64,000 nt of DNA from Cucumis sativus (Eukaryota > Streptophyta > Magnoliopsida > Cucurbitales > Cucurbitaceae), in assembly GCF_000004075.3 (NCBI RefSeq), contig NC_026661.2:5230058-5294057 (forward strand), written 5' to 3'. A program made the translations under genes and the position numbers. Below the pieces are notes generated by a model. It had not been told where the DNA came from, did no database searches, and saw only the letters and a list, made by a program, of their open reading frames with translations. Positions 1 through 64,000 of the stretch are shown piece after piece (positions within the stretch are counted from its first letter, which is position 1; every line of letters begins with the position of its first letter).

Positions 1-4
1 TAAT

Positions 5-664
5 ATGCAGATTCATTTAATAATATTAACCAAGGAAATTAGTAATTATCTGTTTTCTTCCAAAAGGTACCTAACGTTCACAAGCAACGAGTTCACCGGC
101 CCCATCCCAAAAAGCATAGGAATCGGAAAAACAAAGACGAACCTAATCGAAGTCCTGTTCTCCGACAACAAGCTCTCCGGCTGCTTACCGATGGAGATCG
201 GTCTCTTAGAGAACACCATTCTCTTCGACGCAAGTAAAAACTCTCTCACCGGCCCAATCCCATTTTCCTTTTCTTGCTTAGCCAAAATGCAGGTTCTCAA
301 TTTCGCGAACAACACCTTATACGGCGCCGTGCCGGAAGGTGTGTGCAAGTTACCAGACATCCAACAATTGACCCTCCGCAACAACTTCATCACCCAAGTC
401 GGCCCCATCTGCCGGAGCTTGATCTCGAAGAAAGTTCTAGACGTTTCGGGAAACTGCATTTTGGGTCTGCCGGAACAGAAATCGGAAGAGGAATGTACTC
501 ATTTCTTCACTCATGTTGAGCTGTGTCCTGATGAGAAGTCAATGAAGTACATTCCTTGTAAAGAGAATTGGTATTTGAATGAAGATCCCGCCGCCGTACT
601 CCGTCGGCCGGCCAGAAAAGTGACGGAGTTGAGAACATACGCAGCTCTTTCTCCAGTACATTAA
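5..664 (+). CDS. Leucine-rich repeat extensin-like protein, 3' part (At4g06744-like)
   Basis: This is the C-terminal part of a plant LRR cell-wall protein, of the LRX-like group that lacks a long extensin tail. The frame from about position 68 shows successive plant-type LRRs of the form FTGPIP, LSGCLP, LTGPIP and YGAVP. A Cys-rich capping region follows: CRSL, NCILGLP, EECTHFF, LCPDEKS and YIPC. Members of this family sit in the cell wall and are thought to link wall and membrane. The gene runs off the left edge. Residues before the YLTF motif do not look like LRR sequence and follow a T-rich stretch ending in AAAAG at 62-66, so an intron acceptor may lie there; most relatives are intronless, so this is uncertain. 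The last residues (RTYAALSP) match the usual end of this family, and the stop is at 662-664. Confidence 0.75.
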   Translation: MQIHLIILTKEISNYLFSSKRYLTFTSNEFTGPIPKSIGIGKTKTNLIEVLFSDNKLSGCLPMEIGLLENTILFDASKNSLTGPIPFSFSCLAKMQVLNFANNTLYGAVPEGVCKLPDIQQLTLRNNFITQVGPICRSLISKKVLDVSGNCILGLPEQKSEEECTHFFTHVELCPDEKSMKYIPCKENWYLNEDPAAVLRRPARKVTELRTYAALSPVH

Positions 665-2676
665 ATTTCGCATTCAATGTGATGTTTACTTTTCTCTTCT
701 TTCTGTGTGTTTATTACTTATCTATTTGGTCCACAAATTAATTATATAGTTCTTATATATTATTATTATTATTATTAAGATGCAATCAAAAATAAAGAGA
801 TTTGAGGTTGAGATAATTGAGATTGGTAATTGTGAAAATGTATGTATGCATTAGTGATTTTTATTTGTATTGAAATCTAATCAATGTATAATGATAGTAA
901 CACTCGAGTCTCACTTGGCTCCTACTTTTACCCATTTTACTTGCCTCTTCTTTTGATTTTTTCTAAAGGGTGCTGTAATGATGCATGGGCTGCATGAATC
1001 GAGCAAGAACATCTCGAGGTTTATAATACAAATATTAGTTTTGTCACGATATGTGTAGTTAGCCATTTCGAGCAAGAACTCTTTAAGACTATATTAATCA
1101 CTTGCTACAGTAAATTCATATTTTTCTCAATTTTGCTATCACCTTCTGTATATCTTCATGTGAAAACTGAGTAATAAAGTGTGGACATGCATCCACATGC
1201 ACTGCTTTGTAACAAGCATTCATAAAAGTTTGATAACTAACCAACTTTAACATCCCATGCCAACTATTTTTTTTCTATTAATACATGGGATGAAGTACTC
1301 TTTGATCAACTGAGGTGTGATTCAAGATTGAAACGATCCATACTAAAAACGTATGATTTCATGGAAATATTTCAAATTACAAGTGTTCTCAACTACACCA
1401 TTTATGTTGATACGACAAACACAAAATCTATATGAAAATATGAACATCATTTTCTAAGTAGCGATCAATTAATTCTCTTTTCTTTTAAAATTAGTATTGA
1501 CCAATTCACTAGTTTGTTGTGCTAATTTTAAGGATTAGGTAGCTGAACATCAATGTTTCTGTTTTAATTAATATCTTTAATAAATGATATATATCAATGA
1601 TGTTGATACATATACCAAATATAATGAATGTGGGAGTTGTAGGCAAAAGTAGCTAGTTAATTAGTTTGGTTGAAATAAATATGCCCTTCTCTTTGTGTCA
1701 TATGCTTCAATCTTATTATATAATTTATACATATATCGGTTAATGTCTTGTCCATACAACTATACTTGATGAAATCAAAATTAATGTGCAAAAAACCATG
1801 CCATGTTAATTAAATATGAAATGGACCGCAAACTATATGAGAAAATGGTTTCAAAATTGTTAGTATTTTTTCAAAGTTATAAATAGTTATAAACTATTTT
1901 GTAGAAAGGTTGGTTCACTATTTAAAAATTGACTAGAAAACGAAATTAGAATCTAGATATCATTACAACGTATCAATCAGTCTAAACTTTCATCAAATCT
2001 CATTCTAACGAAGTAGCTTTTGAAACTTTTATAAAAGGTCAAAATTGTATGGAATGTTCTAACCAAAGTCTTTTTTTTGTTTCAACATATTTATTTTATA
2101 GGTCAAATTTTTAAATTTTCACTTATTTTCCTTTTCATTCTTTTAAATCTTGTGTTTGATAGATGAATGATGTTGGATGTATTCTATATTTTTGAACGTT
2201 CACATATTTATTCAACACAAAATTAAAAGTTGAGTGTTTTCCTATATACAAACTTTTAATTTAAAATCGACGGTGGAATGATTTGTTTCATTTTTAAAAA
2301 AAAAGATCCTAAATTTAATATATGACATAAAGTCATGATAGATGTAGAAAGAAGTTGGGCTTGGGCTTTGATTTCCAAATTTGTAACACCATACCTCTCT
2401 GTTTTCTATATAGTTTCTTTAAGTTATCTTCCACAGAAGATCAGTGGATATCTTATGGGGATCATCTTGTTCCTATCTTAGAATGATTTAGGGAGTGAAT
2501 ATAATGCATTCTTTTGTGTCAAAAGTATACATAATTGGTCTGTCTGCTTTCTTTGAAAGATAATATATATGAGAAACAAAATACAACTGATCGTTGATGA
2601 TGAAGTTTAATGTTGCCGGAAGCTAACAGGCCTTCTCAATCTCTCCCTCCAACACAACTGTAGACGAAGTTAGCTG

Positions 2677-2700
2677 AGTACTCCGATCCTATGGAGTACT
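2677..2700. repeat. Perfect 8-bp inverted repeat with 8-nt loop
   Basis: AGTACTCC at 2677-2684 is mirrored by GGAGTACT at 2693-2700 around an 8-nt loop. The stem does not extend further. A TGATGA at 2595 and a CTGA at 2674 lie nearby, but their geometry does not fit a C/D snoRNA. The function is unknown. Confidence 0.5.
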
Positions 2701-3229
2701 GAAATCAAAATATATAACTGTTGATGTTTATTAAAACTTATAATTAATTAAAGAAACTATAAAGAATATACTAAAGAAAAATATAAAAATAGATGGCAAT
2801 AATTTAGCAGAATCTAATCCAATATAATATTTATGGGTAAAGGACTAATTATAGTTATTAGGCATAGGGACTTTTAAAAGTGTAACAACCAGATGAATTA
2901 AACAAATATAAAGTTCTTCCTTTTTAAAATTTATAGAGAATATAATCAAATCCTTTGTTAAACTATAAAATGCATTTTGTTTAATCAGGGTTTGCTTGAA
3001 TGGAATGTTAGGTTGGTACAAATACTTTGCAAAAAATATGATTAAATTAAGAATAATAATAATTCTAATTTGTATTTTGGAAATAAGTAAATTTGGTTAT
3101 TCAAATAATTTCAATTTAGTGATTTTAGTTATGCAAAATTTTATGGGTTTAAGAGTTGTTTATTTCCATTTTATTAAATAAATAAATATATATGAAAAAA
3201 AAAAAAGAAAGAAAAAGGAAGAAATAAAA

Positions 3230-3650
3230 GAGCGGTCCAGTTGAGTACGTGAACCGTTGGATTCAAATAAAAACGTGAATTCCGTTAACGGAATCTTTTA
3301 TAATTCTCTCACCGACACCTTTCTCTTTCTCCCCGTACGGTCTTTGGATCTAAATCACCACGTGGATTGCATCCTCCATTCACCAATGACACGCTCCCAC
3401 CTGTACTTCCCAACGTATAACCAAGCGCGTTCTCTTTTCAAGAACTTCCCTCGCGTCGTCACACATATTATATATAATCTCTCAAAGCAAAAAAGAACTG
3501 TTCCCTCCCATCACCGACACCTACCCATCCCCCATTCCTTACCATTACTACCCCTTCTTTTCCTCTTAATTACTCTTTTGCCCCCTCCTCTTCCTCCTTC
3601 CTTTTCACAAACTCAATTTTGAATAATAAAAAGAGGGAAATTGTTCTAAT
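3230..3650 (+). promoter_or_regulatory. Orphan promoter-like block with G-box, TATA and pyrimidine-rich leader
   Basis: Reading plus, the block holds a 16-nt perfect palindrome at 3279-3294 (ATTCCGTTAACGGAAT). It also has a CACGTGG G-box/ABRE core at about 3359, a TATATATAAT run at about 3468-3477, and a long C/T-rich stretch at about 3500-3610 that resembles a plant 5' leader. No coding region follows before the convergent IRX15 gene. It could be the promoter of a non-coding transcript or the stranded promoter of a lost gene. Confidence 0.35.
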
Positions 3651-4329
3651 CCTTACTAAATACACACTTAGGGAGAATTCAAACCATTCTAACTTTTATG
3701 TTGGAGACACGTGGTTTGATTTTAGTTGACCGCTACTTTATGACAACAGATATATACCTTATTAAACTTGTCATAATCTAATTAACTTTCAATTAACCAA
3801 ATTCTTGAAACAAAAACATAACAAATTCAAATCTAACTCAACTAAATCAAGAGATGATTTTAATCTTTGGTTCTCATTTTGTTTTTAAATGATGAAATGG
3901 TTGTGATATCATGTGTATAGATCTATGTGTGCGTAGTGTAATTCAAGAAAGGATAAAACAGAAGTTTTGTTCTTCTTATTTCTTTTCAAGGCAACCAAAT
4001 GTGGAGTAAGAGGCTACGCCTTAAAAGGAATGCATGAGTATCCGCCACAGGAACAGAAAGTAATTTTCATTTCTTTGTTGAGTGATGACAAGAAAAAAGT
4101 GATGAACAGTGTAAAAGAAAGCAAGGAGGTTGCTTGCTTTCATATATATACATTTTCTCGCACTTTCTCGGAAACCAAACACATACATAAGGAAAAGAAC
4201 ATTCCGATTACCTAGAACGTAATACATCCATCACACATCAGTATAATACTAACAAAAAGAGAAAAGTATTAAGATTTTACAAAACTATAATCACAAACCC
4301 ACATAATAATTATCAAACAATCAAAAGAG

Positions 4330-5292
4330 TTACGACGAACCAGAAGAAGAATTCTTACAGAATCTACCGCCCTTTCTTTCCCTTACCTTCTCCACCACAA
4401 AATGTCCCAATGAATCCACCGATTCCGCCAAATTTTCCCGGCAAAGAAACTCCTCGCTGTAAATCCTCTCAACCTCCCGCCCCATTTCGTGAACGAACAC
4501 ATGGGTTTTCGAATTCCCTTTCCCACATTTACTTCTCGCCAAAACTCCCGCCGTGAAGATAGCCGACATTCTTCCCGGCGATCCCGCATTGTACCCGCGA
4601 GGTCCATCCACCAGAATCACATCCCATGGGACTTGGTAAATGTGGTTAGGCAAATCGTTGATGCCCAGTTTGCATTCGGAGAAGAGGAGATTCTGAACGG
4701 GTTTACATTCGTTATCTGCTTGTGATTTGGCCAGAAACAGAAGCTCTTTCATCTCGCTTACTTTTGTCGTGTATTGAACATCGTACGCTTCTGTTCCCGG
4801 GTTGGATTGCTCGAATTTAGATACCTGGAATTCGTTTTCGTCGAGGAAGACGGTGACACCGGCGTGGTTGAGGGCGCGCCAGAGGAGGGATTCGTGGGTT
4901 AAGCCAAAGATTAAGAAATTACAAGCTGGAGCGCAAGGGGAGAGCGCGACGGCAATGGAGGAAAGCTCAGCGGTGGACATGTGGGGTTTGGTGGAGTTAG
5001 TGTCGGCGGCAGCGTAGTGAAGGAGTGCAGAGGAAATGGGATGGGGGAGGGGAGCGGTGGAGGCAACGTTGGGAGCATGTCCGGCAAGGGAGCGGCGAGA
5101 GGCGGTGGAAGTGGAGAAGGTAGAGTTAATGAGAGTGAGAGTGAAGGCGAGAGTGAAGAAGGTGAGGAAGGAGAAGAGCCAACGGCGAGGGGAGAGAGTG
5201 GGTGGTCCAGAAGCGGGAGTGGGGGTGGGGAGGGGTTGTTTGTGGATGGAAGGGTGGAGGAGGATGAGCTTGGCGTTGGCGGTGGATTTCAT
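4330..5292 (-). CDS. IRX15: IRX15/IRX15-like DUF579 protein (xylan biosynthesis)
   Basis: This is an intronless gene of 320 residues, the usual length for IRX15-type DUF579 (Polysacc_synt_4) proteins. These are Golgi type II membrane proteins needed for normal glucuronoxylan in secondary walls. The start context and the opening residues (KLILLHP) match the family, followed by a Pro-rich stretch and one membrane anchor at about residues 37-56. The lumenal DUF579 domain begins near residue 105, with the nucleotide-binding-like strand FLIFGL at 126-131, the loop GVTVFLDEN at 145-153 and the conserved LVDGPRGY at 227-234. The related GXM proteins are glucuronoxylan 4-O-methyltransferases, but the N-terminus here fits the IRX15 side, whose biochemical activity is less clear. 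The gene stands alone, convergent with the promoter-like block to its left. Confidence 0.88.
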
Positions 5293-6920
5293 GGCGGTTG
5301 GGATTTAGAAAATTGAAGAGAGAAAAGGGAAAGAATGGAGGGAGAAGAAGAGAAGTTAGTATTTGTAATTTGAAGGAGTTTGGGGTTGAGGTAGAAGACG
5401 AGTGGAATTCACGAAGTAAAGGTGACGCGTGAGGTGTGAGTATACGTTTTTCTTTATAAATTTATTATTTATTTTCGGGTACAAATTTGAAGACAAAGGA
5501 GTGAATGAGCTGATCATAAATAAATGCCTTTTTTTCTTTTTCTTTTACACACACATATATATATATATATATATTAAATTATTGAATTAATTTTTTCACA
5601 TGCAAAATATTTTTCATTAAAATTATATAATATTATAAACTTATTTATAACAAATAAAATATCATTTACTATCCATTTAAAATAAAAATTAAATTAAATA
5701 TGCGGTAAAAGTAAAATATGGAGTGCAATTGGAAAAGGAATAATATTAGTTATGTACCCATCAATTCTTTTATTTTTTATTTGTCAATAAACACTTAATT
5801 AGTTGGAAATATTAGATTTTTATGAAATTAGAACTATAAACCATAAAACATAGATATGAAAAAAGGAAGAAAAAATTCCCATTTATTTGGAAAGAAAAAT
5901 ACAAAAGTGGTGATGAAAATGAATGTGAAATATAAAAGATATATCAATTATGGGATGATGTTGATTCATGAATGATGAACAATTTTGATATACTTGATTG
6001 CATTTCTTTCAAATATAATATCTGATTTGACAACCAAATCACTGTTATAATCAAACTTTACTAACTAAGAATGTGTTCTTTTCGTTTCTAAAATTAATTT
6101 TGTTTATTATTATTATTAATAATGCAACATGGAACCAACAAACATTTTTTTTAAATAATAAGTCAATTAAAAGTCATTTTCATGCATTGCCACCCATTTG
6201 TTTATTTACTCATAAAATGTTTTAAATTCGTATTTTAAAAACATACTATATTGTGTTTCAACGTCACTTCTTGAAAAGTTCAAGTTTCAAAATTTTGTAT
6301 ATTATATAGAGTAAAAAATAAATGAAATAATATTCCAATTTGAATAAAATTTAAAGTTACTTTTTACACTAAACATCAATCATTTTTATTCCAAATTTTA
6401 GAGTTTTTTTTTAAAAAAAATTAATTTTAATAGTTTAAAAGTATTTTCTTCAAAATTTTAAGATATTATTGATACAAAGTAAAATCTATTATGTGAAAAT
6501 AATTAGTGTCATCTCAATCCTCATCAAATCATGGTGTTTTTAGAATTTGATTTAGAAAAACATAATGTATTCAAATCAATTTAAAAAAGAAATGAAAAAT
6601 ATAATTTATTTAAAAATATGACACACGTCTCCTAAAAAGAATAAAGAAGCAATAAGCGGAAAATTAGCAAGAAATTGTGGTAGAAGTCAAAAAAGGACAA
6701 ACCGGAATGGAGGGAGCGGTTTAAGGTAGGAGGGTACTTCCGGAAATTTTCACTTTTCATTTTTTTTTTTACTTTTTGACTCTCAAAATACCCATTTGAG
6801 ACCTTCCCTGTCCTTTATCAACTTTCCAAGACTTATCTTCATCTCCTTGGTTTTAGAAAGTTTGTAATTTCAATACCTTTCCATTCCCCCCTTTTCTGTT
6901 TGAAAATTTAAATCTTTTGT

Positions 6921-6946
6921 TCTGCCATTGACGAGCATGAGTGCTT
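6921..6946 (+). pseudogene. Short relic of a UGT73 coding sequence
   Basis: These 26 bases match the intact UGT gene downstream (13088-13113) at 25 of 26 positions. In the same frame they encode the family motif AIDEHEC, which precedes the conserved KWLDS in all UGTs of the cluster. Flanking bases are not UGT-like. It lies 5.4 kb upstream of the cluster. The match is too long to expect by chance between a few kb of UGT sequence and this window, but it is too short to date or orient further. Confidence 0.45.
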
Positions 6947-7077
6947 CAAATATATTGATATCTTTCAACATGGGTGAAATCAGAGAACTTCGTAGGATCT
7001 ATGGAGGACTTCTTCATGACCATTTGGATGATGAGTGCATGGCTGCTTCTACCGATGATCGAGTTACCAATCATTAA
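6937..7077 (+). CDS. Small open frame of unknown function (46 codons)
   Basis: A frame beginning MSASNILIS and ending DDRVTNH follows a T/C-rich, leader-like stretch (about 6780-6900). I do not recognise the product. Its first bases overlap the UGT73 relic in another frame, so it may be only a chance frame next to a rearrangement scar. A second in-frame Met lies at 6970. Confidence 0.15.
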   Translation: MSASNILISFNMGEIRELRRIYGGLLHDHLDDECMAASTDDRVTNH

Positions 7078-10000
7078 GGAACTAATGGGTTTTGAACGAA
7101 TAGTTCACTTGAATATTGGTTTTGAACTTTAACTAAGAATCTTGAGAGCAAACTAGAAAGAAAGTGAGACGGATGTCAAAGGCACCAAACAACTACACGA
7201 AAAACCCGAGTGCAATAATCATTCTTTTCAATACATAGCTTGACAAAATCTTGACAACTTAAAAGGAAACTAAACCAACATAAGAAAAAGTGTATATATA
7301 TATTGGATAAAAAAGTGTAAAAAATTAATCTATCAAATAGTAAAAAGTTGAGTTAAGTAATACAAACAGTTCACATGTATTATACAAATTAATTTTTTAG
7401 ATAAGCTTAAATTTTTTAAAAGAAATTGAATATAATTAGAGTATGGACGATACATCTTTCGAACATTTTAAAATGAAAAAGCAATGGAATGGTTAAGGAA
7501 AGAGCAATTGTAAGGAAAAGGAATTGTTAAATGGTTCGAAAAATAAAGGGGTGAAGAAGGGGAGAAAGAAGAGAGAAGGATAGTTATAATGAGATGAGAG
7601 ATATCAACTCCGCATTAACCGGCCGCTAGCAAATGTCTTATCTTAATAACTCATAAACATATCAATTTTTTCCAACACACACATGTGGTTCTATTATTAT
7701 TATTATTATTATCATTACACATTAAATCTATCTTATTCTCCCTCTATATACTTAATTTCATTAAGAAACTATAACCACTCAAAATATATAGATTAAAATT
7801 TAACAAATTTTATAGTATGAAAACTGAAATTATTATATTGATCAGTTTGAAATAGAGAAAGAGCTTGGATATTAAAAATAGTTTGAAAATTAATTGGTAA
7901 TGAAAGATGCAATGTATGGATCTTTTAAAATTGTGGAGTAAGTTTACAATATTTGGGTCAAAATCTTTATTTATTTGTTCACTCATATTGCCTATGGTAG
8001 AAGAAAATGAGATTTCAAGGAAAGTAACCTATGTATTTTATAAGAATAATTGTGAGGTCTCTCAGTTATATGCAATATTTTTAATTATCTAAACTTAACA
8101 TCACTAAAGTTTAATTTAAACAAGGAAGGTCAACGTCAACCCTAATAAAATGTGAAACCAAAAGACATGCCCCCAAGCCTAATAGATTATCTTATTATCG
8201 TGACCTAACTCTAAAAAAAATACCTTATATAACAGTTATGAATAACTATTTCTATACTTCTTTCTTACCATATCATTCTTCATCCCAATTATTACAAACT
8301 TTTTTTATAATTTGTTTTCCAAATCTTTTCTCTCTTCCTAATTATTACAAATTTACCTTTTCTCATATGCAATTCACATATATTTCTTTTTATCCAAACT
8401 TTAACATTAATACTTATACAATCAACTTCAAAGTTAAATGTTTGATTCTCCACTCCACCATCTATAATAAAATAAATTGAAAAGTGAATACAAAAAAAGT
8501 AAAGAAAAAGAAAAAGAGACCGACACATTTGCAAATTCACCATAACACTACTTGCATATATATACACAGAAAAAGAAAATAATTGAGGCATGAGAGTCCA
8601 ATCATTTCAAAGCTATTAATTAATCAATTAAGAAATACAAAAAAGGAAAACTTTAATTAATTTCCGGTGGGTATATAATAACAATAATGATGATGATGTG
8701 AATATAATTAAGAGTACCAATGTGTGTTTAAAGTTACAAAACAAATAATAACTAAAAATAAAGAAGAGGATCTGCATATAGCATTTTAGTGGACCTTTTT
8801 AGGGCTGCATTCTTAACCCTTTCATTATTTTCATTTTAAATGGTGTAGGGAACTCCCCCACCTTACCTACGAACCTTCCATCCCATAATCCAACCATTAT
8901 TTCCCATTACTACTCTTCTTTATATATACACAAGAGGTTAGATGCCAAAGGAAGCAAAGGTATATTGTATATATAAGAGACCGATTACAACATCTTGTAA
9001 ATTAGTGGGTTGGAAGGATATATGACGATATAACTTATGGAAGTATTTGTTTGTGAAACAACTAAAGAAGGCTTAAGAATCATAATTGAATAATGAGGAA
9101 AAGAAAAGACCCTCGAATTAAAAAAGAGAATTTTTGGTTTGGGTGTTAGTAGGAGGGTGTGAGAGCTGGGAGATATATGTGTCATGTCATATCTATCCAA
9201 CCAAAGAATCAAAGATTAAGACAAATTGAAGGATTACATAAAAGCTAGCAAGAAACCAAATAATAGTCCATCATATAAAATTAATTGACTAAAGTTCAGA
9301 ACTACTTTTCCCACAAAACCCACAATTTAGTTATTATACTTTCAACTATTTTTATTTATATACACATATTTAATGATTTGAATTAAAGAAATCTTATCAA
9401 CCTCTATAACTAATTAATGAAAACTGTTTACATTGGTTGGTTTTCATATATTCATGGGTTACATAAAATTAGTTTTGATTGAAATGAACCAATTCTAATG
9501 CTTACGATTATTTTAAGTATGGAGCCATTTTGATGATTTATTGAAAGTAACATTAAGATCATTGAAAGCACAAATGTACTTTTAACTTAAAAAGGGAAAA
9601 GGGAAAAATTAAATTAGTGATTAATTAGTAGGAAAATTTGTGAAAGGTGGCTGTTTTGGGGTCCATTTGCATTGCATTTTTCCTTTTAATTTCATTGAGT
9701 TTGGTTAGTTACTACCCTTTTCCCCCCTCAAACCCAAAGTGCTTTTTCTAATGCCTCAATTTGCCCAATCATTATGCTCCATTCTTCCTAGACATTAATT
9801 GATCATTCACCTCAATCAAATATATCTTTTTTATAAGGTCGCTTCTACCAAATTTCTAAAATTTTATTAATAGATCCATTCTAGTTTACAATAATACCAA
9901 AATTAAATTAAAATGCCTTTCATATAGTTTACTTCAATTTTTTTTGGTTACTTTTACAATTTATAACAACCATGACAATAAAAATGATTATTCTTACTTT

Positions 10001-10867
10001 TCATACCATAAGACACATACAAACGGTAACTATAATTATAAAATAATTCAAGCTCGAAACATATAAACTAAATTAATCACAATTTACCTCCTCAAGTGTA
10101 ATGATTTTAGTATCGGTATGAAACACAAGTAAACAACATTAAATGTAATTAAATGCGAGGTTAATATATTTCTTATGTTCACATGAGATTTCGGGAGAAA
10201 TGTAATTCATGAAATTGAATTTTGTATATTGATTTATACAGGGTTGTGGATACAATCTCTAACATTTACTCATTTGATGCTTTCTCTCGAATACAAATTA
10301 AAAAAATTTAGAACTTCTTGGTATTCGGTCTTTAGGATGTTGTAATTGTAAGTCGATTTGAATTTCGTTCTTTTGGAATTCAAGAAAAGCTTAATCTCTC
10401 AAGTCTTCAATCTTTCAGAAGACATTGATCTCGAGGTTGATACGAACTTGCACGTGTTGAGAGCTTGTAGAAGTTTGAATCTTTAATTTTTCAAAGCTTC
10501 AATACTTCATACCTTCAATTATTATTTCAACCACAAGATTGGATGAGAATCTCTAATTATAGAGAATTTTCATGAACTTTGGATATGCTTAGGTCCATTT
10601 GTCGGTTGAATTTAGGTTCATTTTGCTTGGTGAGCTTGGACTTGAGCCCATTTACCTGTTAAGCTTGAGCTTGGGCTTGAGTCAATTTGCTCAGCAGGCC
10701 TGAGGCTTATTATTTATTTGGCTCAATTTTACATCGAGGCTTGAATTAAGTTGGATATGAGAAAAGTTGACTATCAAATCCAATTAAATTATGAATGTCA
10801 CAATTTTGGTATGATAATGAATTTAATTGGTGAACCCAAAGAATATATATATATATTTGTTTGTGAT

Positions 10868-11065
10868 GGAGGAAGTGATAGGGGTAATTGGGCCGAGGAA
10901 AGTCCCCGGCCTATAAACTGTGAAGATACAGGCCCGGAAACGGGTTTATTTAGGTAAAGATCAATGGGCCATCGCAGTAAACAATTGGGATGGTAGCTGG
11001 GTGGCACACGTGTGGGAGCGCCTCAGAACGGGGCTTACACTTCCGGCGGCAATTTTGAACTTTTT
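10868..11065 (+). ncRNA. RNase P/MRP-type RNA core (candidate MRP RNA gene or copy)
   Basis: A GC-rich island in AT-rich DNA carries both strands of the universal P4 helix. CR-I (GAGGAAAGTCCCCGG, 10895-10909) pairs with the CR-V-like CAGAACGGGGCTTA (11024-11037). A900-G902 pair with C11034-T11036, U903 is a single bulge, and C904-G908 pair with C11029-G11033; this bulged uridine is a hallmark of P4. GGAAGTG (10871-10877) pairs with CACTTCC (11038-11044), one base from P4, as P2 does. ATAAA/TTTAT (10913-10917/10945-10949) encloses two hairpins: CTGT-GAAGAT-ACAG (10918-10931) and CCCG-GAAA-CGGG (10933-10944), like P8 and P9. CCATC/GATGG (10969-10973/10989-10993) forms a further stem. A TATA run at 10844-10855 lies about 25 bases before P2, and T-runs at 11053 and 11061 could end Pol III transcription. 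Plant nuclear RNase P is protein-only, so MRP is the likelier class. The usual large P3 domain and a clear plant upstream sequence element are missing, so it may be a truncated copy. Confidence 0.5.
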
Positions 11066-12138
11066 ATTATTTTATAGTAAATTTCCATTATTAATACTAA
11101 TCTCGATTAATTAAATGAGTTTGGGATTTAATAACAAAGAAAGTAAAATAGAGAAGAAATAGGCAATGGATAGGATAATTAATTTGAAATTGAGATTAAA
11201 ACAAAAGATATAGAATGGAAAGGGTGAGAGAGTTTGTAGGGATTATGTTGAAGGAAGTCGAAAGCGCGTTCGTCACTAATAAGAAAGTGAAAGAACAGGG
11301 AAATGAAGGGTGGAGATTGATTGAGTGACGCAAGTGCTGACACTATAATTCTCACGAACTCACAAGTCGCCATTTCCATTCTCATGCCTCTTTGCCTCTT
11401 TCCTTTTCATTCACTTTTCAATTTTATAAAATATTTCCATTTTATTATTCTTCAGTGTTTGACAAGAGAAAGGAAAAGAAAAACCCCACTTCTTATGCTA
11501 CCTCACTCTAACTTCTTCTACAATCTTAGACATAGATATAAGAAAAAGGAAATTTATATCTTGAATGAGGTTTTGAATTGACCATCTATGGGATGAACTT
11601 AAAAGAAATTATGTCTCCATATTTGGAAATGGTCATTTCTGTCTTCTGTCTAATGCACTAATTTAATAGAATAGAGAGAGAATTTTAATTTAATGAAAGA
11701 AAAAAATTGGTGTTAAATTAAAGAGAGAGAAACTCATGTTTTTATAACATCCATTGCTAAGGATAAAACTTCATATACATATATATAAAGTAAATGTGGT
11801 ATTATTAGGGATGTGAAGGTATTTGTAAGAGTGATAGACAAAAGTAAAACTTGAAAAAAACAAATGGCATGAGAGGCAAAAAGAAAAGGAAGTGAGGCTT
11901 TGGAGATGATGCAAAACAAAATTGATTTTGGATTCCATTACCAACGTAACACAATATATTATGCAATTATTATCTGAACACTGCGGAAAAAGGGAATCCA
12001 TCGCTGTGGGCATGAGAGACAATAAGTAAAGCTATTCATTTTTCTAATTCACCAAACTACGACAACTTTTCTACATTGTTTATTGGGTTTATTTAAACTA
12101 AGACATCCAAGAATTCCATTCATATTTGGCTTCTTCTC

Positions 12139-12230
12139 TTTATAAATTTTCCCAAATCCCCCACTCTCTTCTTCATCTTCATCTTCATCTTCATCTTCAT
12201 CCTCATCTTCATCCTCATCTTCATCTTCTC
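12139..12230 (+). promoter_or_regulatory. TATA box and TTCATC-repeat leader of the first UGT gene
   Basis: TTTATAAATT at 12139-12148 is followed at about +30 by a run of roughly nine TTCATC/TCCTCATC hexamers at 12171-12230, ending 69 bases before the start codon. The pseudogene next door keeps the same layout (TTATAAATT near 14916, CTTCTT repeats near 14943-14971), so the leader repeat predates the duplication and has drifted since. Confidence 0.6.
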
Positions 12231-12298
12231 CAACAAAATTAATTCATCTTCCATCTTCTCTGTATCTGCAACTTCAATATACTAATTCACTATCCATT

Positions 12299-13096
12299 AT
12301 GGGCAGCGAAGGCCGACAGCTCCACATCTTCATGTTTCCATTCATGGCTCATGGCCATATGATTCCCATTGTGGACATGGCCAAGTTATTTGCATCTCGT
12401 GGCATCAAGATCACCATCGTCACAACCCCTCTCAATTCCATCTCCATTTCCAAATCACTTCACAATTGTTCCCCCAATTCGCTCATCCAACTTCTCATCC
12501 TTAAATTCCCTGCTGCTGAAGCTGGTTTACCAGATGGTTGTGAAAATGCTGACTCCATTCCTTCCATGGATTTACTCCCCAAATTCTTCGAAGCTGTCTC
12601 CTTGCTTCAACCACCTTTTGAGGAAGCTCTTCACAACAATCGCCCTGATTGCCTCATCTCCGACATGTTCTTCCCTTGGACCAACGATGTTGCTGACAGA
12701 GTTGGCATTCCCAGGCTGATTTTCCATGGCACAAGTTGTTTCTCTCTTTGTTCTTCCGAGTTCATGAGACTTCACAAGCCTTACCAGCATGTTTCCTCCG
12801 ATACAGAACCTTTTACCATTCCTTATCTCCCCGGAGATATTAAGCTAACCAAAATGAAACTCCCCATCTTTGTTCGGGAGAATAGCGAGAATGAATTTAG
12901 CAAATTTATCACCAAGGTTAAAGAATCAGAATCGTTTTGCTATGGTGTTGTTGTCAACAGTTTCTACGAGCTGGAAGCAGAGTATGTAGATTGTTACAAA
13001 GATGTCTTGGGAAGAAAGACGTGGACAATTGGCCCACTTTCATTAACCAACACCAAAACTCAAGAAATCACGCTAAGAGGAAGAGAATCTGCCATT

Positions 13097-13128
<32 letters not shown>

Positions 13129-13741
13129 CCAGAAACCCAACTCGGTTGTGTATGTCTGTTTTGGAAGTTTGGCCAAATTCAACTCAGCTCAGTTGAAGGA
13201 GATTGCAATTGGACTGGAGGCTTCTGGGAAAAAATTCATCTGGGTTGTCAGAAAAGGAAAAGGGGAAGAAGAGGAAGAGGAACAAAATTGGCTACCCGAG
13301 GGGTACGAAGAGAGGATGGAAGGAACAGGGCTAATCATAAGAGGATGGGCACCGCAAGTTTTGATATTGGATCACCCATCAGTAGGTGGATTTGTGACAC
13401 ACTGTGGATGGAATTCAACGTTGGAAGGAGTGGCTGCGGGAGTTCCGATGGTGACATGGCCAGTGGGGGCGGAGCAGTTTTATAATGAGAAACTGGTGAC
13501 GGAGGTACTAAAAACAGGGGTTGGAGTTGGGGTTCAGAAATGGGCTCCCGGTGTGGGAGATTTCATAGAAAGTGAAGCTGTGGAGAAGGCAATTAGAAGA
13601 ATAATGGAGAAAGAAGGAGAAGAGATGAGAAACAGAGCAATAGAACTTGGAAAGAAGGCAAAGTGGGCAGTTGGAGAAGAAGGATCTTCATATTCAAATT
13701 TGGATGCTTTAATTGAGGAGTTGAAATCATTGGCATTTTAG
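12299..13741 (+). CDS. UDP-glycosyltransferase, UGT73 family (copy A, intact)
   Basis: This is an intronless 480-residue family-1 glycosyltransferase, the full length for UGT73. It is expected to move a sugar, most likely glucose, from UDP-glucose onto a small acceptor such as a flavonoid, coumarin or triterpenoid in the cytosol. The catalytic His20 lies in AHGHMIP, and its partner Asp122 lies in SDMFFPW. The 44-residue plant PSPG sugar-donor box spans W350 to Q393, with HCGWNSTLEG in the middle and a final Gln, as in UDP-glucose users. An acidic run (KGEEEEEE) marks the N/C linker. ATG has A at -3 and G at +4. It is the closest relative of the pseudogene downstream, sharing the EGRQLHIFMFPF start. 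The acceptor cannot be read from sequence; UGT73 enzymes that act on cucurbitacins are known in cucumber, but I cannot equate this gene with one. Confidence 0.93.
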
Positions 13742-15029
13742 ATTCATTCTTCAACTGAAGTTCATGTGGGACTTTCTCTTGGACGAGCAAGTCAAGTCAT
13801 CTACTAAGTATTTGGTTTTTAGCTTTTTGAGATTTTATTATTTACACACACTGAGTATGATTATGTAATTAGTTGTTTTTTTATATATATAATACACAAT
13901 AATTTATGAATTTTTAATTCAAACCCAATATCTGAATTCTATTAACCCTCAATAACTAGATATAATAAAAGCCTAAAGAGAAAGGAGTCCATAAAGATAG
14001 ATGATAAGTCTTATTTGGTTACATTTATTGCACCTAATTTGTTCTATCTATTTATTTTAATAGAACTTTCAAACTAATTACTAACCACTTAAAAGCATAA
14101 GCAGCCCTTCAATAGTTTAAAACACAATATCATGCCTTCTTTATTAGAGAAAACTTCAGTATCTCTCACCTTTTCAATTAAAAATCTATTATCTCTCCAT
14201 TCACATTTCAAATGCACAATGAAATGAGTAAATATACATCGTATAAACCATAATTTATTTTGGTGTGTTCACAAATATATTAAAAAAAATGTAAACATAT
14301 AATGTGTATATTGCACTTTTTAATGAGAAAATAAAATATTTTGCTTTGTTATTTATTTTTGTCTTGTGAGAGAACGAAAATAGAAAATTAATTAAGCTAA
14401 ACTTTTTGAAAAATAATAGGTGTGGTTGGACTTACTTTACATAAATTCTATAAGAAAACAATATTATTAACGCCAATTTTGACAAAAATTCAGCATATTC
14501 CATTAAATATATATAATGCATCACCATTTATATATAAAGACAATTTGATTAGTATAAAAGTTTGAATATTAGGTGGACTGAAATATAATAAAATTCGCAT
14601 AGGATAATGGTACCATATATTGTCTACTTTTAATATCTTGTTGCATTGGGGAGATATCTATCTAATAAATTTTTATAATCATTTCCTCATTATTGTTTAG
14701 GCAATTTTAGTTTGATTGCATTCAATCCCAATAGATTTGAACAACACTCTCAACCAACCAGTTGTTGAATCATTATGAAAGCATAAAAAAAAAAAAAGAA
14801 AGAGGAGTTGTGATGACCATGAGAGACAGAAACTAAAAGTTAGGAGATGATGCGTAAGAAAGTTGATTCATTTAACCAAAGAGTAGTGACATCGAAGAAT
14901 CTCATCCACATTCTCTTATAAATTCTCTCAAATCTCTACTCTCTTCTTCATCTTCTTCTTCTTCTTCTTCTTTATCTGTCATTAACTAACTCATTTCTTG
15001 TGTTGTTTTTTTTATTTAATTCATCCACC
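13742..15029. other. Intergenic DNA and promoter of the UGT pseudogene
   Basis: This is AT-rich spacer with no gene. The last 120 bases repeat the leader layout of copy A (TATA-like TTATAAATT, then a CTT/CAT-rich run), so the duplicated unit included the promoter. Confidence 0.6.
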
Positions 15030-16191
15030 ATGGCTACCGAAGGTCGACAGCTTCATATCTTCATGTTTCCATTCATGGCTCATGGCCACATGATTCCCGT
15101 TGTGAACATGGCCAACCTTTTTGCATCTCGTGGCATAAAGATCACCATCGTCACAACCCCTCTCAATTCCATCTCCATCTCCAAATCACTTCACAATGAT
15201 TCCAGTTCATTGCATATTCATCTTCTCATTCTCAAATTCCCTTCTGCTGAAGTTGGTTTACCTGATGATTGTGAAAATGTTGACTCCCTTCCAACCATGG
15301 ATTTGCTCCCCTTATTCTACCAAGCTATCAGCTTGCTTCAATCCTCTCTTGAGGAAGCTCTTCACCAGAATCGCCCCCATTGCCTTGTGGCCGACATGTT
15401 CTTCCCTTGGACCAACGATGTTGCTGACAGAATTGGGATTCCCAGGCTGATTTTTCATGGCACTGGTTCTTTCTCTCTTTGTGCCTCTGAGTTCGTCAGA
15501 ATTCACCAGCCTTATAAACATGTTTCGTCCTATACAGAGCGTTTTGTCATTCCTTATCTCCCTGGAGATATTAAGCTAACCAAAATGCAACTTCCCATCA
15601 TCCTTCGGGAGAATATCGAGAATGAATACAACAAATTTAGCACCAAAGTTAAAGAGTCAGAGGCAGAGAGGAAGAGAATCCACCATTGACGGGAAAAAAT
15701 TCATCTGAGTAGTCAGGAAAAGGGAAAGGGGAAGAGGAGGAAGACGAACAATATTGGCTACCGAAAGGGTACGAACAAAGGATGGAAGGAAGAGGGTTAA
15801 TCATAAGAGGATGGGCATCGCAAGTTTTGATATTGGATCATCCGGCGGTGGGTGGATTTGTTACACACTGCAGGTGGGGATTTGAACACTGGACCTCTTG
15901 TTAGGTGCCAGTTGAGCTGCACAGCAATTTTACAATGAGAAACTAGTGAAGGAGGTTCTAAAGATAGGGGTTGGTGTTGGGGTTCGAAAATGGGCACCTG
16001 GTGTGGGAGACTTCATAAGAAGTGAAGCTGTGGAGAAGGCGATTAAGAGAATAATGGAGGAAGAAGGAGAAGAGACGAGAAACAGAGCAATAGAATTTGC
16101 AAAGGAGGCGGAGAGAGCAATTGAGAAAGACGGATCTTCATATTTGAATCTGGATGATTTAATTGAGGAGTTGAAAACGTTGGCATTTTAG
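15030..16191 (+). pseudogene. UGT73 pseudogene (copy B), partial duplicate of copy A
   Basis: The first ~210 codons, from MATEGRQLHIF through the catalytic His/Asp motifs, are open and very close to copy A. Then two internal stretches are missing relative to copy A (about 12936-13070 and 13101-13226), joined so that the frame is lost near 15660-15690. A TGA replaces the Trp of FIWVVRK near 15707. The PSPG box is cut after THC, where about 60 bases of UGT sequence are replaced by a 51-base tRNA/SINE-like filler (15871-15921). The last 80 codons are open again and end in the family's KTLAF. Promoter and leader survive, so it may still be transcribed. With so many lesions it cannot make an active enzyme. 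Confidence 0.9.
15871..15921 (-). repeat. tRNA/SINE-like filler inside the UGT pseudogene
   Basis: Read on minus, the inserted bases contain an A-box-like AGCTCAACTGG and, 20 bases later, a B-box-like GTTCAAATCC, followed by CCCACCTGCA. This is the internal Pol III promoter pattern of tRNA-derived plant SINEs. The spacing between boxes is shorter than in a tRNA, so the piece is internally deleted or a fragment. It sits exactly where UGT coding sequence was lost, as filler DNA does after break repair. Confidence 0.55.
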
Positions 16192-16504
16192 ACTCATTTT
16201 AAAACTACTTCTCGTGGGGTTTCCTGGATGGGAGATAGCCTACCAAACATGTCGTTAACTACCCTTGTCATAAAGAATATCATGTTGAAATAGAAGGATT
16301 TTCAGCTGATAATTTATTCAAAATCAGTCCCAAACATGTTCTAATAATACTTCTGGTTATATATTATATCTAAACAAAACTTTGTTTGAGTGAATCTTTT
16401 CAAATCAATAACCTAAACTCAGGGAGGGCAACGGGTGAAGTAACTAAAGCCAAGTTTACTCTATACAATACGACACAACGGGCACAGCCACCAGAATGAA
16501 ACCT
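16192..16504. other. Short spacer between convergent UGT 3' ends
   Basis: These 313 bases separate the 3' end of the plus-strand pseudogene from the 3' end of the first minus-strand UGT. I see nothing in it beyond AT-rich 3' flanks. It marks the point where gene orientation flips in the cluster. Confidence 0.6.
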
Positions 16505-17947
16505 TCAGAACGCGAACGATTTCAATTCTTGTGTCAAATCATGCAAATTAGAGTAAGACGATCCATTTTCCGTAACAGCTTTCTTCGCCATCTTTGCCAA
16601 TTCTTTAGCTCTGTTTCTCATCCCCTCTGCTTCTTCTCCTTCCATAACTCTTCTAATTGCATTTTTCAAAGCTTCTCTTTCAATGAAATCCCCCACAACT
16701 CTCACCCATTTTTGAACTCCAACTGCAACTCCAATTTTCAACACCTCCGTCACCAGCTTCTCGTTGTAAAACTGATCTGCCGCCACCGGCCATGTCACCA
16801 TCGGAACTCCAGCAGTCACTCCTTCAAGCGTGGAGTTCCACCCACAGTGTGTCACAAATCCACCCACTGCCGGATGATCTAATATCAAAACTTGTGGCGC
16901 CCAACCTCTTATAATCAACCCTTTTCCTTCTATTCTATGTTCGTATCCTTCTGGTAACCAATCATGATTCTCTTCTTCTTCTTCCTTCTTCACTCTCCTC
17001 GCAACCCATATGAAATTTTTCCTAGCAGCTTCAAGCCCACTTGCAATCTCTTTCAGCTGATCAAAGTTGAATTTTGCCATACTTCCAAAACACACATACA
17101 CCACCGAATTGGGTTTTTTGGAGTCGAGCCATTTTAAGCACGCGTGTTCGTCAATGCTGGATTCATTTCCTCTTTGAGCTTTTTCTTCAGTTTCCTTATT
17201 ACACAAAGAAAGTGGGCCAATATGCCAAGCCTTTATTCCCAAGACATTTCTGCAGCAATCTACGTACTCTGCTTCCAGCTCGTAAAAACTGTTCCAAATA
17301 GCCCCATAACACGCCGATCCCAATTCGTGAGCCCTCTTTATAAATTCGCTCACTTCATTTTTTAGATTCTCCCGCACGAATTGAGGAAGCTTCGTCTTCG
17401 TGAAAGTAATATCTCCAGGAAAACAAGGAATGAGAAAAGGCTCTGCATCTGATGAGACATGGTTGTAAGGCTCATGAATTCTCATGAATTCCGAAGCACA
17501 GCTGGAGAAAAAACTGGTGCCGTGGAAAATCAGCCTGGGGATTCCAAATTTGGCAGCAACATCGTTGGCCCAAGGGAAGTACATATCGGCGATGATGCAA
17601 TGGGGGCGTTGTTCCATAACAGCCTCCTCAAATGGGTTTTGGAACAAATTAAAAGCAGAGATGAATTTGGGGAACATATCAGGAGTGATGACGGAGTCGA
17701 GATTTTCACAACCATCTGGTAGTCCAACTTCAGCGGAAGGAAATTTGAGGACAAGAAGTTGAATTTGAGAAGTAGATAGGGATTTGGAATTTTGGATTGA
17801 ATTAGAAATGGAGATGGCATTGAGAGGGGTTGTGACTATGGTGATTTTGATACCGCGAGAAGAAAGCAATTTGGCCAAGTCGACCATGGGAATCATGTGG
17901 CCGCGAGCCATGAAGGGCAACAAGAACATGTGGAGCTGAGTCCCCAT
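16505..17947 (-). CDS. UDP-glycosyltransferase, UGT73 family (copy C, intact)
   Basis: This is an intronless, full-length gene of 480 residues starting MGTQLHMFLLPF. Catalytic His17 lies in GHMIP, preceded by an unusual Arg (ARGHMIP) where its neighbours have His, Pro or Gln. The partner Asp121 lies in ADMYFPW. The PSPG box is complete and ends ADQ rather than the AEQ or GEQ of the other copies, still with the Gln typical of UDP-glucose donors. The C-terminal helix region (WVRVVGDFIERE) matches the minus-strand group. Its sequence belongs with copies D-F rather than A/B. The substrate is unknown. The start is the first Met, with G at +4 and the family's usual residue count before GHMIP. Confidence 0.93.
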   Translation of the reverse strand: MGTQLHMFLLPFMARGHMIPMVDLAKLLSSRGIKITIVTTPLNAISISNSIQNSKSLSTSQIQLLVLKFPSAEVGLPDGCENLDSVITPDMFPKFISAFNLFQNPFEEAVMEQRPHCIIADMYFPWANDVAAKFGIPRLIFHGTSFFSSCASEFMRIHEPYNHVSSDAEPFLIPCFPGDITFTKTKLPQFVRENLKNEVSEFIKRAHELGSACYGAIWNSFYELEAEYVDCCRNVLGIKAWHIGPLSLCNKETEEKAQRGNESSIDEHACLKWLDSKKPNSVVYVCFGSMAKFNFDQLKEIASGLEAARKNFIWVARRVKKEEEEENHDWLPEGYEHRIEGKGLIIRGWAPQVLILDHPAVGGFVTHCGWNSTLEGVTAGVPMVTWPVAADQFYNEKLVTEVLKIGVAVGVQKWVRVVGDFIEREALKNAIRRVMEGEEAEGMRNRAKELAKMAKKAVTENGSSYSNLHDLTQELKSFAF

Positions 17948-18880
17948 TTTAGTGGCTGTGTTACAAATGAAATGAAGAAGATGAGTTGCAGAGAGGAGAG
18001 TCGTCGATGGAGAAGAAAAGAAACACGAAAGTGTATATATATGTGTGTGTGTGTCCTCTTATATATTCACCACCACATCTATTTTTTAAATCTTGTTGTT
18101 GTGGAGCTTCTTTAATAATACCTAATCTCTTATCTTTCTATTAGAAAAACGTATTATAAAGTAATGGTGAAAACTACACCCAATTAATCAATGTTTTGAT
18201 TGGAATCTTCACACTTAATATGTTATTTTAAAATTAAAAAAAGATTTGAAATAGGAAGGAAAAGACAAAACAAAAGATCAGGTTGTCTCTTCATCATGTG
18301 AAATGATAAAATATGTAGGCCAATGTTATTGCATTCATTTTTTTATTTGAAAATTTATAAGGCAATACCAATGGTTAAGTATATTGTATGATGCATCAAA
18401 GGTTTTTCCTTTTTTATTGCTTTTCTTTGCATTTCTTCTCACCAAGAAGCTTCCTCCCACAACTATAACACGACACAAACATCTAACCATTACTCGACTT
18501 CAAACTAAGGCTACTTGACCTTTTGCTTGTTAAGCATTCATCGTCAAACCTCTTTCCTTTCTTCTACTTGTTCTCACTATTTATGCATGAAGAATATGAA
18601 GACATGCACAAGTGATTCTTGAGAAATTGGAGTCAGAACCCCAACCCACGTTTTAGCTCAGTTTTCATTTCCTTAACCCAGAAGAAAAATTGGGCTGTAT
18701 TTGTGACTTTTTCTCAAAAGTAATTATTTGGGTCTAAGATATTCAAGCTAGAAATCCAAACTTGAAGAGGGTACTCAAAAGCTCGTATCATTTTATATTT
18801 GTGTTCACTTGAAAGACATCCTACCATTGCAAACCAAAAATCAAACCTTCTGAAAGCTCAATAAGCAAACAGAATGAATT
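17948..18880. other. Spacer between UGT copies C and D
   Basis: The right-hand promoter side of copy C shows a TATA-like TATATAAGAGG (minus, about 18055-18065) and a GT/AT run near 18033-18052. The rest is AT-rich with no gene. Confidence 0.5.
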
Positions 18881-20314
18881 TCAAAAGGCCAACGATTCCA
18901 ACTCCTTAATCAAAGCATCCAAATCGCAGTAGGATGATCCATTCTCTGCAACAGCTTTCCTTGCCTTTTCTGCAAATTCTTTAGCCCTCTTTCTTATCTC
19001 CTCTGCTTCTTCTCCCTCCATAACTCTTCCTATTGCCTTTTCCACAGCTTCACTGTTAATGAAATCCCCAACGATTCTCACCCATTTTTGTACCCCAACA
19101 CCAACTCCAATTTTCAATACCTCCGTCACCAGTTTCTCGTTGTAAAATTGCTCTGCCGCCACCGGCCATGTCACCATCGGAACTCCGGCAGCCACTCCTT
19201 CCAACGTCGAGTTCCATCCACAGTGTGTTATAAATCCACCCACTGCTGGATGATCCAATATCATAACTTGTGGCGCCCATCCTCTTATAATTAGTCCTTT
19301 TCCTTCCATCCTCTGTTCGTACCCTTCTGGTAACCAATCCTTATCTTCTTCGTCTTCGTCTTTCTCTTTTATTTTCCTCACAACCCATATGAAATTTTTT
19401 CCACAAGCTTCCAGCCCATTTGCAATCTCCTTCAGCTGATTAGAGTTGAATTTTGTTAAAGTTCCAAAACACACATACACTACCGAGTTGGGTTTTTTGG
19501 AGTCGAGCCATTTCAAGCACTCATGTTCCTCAATGGCGGATTTGTTTCCTCTCTGAGCTTCTTCTTCCGATTCTTGAGTACATAACGAAAGTGGGCCAAT
19601 GGTCCATGCTTTTCTTCCCAACACATTTTTGTAGCAATCTGCATACTCTGCTTCCAGCTCGTAAAAACTGTTCATAACAACCCCATAACATTTGGAGTCT
19701 GAGTCATAAGCCCTCTTCATATACTCGGTTAAATCATTCTTGACATTCTCCCGCACAAGCTCATGAAGTTTCATCTTTGTGATAGTAATATTCCCAGGGA
19801 GATGAGGAATGAGAAAAGGCTCTGTTTCCGAGGAAACATTGTTGTAAGGCTCGTAAATCCGCATGAACTCCAAGGCACAGGTGGAGAAAAAACTAGTACC
19901 GTGAAAATTAAGCCTGGGAATCCCCAATTTGACAGAAGCATCGTTGGCCCAAGGAAAAAACATATCGGCTACAATACAATGGGGGCGATGTTCCGTAATA
20001 GCCTCCTCAAGTGGGGTTTGGAGCAAAGACACAGCAGAGATGAATTTGGGAATCATGGAAGGACTAATAAGGAAGTCAAGATTTTCACAGCCATCTGGGA
20101 GGCCGACTTCAGCAGAAGGGAATTTGAGTATGAGAAGGTTGATGAGTGGATTAGAATCGTGAAGGGATTTGGCAATAGAGATGGAATTGATAGGTGTTGT
20201 GACGATGGTGACCTTGATGCCACGAGAAGAGAACAATTTAGCCATGTCGACCATGGGAATCATATGCCCGTGCGCCAAGAAAGGGAACAAGAATATGTGG
20301 AGCTGATTCCCCAT
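18881..20314 (-). CDS. UDP-glycosyltransferase, UGT73 family (copy D, intact)
   Basis: This is a 477-residue intronless UGT. His17 in AHGHMIP and Asp117 in ADMFFPW form the catalytic pair. The PSPG box is complete, with small changes (QVMILDHP, GGFITHCG) from its neighbours, and ends AEQ. The acceptor-side loop differs most (NDASVKLG in place of NDVAAKFG), which may shift acceptor choice. The linker is very acidic (KEKDEDEEDKD). The gene is transcribed toward copy C, with an AT-rich promoter holding TTATAAATA (minus, about 20403-20412). Confidence 0.93.
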   Translation of the reverse strand: MGNQLHIFLFPFLAHGHMIPMVDMAKLFSSRGIKVTIVTTPINSISIAKSLHDSNPLINLLILKFPSAEVGLPDGCENLDFLISPSMIPKFISAVSLLQTPLEEAITEHRPHCIVADMFFPWANDASVKLGIPRLNFHGTSFFSTCALEFMRIYEPYNNVSSETEPFLIPHLPGNITITKMKLHELVRENVKNDLTEYMKRAYDSDSKCYGVVMNSFYELEAEYADCYKNVLGRKAWTIGPLSLCTQESEEEAQRGNKSAIEEHECLKWLDSKKPNSVVYVCFGTLTKFNSNQLKEIANGLEACGKNFIWVVRKIKEKDEDEEDKDWLPEGYEQRMEGKGLIIRGWAPQVMILDHPAVGGFITHCGWNSTLEGVAAGVPMVTWPVAAEQFYNEKLVTEVLKIGVGVGVQKWVRIVGDFINSEAVEKAIGRVMEGEEAEEIRKRAKEFAEKARKAVAENGSSYCDLDALIKELESLAF

Positions 20315-21754
20315 TGCAGTGGGTGTGAAGAAAATGAAATGAAGAAGATGAGTTAGAGAGGAGAGGTGTTAATGGAGGAAAAAAGGAATACTAAAGTGGG
20401 GATATTTATAATCGGAGATTGCTAAAGTACTTCTCATAGCCTATAGAAATAATAAGGTCTCCCATTTTACAATGTGAGATGAGATCTTAAACAATAATAA
20501 AATTGGTAGTCGATGATAGCATGTGATTCCAAAAACTAAATGACAACCATAGGAGTACTCCATCTAATTAATTGGTATGTAAGCAAATATTATAAAGTTA
20601 TGTGATGAGACATTTAAGATGATATCATAGGCTAATGATGAAAGATATATATATATATATTAATTATTTCAATTCTAAACATATCTTTACTTATTAAAAT
20701 TAATGTATAATTTTGATATGAAACAATCCAATTAAATTAGAAAATATAAATTTAATAAGAAAAATTGAATTTTGAATTTTGAGATATTTAATATATATGG
20801 ATAAATTAAAATTGGAATGTTGATATTAATATTAATAAGAAAAGATAATTTTAAAATTAAAAAATATATAATATAAATAATAATAATAAAAAGTGAGTCC
20901 CAAAACTAAGATAATGGAACTGTCCCTTTGTCTCTCTGCCAAATCATTTGATTCAAAGCATCTTTAATAAACTATACCATACTTTTATTTTGTCTTTCAT
21001 TTCATACGTTTCTTTTCCTTTTTAAGCAACAATAATAATAAAACTTAACCTTCTCTATATGCCATATTCATATGAAACTCTCCAAATTTTGAATCATTTT
21101 AAATCATCTGTATTCAAAAGTCTTTTTAAGCAAGTTTATGTTTAATTTATATTTTCTAGTATTAGGTGGTTCCAAATATAAAAACAAATGCCTCAAACTA
21201 ATAGCACCAAACAACAAAACCTAAAACTATTTGCAAAGTAATAACTAATGAATAATATTTGCTGCTATTCTCACATTTTTAGTGTACTTTGAATCATATT
21301 TTCTATTATGTATAGATCATGATAAATATAGAATGATATCCATAAGTTTAGTTTGTTTTTCTACATTTAAAAACTCATCTATTGTGTTTTAAATAATCTC
21401 CCAATTTTCTAAAATGAACTTTTCAGAACCAAAAAAATTGCCTTGAAATTAAGTTTTGTAAAGTAAAATGTAATGAAGTAAGCAATTGCGTCAAAGGGCA
21501 GAAAGGATATCAGATTGGTGTCTTGGAAGTAGAGACTATTCATACAACATAAAGTTAACAACTCCACAGTTATATTATAACTTAATTGATTAAGTGAATC
21601 AGTTGCTTTAATGCTTTGATCCTTCTTCGTCAAAGGAAGAGGTTGGAGATTCGAGATCATGCACTTTGAATATTCATATTATAGAGTTTAAAAATCACAC
21701 GTTGTTTTCTTATTCAACGTTATCGTTGCAGCCAATTAGAAAACTGAATGAATT
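20315..21754. other. Spacer between UGT copies D and E
   Basis: This holds the copy D promoter on the left and the copy E 3' flank on the right. A SINE-like piece lies at 21574-21660. A 16-base block (21478-21493) recurs in the 3' flank of copy F at 23585-23600. No gene is seen. Confidence 0.55.
21574..21660 (+). repeat. Diverged tRNA-derived SINE-like segment
   Basis: An A-box-like TAACTTAATTGATTAAG (about 21577-21593) is followed by a B-box-like GGAGATTCGAGATC (about 21645-21658), at near-tRNA spacing. I see no clear target duplication or tail, so the ends are uncertain. Confidence 0.35.
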
Positions 21755-23206
21755 TCAAGATGCAAAAGATTTCATTTCCTTAATCAAAGCTTCCAAATCA
21801 GAGTAAGACGATCCATTTTCTGTGATAGCCTTTTTCGCCATCTCACCCAATTCTTTAGCTTTGTTTCTCATCTCCTCTGCTTCTTTTCCTTCCATAACTC
21901 TCCTTATTGCCTTCTCCACAGCTTCACTTTTAATGAAATCCCCCACAGTTCTCACCCATTTCTGTACCCCAACACCAACTCCAATTTTCAACACCTCTGT
22001 CAATAGTTTCTCGTTGTAAAATTGCTCTGCTGCCACCGGCCACGTCACCATCGGAACTCCGGCAGCTACTCCTTCCAACGTGGAATTCCAGCCACAGTGT
22101 GTCACAAAACCACCCACCCCTGGATGATCCAATATCAAAACTTGCGGTGCCCATCCTCTTATAATCATCCCTTTTCCTTCCATTCTTTGTTCGTACCCTT
22201 CTGGTAACCAATCCTTATCCTCTCCTTTTTCTTCATCCCCTTTCACTTTTCTCACGACCCATATAAAATTTTTTCTTGAAGCTTCAAGCCCAATTGCAAT
22301 CTCCTTCAACTGATCAGCGTTGAATTTCGCCATACTTCCAAAAGACACATACACTACTGAATTGGGTTTCTGGGAGTCGAGCCATTTCAAGCACTCGTGT
22401 TCGTCAATGGCGGATTTGTTTCCTCTCTGAGCTTTTTCTTCAATGTCCTTATTACATAAAGAAAGTGGGCCAATATGCCACACCTTTCTTCCAAAAACAT
22501 TTCTATAGCAATCTGCATACTCCGCCTCCAACTCGTAGAAACTATTCATAATCAGCCCATAACACTTAGAGCTTGCTTCAAAAGCTCTCTTCATAAATTC
22601 GCTGAGATCATTTTTGTAATTCTCCCACATGAATTCAGGAAGTTTCATCTTTGTGAAAGTAATCTCTCCGGGTAGACAAGGAATGAGAAAAGGCTCTGTT
22701 TCCGATGAAACATGTTTGTAAGGCTCGTGAATCCTTATGAACTCCGAAGCACAGGTGGAGAAAAAGCCAGTGCCATGGAAAGTGAGTCTGGGGATCCCAA
22801 ATTTGGCAGCAACATCGTTGGCCCAAGGGAAGAAAATATCAGCTAGAATACAATGGGGGCGATGTTCCATAACAGCTTCCTCAAATGGGGTTTGGAGCAA
22901 ATTGCAAACGGAGATGAATTTGGGGATCATAGCATTGCCGGTAACGGAGTCGAGATTTTCACAGCCATCTGGTAAGCCAACTTCAGCAGAAGGGAATTTG
23001 AGGATGAGAAGATGAATTTTGGGAGGTGGAGAGATGGATTTGGAGTTATTGTGGATTGAATTAGAGATGGAGATGGAATTGAGAGGGGTTGTGACGATGG
23101 TGATCTTGACACCACGAGAAGAAAGCAATTTAGCCATGTCGACCATGGGAATCATGTGGCCGGGAGCCATGATAGGGAACAAGAACATGTGAAGTTGAGT
23201 CTCCAT
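21755..23206 (-). CDS. UDP-glycosyltransferase, UGT73 family (copy E, intact)
   Basis: This is a 483-residue UGT starting METQLHMFLFP at 23206. The open frame continues 81 codons upstream, but that part is promoter and leader (AT-rich, with a TATATATAC run), and the start at 23206 gives the family N-terminus. Catalytic His17 lies in APGHMIP, with Pro where sisters have His or Gln; Asp123 lies in ADIFFPW. The PSPG box is complete (DHPGVGGF, ends AEQ). VYVSFGS replaces the VYVCFGS of most copies. It groups closely with copies C and F. The acceptor cannot be inferred. Confidence 0.93.
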   Translation of the reverse strand: METQLHMFLFPIMAPGHMIPMVDMAKLLSSRGVKITIVTTPLNSISISNSIHNNSKSISPPPKIHLLILKFPSAEVGLPDGCENLDSVTGNAMIPKFISVCNLLQTPFEEAVMEHRPHCILADIFFPWANDVAAKFGIPRLTFHGTGFFSTCASEFIRIHEPYKHVSSETEPFLIPCLPGEITFTKMKLPEFMWENYKNDLSEFMKRAFEASSKCYGLIMNSFYELEAEYADCYRNVFGRKVWHIGPLSLCNKDIEEKAQRGNKSAIDEHECLKWLDSQKPNSVVYVSFGSMAKFNADQLKEIAIGLEASRKNFIWVVRKVKGDEEKGEDKDWLPEGYEQRMEGKGMIIRGWAPQVLILDHPGVGGFVTHCGWNSTLEGVAAGVPMVTWPVAAEQFYNEKLLTEVLKIGVGVGVQKWVRTVGDFIKSEAVEKAIRRVMEGKEAEEMRNKAKELGEMAKKAITENGSSYSDLEALIKEMKSFAS

Positions 23207-23830
23207 TTTAGTGAGTGATATGTAAGAAGATGAGTTGCAGAGAAAGAGGTGTTCAAATGGATATATATACAAAAAGGAACATGAGAGTGAAGCTTCGTGT
23301 CCAAAGTCAAAAACAAAACTATCATTGAGTTTCTTTTTTTTATAACTTCTTAAAATATTTATTAAGTATCTTGATTTTTGTATTTTATATGAAACATTAA
23401 TCACCTCATATATATATATATATAAATAAACAATTATATATGTAATCAAATATCTAAATTAAGAAATTATAATTTGAATTGATATTATTATTATTAATAA
23501 TGTGAGGTTTGATTTTATATAACCTCCCAATGTTAGTCTAAATTCGCCTTAAAATTAATGAAGTTTTTATTGTCAAATGAAGATGTAAGCAATTGCGTCA
23601 CACACCAGGCAAGATAATGTTTAAAAATATACCACTTGAGATCTACACCTACACACTTGCCTTATCCAAGTTGTGTGTGTATTATGTGATAACATACTAA
23701 TTTTAAATTTATGACTTCATTCAATTTCACTTCAACTGCTATTTAAACTTTGTCATTGTAACCTAAAACAACAAAAAACAAATATTGTTTATACCACCTT
23801 TCATTATGGATGGGTAGTCCTATATAAATT
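23207..23830. other. Spacer between UGT copies E and F
   Basis: This contains the copy E promoter (TATA-like run at about 23255-23268), a TA microsatellite near 23407-23423, and the copy F 3' flank with the 16-base block shared with the D-E spacer. No gene is seen. Confidence 0.55.
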
Positions 23831-25285
23831 TCAAAATGACAACCATTTCAATTCTTTAATCAAAGCATCCAAATCAGAGTAAGATGATCCATTTTCTGCA
23901 ATAGCATTCCTTGCCATTTGAGCAAATTCTTTAGCTCTGTTTCTCATCTCCTCTGCTTCTTCTCCCTCCATAACTCTATTTATTGCCTTCTCCACAGCTT
24001 CCCTTTTCATGAAATCCCCCACAATTCTCACCCATTTCTGAACCCCAACACCAACTCCAATTCTCAACACCTCCGTCACTAGTTTTTCATTGTAAAATTG
24101 CTCCCCCGATACTGGCCACGTCACCATAGGAACTCCGGCAACCACTCCTTCCAGTGTGGAATTCCAGCCACAGTGTGTCACAAATCCACCCACCGCCGGA
24201 TGTTCCAGTATCAAAACCTGCGGTGCCCATCCTCTTATAATCATCCCCTTTCCCTCCACCCTCTTTTCGAACCCTTTTGGTAACCATTCCTCATCCTCCC
24301 CTTTTTCTTCTTCTCCTTTCACTTTTCTCACCACCCATATGAAGTTTTTTCCACAAGCTTCAAGCCCACTTGCAATCTCCTTCAACTGATCGAAACTGAA
24401 GTTCGCTATACTTCCGAAGCACACGTACACAACTGAGTTGGATTTCTTCGAATCAAGCCATTTTAAGCACTCGTGTTCGTTAATGCTGGATTCATTTCCT
24501 CTCCAAGCTTTTTCTTCGGTTTCCTTATTGCATAAAGAAAGTGGGCCAATATGCCAAGCCTTTCTTCCAAAGACATTTCTATAGCAATCTGCATACTCTG
24601 CTTCCAACTCGTAAAAACTATTCATAACAACCCCATAACACGTCGACTCTGCCTCTAGTGCCTTCTCCATAAATTCACTTAAATAATTTTTTACATTCTC
24701 CCGCACGAATTCAGGAAGTTTCATTTTCGTGAAAGTAATGTCTCTGGGTAGACAGGGAATGAGAAAAGGCTCCGTTTCGGACGAAACGTGGTTGTAAGGC
24801 TGGTGAATCCTGACAAACTCCGAAGCACAGAAGGAGAAAAAGCAAGAGCCATGGAAATTGAGCCTTGGGATTCCAACTTTAGCAGCAACATCATTAGCCC
24901 AAGGGAAGAACATATCGGCTATAATACAATGGGGGCGGTGTTCCATAACAGCCTCCTCAAATGGGGTTTGAAGCAAATTCAAAGCAGAGATGAATTTGGG
25001 GATCATGGCAGGACTTATAACGAAATCAAGATTTTCACACCCATCTGGTAAGCCAACTTCAGCAGAAGGGAATTTGAGGATGAGAAGATGAATATTGGAA
25101 GCATATAAGGATTTGGAGCTTTTGATTGAATTAGAGATGGAGATAGAATTGAGAGGGGTGGTGACGATGGTGATCTTGATACCACGAGAAGACAATAATT
25201 TGGCCATGTCGACGATGGGGATCATATGGCCTTGAGCCAAGAAAGGGAACAAGAAAATGTGAAGCACACTGTCATGGGTACTCAT
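23831..25285 (-). CDS. UDP-glycosyltransferase, UGT73 family (copy F, intact)
   Basis: This is an intronless gene of 484 residues. The N-terminus MSTHDSVLHIF is longer than in C-E by a few residues. Catalytic His20 lies in AQGHMIP and Asp124 in ADMFFPW. The PSPG box is complete (LEHPAVGGF, GVVAGVP) and ends SGEQ, the most distinct donor-box end of the cluster. It is the outermost member on the right, and its promoter has a TATATATAG run at about 25362-25374. Like its neighbours it should be a cytosolic small-molecule glucosyltransferase of unknown acceptor. Confidence 0.93.
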   Translation of the reverse strand: MSTHDSVLHIFLFPFLAQGHMIPIVDMAKLLSSRGIKITIVTTPLNSISISNSIKSSKSLYASNIHLLILKFPSAEVGLPDGCENLDFVISPAMIPKFISALNLLQTPFEEAVMEHRPHCIIADMFFPWANDVAAKVGIPRLNFHGSCFFSFCASEFVRIHQPYNHVSSETEPFLIPCLPRDITFTKMKLPEFVRENVKNYLSEFMEKALEAESTCYGVVMNSFYELEAEYADCYRNVFGRKAWHIGPLSLCNKETEEKAWRGNESSINEHECLKWLDSKKSNSVVYVCFGSIANFSFDQLKEIASGLEACGKNFIWVVRKVKGEEEKGEDEEWLPKGFEKRVEGKGMIIRGWAPQVLILEHPAVGGFVTHCGWNSTLEGVVAGVPMVTWPVSGEQFYNEKLVTEVLRIGVGVGVQKWVRIVGDFMKREAVEKAINRVMEGEEAEEMRNRAKEFAQMARNAIAENGSSYSDLDALIKELKWLSF

Positions 25286-27119
25286 TTAAACAGATTGAAG
25301 AAACGAAGAAGGAAAGTTGGAGAAGAGAAGAGAAATTTGTGAAGAAAAAAGACGAGGGAAGTAGAGATATATATAGACATACACATAAAAATTCAGACTT
25401 GGATTGGAGACTCAATTTCCAATTTAAATCTTTAATAAGCAGTGAGGAAAAAGCAGTAAAAAACAATTAAACAAATGAAAAACCATTAAAATAAGTTGAA
25501 TAACGAGTAATTCATTTCCTTGGAAGTTAGGTTTAAGCATTGAGCTTTATAATATGATATTTAATGAGACAATGAGTTTAAATGATAAAGAAAGACTTGT
25601 GAGATTCTGCTTGGCCTCCACGAAATAAGAAAACTATCAACTTGTATAACTTTTCTAATGTTCTTAACTATTTTTTATTAGAGCAATTCAAACCATCAAA
25701 TAGAGATGATAAATCGATCATATCTTCCCTTGAGATTTCAAGTATATGCCAAACATACTAAAAAAATGTAGACATACATCACAAATATCATATTTTATAT
25801 ATATAAATATATATCATACAACTTTATAGTTTCTTGTTAATTCTTGTTTTCGTTTACGAACGGCAACAATATTTGTATTTGAATAATCTTTTTCTAAAAA
25901 TAACTATTTTAATAAGTTCATAATCCTACCTTGTTTTCATTATTTTCATGAACAGGGTCTTGGATGTGAAATTTTTTAAGTGATTTAAAAAAAAAAATCA
26001 AATACAAATATATAATATGAAATAGACAAATGTTTTATTCTCATTCATATGTAAGATTAGTTCTATTTATGGAATATAATTAACACAAGTTTCTTTTTTA
26101 TTACATACTCATCTAGCTATAAGTGAAACAATTACAACATATTAACATACGGTCATTTCTATCAAAATAGTCACAACCCATTGGTATCAACACATTTGAA
26201 TAATCATGTCTCATATTGGATAGTTGTATACTATTGATATTGATCGATTAAGACTACCAACTACATCTACTAGACTCATCGAACTCCTATATTAGAAAGT
26301 CGTGTCTTATCTAGAATGACAAAATAGAATTTTATTAAAAGGATAGGGGTAAGATATGAAATAAAATATTACTATTGTTAAATTTATGCCTTAAACCCAA
26401 CAATACATTATTTCATTGGCGGGCTAACTCAAGTATGTGTGCTTCAAGTCTCTAGTCCATTGTTACCCGAAAGCTCTAACTTCTAGAGGTTGGGTCACCA
26501 TCCAAACCCAATAATGTTACACGACCATAGGCCTAACTTCATTTTCACTTTGTTCTAAACTCACAATTAAAATGAGCTAATTTTTAATTAAAGCTTTTCA
26601 TTTTGATTCATACCTTGTTTTGGTAATCCTACACTAATTGATCAAGCTAAACGACATAGCAACGATATTGTAATTTGTAAAAAATTTACTTAAAAGAAAA
26701 AAACCTCTTACTTATGTAAAGTATCATCCCTCCAACAAAAGATACAAACATATCACTAAAATTTCACATTATATGTGTTAATGAACCTTCATACTTTTAA
26801 CCAATTCAATTGAGTCACAATTAGTTGATTATTTCCTTTCTTTTGACACACACCATTAACATATGAATGGACTTGATATAGAAAAATATTATGGTGCATC
26901 CATAGCTAATCAAATCACAATTTATCAATCTTTAGTCATATAAAAGTTTGGAATCACTCAATAAACTATAAAAAATAAAATTAATAAATTATACATGAAA
27001 ATACATATCAATAAGGTATGGGATAAATGAATGATGCTACACATTAAATGAGAGTCAAAATTGTTATGTGTCTATAAAAAATAATGGGTGATAACATTAT
27101 TTGTTTGATTCTTTGAACT
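25286..27119. other. Gene-free spacer between UGT cluster and CBSX
   Basis: This is 1.8 kb of AT-rich DNA with no coding frame. The part at about 26340-26560 is less AT-rich and repeat-like, but I could not tie it to a named element. Confidence 0.5.
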
Positions 27120-28599
27120 TCAAAATGTATCTTCTTGTGTGCGTTTCATCTCTAAGCCAACTCTGACTATGTCTTCTCTTGTAATGATTCCCACCTTCAA
27201 TTGATCAAGAAAGAGATGTCCATTGGTTATAATGTGAAGAAAATATTTGCATATGTATAATGTGAGAAGCATCATAACTATACAAGCTTTAATTTACTTA
27301 CCAACTTTCCTTCACAATCTACCACGGGTAAACGATGGAACTTTGTTTCAAGCAATAGTCTATCACAAAGGAATAAGAAAAGATTAGGATTGTGAGGTTA
27401 AGAAACACACTAATTGTGTATGTTAATAATTAAATCAAAATCAAATTTCTTAGCTTATTATCTTTTTAGTGTCACATATTATCATTTAATTTGGTAGTTT
27501 CATATTTAACCATGGGAATCAACGTTAATTTAAGAACACAGACCTGGCAGCATTTTCAAAGTTCATGGTTTCACTAACAACCAATGGAGCAGGTGTCATT
27601 AAATCTCCTACAACTTCTCCATTCTTTTTGCTCAACAATTTCTGTATCAACTTGAAGCTCTGCCACGGTAACATAATTAATTCAACTTAGTTATCTTGAA
27701 CAATGTTATAAATTAGTTAAATGGAAAATTAAAAAGAACATATTTTAATCTTTTTGTTACTTACTTCCCAGCTACAGTTAACATCTGGAAATATATTAAT
27801 GATGTCACCACCACCCACACCTGTATATATATATATATCAGCATTTCAAATAAAAGTTAATTATAAGTTCAAGATGTTGGTGATTAATCTTGAGTATGTC
27901 TATATATATGTAATATGGGCACGTACCTGAAATTGAGTCCAATGCTAACAAATCATAATCTGAGACAACGCCAACCTGTTATGGAATTTGAAGACTATTT
28001 TCCAGTCATTCCCTCAAAGAAAATACATTTTTTATCAAAATGAATGCTGTTGTTATTATTATCGATCATTACCAGTTTCCAATCGTCATCAACTACAGGA
28101 AACCCAGATAGACTCTTCTCCACCAGAACTTCCAAGGCTGTTTCATCCGATCAAACCTCAAAGTTAGAAGGTTTTAGATCGTACAAAATTTGAAAGCTTG
28201 ATTTGTAAATTTCAAGTACAAAATCAAAATGAAATTTCAAAACAGTTTGACGAGACGATTAAATTATAAATTTAAAATACCTTCCTCAACACTCGTGGAA
28301 GGCTTAAGAACCTGCAAATTCCCCTTCTTTGTCATGAAATCTCCAACCGCATACGATCCATTCCTAAACTGAAAAAACAAAACACAAACACGCATATAAT
28401 TGATATTGATACTGATATAAACCCAAATAAATTCGAAAAATTAACTATTCAAGCCTACCGGAATAGAACTGGACACACGGTGACCGGAAAATGCCAACGC
28501 GACAACTGGAGACCGATACCCGGCATGCCGGAGTTGGGTCGTCGGCAATCGTGAGTTGGGAAAAACAGAGGGAACGTAGGGAGTAGAAATTGAGGCCAT
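27120..28599 (-). CDS. CBSX: CBS-domain protein CBSX, chloroplast (8 exons)
   Basis: Exons, read on minus, are 28599-28459, 28368-28281, 28137-28073, 27975-27927, 27820-27765, 27659-27544, 27359-27302 and 27194-27120. They make 215 residues, and every junction is GT-AG with matching phase. CBSX1/2 are small plastid proteins made of one pair of CBS domains that bind adenosine nucleotides and activate thioredoxins. The first ~50 residues (MASISTPYVPS) are Ser/Pro-rich like a transit peptide. CBS1 begins at YAVGDFMTKK near residue 52 and includes GFPVVDDDWKLVGVVSDYDLL. CBS2 begins at VVGDLMTPAPLVV near 149 and includes RLPVVDCEGKLVGIITREDIV. No exon is long enough to show as an open frame on its own, so the gene is easy to miss. 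It is slightly shorter than the Arabidopsis proteins. Confidence 0.88.
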
Positions 28600-29779
28600 T
28601 TCTTTAATGGGTTATTGCGGCGGAGAATCGAAAACTAATTGAGAGAATTTTTGGAATGAATTTAGAAAGTAAAATGGTGATTTATAGGGGAAAGGCGGCG
28701 ACGTCGGGGAAGGGAAACGGAATCTGAAAAATCAAATTCTAATTACTATTTGCTTTCTCGTTCAACCAATAGGTTTCCGTCACGTAGGTTTTAATAGTTT
28801 TCGTTTGACTAACTACGCGCATCTTCCGGGGTTTGGGTCCCACACGCTTCTCTCTTAGCCTGCCCACATCTGACACGTGTTGGTCTTTAGAAAAGTTTTG
28901 ACTTTTATTAATGAAATTAATTGAAGCTAATTAATTGATTCACTCGAGATTCCTCTTATAGAATATATTTATAACATGGGATTTAATAGGTGCACATCAA
29001 TTATTATAGCAAACAAAGAATGAAAAACATTACATGATGACGAGACCACATATATCAACATGAGATTTAATCTAATTGATCACACACCAAACTGACAATT
29101 TTGATGTATAAGTCATTATAAACATCTTTAAAAGATTTAACTTGCATGTATTGATAATACTAATCCAAGTTGTTGTATAGACTATATACATGTCTTATAC
29201 CCAAGTAAACATTGAGTATGAATACAAATTAGTTGATTAAGGGCATACTAATTGTTTGAAAGAAATTGTTAATGGATTTTGTTTATGATTGATAAGTGAG
29301 GTACGAGATCTTCAATTTGTTTAGGAAAAGATATGGATGGAAATGTTCAAATAATATATTTTTTTAAAAAAAATAAAATAAAAGAATGTGTATGTTTTCC
29401 TAATTTCAAAATAAAGTGAGCAGAAAATGGAATTATTTGAAGGAAATAAGGACGAAATTGAAGTGAGAAGACCCATTTTTTGTCGATGTCTAGAAGCGTT
29501 GAGTTATTGAGAAAAACACGAGTTTAAAATGTTCAATTTAAAATCAGTACTAAAAATGAATTAAAAGAGAGAAAATGAAATAAAGGGAAGATTAGGTGAT
29601 GTATGTTAGAAAAATAACCCAAATGAAAGAAGGTGAAGGAAGATTGCTGATACCAACAAAATGTCACATATAAGAACACTGATTGAATGAAGGAGGTATG
29701 CAAAATTCCATTTGGTCCCATTGTGCCCTGGGCTGGACTCTAGGCCAACTGGGCTTTGGAGCCCAAAACTCCATTTTGA

Positions 29780-29895
29780 TGGGCTTAGCTCAGTTTAGTT
29801 AACTCTTTAAACATAGAGTGAGTTCGAGGATTTAAAAGACTTTGCTTAGCCTCTGTTATGGATATGTGGTATAGCATGAGTTCGAGGGTTTCTTT
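29780..29895 (+). repeat. SINE-like segment with A- and B-box motifs
   Basis: TTAGCTCAGTTTAGTTAA at about 29784-29801 resembles an A box. TGAGTTCGAGGATT (29819-29832) and a second ATGAGTTCGAGGGTTTC (29876-29892) resemble B boxes. The doubling of the B-box half suggests a partial internal duplication or two overlapping insertions. Confidence 0.35.
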
Positions 29896-30239
29896 TAATC
29901 TCCATCATATCATAAATTGTTGGTGCTCTCTTTTTCCCTCACATTTGATTAACCATTAAAAAAGCTTGGATTAGATGCTTATCTTTTAATATTTTCAGTC
30001 ACCAACTATCAAAGTCAATAAAGTTATTTTATTTTCTTTTCTTTTTTTAATGGTTGTGGCTAAGTGTTTGGTCTTAAACTAGCATTATTTTGATAAGTAT
30101 GTATAGAATTTGTTTTAAATGTCAAAGATAGTTGAATATGTGTATACATGTAGCCACTTTCTTTGTTAATTATTTATTAATGGTTAAGATCTTGTTTGGT
30201 AATTGTTATGCTTTTTGTTTTTTCGTCTTTTAACATTAA

Positions 30240-30549
30240 GGGAGCGTTTGAGGCGTGGAGTGAGTTCTTCCAATATGTGGTCATTATAGTAGTTTATGGA
30301 TTAATATAGTATGTGTTTGGAGTGTAGATTATTATAATTTATGTTCAAATAATGGAGGAATAGTGAAATGAGAGAGTGAAAAATAATGACATATAAGAGA
30401 GATAGAGGCGAGGAATAGTGAAAGGGGAAATGAGGAATATCAAAAGGATGGAGTGAGAAACATGAGAAGTAAGAAAAAAAAGTATAATAATCCTAGAGAC
30501 AAACATGGAGTGGGCTACACTCCTCGTAATCTGAGGGCCAACCGACCCC
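30240..30549. mobile_element. Tourist-like MITE (PIF/Harbinger type), about 310 bp
   Basis: The piece is flanked by TAA at 30237-30239 and 30550-30552, the target duplication used by PIF/Harbinger transposons. The left end GGGAGCGTTTGAGG and the right end, read inward on the other strand as GGGGTCGGTTGGCC, form an imperfect terminal repeat of the GGG...GTTTGG type. It has no coding capacity, as expected of a MITE. Confidence 0.5.
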
Positions 30550-30794
30550 TAAGATTATTTCCTTTCATTTCCAATTAATGATGCGTTTTTCTTTCAAGTA
30601 CAATGGTTAAATTTTTAGTCAAATTCAAAAAATAAGCTTAAATATAAGTATGTGGAGACATATAAGTATGTGTATCAAATGCAAGAATTAATGTATAAAA
30701 CCAGACTATCAAATGTTTAATGTATTTATACCGCCATTAATTGATTAAATTAACATTTCATAGGATGACCATATATAGATTGGCATTAATCTTG

Positions 30795-30932
30795 AGTGAG
30801 TTATGAATGAGTCTATAAAGACAACCTCTTGATATGTATGAGTGAGAGTGATCAAATTATGAACCTATAAAGACAGTTCTTTGATTTGTGTGAGCGAGAG
30901 TGATTAGATTGTGACTGAATAAGCCTATAATA
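30795..30932. repeat. Degenerate tandem repeat, about 2.5 units of 52-59 bp
   Basis: The units share CTATAAAGACA, followed by a TTGAT...GTGAG and a GAGAGTGAT motif (compare 30812-30853 with 30864-30905). A third, partial unit ends at CCTATAA near 30930. Confidence 0.45.
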
Positions 30933-31991
30933 TTGAGGATTTGCAAGCGAAATAAAAGTTCTACAGTTTGAGTAATGAAATAGTAATATGAAGGAAAAAC
31001 ATATTTATACTCACGTGTGCGACACCTCATTCATTCGATAGAAAAACAACTCAACAAAGAGGAGCACACAGGGGTCGAATGAATAAATGTTATGGTTGTT
31101 GAGTTAGCTTATGGCTACTTTGCCATACCTCGTAACAATCTAGTTTATGTCGACCTTCGTAGTCTTCACATCTTCTTGGTGTCTTTTTAAACATGTTTGA
31201 ACGCCGCATCAATGTAAAGTCAAAGCTAACATTTCAGCTACCTCTAACCTGACTGAAAACTCACAAATGCAACATGGCCTAAGTAAAATTAGCTCGTACA
31301 ATAACATCACTCATGACTAATGTTTGACAAAAAAGAAACAATTCTAACTCTAACACCACATCTTCATATTTTTAGGCAACTTAATTGAGTAAGAAGGGAC
31401 ATATTAACTATGCCACTCATTTGGTTAAATTTGAGTTAATTTGTTAAATTTAAAGTGTTCAAAAAATGGGTACAAAGATGGATTGAATGAGGAATAGATG
31501 TGAATGTTTGAACCTTAGACTTGAGGTATTATTAAAACTGGAAAATACATTTCACCTTTGTTTGCCAATGCTCTACATGAATTATATTTTGAAGTGATAT
31601 ATTTTACAATCTTTACATGAAAACAACTTCAAAGTTTCCATCTCCTGCTTTCCAAACCTCAAGAATCAAATAAGAACGGAAATTAAACTCTTAAATAATA
31701 CAAAATTTCCTATAATTTTTAATTTTCTCGGTTAGGAACCAAGAACAATATAATTTATAATGCTGAAAATAAAAAAAGAAAAAAAAGTAGAAAGATAAAA
31801 AGATAATACTATTAAGATCCTAAAAAAAGAAAAAGAAAAAAGTATCCACAAACATTACCTTATCTCAAAAAAGAATTAATAAGAAAACAAAATATATATT
31901 ATATATGTGAAAAAAGAAAAGAAAAAAAAGGTATCATTATCTTTTAAAGGAATCTACGGCGGCGATGTGTTGAAAAATTATGATCTCCGAT

Positions 31992-32465
31992 TTAGGGTTT
32001 TTAGGGAAAAATGAGAAGAGATATATAAATCCTTGAAGTATCGAAAACCCCTTTTTTTTTCTTTCTTCAGTGCAGTTTCAGCTGCCCTCCGATTGAAAAC
32101 CCTCAAATCTCCGTCTTCTTCTCCGCCCTCGGATCCAGGGCTCCGACCATCTATCCCTTCTTTTACCTTCCCTCTCCTCCACTATCATTCTCTCCCCCAC
32201 CCACCCCTTTCACAACAAACCCTAAAAAAACAAACTCTTTTTCTTCTTACCACAGAAAAAAAAAAACCCCAAAACATTCTTCTTCCTATTTCTTCCTTAC
32301 TATCAATTTCTCTTCTTTTTTCTGTTCATCTTGCCGTTACTGCTTTATTCTGAATAATAGAGGAGAGGGAAGCGAGTCAAAGATAAAAAAAAATCTAAAA
32401 ATTTTTTGAAAAATCAAAAAGAAAACAACACACAACATTCCACCGAGTTTTTCTCTCTCTCCACC
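31992..32465 (+). promoter_or_regulatory. PABP promoter/leader: telo-boxes, pyrimidine tract, A-rich tract
   Basis: TTAGGGTTT at 31992-32000 and AAACCCTAA at 32217-32225 are telo-boxes, common in plant translation genes. A long C/T-rich leader runs through about 32090-32330. Just before the start, 32379-32437 is about three-quarters A and holds several A5-A9 runs. Animal PABP messages have an A-rich leader that PABP itself binds to limit translation. Whether this plant leader does the same is an inference. Confidence 0.5.
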
Positions 32466-35400
32466 ATGGCTCAGGTTCCACCTCAACCTCAAGTTCCTAA
32501 CTCCGGCGCCGATCCGGCTGCCAATGGAGGGGCAAATCAGCATGTCACCACCTCCCTCTATGTTGGAGATCTTGACGTTAACGTCACCGATTCCCAGCTT
32601 TATGATCTTTTCAATCAGGTGGGGCAGGTGGTTTCTGTTAGGGTTTGCAGGGATTTAACCAGTCGTCGATCGCTTGGTTATGGCTATGTCAATTACAGCA
32701 ACCCAGTGGATGGTTTGTCCAACCCTTCTAATCTTTACTGTCTAATTCTTCTACATTTTCCCATGTTTATATCTTTGCTTGAGTTTTCTGTTTTTATGGA
32801 GTCTTGTTGTCCTTCCACATTTTAGGAATTATGGCCTCTACTTGCTTGCTTGCTTCGTTTAGGGAATAAGAACGCTTTTTTTTTTTTTTTTTTTTTACTG
32901 GGCTTGGTAAATGTCTTAATTTCATTCACGTGTGAGGAAACATTGAATGTGTTGCTTCGTTTAGGGTATACCAACATATGTTTGTTTCTTTCATTTTATA
33001 TTCTCGATTGTGTTGGATTTTTGTAGTTAGCAAGAAATGCGTGGCTGAGTATGGATTGTTGTTTTGTTTCTACTTCATTTCCGTTTTTATCTTGTCTTTC
33101 CTTTTATTCTTTCTTGTATTTCAATTCTGAGTCATTCTGAAGTTATTGTGATATCTTAATGGTGGGTGCAAAGGGAGTTGTAGTTCTTCTGTTCATTTCA
33201 TGTATTGAATGCTTTCATTTTCTCAGTTTCTGCTTGATTTTGTTTTTTCTTGTTTCATTTTCTCATTGTCTGTTTCATTTTACCTTGGAATTCATTACAG
33301 CTTCAAGGGCATTAGATGTGCTAAACTTCACCCCTTTGAATGGAAATCCTATTAGAGTCATGTATTCTCATCGTGACCCTAGCGTGCGGAAAAGTGGGTC
33401 TGGAAACATATTTATCAAGGTAAGTACTGTGGCGAGATTTTTTGTTTTTTTTATTGTCTCAGTGGCTTGGTTGTTAGATGTTTTGACTTATGCTGCTCTT
33501 AAATCATAGAACTTGGACAAGGCAATTGATCACAAAGCGTTGCATGATACTTTCTCTGCATTTGGAAGCATTCTATCATGCAAGGTTGCTACCGATTCAT
33601 CTGGCCAGTCTAAGGGCTTTGGTTTTGTGCAATTTGACACCGAGGAAGCTGCCTTAAAAGCTATAGAAAAGTTGAATGGTATGCTGCTAAATGACAAGCA
33701 GGTGTTTGTGGGACCTTTCCTTCGCAAGCAAGAAAGAGAAAGTGTCAGTGAGAAAACAAAATTCAATAACGTTTTTGTCAAGAATCTCGCAGAAACTACC
33801 TCTGAAGAAGATTTGAAGAATATGTTTGGGGAGTTCGGACCAATCACCAGTGTTGTGGTGATGAGGGATGGGGAAGGAAAATCAAAATGCTTTGGCTTTG
33901 TAAATTTTGAGAATGCGGATGATGCTGCTAGATCTGTTGAAGCACTTAATGGAAAGAAGGTTGATGGGAAAGAGTGGTACGTTGGGAAAGCCCAGAAGAA
34001 ATCTGAAAGAGAAGTTGAACTGAAAAGTCGATTTGAACAGAGTGTAAAAGAAGCCGCTGACAAGTATCAAGGAGCAAACTTATATGTTAAGAATTTAGAT
34101 GATAGCATCGATGATGACAAACTGAAGGAGTTATTCACTGGTTTTGGAACCATTACCTCATGCAAGGTTGTAAGGACTAAATAAGTTTTGTTGTCTTAGA
34201 CTCTTAAATGCTTCAGCAGGGTGTTAACTAATGTTTTGATCCTTTACATGCCTCCAGGTTATGCGTGACCCCAATGGAATCAGTAGAGGATCTGGCTTTG
34301 TTGCATTCTCTTCTCCTGAAGAGGCTGCAAGAGCTGTGAGTTACATTATTGCTCCCAAGACCATTATTTAAATTTTATTTATTTATTGTTGACTGTCGTA
34401 TTACAGTTAATTGTTGTCCATGGAACTCTTCTTATCTGTTTCTGTAATCTGATAGCTTGCTGAGATGAATGGAAGAATGATTGTGAGCAAACCTCTTTAT
34501 GTTGCACTTGCACAGAGGAAGGAAGATAGAAGAGCTAGGTTGCAAGTATGTCTGTACTGATTATTATGTTGCAATTGTGGATGGAGTTGTTCTTTCCCGT
34601 TTGTTTTCCATCCTTGTATTTATCTATCCATTTCCTTTTTTTTTTTGACATTGTCCGTATTTTATCTGTGTGAATCACAGGCACAGTTTTCCCAAATGCA
34701 GCCAATGGCAATGGCATCTTCAGTTGCTCCTCGTGGCATGCCTATGTATCCTCCAGGTGGTCCAGGTATCGGACAACAAATATTCTATGGACAAGCTCCA
34801 CCGACTATTATTTCCTCACAGGTAACTTCTCTCTCCGAAAGGGAAAACGAACACCTAGACCAATGTGGTTTGCATATAAAATGATTATTTTTTCTTTATA
34901 TTTGTTCAATTGAAGAAGTCAAATTGTGACTGCATTCAAATCATTCTGTGAATTCTTTCAGCCTGGCTTTGGTTATCAGCAGCAACTCATGCCTGGAATG
35001 AGGCCTGGTGGAGGTCCCATGCCAAATTTCTTTGTGCCAATGGTTCAGCAGGGTCAGCAAGGGCAAAGATCGGGTGGCAGACGTGCTGGTGCCATTCAGC
35101 AAACCCAGCAGCCTGTACCTTTGATGCAGCAGCAGGTTGGTATTGCTTTTTCTGCCTTATTTTTTCCTCTCTGACCATGATTGGCCCGTTCTAATCAAGA
35201 CACTAATGCATATATTTTTAACCTGAAAGATGCTACCTAGAGGACGCGTCTACCGTTATCCTCCTGGACGTGGACTGCCTGATCTTCCCATGCCTGGTGT
35301 TGCTGGAGGAATGTTCTCTGTTCCATATGAGATGGGTGGAATGCCACCACGTGATGCTGTTCACCCTCAACCAGTTCCTGTGGGTGCTTTGGCTTCTGCT

Positions 35401-35839
35401 CTTGCAAATGCTACTCCAGACCAGCAGAGAACGGTAGGTTCTAAAATCAAATCTGTCATCAAGCATTTTGCTCTCTGTTCCACGTGATGCTGTTCACCCT
35501 CAAAGGAGGAATGTTCTCTGTTCCATATGAGAACGGTAGCTTGTCTTTCTGTTTGTGTTCTATTATACAATCATGACTGCCTGTTTTGTTGTTCTTCAGA
35601 TGCTGGGGGAGAACCTTTATCCACTTGTTGAACAGCTAGAGCCTGATAATGCCGCCAAGGTAACAGGAATGCTATTGGAAATGGACCAAACTGAGGTTCT
35701 ACATTTGCTTGAGTCGCCCGAAGCTCTGAAAGCTAAGGTGGCGGAAGCAATGGAGGTTTTAAGAAGTGTCGCTCAGCAGTCTGGCAATGCAGCTGATCAA
35801 TTGGCTTCACTATCCTTGACTGACAATCTTGATTCCTAA
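32466..35839 (+). CDS. PAB: Cytoplasmic poly(A)-binding protein (PAB2/PAB8-like, 9 coding exons)
   Basis: Coding exons are 32466-32712, 33301-33419, 33510-34166, 34258-34335, 34456-34545, 34681-34821, 34962-35135, 35230-35433 and 35600-35839, giving 649 residues. The protein binds mRNA poly(A) tails and eIF4G to support translation and stability. Four RRMs follow one another: RRM1 (LYVGDL at 31-36), RRM2 (NIFIKNL at 118-124), RRM3 (NVFVKNL at 208-214) and RRM4 (LYVKNL at 313-318). A Met/Gln/Pro/Gly-rich linker covers about residues 398-550, and the MLLE (PABC) domain about 553-628, with [16 protein letters not shown]. The start ACCATGG is a strong context. The exon 3 donor is ambiguous between 34166 and 34169 (AAG-GTT-GTAAG); family alignment favours 34166. 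Intron 8 carries scrambled copies of exon 8 pieces. Confidence 0.95.
35472..35539 (+). repeat. Scrambled duplicate of PABP exon-8 pieces in intron 8
   Basis: Four pieces of exon 8 and its border recur in new order: 35315-35325 at 35472-35482, 35347-35370 at 35480-35503, 35305-35332 at 35505-35532, and 35427-35437 (exon end plus GTAG of the donor) at 35529-35539. All are identical to their sources. Two joins overlap by 3-4 bases (CCA, GAGA), as in template switching. Confidence 0.9.
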
Positions 35840-37479
35840 TCTGAATGTTGCAAACCCCTTCTGTTTTTTCATGAGCCGCAAACCTTTTTACTTGGTGCTT
35901 TTTATTGACTTTGAGATGGGAAGTTCAACTATTTTTGTTCGGACCGAGTGATTTTTATTACTGGCAATGATTGTGGGAACCTATGCTTAAGTTTTGTTGT
36001 GACGCGTTTTACTTTTCATTACAAATGCGCTTTGGAAGTTAACTCTTATGAGTTTTGGTTTAAATGAAATTGAATGTTTGATTTATTTTATCTTTTTAGT
36101 TTTAATGTATATTTAGGAAAACAAAGGTTCACTTCTTGGTTAAAACTTAAAACTTTTGTTAGATTATTTCAAGCGTTCAGGCTTGGTATATGATTTTGGG
36201 TATTAAATTTGAGTTGATATATGTCTACATTTTCACCATCTTGCAAGAGAATCTGTGAAATAAACTTACATGAGGTGTTAAATATATATCTATATTTCTG
36301 TCGATGAAGCAATGGTTCGTTTTTTTTTTTTTTAACAATGGAAAATAATGTTGAAGCAGTTATTATATAATTGAATTTCAATTATCTAGATGTGTATTAT
36401 TGTTGCCAATTAATATCAATCTCAACGTCAATTTGTGTGAATGATGATAATGATGTAATCTACAATTTCTAATGCCTCATCGGTCATCCACCATTATGAT
36501 GAAAACAGAACCCTATAAGCTATGATTGATGTTCTTTTGAACAATTTTAGTTTAAGAGTTAAAAAGAACACTTTACCAAAGATGATGCATATTTTTATAT
36601 ATTTAAAGCTAAGAGTTGGATAATCGTTGGAAATAGTACAAAAAGACAATTTAGAATAGCACCACTTTTTGCTAATTGTTTTAATAGCATTGTCTTGTGC
36701 TGTTTGACAAGGATTGATATGGAAACAAAAACAAAACTTCTAAAAGTAAAACTTCGAACCCATCAATTTTATACTTGGCAAACAAAGATGACCGTGCACA
36801 ACTTAGAAATCAAATTTGACCATATCTTCCACCAATAATCGCGAACTAATCCATCCATCTCATTTTCTCAATTGGCTCCCAATATACTTTAAATATAGCA
36901 TTATCAAAAGAAAATGCATCTCCTATTATGAGATCTACTACGAATGCCCAAAATTTTGGAGATATTGTCTCTATTTGAGATTCCAAGACAAATCATTAAA
37001 ACAATGGACCAAAAAGAGTTGGGAGGAGAGCGTTAGTATTGTATTATTGCTTTGTAGTTTGTAAGGCGTACGAAATTCTGTTCATATTTTCCAACCTTTT
37101 TTTATATATTACAAATGAAATGATAATGCTAATCCTTCACGTTTGTTCTCCAATTGAAGTAACAGTCTCCTGAAGAATTTAAGCTAGGGTCACTTGGAAG
37201 ATGTTAAAAGTTCTAACAAATGAAGTTAATAAATATAGATTTACAAATTAACCTCCTAAAAGTTGGAAAAAGGAAGTCGTGTATATCATTAAGAAAAGCC
37301 TGTATTTGAAACTTTATAGACACAAGAAGATCCACACATTTTCCATTCATTTGCTTTTTCTAGCTACGATGTTAAGAGATAGCATATGCACATACCAAAA
37401 ATACTGACTATTAGCCCAGTTTGGGGCCTCAAAAACCACTCTAAACACAGCCGAGAGTCTTAACATAAATATGTGCATC
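35840..37479. other. Spacer between convergent PABP and SUD1 genes
   Basis: This holds the PABP 3' UTR region on the left and the SUD1 3' flank on the right. Open frames in between are short and AT-rich, and I recognise none. No RNA gene was seen. Confidence 0.55.
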
Positions 37480-40400
37480 TCAGTTACCGACAACTCGTCT
37501 CAGCCGCAATCCTTCACCAGCCACTGCTGCATGGCCGGTGCCCAACAGGTGTGCATTTTGTATCTCCAATAGAGTCCCCACATCGATTTGCTTCTCTTCA
37601 GAGTCTTCGCCAAAGTTATGGAGTCGACGACCAATGAGATAACGATCATCACGAATGGAATTGTGAAGGTTGGTGAACCAAACATGGAATCTCTTGGCAC
37701 AGAAATACAACACGCTAACACAAAGGCAGCCAATCCAAGCAAATCGATAAACAGCTGAGTTGACGATCAGTGGGTAGCCAAATACGGGAAATACTCCTCT
37801 AGCTAGTACGTACGGTACACATAGTGCTGTCAGCAGCTTCATTATAATTGGGACAACTATTTCCCGCAGAACCCAGAGTCCTTGCAGCCTGGAAAAGCCA
37901 TCTTCTCTAACTCTTTCAAACTTTACTCTCCAACTGTCATCTACCAGTGGTATCATATGATCTAACATTACCTGTTCAAGCAGGGAAAGTGGAATTGTAC
38001 GTTTTAAATGAAGGTAATTCTTGGAAGTAAATGCACATATTTTCAGATATTTTTCATTTTTCTTTCTGTTCTTTCTAGGTAGGCATAGTACTTACCAATC
38101 TAGTCCAAATTTTAAGAAAAATTAAGCCCAATGCCCAGTCCTGATACAAGAGGAAAACTGGGCTTTCATCCACTGGGACTCGCATAGGCACAATGACTAG
38201 AAGCTCAAATAATAAGCCAATCAACACAGGAATGAGAAAGATCTGAAAACCAAAACTAGGTCAGATTCATGTAATCAATAAATCCTCACAAGTTCAAACC
38301 AAAATCGGAATGAAAGTAATCTTTCTCACTGCATTTTCCGGTCTATATCTATTATTTGTTATCTTACCCAAATTGATAGAAGTGCAGAACTCTTGACGAC
38401 AATGGCAAACCATTTCCATATCTGGCCCAGCAAAACTGTCACCCTCCTTGCTCTGACATATTCAATGGAATATCTGGCACCAGCAATTGCTGTCCAAATA
38501 ACGTAGCTCCCGATGACAAAAGCATACATATCTATGTAAAGAATAAACATACAAATAAGTTAGCCATTTTTCTTAAAAAGAATTAAAAATGAACATTGTG
38601 AGGAAAATGACTGTAGAGTCGCACCATTGCACTTGATACCATGTGTGATGGGAAGAAGCGGAATGGCATTGAAAAGTGCCCGTCCAAGTGAAGTCGGTAC
38701 CACTATCAATGCTGAGTTGAAGACGAGAAGGGTCATCCATGCCACAACCAACAAAAGGACAATGCGGAGAGCAAAGCTATACCTCCTAAAATACAAATAA
38801 ATAAATGTTAGACGTTAGAGCATGCCTGAAATAGCCCATACGATTAGATGATACACCAAAATTGTAAAGGGGTTTCCAACGACAAAATTGATTCAAAAGA
38901 AGTAAACTAAGAGTTGACAATGGCTTTACCATGGCTTTAAGTAGAAATGAAATTAACACACCAAAAACAGAAGAGAGAAAAAGGAGAACTGCAATGACGG
39001 TGCAGCTCTCCTACAATTATGAATCTATGATGTTCATGCTTGAAGCAAAGAATTTGAACTTACTCTGAATCAGTCTGCTCTTCATTATCATACTCCTCAT
39101 TACTTGAGTTTCCAGACGTAGGAACTTGGTTGGGGTCGTTAGCTGCAGCATGAGGCACCAAAGCCTGATCCTGTCCACCTAGATGTACCACCTGCAGTTC
39201 TTCTTGCAACCCAGGCTCTCCATTCCCATTTTCTTGACCAACGTTCTCTTCAGTTCTGGGAAGTAAATAGTCTGTTAGCCCAAGGGCCCAACCGACTACA
39301 GTAAACCAGCAGTGAAGAAGTGATTTGATTGTTGTTCTCAATTTAAAATGCTCAATAGCAAAAGGAATGCAGATTTGAAACAGAAGCATGTCAGCCGGAA
39401 TCTCTGTGAAGGGATCCGATACCCTGCCACAAAAATGGTCAGGAAAATAAGAACACTGCCAATGAATTCCAGGTTTCAATGTAAAACTGCAGATTACAAA
39501 TAGGCAATACTCTGCCAATATGACTTACGATATATCCAGAGGAAAAATGGAGGGCACCATCCTCATAGCAAGCTTGACAGGTAAGAACACCAGCATTACA
39601 ATTAAACTTCCATACACTGCAATAGATAGAAGAACCCTGCGAGCATGCTTGTGCATAGGATCGTCGATTAAATCTCGGAAAGGGTTATAATTTGGGTCAG
39701 CTGGATCACGAAGGAAGTACAAAACTCCACTGCGCAAAACCTATAAAATTGTTGACATGATCATGAATACTGCCATAACCATTATTGATGAGAAAATTAA
39801 AGTAAAATCAGAAAAAAATGAAGGATACATACCCCTCGAAGTAGATTGACAAATATGCTTATTTGTAGCATATATACAATGCCAACAGCCCAGTGAACCA
39901 ATGAGCTTGCAAGAGGAGATATTGAAAAAAACTGAACACGTTGAGCCATTGACTTCCCAAACATCCTTACAGTACAAATGTCAAGCCACCAGCCACACAT
40001 CAAAGGGAATACCCCAAGTTCTATGACCAAAAGAAAAGCAACCTTAACCATGGTCATCAAATGCCTCATTGCTGCCATGAACTGCCTAAGGAGAGAAGGG
40101 ATAGCCTCAGCTATGGATGCGATGCCATACAGCCTCCCCATAGTCAAAGGTTCTCCTCGTGTGTAACGAATCAATGCAATAGTACCAAGATAGAAGAAAA
40201 CTAAAGAAAATATAAATATGTAGCCTACAGCGAGAGTTGTAACATCAGAAAGCCTTGAACCTCCAGTGGCAGCTCCTTTCAAAAGATCTACCGAAAGTGG
40301 AGCCGTTATGTTGTTTGAGACATCGCTTAATGTACTGGAGTTGACTTTCAACATTTCTGCAACCTGATCCAGTAGACCACTTTCTTTACCATCTGATGAC

Positions 40401-42518
40401 AAATTTGCAACAGCTGTCAATGCATTTTTCAATGTAATATTTGCTAAGGAGAGAGCTGACTCCGTAAGTGGCATCATTGTTGAGAAAACTGGACCACTGG
40501 CTGAAGAGAAAAGCCATGATACGTAATGAAGTATGATCCGACCTAGTGTAAAGGGCACGAAGATAACAACACCAAGAAATATCATATTGCTGGCTAAGAC
40601 CTGCAAAGAAGTGGAACCAATTAGATATTATGCCAAGGTGGTGCTTAATTATTAGTTCAGTGAAAAAGAATGAGAGAAATCAATAATATTTTAATTTATC
40701 TGGATGGGGGAGGACAAGATATCCCCTCCAGAAACAAAAGAGCTAATCTCTGGGCTAAACCCTATATGCGTGCAACGTGCATGAATTGAGGCAAATACTC
40801 ATAAGAAATAATACTTAAACGTAACTTTTCATGGCCCAACTATCTAAAGAAACATGATGCAACACTTAACTGTGAATGCATTCTCAACTAAGTGAAACAC
40901 AGGACCCTGCATGCCAACAAGCTCATCAAAGGGAACATCTTCTGCACCGTCAGCATCATCGACGTCAAACATCTGTTCCACGTGAGCTTCAAGACGAGCA
41001 GCCTGCATCTCCCACCGAGCAGCAACATTTTCTGCATTCCTCCTAATCATTTGACCTGCTCCAGCAAGTACTGGGGCACCACCCGCATCTTCACCATTAG
41101 CGTCACCAGCAAAATTTCTGTTAGCTTGTCCTGGAGGTCTTCTTACAGCACGAGCTCCGTTTCTATCTGCATCATCTTCTCGCTCGCCATCCTGACCTCC
41201 AAGTTCCCGCAAATGCCTGAAGTAATCTCTCAAGGAGGTAGCTCCAAGAAATATAAATACAATGCTAGCAGAGAGTAGGAAGCCATGAAGACAATCAGTA
41301 AGAACAACAGTAGCAGACAAGTGACTCAAGAATAATCTCTGAGCTTCCCCAAAACTTCTCACAAAAGCCAACCGCCATATCCAAAACGTAATGAAAGGTA
41401 TGATGAGAAGCCAAACAGAGAGCACAAAACTTAGACGTAAAAAGAATTGCAGGACATGGCAAGCTTTCATTGCTATTCCAAAGATAAATTCCTGAAAAGG
41501 TAGCCTTGATGGAGCATTCTCGGCATAAACAGGGGAGAAGGAAAATGCATGTTTGCAAACCTGCGACGCATGAAAATAGATGTAAATTGGCATGAGAAAG
41601 GCAGATATAAAATTTATTCTTGAAATATTTAAACCGAAAACAGCAGTTCTGAAACACATACAAAATACGCAAAAGAAAAAATTAATAACCTATAAAAATA
41701 AGCTGACCTCTTCAACGAACCCGGGTTTCTTACACCATTAGATTTAAAATTTAATATCATACTTCTCAGCAAACACCAATTAAAGTTCCAAATGTATTTT
41801 TTTTCTTAGAGTTTTAGCGAAGGGAACACTAACTATTAAGCACATTTTCCCAAGAAAATGAACAACCATAAAAAGGGGTATAAATTTTTCAGGGAGAAGT
41901 AAAAAATATATACCCACCCTACACAAGATGAACGAAGTGTCTTAGAATTGCAACAGTTCACAAATTACTCTTTCACCCACAATCAAATAATTTTCTAAAG
42001 GGATTCAAGTTGAATTTTCACAGGTCTAAATCTTCCCCAATTTCATTTAGTAACTGGTCACTGCCAACCCCAATAATCGCTTCATAAACAAGATAACCCA
42101 AAAGTTTCTCCCATAGATAATTCAAAAGGTTCCCAAAACTCAGCCAAGAAACGTTACTGAATCAAAGAAGTAACTGAACAAGAAACAGGCATAAAGAAAA
42201 GAAATAAAAATGAACCTCGCACTGACGGGCGTTGCTGTGATTAAGCCATTGAAGGAGACAGTCCTGGTGAACAAACTTGATGCTGCCGCTGCAAGCGCAT
42301 GGATAACTTAGCGGGTTATCCGCATCTCTAGGGTTCCTACAGATCCGGCAGACGTCCTCTTCCTCTTCATCGTCATCATACTTAGGTCCAGGAAAAGACG
42401 TGGACAAGTTCGCCTCGTTCCCTGGTACAGAATCCGTCGATGAAGACGATGGTTGAACTGCATCCACAGAGGCAGCATCTCTGTCGATCGAAGGCGCAGC
42501 CGCCGGTGCAATCTCCAT
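37480..42518 (-). CDS. SUD1: E3 ubiquitin ligase SUD1/CER9 (DOA10 type, 9 exons)
   Basis: Exons, read on minus, are 42518-42216, 41560-40871, 40600-39833, 39740-39529, 39423-39064, 38785-38625, 38531-38368, 38242-38096 and 37971-37480. They give 1098 residues, the family's usual size, with all phases consistent. It is an ER membrane RING-variant ligase of the ER degradation pathway; plant SUD1/CER9 affects cutin/wax make-up and HMG-CoA reductase activity. The RINGv C4HC3 set is C57, C60, C74, C76, H84, C87, C100 and C103, and intron 1 falls between C100 and C103. Many hydrophobic segments follow (for example FVLSVWLLIIPFITFWIW and AVGYIFIFSLVFFYLG), plus an acidic loop (DNEEQTDSE). Near the end is RYLIGRRLHNFGED, the conserved C-terminal element of Doa10 proteins. 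The gene converges on PABP. Confidence 0.95.
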
Positions 42519-45190
42519 AGCTAGATAACGATGTAAACCAGGGCACGAATGACCACCGTGGGTCGCCTAACTAAGTCAGTTTAAAGGTCGTCGGAGCCGA
42601 TGACGTTCTTCTTCTCCCGTATTCCTCAGAGCAACGCAGAAAGGAAGAAGAAAAAAGTCGAGATGAGGTGAAGGTTGCTTTATTCCAATCTTGCCCTTCT
42701 AACATAGGATATTATTACTTATTTACCCCTGATTGACTCATTTAATTTCATACTATGTCGGTTTAGTAAAACTACGCCGTTCCTTCCTTTTTCTTTTCCT
42801 AAACTACGTCGTTTCTCACTTTCATATTTTGCCTATAACTTTAAACTATACTTTCTATAACTCAACATGATGTGTATGCCATATTATTTACAATGACATA
42901 GAAAATCAGAACATATCGATTTTCAATTGTTTAAACAATCAATCTTTCCAAATCTAATCTATTCGTACAAAAAAAATGGTTAAGTTTAGTATAATTCACC
43001 TAACATATGCGATCAAAATGTCTATTTTTAGAATCCACCACCCTACTAAAAAAGTTTAGACAAAAGTTTAGGTGGACGTGTGTTTGTAAGTGATCTAACA
43101 AAGTTAGGAATACTCGTGGTTTAGTTTAATTTTAGGATACATGTGTATTTGGTCCCTATGACTTCAGTTTCTATCGTAGATACCAAACGTATGTAATCTT
43201 AAGTTGTTTTTTCCTTTCATTTTTTTGTTTTTATGTTAAAAGAAAATGTTCATTAAATGTCAAAATCTTATAAAGTTAGAAAGATTTTTTTTGAACGGTA
43301 TTAAATTAAGTTATTAACAACCCAACTACCATTTTCATAGTTGAACCAATGATGACCAAATATTTCGAATCAATTATGGTACATGGGTCCTTGTAAAATT
43401 CACATAATTATCTATTGGTTTTATATTATTTTGCTTAGTTAACTTTTTTTCAACATAATTTAACCATAATTTGTTGAACCACCTAGGGTTAAATTTAACT
43501 TTCATCTATGAACATATTTGATATACAATCACTCTCTATAATGGATGGTTCATATCCTCCATTTTTCAAAATAATAATCTTTAGTAATATATACACTTAA
43601 AATTTTGAAAACTACGAAAAATAAAAAATAAATTTATTATATATTATTTTTAGAATTTGATTAGAAATTCAAGTGTAAAATAATTATAAAAAAACAAAAT
43701 ATTCAGAAGCATCAAACTAAAAACAAAATTATTATAAAAAAAACATTGATTTTTTAGTTTTAAAAAGTTAAATTTATAAACATTTATTAAGAATGAAATT
43801 GTTATAAAAAGAGCATTTTTTTTTATCATCCATAGAATATAGTTGTTAGAAGTGATAGCTTTGTGTTTGATAAATATTGTTTTATCAATTGCTAAATTTT
43901 ACAAGTTAGCTCACTAATGTTTTGCTATATTTGCAAATATTTTAAAATTTTGATATATTTTAGAATACTTTTTTCATTGTGCTACTTGCTATAGTTTTTC
44001 ATGAACTTATTAAAAGGTATTGGATTAAAAGCACAGTCAAACCTAAAAGTTAGGTCCAACGTCAACCATGTTCGTATAGGATCTCTCAAAGCTCGATAAG
44101 TTCACTCTTGTTTGGACATTTAAAAGCCAACGTTAAATAATATTTGAAAACCAAATAATTTCAACATTCGAAAGTAATGAATCCCTTGAATCATTATTAT
44201 TTTCTAAGTAATTAGAAGTCAAAACATTCAATTAGAGTCTACAAAAGATTATATAATACAAAGCAATGAAAGATTCAAAAGTCATCAGACTTTTAACAAT
44301 TTATAAATGGAAGATTCAAGTCAATCCTACCCATTCAACAAACCAAATGTTTATCCAACTTGATTAACAAGTATTCAAACATATCGACAAGTTATAGATT
44401 CAACCAAGTCAAAAATATCAAACTTCAACGATTAACAAGTCTAAAGTCGATTATCCGATTAATGATCATTAAGCCCAAGCATATATCATTTAAGAAAATG
44501 AATGAGATTAAGATTAAAGTTTATGCCTTCGAGAAAAATAATTATGATATAAAAATGAGTGACGATAACACTCATACTACAAAACAACAAAAATCTAGTT
44601 AATTTCTATACAAACACCTACAAACTCAACAATGGTAAATAGAGAAATAAATATATACTTATACAGTCAATAAAGGAAAGAACACAAAAACAAGAAAAAG
44701 TATCTTCCTTAAGTTTCTATGTAAATATTGCATAGCTTATCACAGTGTAAAAGTGTAATTTACACTAATTAAAAGTCTATGGTAAAAGTTGATACGATTT
44801 ATTTAGTCAAATATCATTTATGACCTCTTTCCATTTTTCATAAAGGAAATTAAAGTAGACAAAATATGTGGTTTATACAGTTGTACCTCCATGCCCTTTC
44901 TGTCCTTTGTTTTCCTGTTTCTTTCTTATTTTGGTAGTGACAATTGTCCTTACAAAACTGATGGCATACCTCTTTCAGATAATTCCAACACACACCCAAA
45001 ATAATTCTCAATTTTGATTTATTAAAATCGTATTTCAAAGTTTAGAATTATATGGAAAAAAATATAATTTTAACTATTTCAACAGTAGTTTCAAACACCG
45101 TTACCTCATCAAGTCTAATCGATTGGCTTTTTCTTGATTAAACAATGTATAAACAAGTAGAAAATTAAATTTGGGAAGTTATTGTATATG
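42519..45190. other. SUD1 promoter and gene-free AT-rich DNA
   Basis: The first 300 bases are the SUD1 promoter side. Two copies of ACTACGYCGTT (about 42770-42781 and 42803-42813) are spaced about 33 bases apart. Beyond this, AT-rich spacer continues to the WSD 3' end. The open frame at 44360-44602 is Lys-rich and unlike any protein I know. Confidence 0.5.
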
Positions 45191-47697
45191 CTATTTTGTG
45201 GTTAATGTTGCTCCTGCTGTTTTCATTTCAAGTAACGCATTTTCAAAGCATTCAGCAAGGAATTCAGGATCAGGGATGATGTCTTTTGCCACCAAAATTT
45301 GCATTTCAGCTCTTCCAGCATAGCTCATCATATGCATTGTTAATGCCTGCATCAAACCATATTCATTTCTATTACATACTGTTTCTCTACTAACCAATAT
45401 ATTTCTATTAGATCTGTCCATAAAATCATTTTGAAGTTTTGTTATGAAATAGGTAAGAAGAGAGGTGGGAGGTGGTAGTACATGGGATAAGCTTGTTGAA
45501 GTGACTCTGATGTACGTAACGGGATTGCCTCCAATGGTAATCTCTTCTCTTGGGCCAATCACATTGGAGATAGTGAAACTTGTATTGCAAACAATCCTGT
45601 AATTAAGGATGCAAGCTACCTGCAAACACATTGTGTACAAATAATTTACTAAACATCTAAAAACAATAATGAGAAATTTAGAACTACACAACCTTTTAAA
45701 TTTCTATAATCCTACCTTTGGTCCCAAAAAGGACATTACCAACTTGCCAATTCCGTACGAAAAATGAGCTTCGAAGGTCCGTTTTTTCCGATCAAGCATC
45801 TTTTTCGTTCTCTTGACATATTGAAGAGGATCGAGTGCTTTCGTGTAATAGTTTACAGGAAGGAGAAGAATTCCTAACTTGTTACCCCATCGTGATCCCT
45901 TATTTCCTTTCATCATATCAGATAAATCCTATACCATACATATAGAGAGTTGACGACAATGTAGTATAATAATAGAAAATTCTTAACAAAAAGAAAATTT
46001 TTATTTAAAAATAATAATCTATAAAACCTGCAATCCCGGTTGCTCTCTAAGATTAACCATAGCTACTCCAGTTAATTGAAGTCCTTCTTTCAAACCTAAA
46101 AGTAAAAAGAATGTTTACAAAGCGATAAAGAAGTCCTAAAAATTCAAATTAAAGTTAGGTCAATAAGTCAATGAAATATTAATTTGATGCTCCCAACTAA
46201 ACCTAACTTCAAAAAGTAAGTAATAGGCCCATAAAATTTATTAGACATAAAACTTTAAAAGCAAGAACAATATTAAAATTTGAAGAGCAAAAAATGTTAT
46301 TTAACCAAACAAAATACACTGGAGTATAAAATAGTTGGGAGTGGTAAAGGAAAGACTAACCTTTGGGTTGCCTATGCTCCAAGTACCTCGATAACCCTGC
46401 TCCTATTACGCTGAATAGAACGTCATTTATGGTCTGCAACCAATCATAAATGTTTGATCCAATCACAATTAGCTACGTTCTACATTTTTAAATAAATTCT
46501 TCAATAATTCTTTTGTAATGCTACACACATTTATTTAGAAACTAACCAAAATTATTTTTGGATAGAAGAAAAAAAGCTTATTTCTAAACGTGTCTTTGGT
46601 TTTGATGACTTCAACACGTTCTCCCTCCTTTTTGTAACAAAACAAATTTTGCTAAAAGAAAATAGTAAGAACAAAAATTACATAATAAAGAAAAGAAAAA
46701 AAGGATTGCCTCTTTTTTATCTATTTCTTTCTTCATTTTGAACATAGGTCCCCCTGGGGAAATAATTATATATGTTATAGTTATGGGAAATGTTGGTTCC
46801 ATTATTATTTATGAATGTTTACCTTTGAACATTTTAGTTAAAATTGTATTGCTTTTGGATATATATCTATTTACGAGAGAAAATTCTATTTTAGAGTATG
46901 AAAATGAATAAATTTAGTTTAGGGAAAAGGTGACGCTAAGAAGTCCAACTTACCGCGTTAGGAACTCCTTTCTTCACCGCTTTCATATCCTCCAACGCGA
47001 ACTTAGCCGTCGCCACTTTCCTCGGCCAAAGCTCCACCCCATCCCCACCGGATATCGGCGTTTTCCGGTCACAAACCCACAAAGCTCTCACGATAAACTC
47101 CAACACAAACAACAAACTAAACCACACCGTTAAAAGAAACTCCAACATCATCTCCCCACAACTCCTCCGCCCTCTGTTTCCAGTCCTCACCGCCTTCAAA
47201 TCCGAAACGATCGTCGGCAACGCATCCGGATCATCAGCCCGCCGGCAACACGTCAAGAACAACGACATCAGCGAGATTCCATCACCGAGCGCGTGATGAA
47301 TTCGGAAGACGGCACAGTTATGCGCCAAAAGCAAATGAATCTCCCAAAGAGGTTTGCTGTAATCCATGGAGGAAGAAATCGCTAAATCAGCCAAATATTC
47401 ATTCGCAGCCTTCTCATCGTTTACTCCTCCAACGTCATCCGATACAGGATCGGAAACGACGATGACGTGACGGTCGACTTCGATTGAAGTCCTCCGCCAA
47501 TACTCAACGCCGTTGCGGTCACGAACGAGAAGACTCGAAAACCTAGGGTGCTGAATCATGATGGAATCAGCGATTTGAGATTTGACAGAATCGACATCGA
47601 TTGAGTTCTTTAGTCCAACGAGACAGTGGATAATCTGGTTGATTTCAGGACGGAGGAAGAGACGGCCGGCAGGAGTGAGTGGCTCGTCGGAATTCAT
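45191..47697 (-). CDS. WSD1-like wax ester synthase/diacylglycerol acyltransferase (6 exons)
   Basis: Exons, read on minus, are 47697-46954, 46433-46361, 46095-46028, 45928-45716, 45619-45482 and 45346-45191, giving 463 residues. WSD enzymes join fatty alcohols, or diacylglycerol, to acyl-CoA in the ER to make cuticular wax esters. The catalytic HHxxxDG motif is H134, H135, D139, G140 (HHALGDG), preceded by the PLW motif of the family (SKPLWEIHLL). A hydrophobic segment at about residues 188-206 may anchor the protein. The C-terminal WSD1_C domain shows GLKEGLQLTGVAMVNLR and NTSFTISNVIGP. The last intron (45347-45481, 135 bases) is in frame and has no stop, so it reads as coding if not removed. 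Family alignment supports its removal (SLSH joined to ALTMHMMSYAG). Confidence 0.92.
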
Positions 47698-50600
47698 GGA
47701 GAGGGGAAAAGGGTATTGAAGGAATGATGAGATTAGGTGGTATAAGGAAAGAGAGAGAGAAGAGTAGGGTGAAGATGAAATGGACGTTCCATGAAAATGG
47801 CTAATAAGCAGAGGTCAAAGACAGAAGAGTGGAGAAGTCGAAGAGTGTAGCAGAGAGGCAAAGAAAGGAAAGTTATAGAGAGAGAAGAGACGTGGTCCTC
47901 TTTTATATATTGTATATTTTTAGTTGTATTAAATTTCAACTTTTTTCCTACCACATTTACAAAAAATATATATATAGTTATTTCTCAAGAAAAGGTGTGA
48001 TTGTAAATTTATAATTTCAATATTGAAAGAAAAAATAAAATTAATTTGACAGATAGCATTTGATGTAACTGGAAATGCTAATACTTTTCATGTTATATGA
48101 ATGTTCATGTATGAAATGATGGTGACACGTGAAATTAGAACCCAAGCCTGACTTCTATTTTTCAAGGTTGTATTTTAAAGCTATTTTACTCTTCTTTTTT
48201 TTTTAATCATTCCTAACCACTCATGCTCTCCATGTATCAAACTATTTTTCAAAGTTTGCACACAAAAAAATGAGATGAAAAATGACATAGTATAATTGTA
48301 CAACTTCCATTAACAACATCTATCATTTTTCGATAGAGTCATACTTTGTCGTAGTAAAATCTTGAAAATTTGAAAAACCTTGTAAACTAATGTTTGGAGA
48401 GAAAATAAAACAGACTATCGTAGTTATTTTGGATGAATGGAAGTATCGTGACGTGGTTGTGTGGTACTGCAACATATATAAGAGCTGGATATCAATTAAA
48501 CTGCATTATGCCTTGCATATATTAGGGATCTGATAGACCAAAAAGAAGATGTTACCAAAATAAAAAGATGAAGTGAAGACAAAGGGCATTGATGTTAGAA
48601 AAGAAGTTTAGTTTAATTTCCAAATCTGGCTGACGAGAGGACACGAGGCGGATGAAGTGGATCTATGACACACACAAATTCTATCAAATTGTCAATGTGC
48701 TAATGTGCTGTGACGTTCTTTCACTTCCTACTTTATCTTATAAAATAATTAAAACACCATTTTCGATTGTGTTAAGCTTTCAACAATAATAGTAATTTAG
48801 TTTCTTTACTTTCATTTTTTATAACAACTTAGAGATCGTAAACATTATTTAGTCTCTTTCATAAAAATTAGTGTTAAAATATAACAAATTTTAAATAATT
48901 AAAAGTTTCATTTTCAATTTTAAATATAATAAAATAAATCAAAATATTTATAAAATAGAACAAATTTTTATTTTCCATTTTAACCCTATCTATCATTTTG
49001 CTATATTTTATAATAGTTTTTTCTATACAATAATCTACCGAAATAACAAATTTAAAAGTATTACTGTCTAATTATCATCATATTTGCTAAATTTACCCTA
49101 TGAAACAAAAAAATGTGTTATGAACTATTTTTTTTTTTTTGTTATCTAATGCAGTTCTTTTTAGAAAAAGAAATAGTAATATAGATTAAAATGTTGTAAA
49201 TTTTATGGTAAATGTCTTAAACAGATACATACTAAAATGAATGATGTAGAAAAACAAAATGATTATAATATAATACAAAGTTTAAGAAATGTATGCAAAA
49301 GGAGTCCAAGTTTGAAAACTAAAATAGCGGTAATAATAATGAACAAAAAAGAATGTGAGATGTTAGCACTATAGTTCGCCCCTCTAGGGAGGGAAATGTT
49401 GACCAATTGATGTGAGAAGGAAACATTTTCAAACAATACTTTCTTAGACTTTTTCGAAACAAAACCTTCCATAACTAAAACACTTCAACTTCTAACTTTA
49501 AATCAATACTGCAAACATTATAGCACCTAAATTAAAAAGAAAAATTGTACTTTTAAATCTTTTTATTTTTATTCAATTTTTAGTACAACAACAATTATAG
49601 AGTTTGTTGAAATCTGTAGTCTTAAAATGAGTATGTAGTTGATGTATGAATAGAATGTATTTAATAAACAACTTAAAAGTCTATATGTATAAGATCAGAT
49701 ACTTTATCCACATATTATCACTAAGTTAAGCTCACTTTAACTTTTTATATATATATATTTATGAATTTTGTTATTTATAGTTTAGGTCAACTTTGGTTTA
49801 GATAAATATAATATTTATTTTTGGAATATGTCATTATTGATGCGTTGTCAAAGTTGAGAAAAATAATTGAAATTAAATATAAAATAATAACCAAATGCTA
49901 ATGAATGGAAAGCATTCAAATGTAATGAAATATTTAGGAACTAAAAAACAAAAGAGGAAAATGAGAGGGGGAGAGAGAAGAAAACTAATAGAAGGAAAAA
50001 TGAGAAGGCATTATCATTTCAATTACTCCTTCCTATATTCAACCTATCAAATATATTTTAGTATTTTATAACAAATTTCAAAAATATTTACAACATATAT
50101 TAGCATTTTGAGGGTATTGATATGTTTCTACGAGTGATATCGATAGAAAATAATAAAAGTCTATTAGTTTATAAAATCTAAAATATTGTTACAATTGGTA
50201 AATATTTTAATTTATTTAATTATTTGTAAAATTGTTCTTTTAGTATTTGGTTTAAATAATTATTAATTAATAAAAAAAGATTATTTAATTTAGTTTGATA
50301 ATTGTTTTAACCAACTTTTCAACTGTTTCATTTTTCTCATTTCATAATACTTTCTTTCTTGTTGGAAACTTATTGAGAGCTTACTATATATGATTCAATT
50401 TTTTCCTTAAAACCGTAACTTTTATTTTTTGCCATACGTCTGTCAGGATTGATAATATACTGTGTATATATTGATATACTTTTATTTTAATCCTAATATA
50501 GACACAAATAAAAAACATATATAGTTTTGAGAATGATTTGTATTAATATGATTATCAATACAAAATATTTTATATTTTATACAAATGAATTTGAAGGAAA

Positions 50601-51600
50601 AGAAAACAAGAAAATGAAATTGACACCCATTACTAATTACAAAAACTGAAATGAAGTTAGGGAAATGGTGAAGATGAAGAATTTAAACAACTAGATTGAT
50701 ATGGAAACTATCAAAATTTTGAAAAAACAAAAAATTCAAAGAAAGAAAGATGGAGAAGACGACGAGAGACCTCGAACGATTTTTCTATTAGGTATCATGT
50801 TCTAGAGGGGGTGTGGAGATTAAAAAAATGGAGATTTTGATGATATTTCCATGTGCATGTTGTCGTTTAGACACGAGTGAGAAATAAAATAATATTTTTT
50901 TTCTTATTTAAATATTAAATGGTTGTATTGTTAAATCAAATTCGCTTTATTTTAATTACCAAATTTGTTTGAGTTTAAAATCTATAACATTTATTTATTT
51001 CCATTAAGTTTAGGCGTTACACAATGTAAATCATTTATACATATATATAAACATCTTTCACAATAATTGAGTCTTTGTTGTTTTATTATGGAGGTGATGT
51101 GGTATTATCATAAATGTTTTCATTCATAGTAGAGTTGTAAAATATCGTTAAATAAAACATGATCTTCAACGCAACCTTTTCTTAACAAGTTTTTGTTTTG
51201 CAAATTTTAATTGATTATCTTGAACGTTTAACTTCAAGATCAAATTGAAAAGATCCAAGTGTCCATCTCCAAGCATCAATTTAAGTGTTCCATTAGGCAT
51301 TGAGTCCACCACTTCTACTTTACCAAGGGTCGAATTCAAATTGCATAATATTCAAATTTGGAGTGCTTCAAGTGTAGACATTGCGTCATGTGTTATTTAT
51401 TATGCATCAAGAAAGATTGAGTTTTGGCTAAAAGTAAATAAATAAGTTGTGGTTATGGAACGATCTATAGATAATGTTTACTTTTCAAAACTTAAAAATT
51501 ATTACTTAACAACATTATATTAGAATAATTAGCACTTAAAACCAAAGTCTTTCTTGTTTATAATGTCTATTAAAAAACAAAATGGTACTTATGACCGAAA
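47698..51600. other. Gene-free AT-rich region between WSD and RPS16
   Basis: This is 3.9 kb with the WSD promoter on the left (GA-rich leader at about 47740-47900) and otherwise very AT-rich sequence. I see no coding frame, RNA gene or complete mobile element. Confidence 0.5.
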
Positions 51601-51603
51601 TAA

Positions 51604-51753
51604 TGGGCTGGAGGTGATGAATTGGGCCGGACACTAAAAAATGCGGCCCAATGTATGACAAAACCCTAATTTTGACATTCCATATAAATTCTGCGTTTCA
51701 ATTTTGTCCTTCTTCCACTCTCACAACTTCCTCTCTCTCAGAGTTTAGGGTTT
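51604..51753 (+). promoter_or_regulatory. RPS16 promoter: three site II motifs and two telo-boxes
   Basis: TGGGCT at 51604, TGGGCC at 51623 and the reverse GGCCCA at 51645 are site II elements (TCP targets). AAACCCTAA at 51661-51669 and TTAGGGTTT at 51745-51753 are telo-boxes. This pairing is the classic arrangement of plant ribosomal protein promoters. A C/T-rich stretch (about 51705-51740) resembles a TOP-like transcript start. Confidence 0.75.
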
Positions 51754-51797
51754 GTAGTAGCAGCAGGCAGGCGGAACCAGGTAAAAGAAAATCAATC

Positions 51798-52232
51798 ATG
51801 GCTGCTCCGATTGAGTCGGTTCAATGTTTCGGCCGGAAAAAGACGGCGGTTGCAGTCACCTACTGCAAGCGCGGTAGAGGTTTGATTAAGATCAATGGAT
51901 GCCCAATCGAACTCGTGGAGCCAGAGATCCTCCGTTTCAAGGCTTATGAGCCTATCCTCCTCCTTGGACGTCACAGGTTCTCTGGTGTCGACATGCGTAT
52001 CAGAGTAAAGGGTGGAGGTCACACCTCGCAGATTTACGCCATCCGTCAGAGTATCGCCAAAGCCTTGGTCGCGTTCTACCAGAAGTACGTGGATGAGCAG
52101 AGCAAGAAGGAAATCAAAGACATTCTTGTCAGGTACGACAGGACTTTACTCGTCGCCGATCCCCGACGCTGCGAGCCCAAGAAGTTTGGTGGTCGTGGAG
52201 CTCGTGCCAGGTTCCAGAAATCTTACCGTTGA
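51798..52232 (+). CDS. RPS16: 40S ribosomal protein S16 (uS9)
   Basis: This intronless gene codes for 144 residues starting [20 protein letters not shown]. The uS9 core is evident: [12 protein letters not shown], the [19 protein letters not shown] signature, and the basic C-terminal tail ending FQKSYR, which reaches the decoding site of the small subunit. The frame is open 49 codons upstream, but that is the 5' leader with telo-box and pyrimidine tract; the Met at 51798 gives the known N-terminus. Length and composition are normal for the plant family. Confidence 0.97.
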
Positions 52233-53689
52233 ATCGTTTATCCATTTTGGAAAAGACTTTGTGGTGCTGGATTTTTGCTGCTTTTCTTCTTTTATGCGTT
52301 TGAATTTACAAAGTTGTTTTTTGTGTTTAACTGTTCTATCTATTTTCTCATAAAATTAGATTTTTTGTCCTAATGGTTTAGACTCTTTTGCTATTATATT
52401 ACTCGGTATCGGAATACTTTTAGTTAATTGGAAACCTGGATTTAGAATAGCATCATGAATGAATGGCATTGCTTATCTTTAGAATAGCATTCTGGCAATT
52501 TTTAAGTGTTAGGTGAATGAAGTTCTTGATTAAGCGGTTAGTTTTAGTTGGAAAACTCTTGAGTTGTGTGTGTTATTTCATGGCACATCTCTGTTTCATT
52601 GACTATACAACCATTGTGCCTGATCGATACTTTTGTTTCACAGTTCATTCTTTTGCATATGTATTTGATTATGACTTCGTTCTATTTGTGTTGGGTCATT
52701 TATATATCACGAGTTAAACTTGAATGCTTCTTCTATCAATGTGTACTCATCGTTCAATGATTTCTTTCCTCATTATAATTCTTATGCTGTAGCTCTCATT
52801 GAGTGTAACTTTGTATAGATTTAGAAACTATGGGATTTGAAATTGAATTAATTTTGTAATTTTGTATTCCAATGCCTGTCCTGAACCCTGAAAATTGTTA
52901 AAACTTGTCAATTACACAATAATAACATGCTTTCTAGTAACATAGAGATATCAATTGATGTCATATAATATTAACCATTAATCACGAGGGTTAGTTTGAA
53001 AAGTCTTCATTGAAGACTGTTCTGTTTGTCAATCGAATGAATTGCATTCTGCTTTTGGTCTCTGGTTTGTCCTTTGAGCTTTCATGTGCATTATCTTAGT
53101 TTGAATGTTATGTTTAATTCCAATTGGATATGGGTAATTTAAGTAAATCTCAAATAGGATTTAGAACATTGAAGCTTTATTGATACTCTCTGGGAATAAG
53201 AATTCATCCATATGCTATCTAATTCAAACATATCTTTAACAAATGTTTTCCATCCAATGGATATGTCTATACTTTTAAAATGGCTCAACTATATCGAAGT
53301 CACAACGCCTTAAGTTCAAGATTTAATTAATAAAGTTATTAAGTCAATTTTTTTAATTTTGATTTTGAAAGCAAAGATAAAAAGTAGATAACAAAGCAAT
53401 GTTTCTGGTTTTTTGTGCATGTTTGGTAACCAAACCATTAATCTAAGGTGGAAGGAATGCTTACAAATTATCAAAAGCAAAAAACAAGAAATTAAAACCT
53501 CATTTGATAACCATTTTGGGTTTTGAAAATTTAATCTACTTTCTTTGCATATTTATTGGGGTAGAATAGTTAAAGTTTAGACGAATTTCTAAAACAAAAA
53601 CAACTATTTAAAAGTTAATAGGAGAAAGAGAGAATGGTCCATTAAATATTATTATTATAAAGAAGAAGATATTAATTTGAGGCTACAAA

Positions 53690-54124
53690 AGTACGGGCCC
53701 ACACAAGAAAAAGATGAGCAATAAGAGGTGGGCACGTGTCGTGGGAAATGAAAGCGAGGTGTTGTAATTTGATACGTCAAGTAAAAGGGAAAATGGGAAA
53801 CATTTGAGAATTTGGATTTTGTCTGCCATCAACCTTATAATGAAAACCTACGTCCTACGTTGGATTCTCTTCCACATATTATTTTCTCAAACTCTCTCTT
53901 CCCACTTTAATCAACCTTAAATTTTCAACTTTATTCTTCCCTTCCATTTTTCTTCTATATCCAAAGGTTATTCAACTAAATTTGTATTTTGTTTAGAAAC
54001 AAAAACAATGTCTAAGAGACTAAACGTTAGCAATGTGGTGTTGACCCACCAATTCTCTAATGCTCCGACAATAGAAATTGATATGAAACTTTTAGAGCAT
54101 GTGTTTGGACTAAGAGTGAAGTGA
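53690..54124 (+). promoter_or_regulatory. Promoter-like block with ABRE and a 38-codon frame
   Basis: GGCACGTGTC (53731-53740) is an ABRE/G-box. CTTATAATG near 53834-53842 could serve as TATA, and a C/T-rich, leader-like stretch follows to about 53970. At 54008 an ATG in good context (AAAACAATGTCT) opens a frame of 38 residues beginning MSKRLNVSN and ending at 54124. The bases after about 54098 resemble a MITE end (GTGTTTGGAC), so this may be a gene cut short by an insertion. I do not recognise the peptide. Confidence 0.3.
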
Positions 54125-56223
54125 TCTATAATAGTCCACTCCTTGTTTGAGATAAGGTTTAGCTTTAATTGAGAATTAGGGCTAGGATTTAAAATAATCC
54201 ACGTGCCATAACTATTCTTTTAACCCTAGGGTATTTGTTTCGAGAGTTAAAAAGTTCGTCGACCAATTTTCGAAATTGCAAACTCCTTTACAAAGCTTAT
54301 TCATGGGGTCCGTAATGATATTCCTACGCTCTTCCATGGATTTTACATAGGTTGTATAGTCTAATAAGAGTTTCAAAGATCCTTCACGAAACTGAAAAAT
54401 ACTCCAATGTCCTTCATGGATTCTTTGTAGGTCTTTATGATTATCCAATGTCAATAAACCTATCTATGTCAATGGTAAAAGGATAATTTGCCTAATAATT
54501 TGAATTAAGCTTTGTTTTGTGTTTGATGGTTTAAGAGTGTTCAAGCCAACTTACATCCATCTCAACTAATCTTATAAGAACAACCGTTTGACTTTACAAG
54601 ATATATCAAAAGAACCCGTAGATAACTACTGTATATTGAATTCATGACCTCTTGTTTAATTCTAACTTAAATTAAGTTTGTTTGGAACAAATCGTTAAAC
54701 TTTGAAATGAGAAATGATTGGAGATTGAAATGGGTAAAGAAAAGCAAAAGAGGAATGTGTTTGAGACAAGACTTGGAATAATTTATATTCATAATGTTCC
54801 CTTGAGCTTAAGTAAAAATAACATAAAGACAAAGTAATAAACATATACACAAATATATAATGATTAAAAATGTGAATTTATTTCCCATAAATTCCATTTT
54901 GAATTGTTCCATGTCCCCTTCCATGTCGGCATACGCTTCATCAAATCAACCATCTTAGCTGAACCCACGTGGCACCTTAACCAATGGGCCACGTAGCTGG
55001 GCAGCAGCTCTGGGTGTAGCCCCGCCTTTACCTAAGTTTTCCTCTTATTTTTATGCTTTAATTGCCTAAATTTAATTCATATATTTTTACTGAATTTAAT
55101 TTTTTTAAAAAAATATTATCAATGTTTTTACTTTTTAGTGTAAATTTTGAATAAATTTGGACATTTGATAACCCTCGAAATAACTTTTTCTTGAAAAAAC
55201 ATTTAAGTAAATTTATAAGATAGGGACTAAAATTATACTTTAGTCTCTTTTTATTTTTATTTAAAATTGCAAAAAAGAAAAAAAAGGTCTTACTTTATCA
55301 TAAATAATGTCAAATTCTGAAAGCTTCTTCTAAAATAAAATTTTATATCAAACTTATTAATGGAGTGGGTGTAGGATATTTATTATATGTTTGTTAGATT
55401 CTAGGTTGGTCTTAATGATTCAATTACATTTCAATTTGGTTATAATTTGGTAACAATTTTGTTTTTTCATTTTTAAAAATTTTGTTGGTTTTCTTTTCAA
55501 AATATAATGTATGAATTTTTAGCCAAATTTAAATAAAAACAATGATATATCTTTTGTTTTTATCTAATTTGCTAGAAAAATAAATAAGTTTCAATTCATT
55601 CGGTCATGGACACATGTTGTGATATTATAGACTATAACTCTAAACCCTTTGTTCTTTTATTTTTGTTGTTAAGAAATTACTATATGATAAGGAAGAAATA
55701 ATTATATTGATAAGTTATAGAAACAAATTATTCCTAAGGAATTAAGCATAAAGTCAACGACCCCCATTTCTTTTGTTGGCTAAAGTTTTATCCTACCAAA
55801 ATACATTAATACTCTAATCTATAAAAATAAAAATAAAAGTAGTGCACATATATACAAATTGAAAAACCATATATTTGAAGATAATTATTTTTTTGGGAGG
55901 TTGAATCAAAATCTACTTTATATTTAAAATAAAAACATGGTTAAAAGAGCTATTGAATAAGACATGTTTAAAAATGTCATAATATTCTATATTTGCAATT
56001 TTTTACTTCAAATTAAATGTGAAAATTCCATAAGAATCAGATGAATACTCTCTCTAGATATTTTGTTAGGACATTCTTTTAGGGGAATGGAGTCCCCAAA
56101 AGCAATTCAATTATGAAATTGAGGATGATTAATGTAATTGCAGTTATTAAGATGGATGTGATGTAAATAAGTACTTTTGATAGAAGTTTGTAAGGAAAAA
56201 AGATTTTAGAACAGTTTTATTGT

Positions 56224-56224
<1 letters not shown>

Positions 56225-56255
<31 letters not shown>

Positions 56256-56257
56256 AA
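56225..56257. repeat. GAAA microsatellite
   Basis: About eight uninterrupted GAAA units lie about 300 bases upstream of the bZIP leader exon. Confidence 0.9.
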
Positions 56258-56832
56258 AGATCCTAAAAGAGTTTGTTAGTGTAAAAAAGAATTGTGTTTG
56301 TGTCATGTGTGAATGGGAATTTGTCAAGATCTGATTGGCTAAGAGTATGGGATAATGTGGTTTAGTAGAAAAAAACTCAAACCCTTACGAACCGATAAAA
56401 CTACAAATATTACAATCGCATCCTTTTCGTCGGAAAGCTAAATCCAACGGTACACATTTCCCCACTTTTCTCTTCTTCATTGGTTCTCTTGTCAGCCTCA
56501 ACTTTCAAACCTTCATTCATTGGTCCACGTTGCTTAATCTAGATGGATCCTTTTGCTTATTAATATAATATTTCTCTCTCACACAATTTTTATAAAAATA
56601 AAGTTCCAATTTTTTTATAAAAAAAAAACCCAGAAAAGTAAGCTCTCAAATCCTCCATTTAAGCTCAGATCTCTGGGTGAGACACCTGTCGACTCCACCA
56701 GCCTAAACAAAGAAGGGGTCTCTCAGTTTCAAGTCACTGCCAATTTTCCTAAAAATACCCAACAATTTTTCCTTAGAAAAAGGGGGAAAAAAGGAAAATT
56801 TATATTAAAATTTATAAAAAAAAAATTTAAAG

Positions 56833-57844
56833 GTGAGTTCCCATTTTATTTCACTCCTAGTCTTTCCCTTTTTTGTTGCTGTTTTTGTTTTGTTTTGTTT
56901 TGTTTTGTTTTGTTTTCTGTCTCACTGTTCAACAAATGGATATGTTTTTCTCCTCTTTTCTGTCCTTTGATTTCTTTTTTCCCTTCTTTTCTGTATTGGG
57001 TTTGTGTTTTTCTTGATGTTATAATGTTGGTTTGCTCTTTAAGATGTTTGGAGTTTCTAATCCTTAAATGGATCTATGAATTTGGAAGATGGGATTAATC
57101 TGCAATGATGCCTTTTTTTTTTTAAAAAAAAGGATTTGATCTGATGATTGATCTTGTTTTTGAGGTTTTTGATTTGAACTTGTCTGTTTGGTCTCTGTTT
57201 GAAGCTTGTGTTTATAGATAAAGAAACAAAGGTCAGTTTTAGAAAGTTGAGATCTTTTGATATTGTTATTTTACTGCTGTTTTTGGTATGTAGAACTTGG
57301 AATCAGTGATCCTAATGTTTTAGACTTCAGCTCATCACTTTACTAAATTGGTTGAACTAAAGTTTTGAATTACACTGGTGCTTTCTTTTTTATGGTTTAA
57401 GTTTTTAGTATCAGTTTCTTGTTTCACCAATTATATATAACAGTGTTCAAGGATATTTCTTATTGAGCGGTGATAAAATTACTTGTAAAAGTTGGGCGAT
57501 TTTTTAAGGAATAAACTCTAAGGTCTTTTGGAATGACTTTTAAAGTGTTTTTAAGCAATTATGTATTTTTGATAAAATGAAATCACGCATAAGAACAAAC
57601 CAAGGAAAATAACTTCTACACAGTTCCCCAATATGTTTTCCCTAGTTTTGTTTTTCATGTTAAGTTACATTCAGAGAGTTCATTTTCCTCCTGGAAAACC
57701 TCTTGAAGGAGAATCTTGTTTCGAAGTTTTTGTTTGTCTCTTATGTGCGTGGAATAGTAATTGAAGGACAATGTTTATCAGCTATTTAACTCATAATTCA
57801 GAGACAGTCCCATGAAAAGTATTTCTCTTTCATTCCGTTGGCAG
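56833..57844 (+). other. Leader (5' UTR) intron of the bZIP gene
   Basis: The donor AAAG-GTGAGT at 56833 and the acceptor TTGGCAG at 57844 bound about 1 kb of T-rich intron-like DNA. The flanking leader pieces contain no ATG. ABF/AREB genes commonly have such a leader intron. A pure TTTTG repeat (about 56881-56916) lies about 50 bases inside the donor. Confidence 0.6.
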
Positions 57845-57970
57845 GTTTTCCTTCATTCAGTGGTAAGAAAACTGAGATTGGCAAAGATAAAAAGGAACAT
57901 ACTTGAACTATTACACGAGAAAGACTAATTTTCAAGGCAGTTGCTGTGTCCACACGAGTTGAACTCTCAA

Positions 57971-60621
57971 ATGAATTTCAGAAACTTTGAGGATATCCCA
58001 CCAGGAGAAGGCCCTATGGCTAAGGCACAAGGAAATTTCACATTGACCAGACAGCCTTCCATATACTCTTTAACCTTTGATGAATTTCAGAACACTTGGA
58101 ATGGACTTGGAAAGGATGTCGGTTCGATGAATATGGATGAACTTCTTAAAAACATATGGACTGCCGAAGAGTCTCAGGCTGTAACATCTGCAGGTGCTGC
58201 TACGGGCGGAGCTGGAATCACGAATGGTGGGAACTTGCAGAGGCAAGGTTCGTTAACTTTACCCAGGACCATTAGTCAGAAAACGGTCGATGAAGTTTGG
58301 AAAGACTTGAGTAAAGAGAATACTAGTGTTAACGAAGGAAATGGAATCGAACCAATGCCAGCTCGACGACAACCGACATTAGGGGAAGTGACTTTGGAGG
58401 AGTTTTTAGCTAGAGCAGGAGTGGTAAGAGAAGAACCTCCACATATTGAGGAGCGGCCATTTAACTGTGGATTTTATGGTGGATTATCAAGAGAAGACAA
58501 CAATGGTAGTTTGGCTCTTGGGATGTTCATGGGAAATCAGATAACTGAGAACAAAAATATGGTTTCTAATCAGAATCAAAATCCAGTGTTTTTAGGGACA
58601 GGAGTTGTAAGGTCTTCTCAGCCGCAGCAGCAACAGCAGCCACTTTTTCCCAAACCAGCTAATGTGACCTTTGCTTCTTCAATGAATTTAGTGAACAATC
58701 CCCAGCTTACCAATGGATCTGGGACTAATTTGGTTGTGGCCCCAAAACCTCCTTTGCATGATGCATTAATTCAAGGCACGGGCATTGGTGCGATCGGCTT
58801 AGGCACGAGAGGTGTAACTGTTGCTTCAAGATCTCCTACAAGTACAATATCATCTGATGTGATTACAAAATCCAGCATTGAGGCGTCTTCATTTTCACCC
58901 GTTCCATTTTCATTTGGCCGGGGTCGGCGAAGCAGTGGAGCTCTGGAGAAAGTGGTCGAGAGGAGACAACGAAGAATGATAAAGAACAGAGAGTCAGCTG
59001 CAAGATCACGGGCTCGTAAACAGGTAGCTATGCTAATGGTCATCATAGAACTGATACACTATTTAACTATGAAATGCTCTTTGCTATTTGCCTTGGTTTT
59101 TCAAAGTAATATTCATCTATTTTACTCTTTCTTAGGACTCGTTTTATAGTAGTGAGCCACACAAAAAGCTTCTAACCCAATGAAATTCTTGTGTTTTACT
59201 CCATTTAGCTTCCCAAGTCTTCTAGTCAAAATATTATGGATGGATTCCTTATATTATGCCTGTAAAACTTGCAGCAGCTTCAGTCAATTGATGGTAAATT
59301 CCACAATATTTTATTGTTTTGATCTTTAAGATATCTTGCATTTCCAATGCTGTGCAAAGATAAAGATTCACACTTATGCTGAAATGATTTATCTAGGGAA
59401 ATTTCTTCGGTAAGTGAAAGTTCTAAACATGACAGGAGAAACAGGCTGAGAAAGTCATGAACTCAAGAAAAAGAAAAACACAGTGACCTTTATAACTACT
59501 ATTTTCCCCTGCCATAACAAAGACAACTATTAGAATCCAGAATAGAACAAACATATATTGAAATATGGAAGAATCGACTAATTTGAGAAAATTGGATTTA
59601 TCCTAAAACCATTTTCTTGAACTTATTCACCTGTGATTTACAAAATATGTAAATCCTATACTTAATACTTTTGTTTTAAAGATAAGCATCCACATGAAAG
59701 TATACTCTGCAAGTTATATTATGAGTTAAGTTTAATGTTATTTTCTTTGAATTGGTATGCATGGCCATTTTATGTGTCATGTACATCGATCCCATTAACA
59801 TCAATGATCTGGTACACCTCGTTGATGACACAAGATGTAGGCCATAGAGAGAAGTATGATTTTCTAAATTCCCAAATGATAGAAGTGTAACTTACAATCA
59901 TCACTCGTATTTGAATTGAACTCTGCAGGTTTACCGAATAAAATGTGTTCTTGAGTGATGGTCTTAACGTATTTTTTTGGTGCTGCCAACTATTTTGGAA
60001 CTGGAACTATTGAAAGAAGATCTTTGAATTTATTTTGATTGAGTTGAGTTATAAAGTCTAAAGTTGGGAAGTTTATGTTTAGTGTGCATGATAGTGAGAT
60101 GCAGTCTCTTGTAAACTGTGTAAAAAAAGAAAGAAAAAGGAAAATAAAGAATTCTTTGATAAATGTCAAACTTCAATAGTGAAGTTAACTTATTCAACAT
60201 CCATTTAAAAAGGTTTACACGTTTGAAATTCTATTTCAGGCTTACACCTTGGAACTTGAAGCAGAAGTTGCAAAACTCAAAGAAATGAACCAAGAGTTGC
60301 AGAAGAAACAGGTATATTACATTTCAAAGAATGATTTTATTTGGTATTGCATGGATAAAGCAACCATCTTAACCTCCATTTTTTATGCATCTTATCACCT
60401 GCAGAGAGAGATAATGGAGACACAGAAAAATCAGGTTCATGTTTCTCTGTTCTGACTCAAACTGCCAACTAGTTTGTTTTGAAACCTGCGTACTTAAACA
60501 CTCAAACTTTCATTTTAACCCTTTCCTTTCCCTTTTCTTTTTACAGGTTTTGGAGAAGATGAAATATCAGTTGGGCGGCAAAAGATTCTGCTTGAGAAGA
60601 ACACTGACTGGCCCATGGTAG
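57971..60621 (+). CDS. ABF/AREB-type bZIP transcription factor (4 coding exons)
   Basis: Coding exons are 57971-59023, 60240-60311, 60405-60434 and 60547-60621, giving 409 residues, close to Arabidopsis ABF2. These factors bind ABRE (ACGTG) sites and are switched on by SnRK2 kinases in ABA signalling. Conserved regions in order are C1 (LTRQPSIYSLTFDEFQ at 25-40, then DELLKNIW), C2 (RQGSLTLPRT at 91-100), C3 (RQPTLGEVTLEEFLARAG at 133-150), the bZIP basic region at about 328-351 (NRESAARSRARKQ) and C4 at the end (LRRTLTGPW). RQPS30, RQGS94 and RQPT136 are RxxS/T kinase sites. The leucine zipper is split over three short exons, one only 30 bases long. The Met at 57971 is the first ATG of the leader. 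A Gln run lies near residue 220. Confidence 0.94.
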
Positions 60622-61564
60622 AGGTGCCATGATGAGTTGTCAAATTTAGTTATAGTGTCTGAAACCAGCACAGAAGCAGTGTGTAAAAAAAGGCTTAGAC
60701 TGTGTGTTTCTAATCTGATTTCAAGTTTAGAGATAGATTGGTAGCTGTAGATAACGAAGTTCGAGTACCGGTATGTAGATAGCTTACAGAAAGCAGAGTT
60801 GAGCTATATGTTGTATAAATGATCCTTCTGTATTCTAATGGTTGTTTGCTTGGATCTTTGACCTCTGTATCATCAAAATGGTTGTTTATAGTTTGCCTAA
60901 CCATTTCCTCTATCAAATTGAAGCATGTCTTTTCAAGCATCCAAGTATCAGTACCCGGTTTGAAATTGCTGTTTGGCATATCCCTTACCTGAATCAAAGC
61001 TAAAGCAAAAGATAATGATAATGTGGCAAAAAGATTGCTACTCAAAACAAAGGCTTTTACTGCAGCATAACTATCTGCTTAATACTTCAAAATGGGGGGA
61101 AACCCCAGTAGGTTACTAGAATAATGTGCATACAGAGCTCAAGGAAAGAAGTTTTTGGTTCATGCTTTCATAATGAACCTTCGTCGCACAATCCACTTAT
61201 AAGTGTTTGTGCCCCATCTTCCTAGTCAAAACAGCTGCGTGAATCAACTCCAATCCAAATTTCATCCAGCAGTAGTTGCGCACACACAACTCCGTAAACG
61301 TACTCATCTACTTGTGTTCATACTTTATTTCTGCCAACATAAAATCAAACTGCACAATGCTTGAAGCGATGCAGCTCACAATCACAGCGATCACCAACCA
61401 CTTTTTAAAAGATAGTCTTCCAGAGAATAAAACGGTTGGATATGCTCCTCTCTAAGATCGTTTCTTTGATTAGTTGGAAAAGGTGCAGGCGAGGGCAGTG
61501 TTAACTGTATCGAGCACTATCCATTACTCAAAAATCACTTGCATAAGAACCTGGGACCAGTGCA
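60622..61564. other. Spacer between convergent bZIP and DJ-1 genes
   Basis: 3' flanks of both genes. The open frame at 60710-61045 on minus has no family likeness. Nothing else was seen. Confidence 0.55.
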
Positions 61565-64000
61565 TCATCCCACTCGGGGATACTCAAAAACTAAACCTTC
61601 TGCTACACTTCTTGCTCTTGCATGGCCAAAAAGCTTGCTTACAACAGCCAATGCAAAATCTATTACATTGTAAAACCCCTTGCTTGTTATCAATTTCCCA
61701 TCGATAATTACTTTTGCAGTATCTACTTTGGTTGACTCAGTTTCCAGAGATGGATGAGCAACAGCTCTCTTGTCCTGTTTGGCAATAGAAATGCTAAGCT
61801 TGTGCTATGATGGTATAGGAGCAGAAAGATGGTAGATCGTATATGGCTTTCATATTATACCTTCAGTAGACCCTGTTTGAACAGGACTGCAGGTGAAGAG
61901 CAAACTGCACCGTATATCCTTTGGGCATTATCTTGCTCTTTGAGCATCTTTTTAAGGATCCGGGATTTGTTCAACCGTTCATCTGCTGCAGCTCCCCCCT
62001 GAGTTTTTTTGGCAGAAACTGTGACATTGAGTTGAAATGAAAGAAATATCTTAAAGCATTTAAGGCCAAGCAAAGTACAAGAGTAAGAAATTTTATTAAA
62101 ATGACAGGCCAGGAAAGAAAATTATGATGCACTTGCATGATAAGCAAGGCATGCATAAAATTACTGATTAAGAAATAACTTAGGCCCCACATAATAACCA
62201 TTTTGTTTTTGTTTTTAAAAATTAAGCCTACTGACACTATTTCCACATTCAACTTTCTTCCTTTATTGTATACTTTTTACTAATGGTTTAAAAAAACCAA
62301 GCAAAAATTTGAAAACTAAAAGTAGCTTTTAAAAGAATGCTTTTGATTTTGCAATTTGGCAAAGAATTCAACCATTATACTTTAGAAGGAAGTAAATCAT
62401 GATATGAAATGGGAAGGAAGTAGGCTTAATTTTTTAAAATGAAAACAAAAAATGAACTGATTACCAACCAGGAATTTACTAATGCAACAAGCCAGCAAAT
62501 AGGCTAAGAGATTCCATAAACAGACCACACCTACTGAAGCAACTAGCTGTAAATTAAGGCCAGAGATATGTTGACTGTTTTATTGAAATGTGTAACTAAA
62601 GCCAATGTACTTTAGATACTTCATCGACCTTACCGGAAGAATAATTAGATCATACGTTGATTCTACAGCTTCTTTAATCAACTTGTCAGCAACAACTTTT
62701 GTTCCCGTTGATGTCAATATCTGAAGGGACTTTTCAACTGAAGCAATCACTACATCCACCTTAGCACGCCGCAAAATATCTGCAATGGTTACTAGTTCAA
62801 TCCCTTGAGAGCCATTTGCAATTGGGATAAGAACCTGAACAAGGAAATAAAAATCACGTTGGATAAAAAAATCTATGCACATATCCTCTACTGTAATCTA
62901 TGATTTTCAGACACATCTTGTCCCATTCTATTTGTAGTCTAATTACTGGAATGATATACTGCCTATCGAAACAAAACCTTGAGGAATGTTTTGTATCATC
63001 TGATGTTGGAAGTTAAATTTAACATCAAAGTTGAAAACTTCCTTGTAGAACATAAACACATATTTACATTTCCATTCTTTTTTTCTGTTTTTCCAGTACA
63101 GAAAATAGTAATGAAAGAAAGTTTATATCAAGAGATACCCCCAAACAAATCTAGTTTATTTAGAAAAATGTAATGAACGACAATTATACACAATTGGATA
63201 AACAGCCATAGAATGATTCCATTATAATGACAAATTAACTATAATCTTGATCTTGCTTTTTACATACGCAGTTGTATGCTGATTCTTAATCACTAGATTC
63301 AAAGACAAATCTATCGTTTGGAATAACTCAGACTCAAGGCCTTCAAATAAAAAAGAAAAGTTTAAGCAACTTACACGAGGAGTATGATCAACAGACCAGT
63401 CAACTTTGTTGAATTCTTCCTTTCGAGGACAGTCACTCTCCGAATCCATCAGCTGACATAAGAACGCAATCCAAGCAATTTAGTAATAGAATGAGCAAGC
63501 TTGAGAATTTCACAAAGGAAAGCTTCATATAGAGAGAACAATCCCGCAGGGGGGGAAAATTGACCAGGAATTCTGAATGTTCAGTCCAAATGTGAAGATT
63601 ACAAGTGATAAGATACCTAATGATATTGTTTGGGTGCCACAACGAAAACAAAAAATATTCAAGAAAATGTTAATGGAAGATTAGCAATAAAACCTCACCA
63701 GTAGTTCTCCAACATCCTTAGCAACTGACTCTCCATAGAGCTGCTCAACTAAAGCTAAGGCAAACCCAAAAGTAGTTCCGGGGCCGCGGCTTGTTGTGAG
63801 CTCTCCTGACACTTGAATACTTGATTGAACAGCCCAAAATGTTGGGAGCTTGTCAGTGAATGCAGGGTGACAAGTAGTCTTGCACAACAAACTACACCAT
63901 CATTAGCAAATCTAAATACATTCATATATTCAAATAAACTAGATGAATCCTAGTTTGGATACATTGGCAACCTACCTGCTTTCTTCTTAAAAGACCCCAC
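61565..64000 (-). CDS. DJ1: DJ-1 family protein (two-domain plant type), 3' part
   Basis: Exons, read on minus, are >64000-63976 (cut by the window), 63878-63699, 63452-63375, 62834-62634, 61998-61861 and 61774-61565, all GT-AG with matching phase. Plant DJ-1 proteins hold two tandem DJ-1/PfpI domains and act as glyoxalase-like or stress-protective proteins in the cytosol or plastid. The visible part starts at the end of domain 1 (WGLLRRKQ, then [16 protein letters not shown] and [12 protein letters not shown]). A linker ([24 protein letters not shown]) follows, then domain 2 ([24 protein letters not shown]). Domain 2 has the nucleophile-elbow Cys in [12 protein letters not shown] and ends [19 protein letters not shown]. 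The domain 1 Cys lies beyond the window. The transit peptide, if any, cannot be seen. Confidence 0.9.

Follow-up and report, generated by a model that had tools for sequence, protein, structure and literature searches.

RNase MRP RNA and RNase P RNA have a core in common, and a few marks tell them apart. The published marks of MRP RNA are a stem directly adjoining P4, a CR-IV of six bases in which A1, G2, and A7 are set, and the sequence GARAR in the loop of P8, whereas RNase P RNA is given an eight-base CR-IV (PMC13184271); GARA alone also occurs in the P8 loop (PMC3737539). The P3 arm is bound by the Rpp20/Rpp25 pair, as solved in the yeast and human enzyme (PMC11621453). Plant genes of the MRP promoter class are described as needing a USE and a TATA, and more than one MRP gene has been observed in plants, with several on record (PMC1796607).

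We analyzed 64,000 nucleotides of the Cucumis sativus genome (NC_026661.2, positions 5,230,058 to 5,294,057; here called the window), in which an original prediction, made from the sequence alone, had placed an RNase P/MRP-like RNA core without the P3 domain. The element lies at 10862-11056 on the + strand and is 195 nucleotides (nt) long as aligned by a covariance match. It is homologous to MRP RNA, keeps the core of that RNA, and is missing some of its arms. We put the probability at about 0.72 that it is a second, divergent, compact RNase MRP-type RNA gene, a paralogue of the MRP RNA gene on contig C4 of the same genome, whose core was long under selection whether the gene is still working or not.

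Sequence features and genomic setting

Direct reading gives CR-I, GAGGAAAGTCC, at 10895-10905 and CR-V, CAGAACGGGGCTTAC, at 11024-11038. The two strands of P4 (10900-10908 and 11029-11036) form 8 of 8 pairs, with a bulged U at 10903; these parts were all named in the original prediction, and all are present. The same holds for the two hairpins said to lie inside a closing stem: P8 is at 10918-10931, and P9, with the GAAA loop, is at 10932-10945.

The arrangement had been called hard to get by chance, and the counts agree. The window has a single case of GAAAGTCCCCGG followed by AGAACGGGGCTTAC at a distance of 100 to 130 bases, and 0 of 100 shuffles have one. The latter motif, the 14-base core of CR-V, has two exact sites in the 226.6-Mb genome, which are the element and the C4 MRP gene; seven further sites have one mismatch, and the reversed-pattern control gave 17 places.

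The GC-rich island was also borne out: the GC content of 10868-11049 is 0.544, versus 0.332 and 0.312 in the 500-base flanks, and a GC content this high is reached by 0.75% of the 182-base stretches that we sampled from the window. As predicted, a TATA run (about 10844-10857, some 25 bases ahead of the likely 5' end) precedes the element and T-runs follow it (TTTT at 11053-11056 and TTTTT at 11061-11065, a possible Pol III stop). Because there is no open reading frame (ORF) of at least 100 amino acids between 5316 and 12299, overlap with a coding gene was rejected. Farther along, the window holds a UDP-glycosyltransferase gene cluster at 12299-23449, where six ORFs were scanned and four of them have a match to Pfam PF00201.

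Relationship to the C4 MRP RNA gene

A genome-wide search with RF00030 gave one MRP RNA gene above the cutoff, C4:2431912-2432149 (76.8 bits), which is the second, full MRP locus that the original prediction had proposed looking for. A second place, on C5, scored 14.4 bits (E 4.5). The element itself was not reported by RF00030, for which it gave no match at gathering score. In our record of the C4 locus (L002), the gene occupies 1501-1738; it has a perfect USE element (0 mismatches) at L002:1438-1448 and a T-run. The same record contains a weak match to plant U3 snoRNA at 413-524 (20.7 bits; gathering score, 80), about 1 kb before the MRP gene and on the opposite strand, which is possibly a U3 relic.

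The C4 gene was the only sequence used to build a covariance model (R2), which includes helices P1, P3, P4, P5/P7, P8, P9, P12, and P19. The search space was 107,611 bases and consisted of the window, the C4-gene locus, and five prokaryotic or viral records (L030 to L034); E values from this tool are rough. These five records had been picked by a CR-I/CR-V pattern; four are RNase P RNAs by Rfam, and L030 resembles one by sequence reading. At E values up to 10, the model had two matches: the C4 gene itself, with 314.5 bits, and the element at 10862-11056, with 49.8 bits and an E value of 2.9e-14. None of L030 to L034 matched at E values up to 10. Since the model matches the element and none of these five, the match goes beyond the core common to P and MRP RNAs.

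Plain alignments place the strongest likeness in the 41 bases past CR-I, through P9, where the element aligns to the C4 gene without a gap and is identical at 24 of 41 positions; 0 of 20,000 shuffles did as well. The other parts are weak in such alignments by their global scores, with 204 of 1,000 shuffles as good for the 5' part, 45 for the middle, and 53 for the 3' part. The element and the C4 gene have the same order of parts (P1, CR-I/P4, a stem adjoining P4, P8, P9, CR-IV, and CR-V), an ungapped stretch from CR-I to P9, 15 identical bases in CR-V, and the 3' end CAATTTT. They differ in length, which over the modeled span is 195 bases in the element and 245 in the C4 gene. Unlike the C4 gene, the element has no P3, has at most a stub in place of the P12 arm, has a P8 loop of GAAGA, and has no USE promoter.

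Two other origins were considered and rejected. The element is not a recent copy of the C4 gene, as a DNA search of the genome with either sequence matches only itself (for the element, at E values up to 0.001). An origin in a transposable element was rejected on the grounds that the repeat upstream ends before the element and that a DNA search with the downstream flank, 11050-11420, matches only itself. The original prediction had listed a 5'-shortened copy among its possibilities; this fits poorly, as the model aligns both ends and the whole order of the core. The divergent, compact plant MRP RNA that it also listed is the best-supported reading, given the E value of the model built from the C4 gene only and the absence of P3.

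Helices and pair conservation

P8 pairs CUGUG with UACAG, and P9 pairs GCCCG with CGGGU around its GAAA loop. Over P4, P8, and P9, 18 of 18 pairs are kept relative to the C4 gene, three having changed on both sides and three on one. P8 and P9 contribute 10 of 10 kept pairs and three double changes, a pattern suggesting that the RNA was still under selection well after it had separated from the C4 gene. Were eight changes to fall at random in the ten pairs of P8 and P9, all ten would survive with a probability of 0.0006.

Shuffling of pairs gave results that depended on the alignment. With a plain two-row alignment, which is a weak control, the observed value was reached in 56 of 500 shuffles; once the partners were slid along, at most 50% of the pairing was left. 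When the model's register is used instead, pairing holds in 110 of 114 cells and two-sided differences are seen in 12 pairs, a result equaled by 0 of 500 shuffles, but that alignment is fitted to the structure and so leans toward it. The pairs broken in the model register are two of the ten in P1 (10863-10872 with 11040-11049) and two of the four outer pairs of P3.

There is an alternative P1 in which GGAAGUG (10871-10877) and CACUUCC (11038-11044) form seven perfect Watson-Crick pairs, one base from P4. This is the stem that had been described as P2-like; the stem is there, but it is P1 and not P2, because its 3' strand follows CR-V. The candidate for P2 is instead TAATTG at 10885-10890 with CAATTG at 10982-10987, the latter occupying the columns of the C4 P2 strand TCACTC. 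Among the 63 hexamers in 10956-11023, CAATTG at 10982 is the only one with a full partner in 10878-10895, and 826 of 20,000 shuffles also give CAATTG a full partner.

The P5/P7 stem adjoins P4 and joins 10909-10913 to 10965-10969 in 5 of 5 pairs, in the C4 register. Its 5' strand has a rival partner at 10951-10955; our first fold put the P7 strand there, and we then adopted the pairing given by the MRP model, although both can form. The model aligns the P3 hairpin as deleted, and all that is left in the P12 position is a 4-pair stub at 10948-10961. The predicted absence of P3 was right but is not the whole loss, as the P12 arm is also cut, to that stub at most. The stretch in the P19 position, 10988-11023, is longer than in the C4 gene, and its pairing is uncertain.

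Free folding of the element exceeds chance only moderately (z, -2.22; 6 of 200 shuffles as good). The best free fold beats the fold containing P4 by 4.7 kcal/mol; the same gap in the C4 gene is 4.6 kcal/mol.

MRP and P class marks

Two of the three published MRP marks are found in the element: a stem adjoining P4 (10909-10913/10965-10969) and a six-base CR-IV, AGUAAA (10976-10981), which is aligned with AGTTAT of the C4 gene. The third is not, as the P8 loop reads GAAGA and so departs from GARAR at one base (4 of 5 positions alike); the C4 loop, GAAAU, has GARA. The P3 arm is also absent. The element is thus irregular as a member of the MRP family, with P3 and nearly all of P12 missing. By these tests, its ancestor was an MRP RNA, and it would work like one.

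Searches for the marks of nuclear RNase P RNA gave negative results: there is no CR-II/CR-III arm, with 19 bases between P9 and the 3' strand of P5/P7, and CR-IV, in the C4 register, is six bases long. The universal P/MRP core is common to the element and archaeal RNase P RNA (RF00373). However, the element has no specificity domain, has a shorter step from CR-I to P8, and has a CR-IV of the MRP type. The Pyrobaculum RNase P without a specificity domain (type P in PMC4919922) likewise kept the core and lost the outer domain, but it is an archaeal RNase P, whereas the element is MRP-like by both the model and CR-IV.

Upstream repeat, promoter, and present state of the gene

No USE element was found within 120 bases upstream of the element, where the best site has 5 mismatches in 11. 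Within 10000-10866, the best USE-like site has 3 mismatches and lies at 10726, inside a repeat; there is no USE site with up to 2 mismatches between 4591 and 13549. The repeat (10176-10831) is about 660 bases long, LTR-like, and dispersed, and many of its copies start with TGTT and end with AACA. Searches with parts of it gave at least 43 matching pieces each (from the best 40 of 125 and the best 40 of 454 candidate places, self included). Some 12 bases separate the end of the window copy from the TATA run, and roughly 20 terminal bases present in other copies are missing from it.

These observations are what would be expected if the element is a recently dead MRP gene, that is, a paralogue that functioned for a long time, was then deprived of its USE by the arrival of the LTR-like repeat or by a neighboring deletion, and has not yet decayed. 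The two P1 pairs broken in the C4 register and the P8 loop that is off consensus point the same way. In contrast, the TATA run and the T-runs are in place, and the repeat looks old while P4, P8, P9, and the alternative P1 are intact. In a tree of 15 repeat copies, most inner forks of which are unresolved, the end branch of the window copy is 0.13 changes per site. At plant substitution rates of 0.7 to 1.3 changes a year in every 100 million sites, this branch corresponds to roughly 10 to 19 million years. Had the element drifted equally long, all 18 pairs of P4, P8, and P9 would survive with a probability of 0.016, on the assumptions that the element was already in place when the repeat inserted next to it and that the branch gives the date of this insertion; on the same assumptions the probability is 0.003 for 25 pairs, a figure that adds the seven pairs of the alternative P1, which were picked because they pair. 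Death of the gene, which concerns its present state and overlaps the paralogue reading, is in our judgment a strong contender that falls just short of an even chance.

As a paralogue of the C4 gene, the element would be an MRP RNA trimmed to its catalytic core, which comprises P1, perhaps P2, P4 and its bulged U, a stem of the P5 type, P8, P9, and the six-base CR-IV. The element would have been under purifying selection through most of its history. If expressed, its RNA would fold as an MRP-like core that binds Pop1, Rpp29/Pop4, Pop5, and Rpp30, and it could be part of a small MRP-like particle that cleaves single-stranded RNA or could instead sequester the core proteins. The Rpp20/Rpp25 (Alba) pair should not be retained by an RNA that lacks P3. 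A working second MRP RNA of this kind, a minimal core without P3 and P12 that was selected in the plant lineage for more than 10 million years and is driven by a TATA-only or LTR-borne promoter, is a possible but tentative form of the paralogue reading. The odds between a working gene and a recently dead one are about even; all of the sequence evidence is common to both.

Rfam results and the RNase P alternatives

No Rfam family matched at gathering score in the window, and a scan of the full 64 kb at E values up to 10 did not list the element. The evidence that the original prediction had named beforehand as refuting came out mixed: there is no Rfam match above threshold, but the helices are kept with two-sided changes relative to the C4 gene. 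With a 701-base slice, the best Rfam family was RNaseP_arch (RF00373), with 20.1 bits and an E value of 0.0011 (gathering score, 84), and there was one weaker match from the same clan. Genome-wide searches with RF00009, RF00373, and RF00010 gave no matches among the best 15 to 25 candidates, taken from a first pass that yielded hundreds to thousands. Because these searches scored few candidates, and because RF00373 missed the element that it scores on the slice, the empty result is weak evidence.

The result with the slice raises the possibility that the element is a bacterial, archaeal, phage, or organelle RNase P RNA transferred to the nuclear genome. In keeping with this, CR-I reads GAGGAAAG, the same as the archaeal consensus, and the stretch at about 10954-10968 resembles the conserved one after P5 in the RNaseP_arch model. 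We rate such a transfer as very unlikely, however. The C4 MRP model matches the element and none of L030 to L034, and the stem adjoining P4 and the six-base CR-IV are of the MRP type. A narrow CR-I/CR-V pattern had no exact match in the viral or prokaryotic contigs scanned; a wider pattern found one viral contig and four bacterial records, none of which matches the MRP model. BLAST gave only short pieces with E values of 2 to 7 (one from a phage and three from plasmids). RF00010 and RF00373 are empty genome-wide, although this counts for little, since the element itself is unlisted by both.

The records found with the wider pattern have features of their own. The viral contig (L030; IMGVR_UViG_3300033144_007217) has at 1407-1559 what appears to be the core of an RNase P RNA from which the specificity domain is mostly missing. 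This core is uncalled by Rfam at gathering score and lies about 500 bases behind one tRNA cluster; the contig has seven tRNA genes at gathering score. A Tectomicrobia metagenome-assembled genome (L033) has at 3384-3593 a class A RNase P RNA (104.4 bits) in which the stretch from CR-I through CR-V covers only about 155 bases. This is either a shortened P RNA or a misassembly; L031 is similar and contains a run of N.

Could the element be the lost nuclear RNase P RNA of plants? We know of no P RNA kept in plants, so that the form of one is unpredictable. The element has no room for a CR-II/CR-III arm, its CR-IV has six and not eight bases, and a stem adjoins its P4; the genome-wide search with RF00009 is empty, which is weak evidence, since few candidates were scored. 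Land plants use PRORP, which is held to have replaced the RNase P RNA there (PMC10941002), and nothing in the element contradicts this. Survival of the nuclear RNase P RNA at this locus is thus highly improbable.

Chance resemblance has a negligible probability: the lack of an Rfam match at gathering score or in the whole-window scan speaks for it, and against it stand the two exact genome sites of the CR-V core, the CR-I/CR-V pair found in none of the 100 shuffles, the 41-base gapless alignment equaled in none of 20,000, and the E value of the R2 match.

Implications for plant MRP RNA

A literature search found no report of a plant MRP RNA without P3 among the matches listed, as judged by titles and the openings of abstracts in a set that mostly comprised papers outside subscription; no paper was found that joins "RNase MRP RNA" with "Cucumis," and a word search of a paper on new plant RNA structures (PMC12218528) had no match. 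A core kept without P3 and P12, uncalled by Rfam in these scans, would show which parts an MRP RNA can lose and would add a second MRP-type particle to a plant. If the gene is dead, it still illustrates clearly how an old MRP paralogue can escape the models. If it is working, it would be a natural test of whether a eukaryotic MRP particle can do without P3 and the Rpp20/Rpp25 pair.
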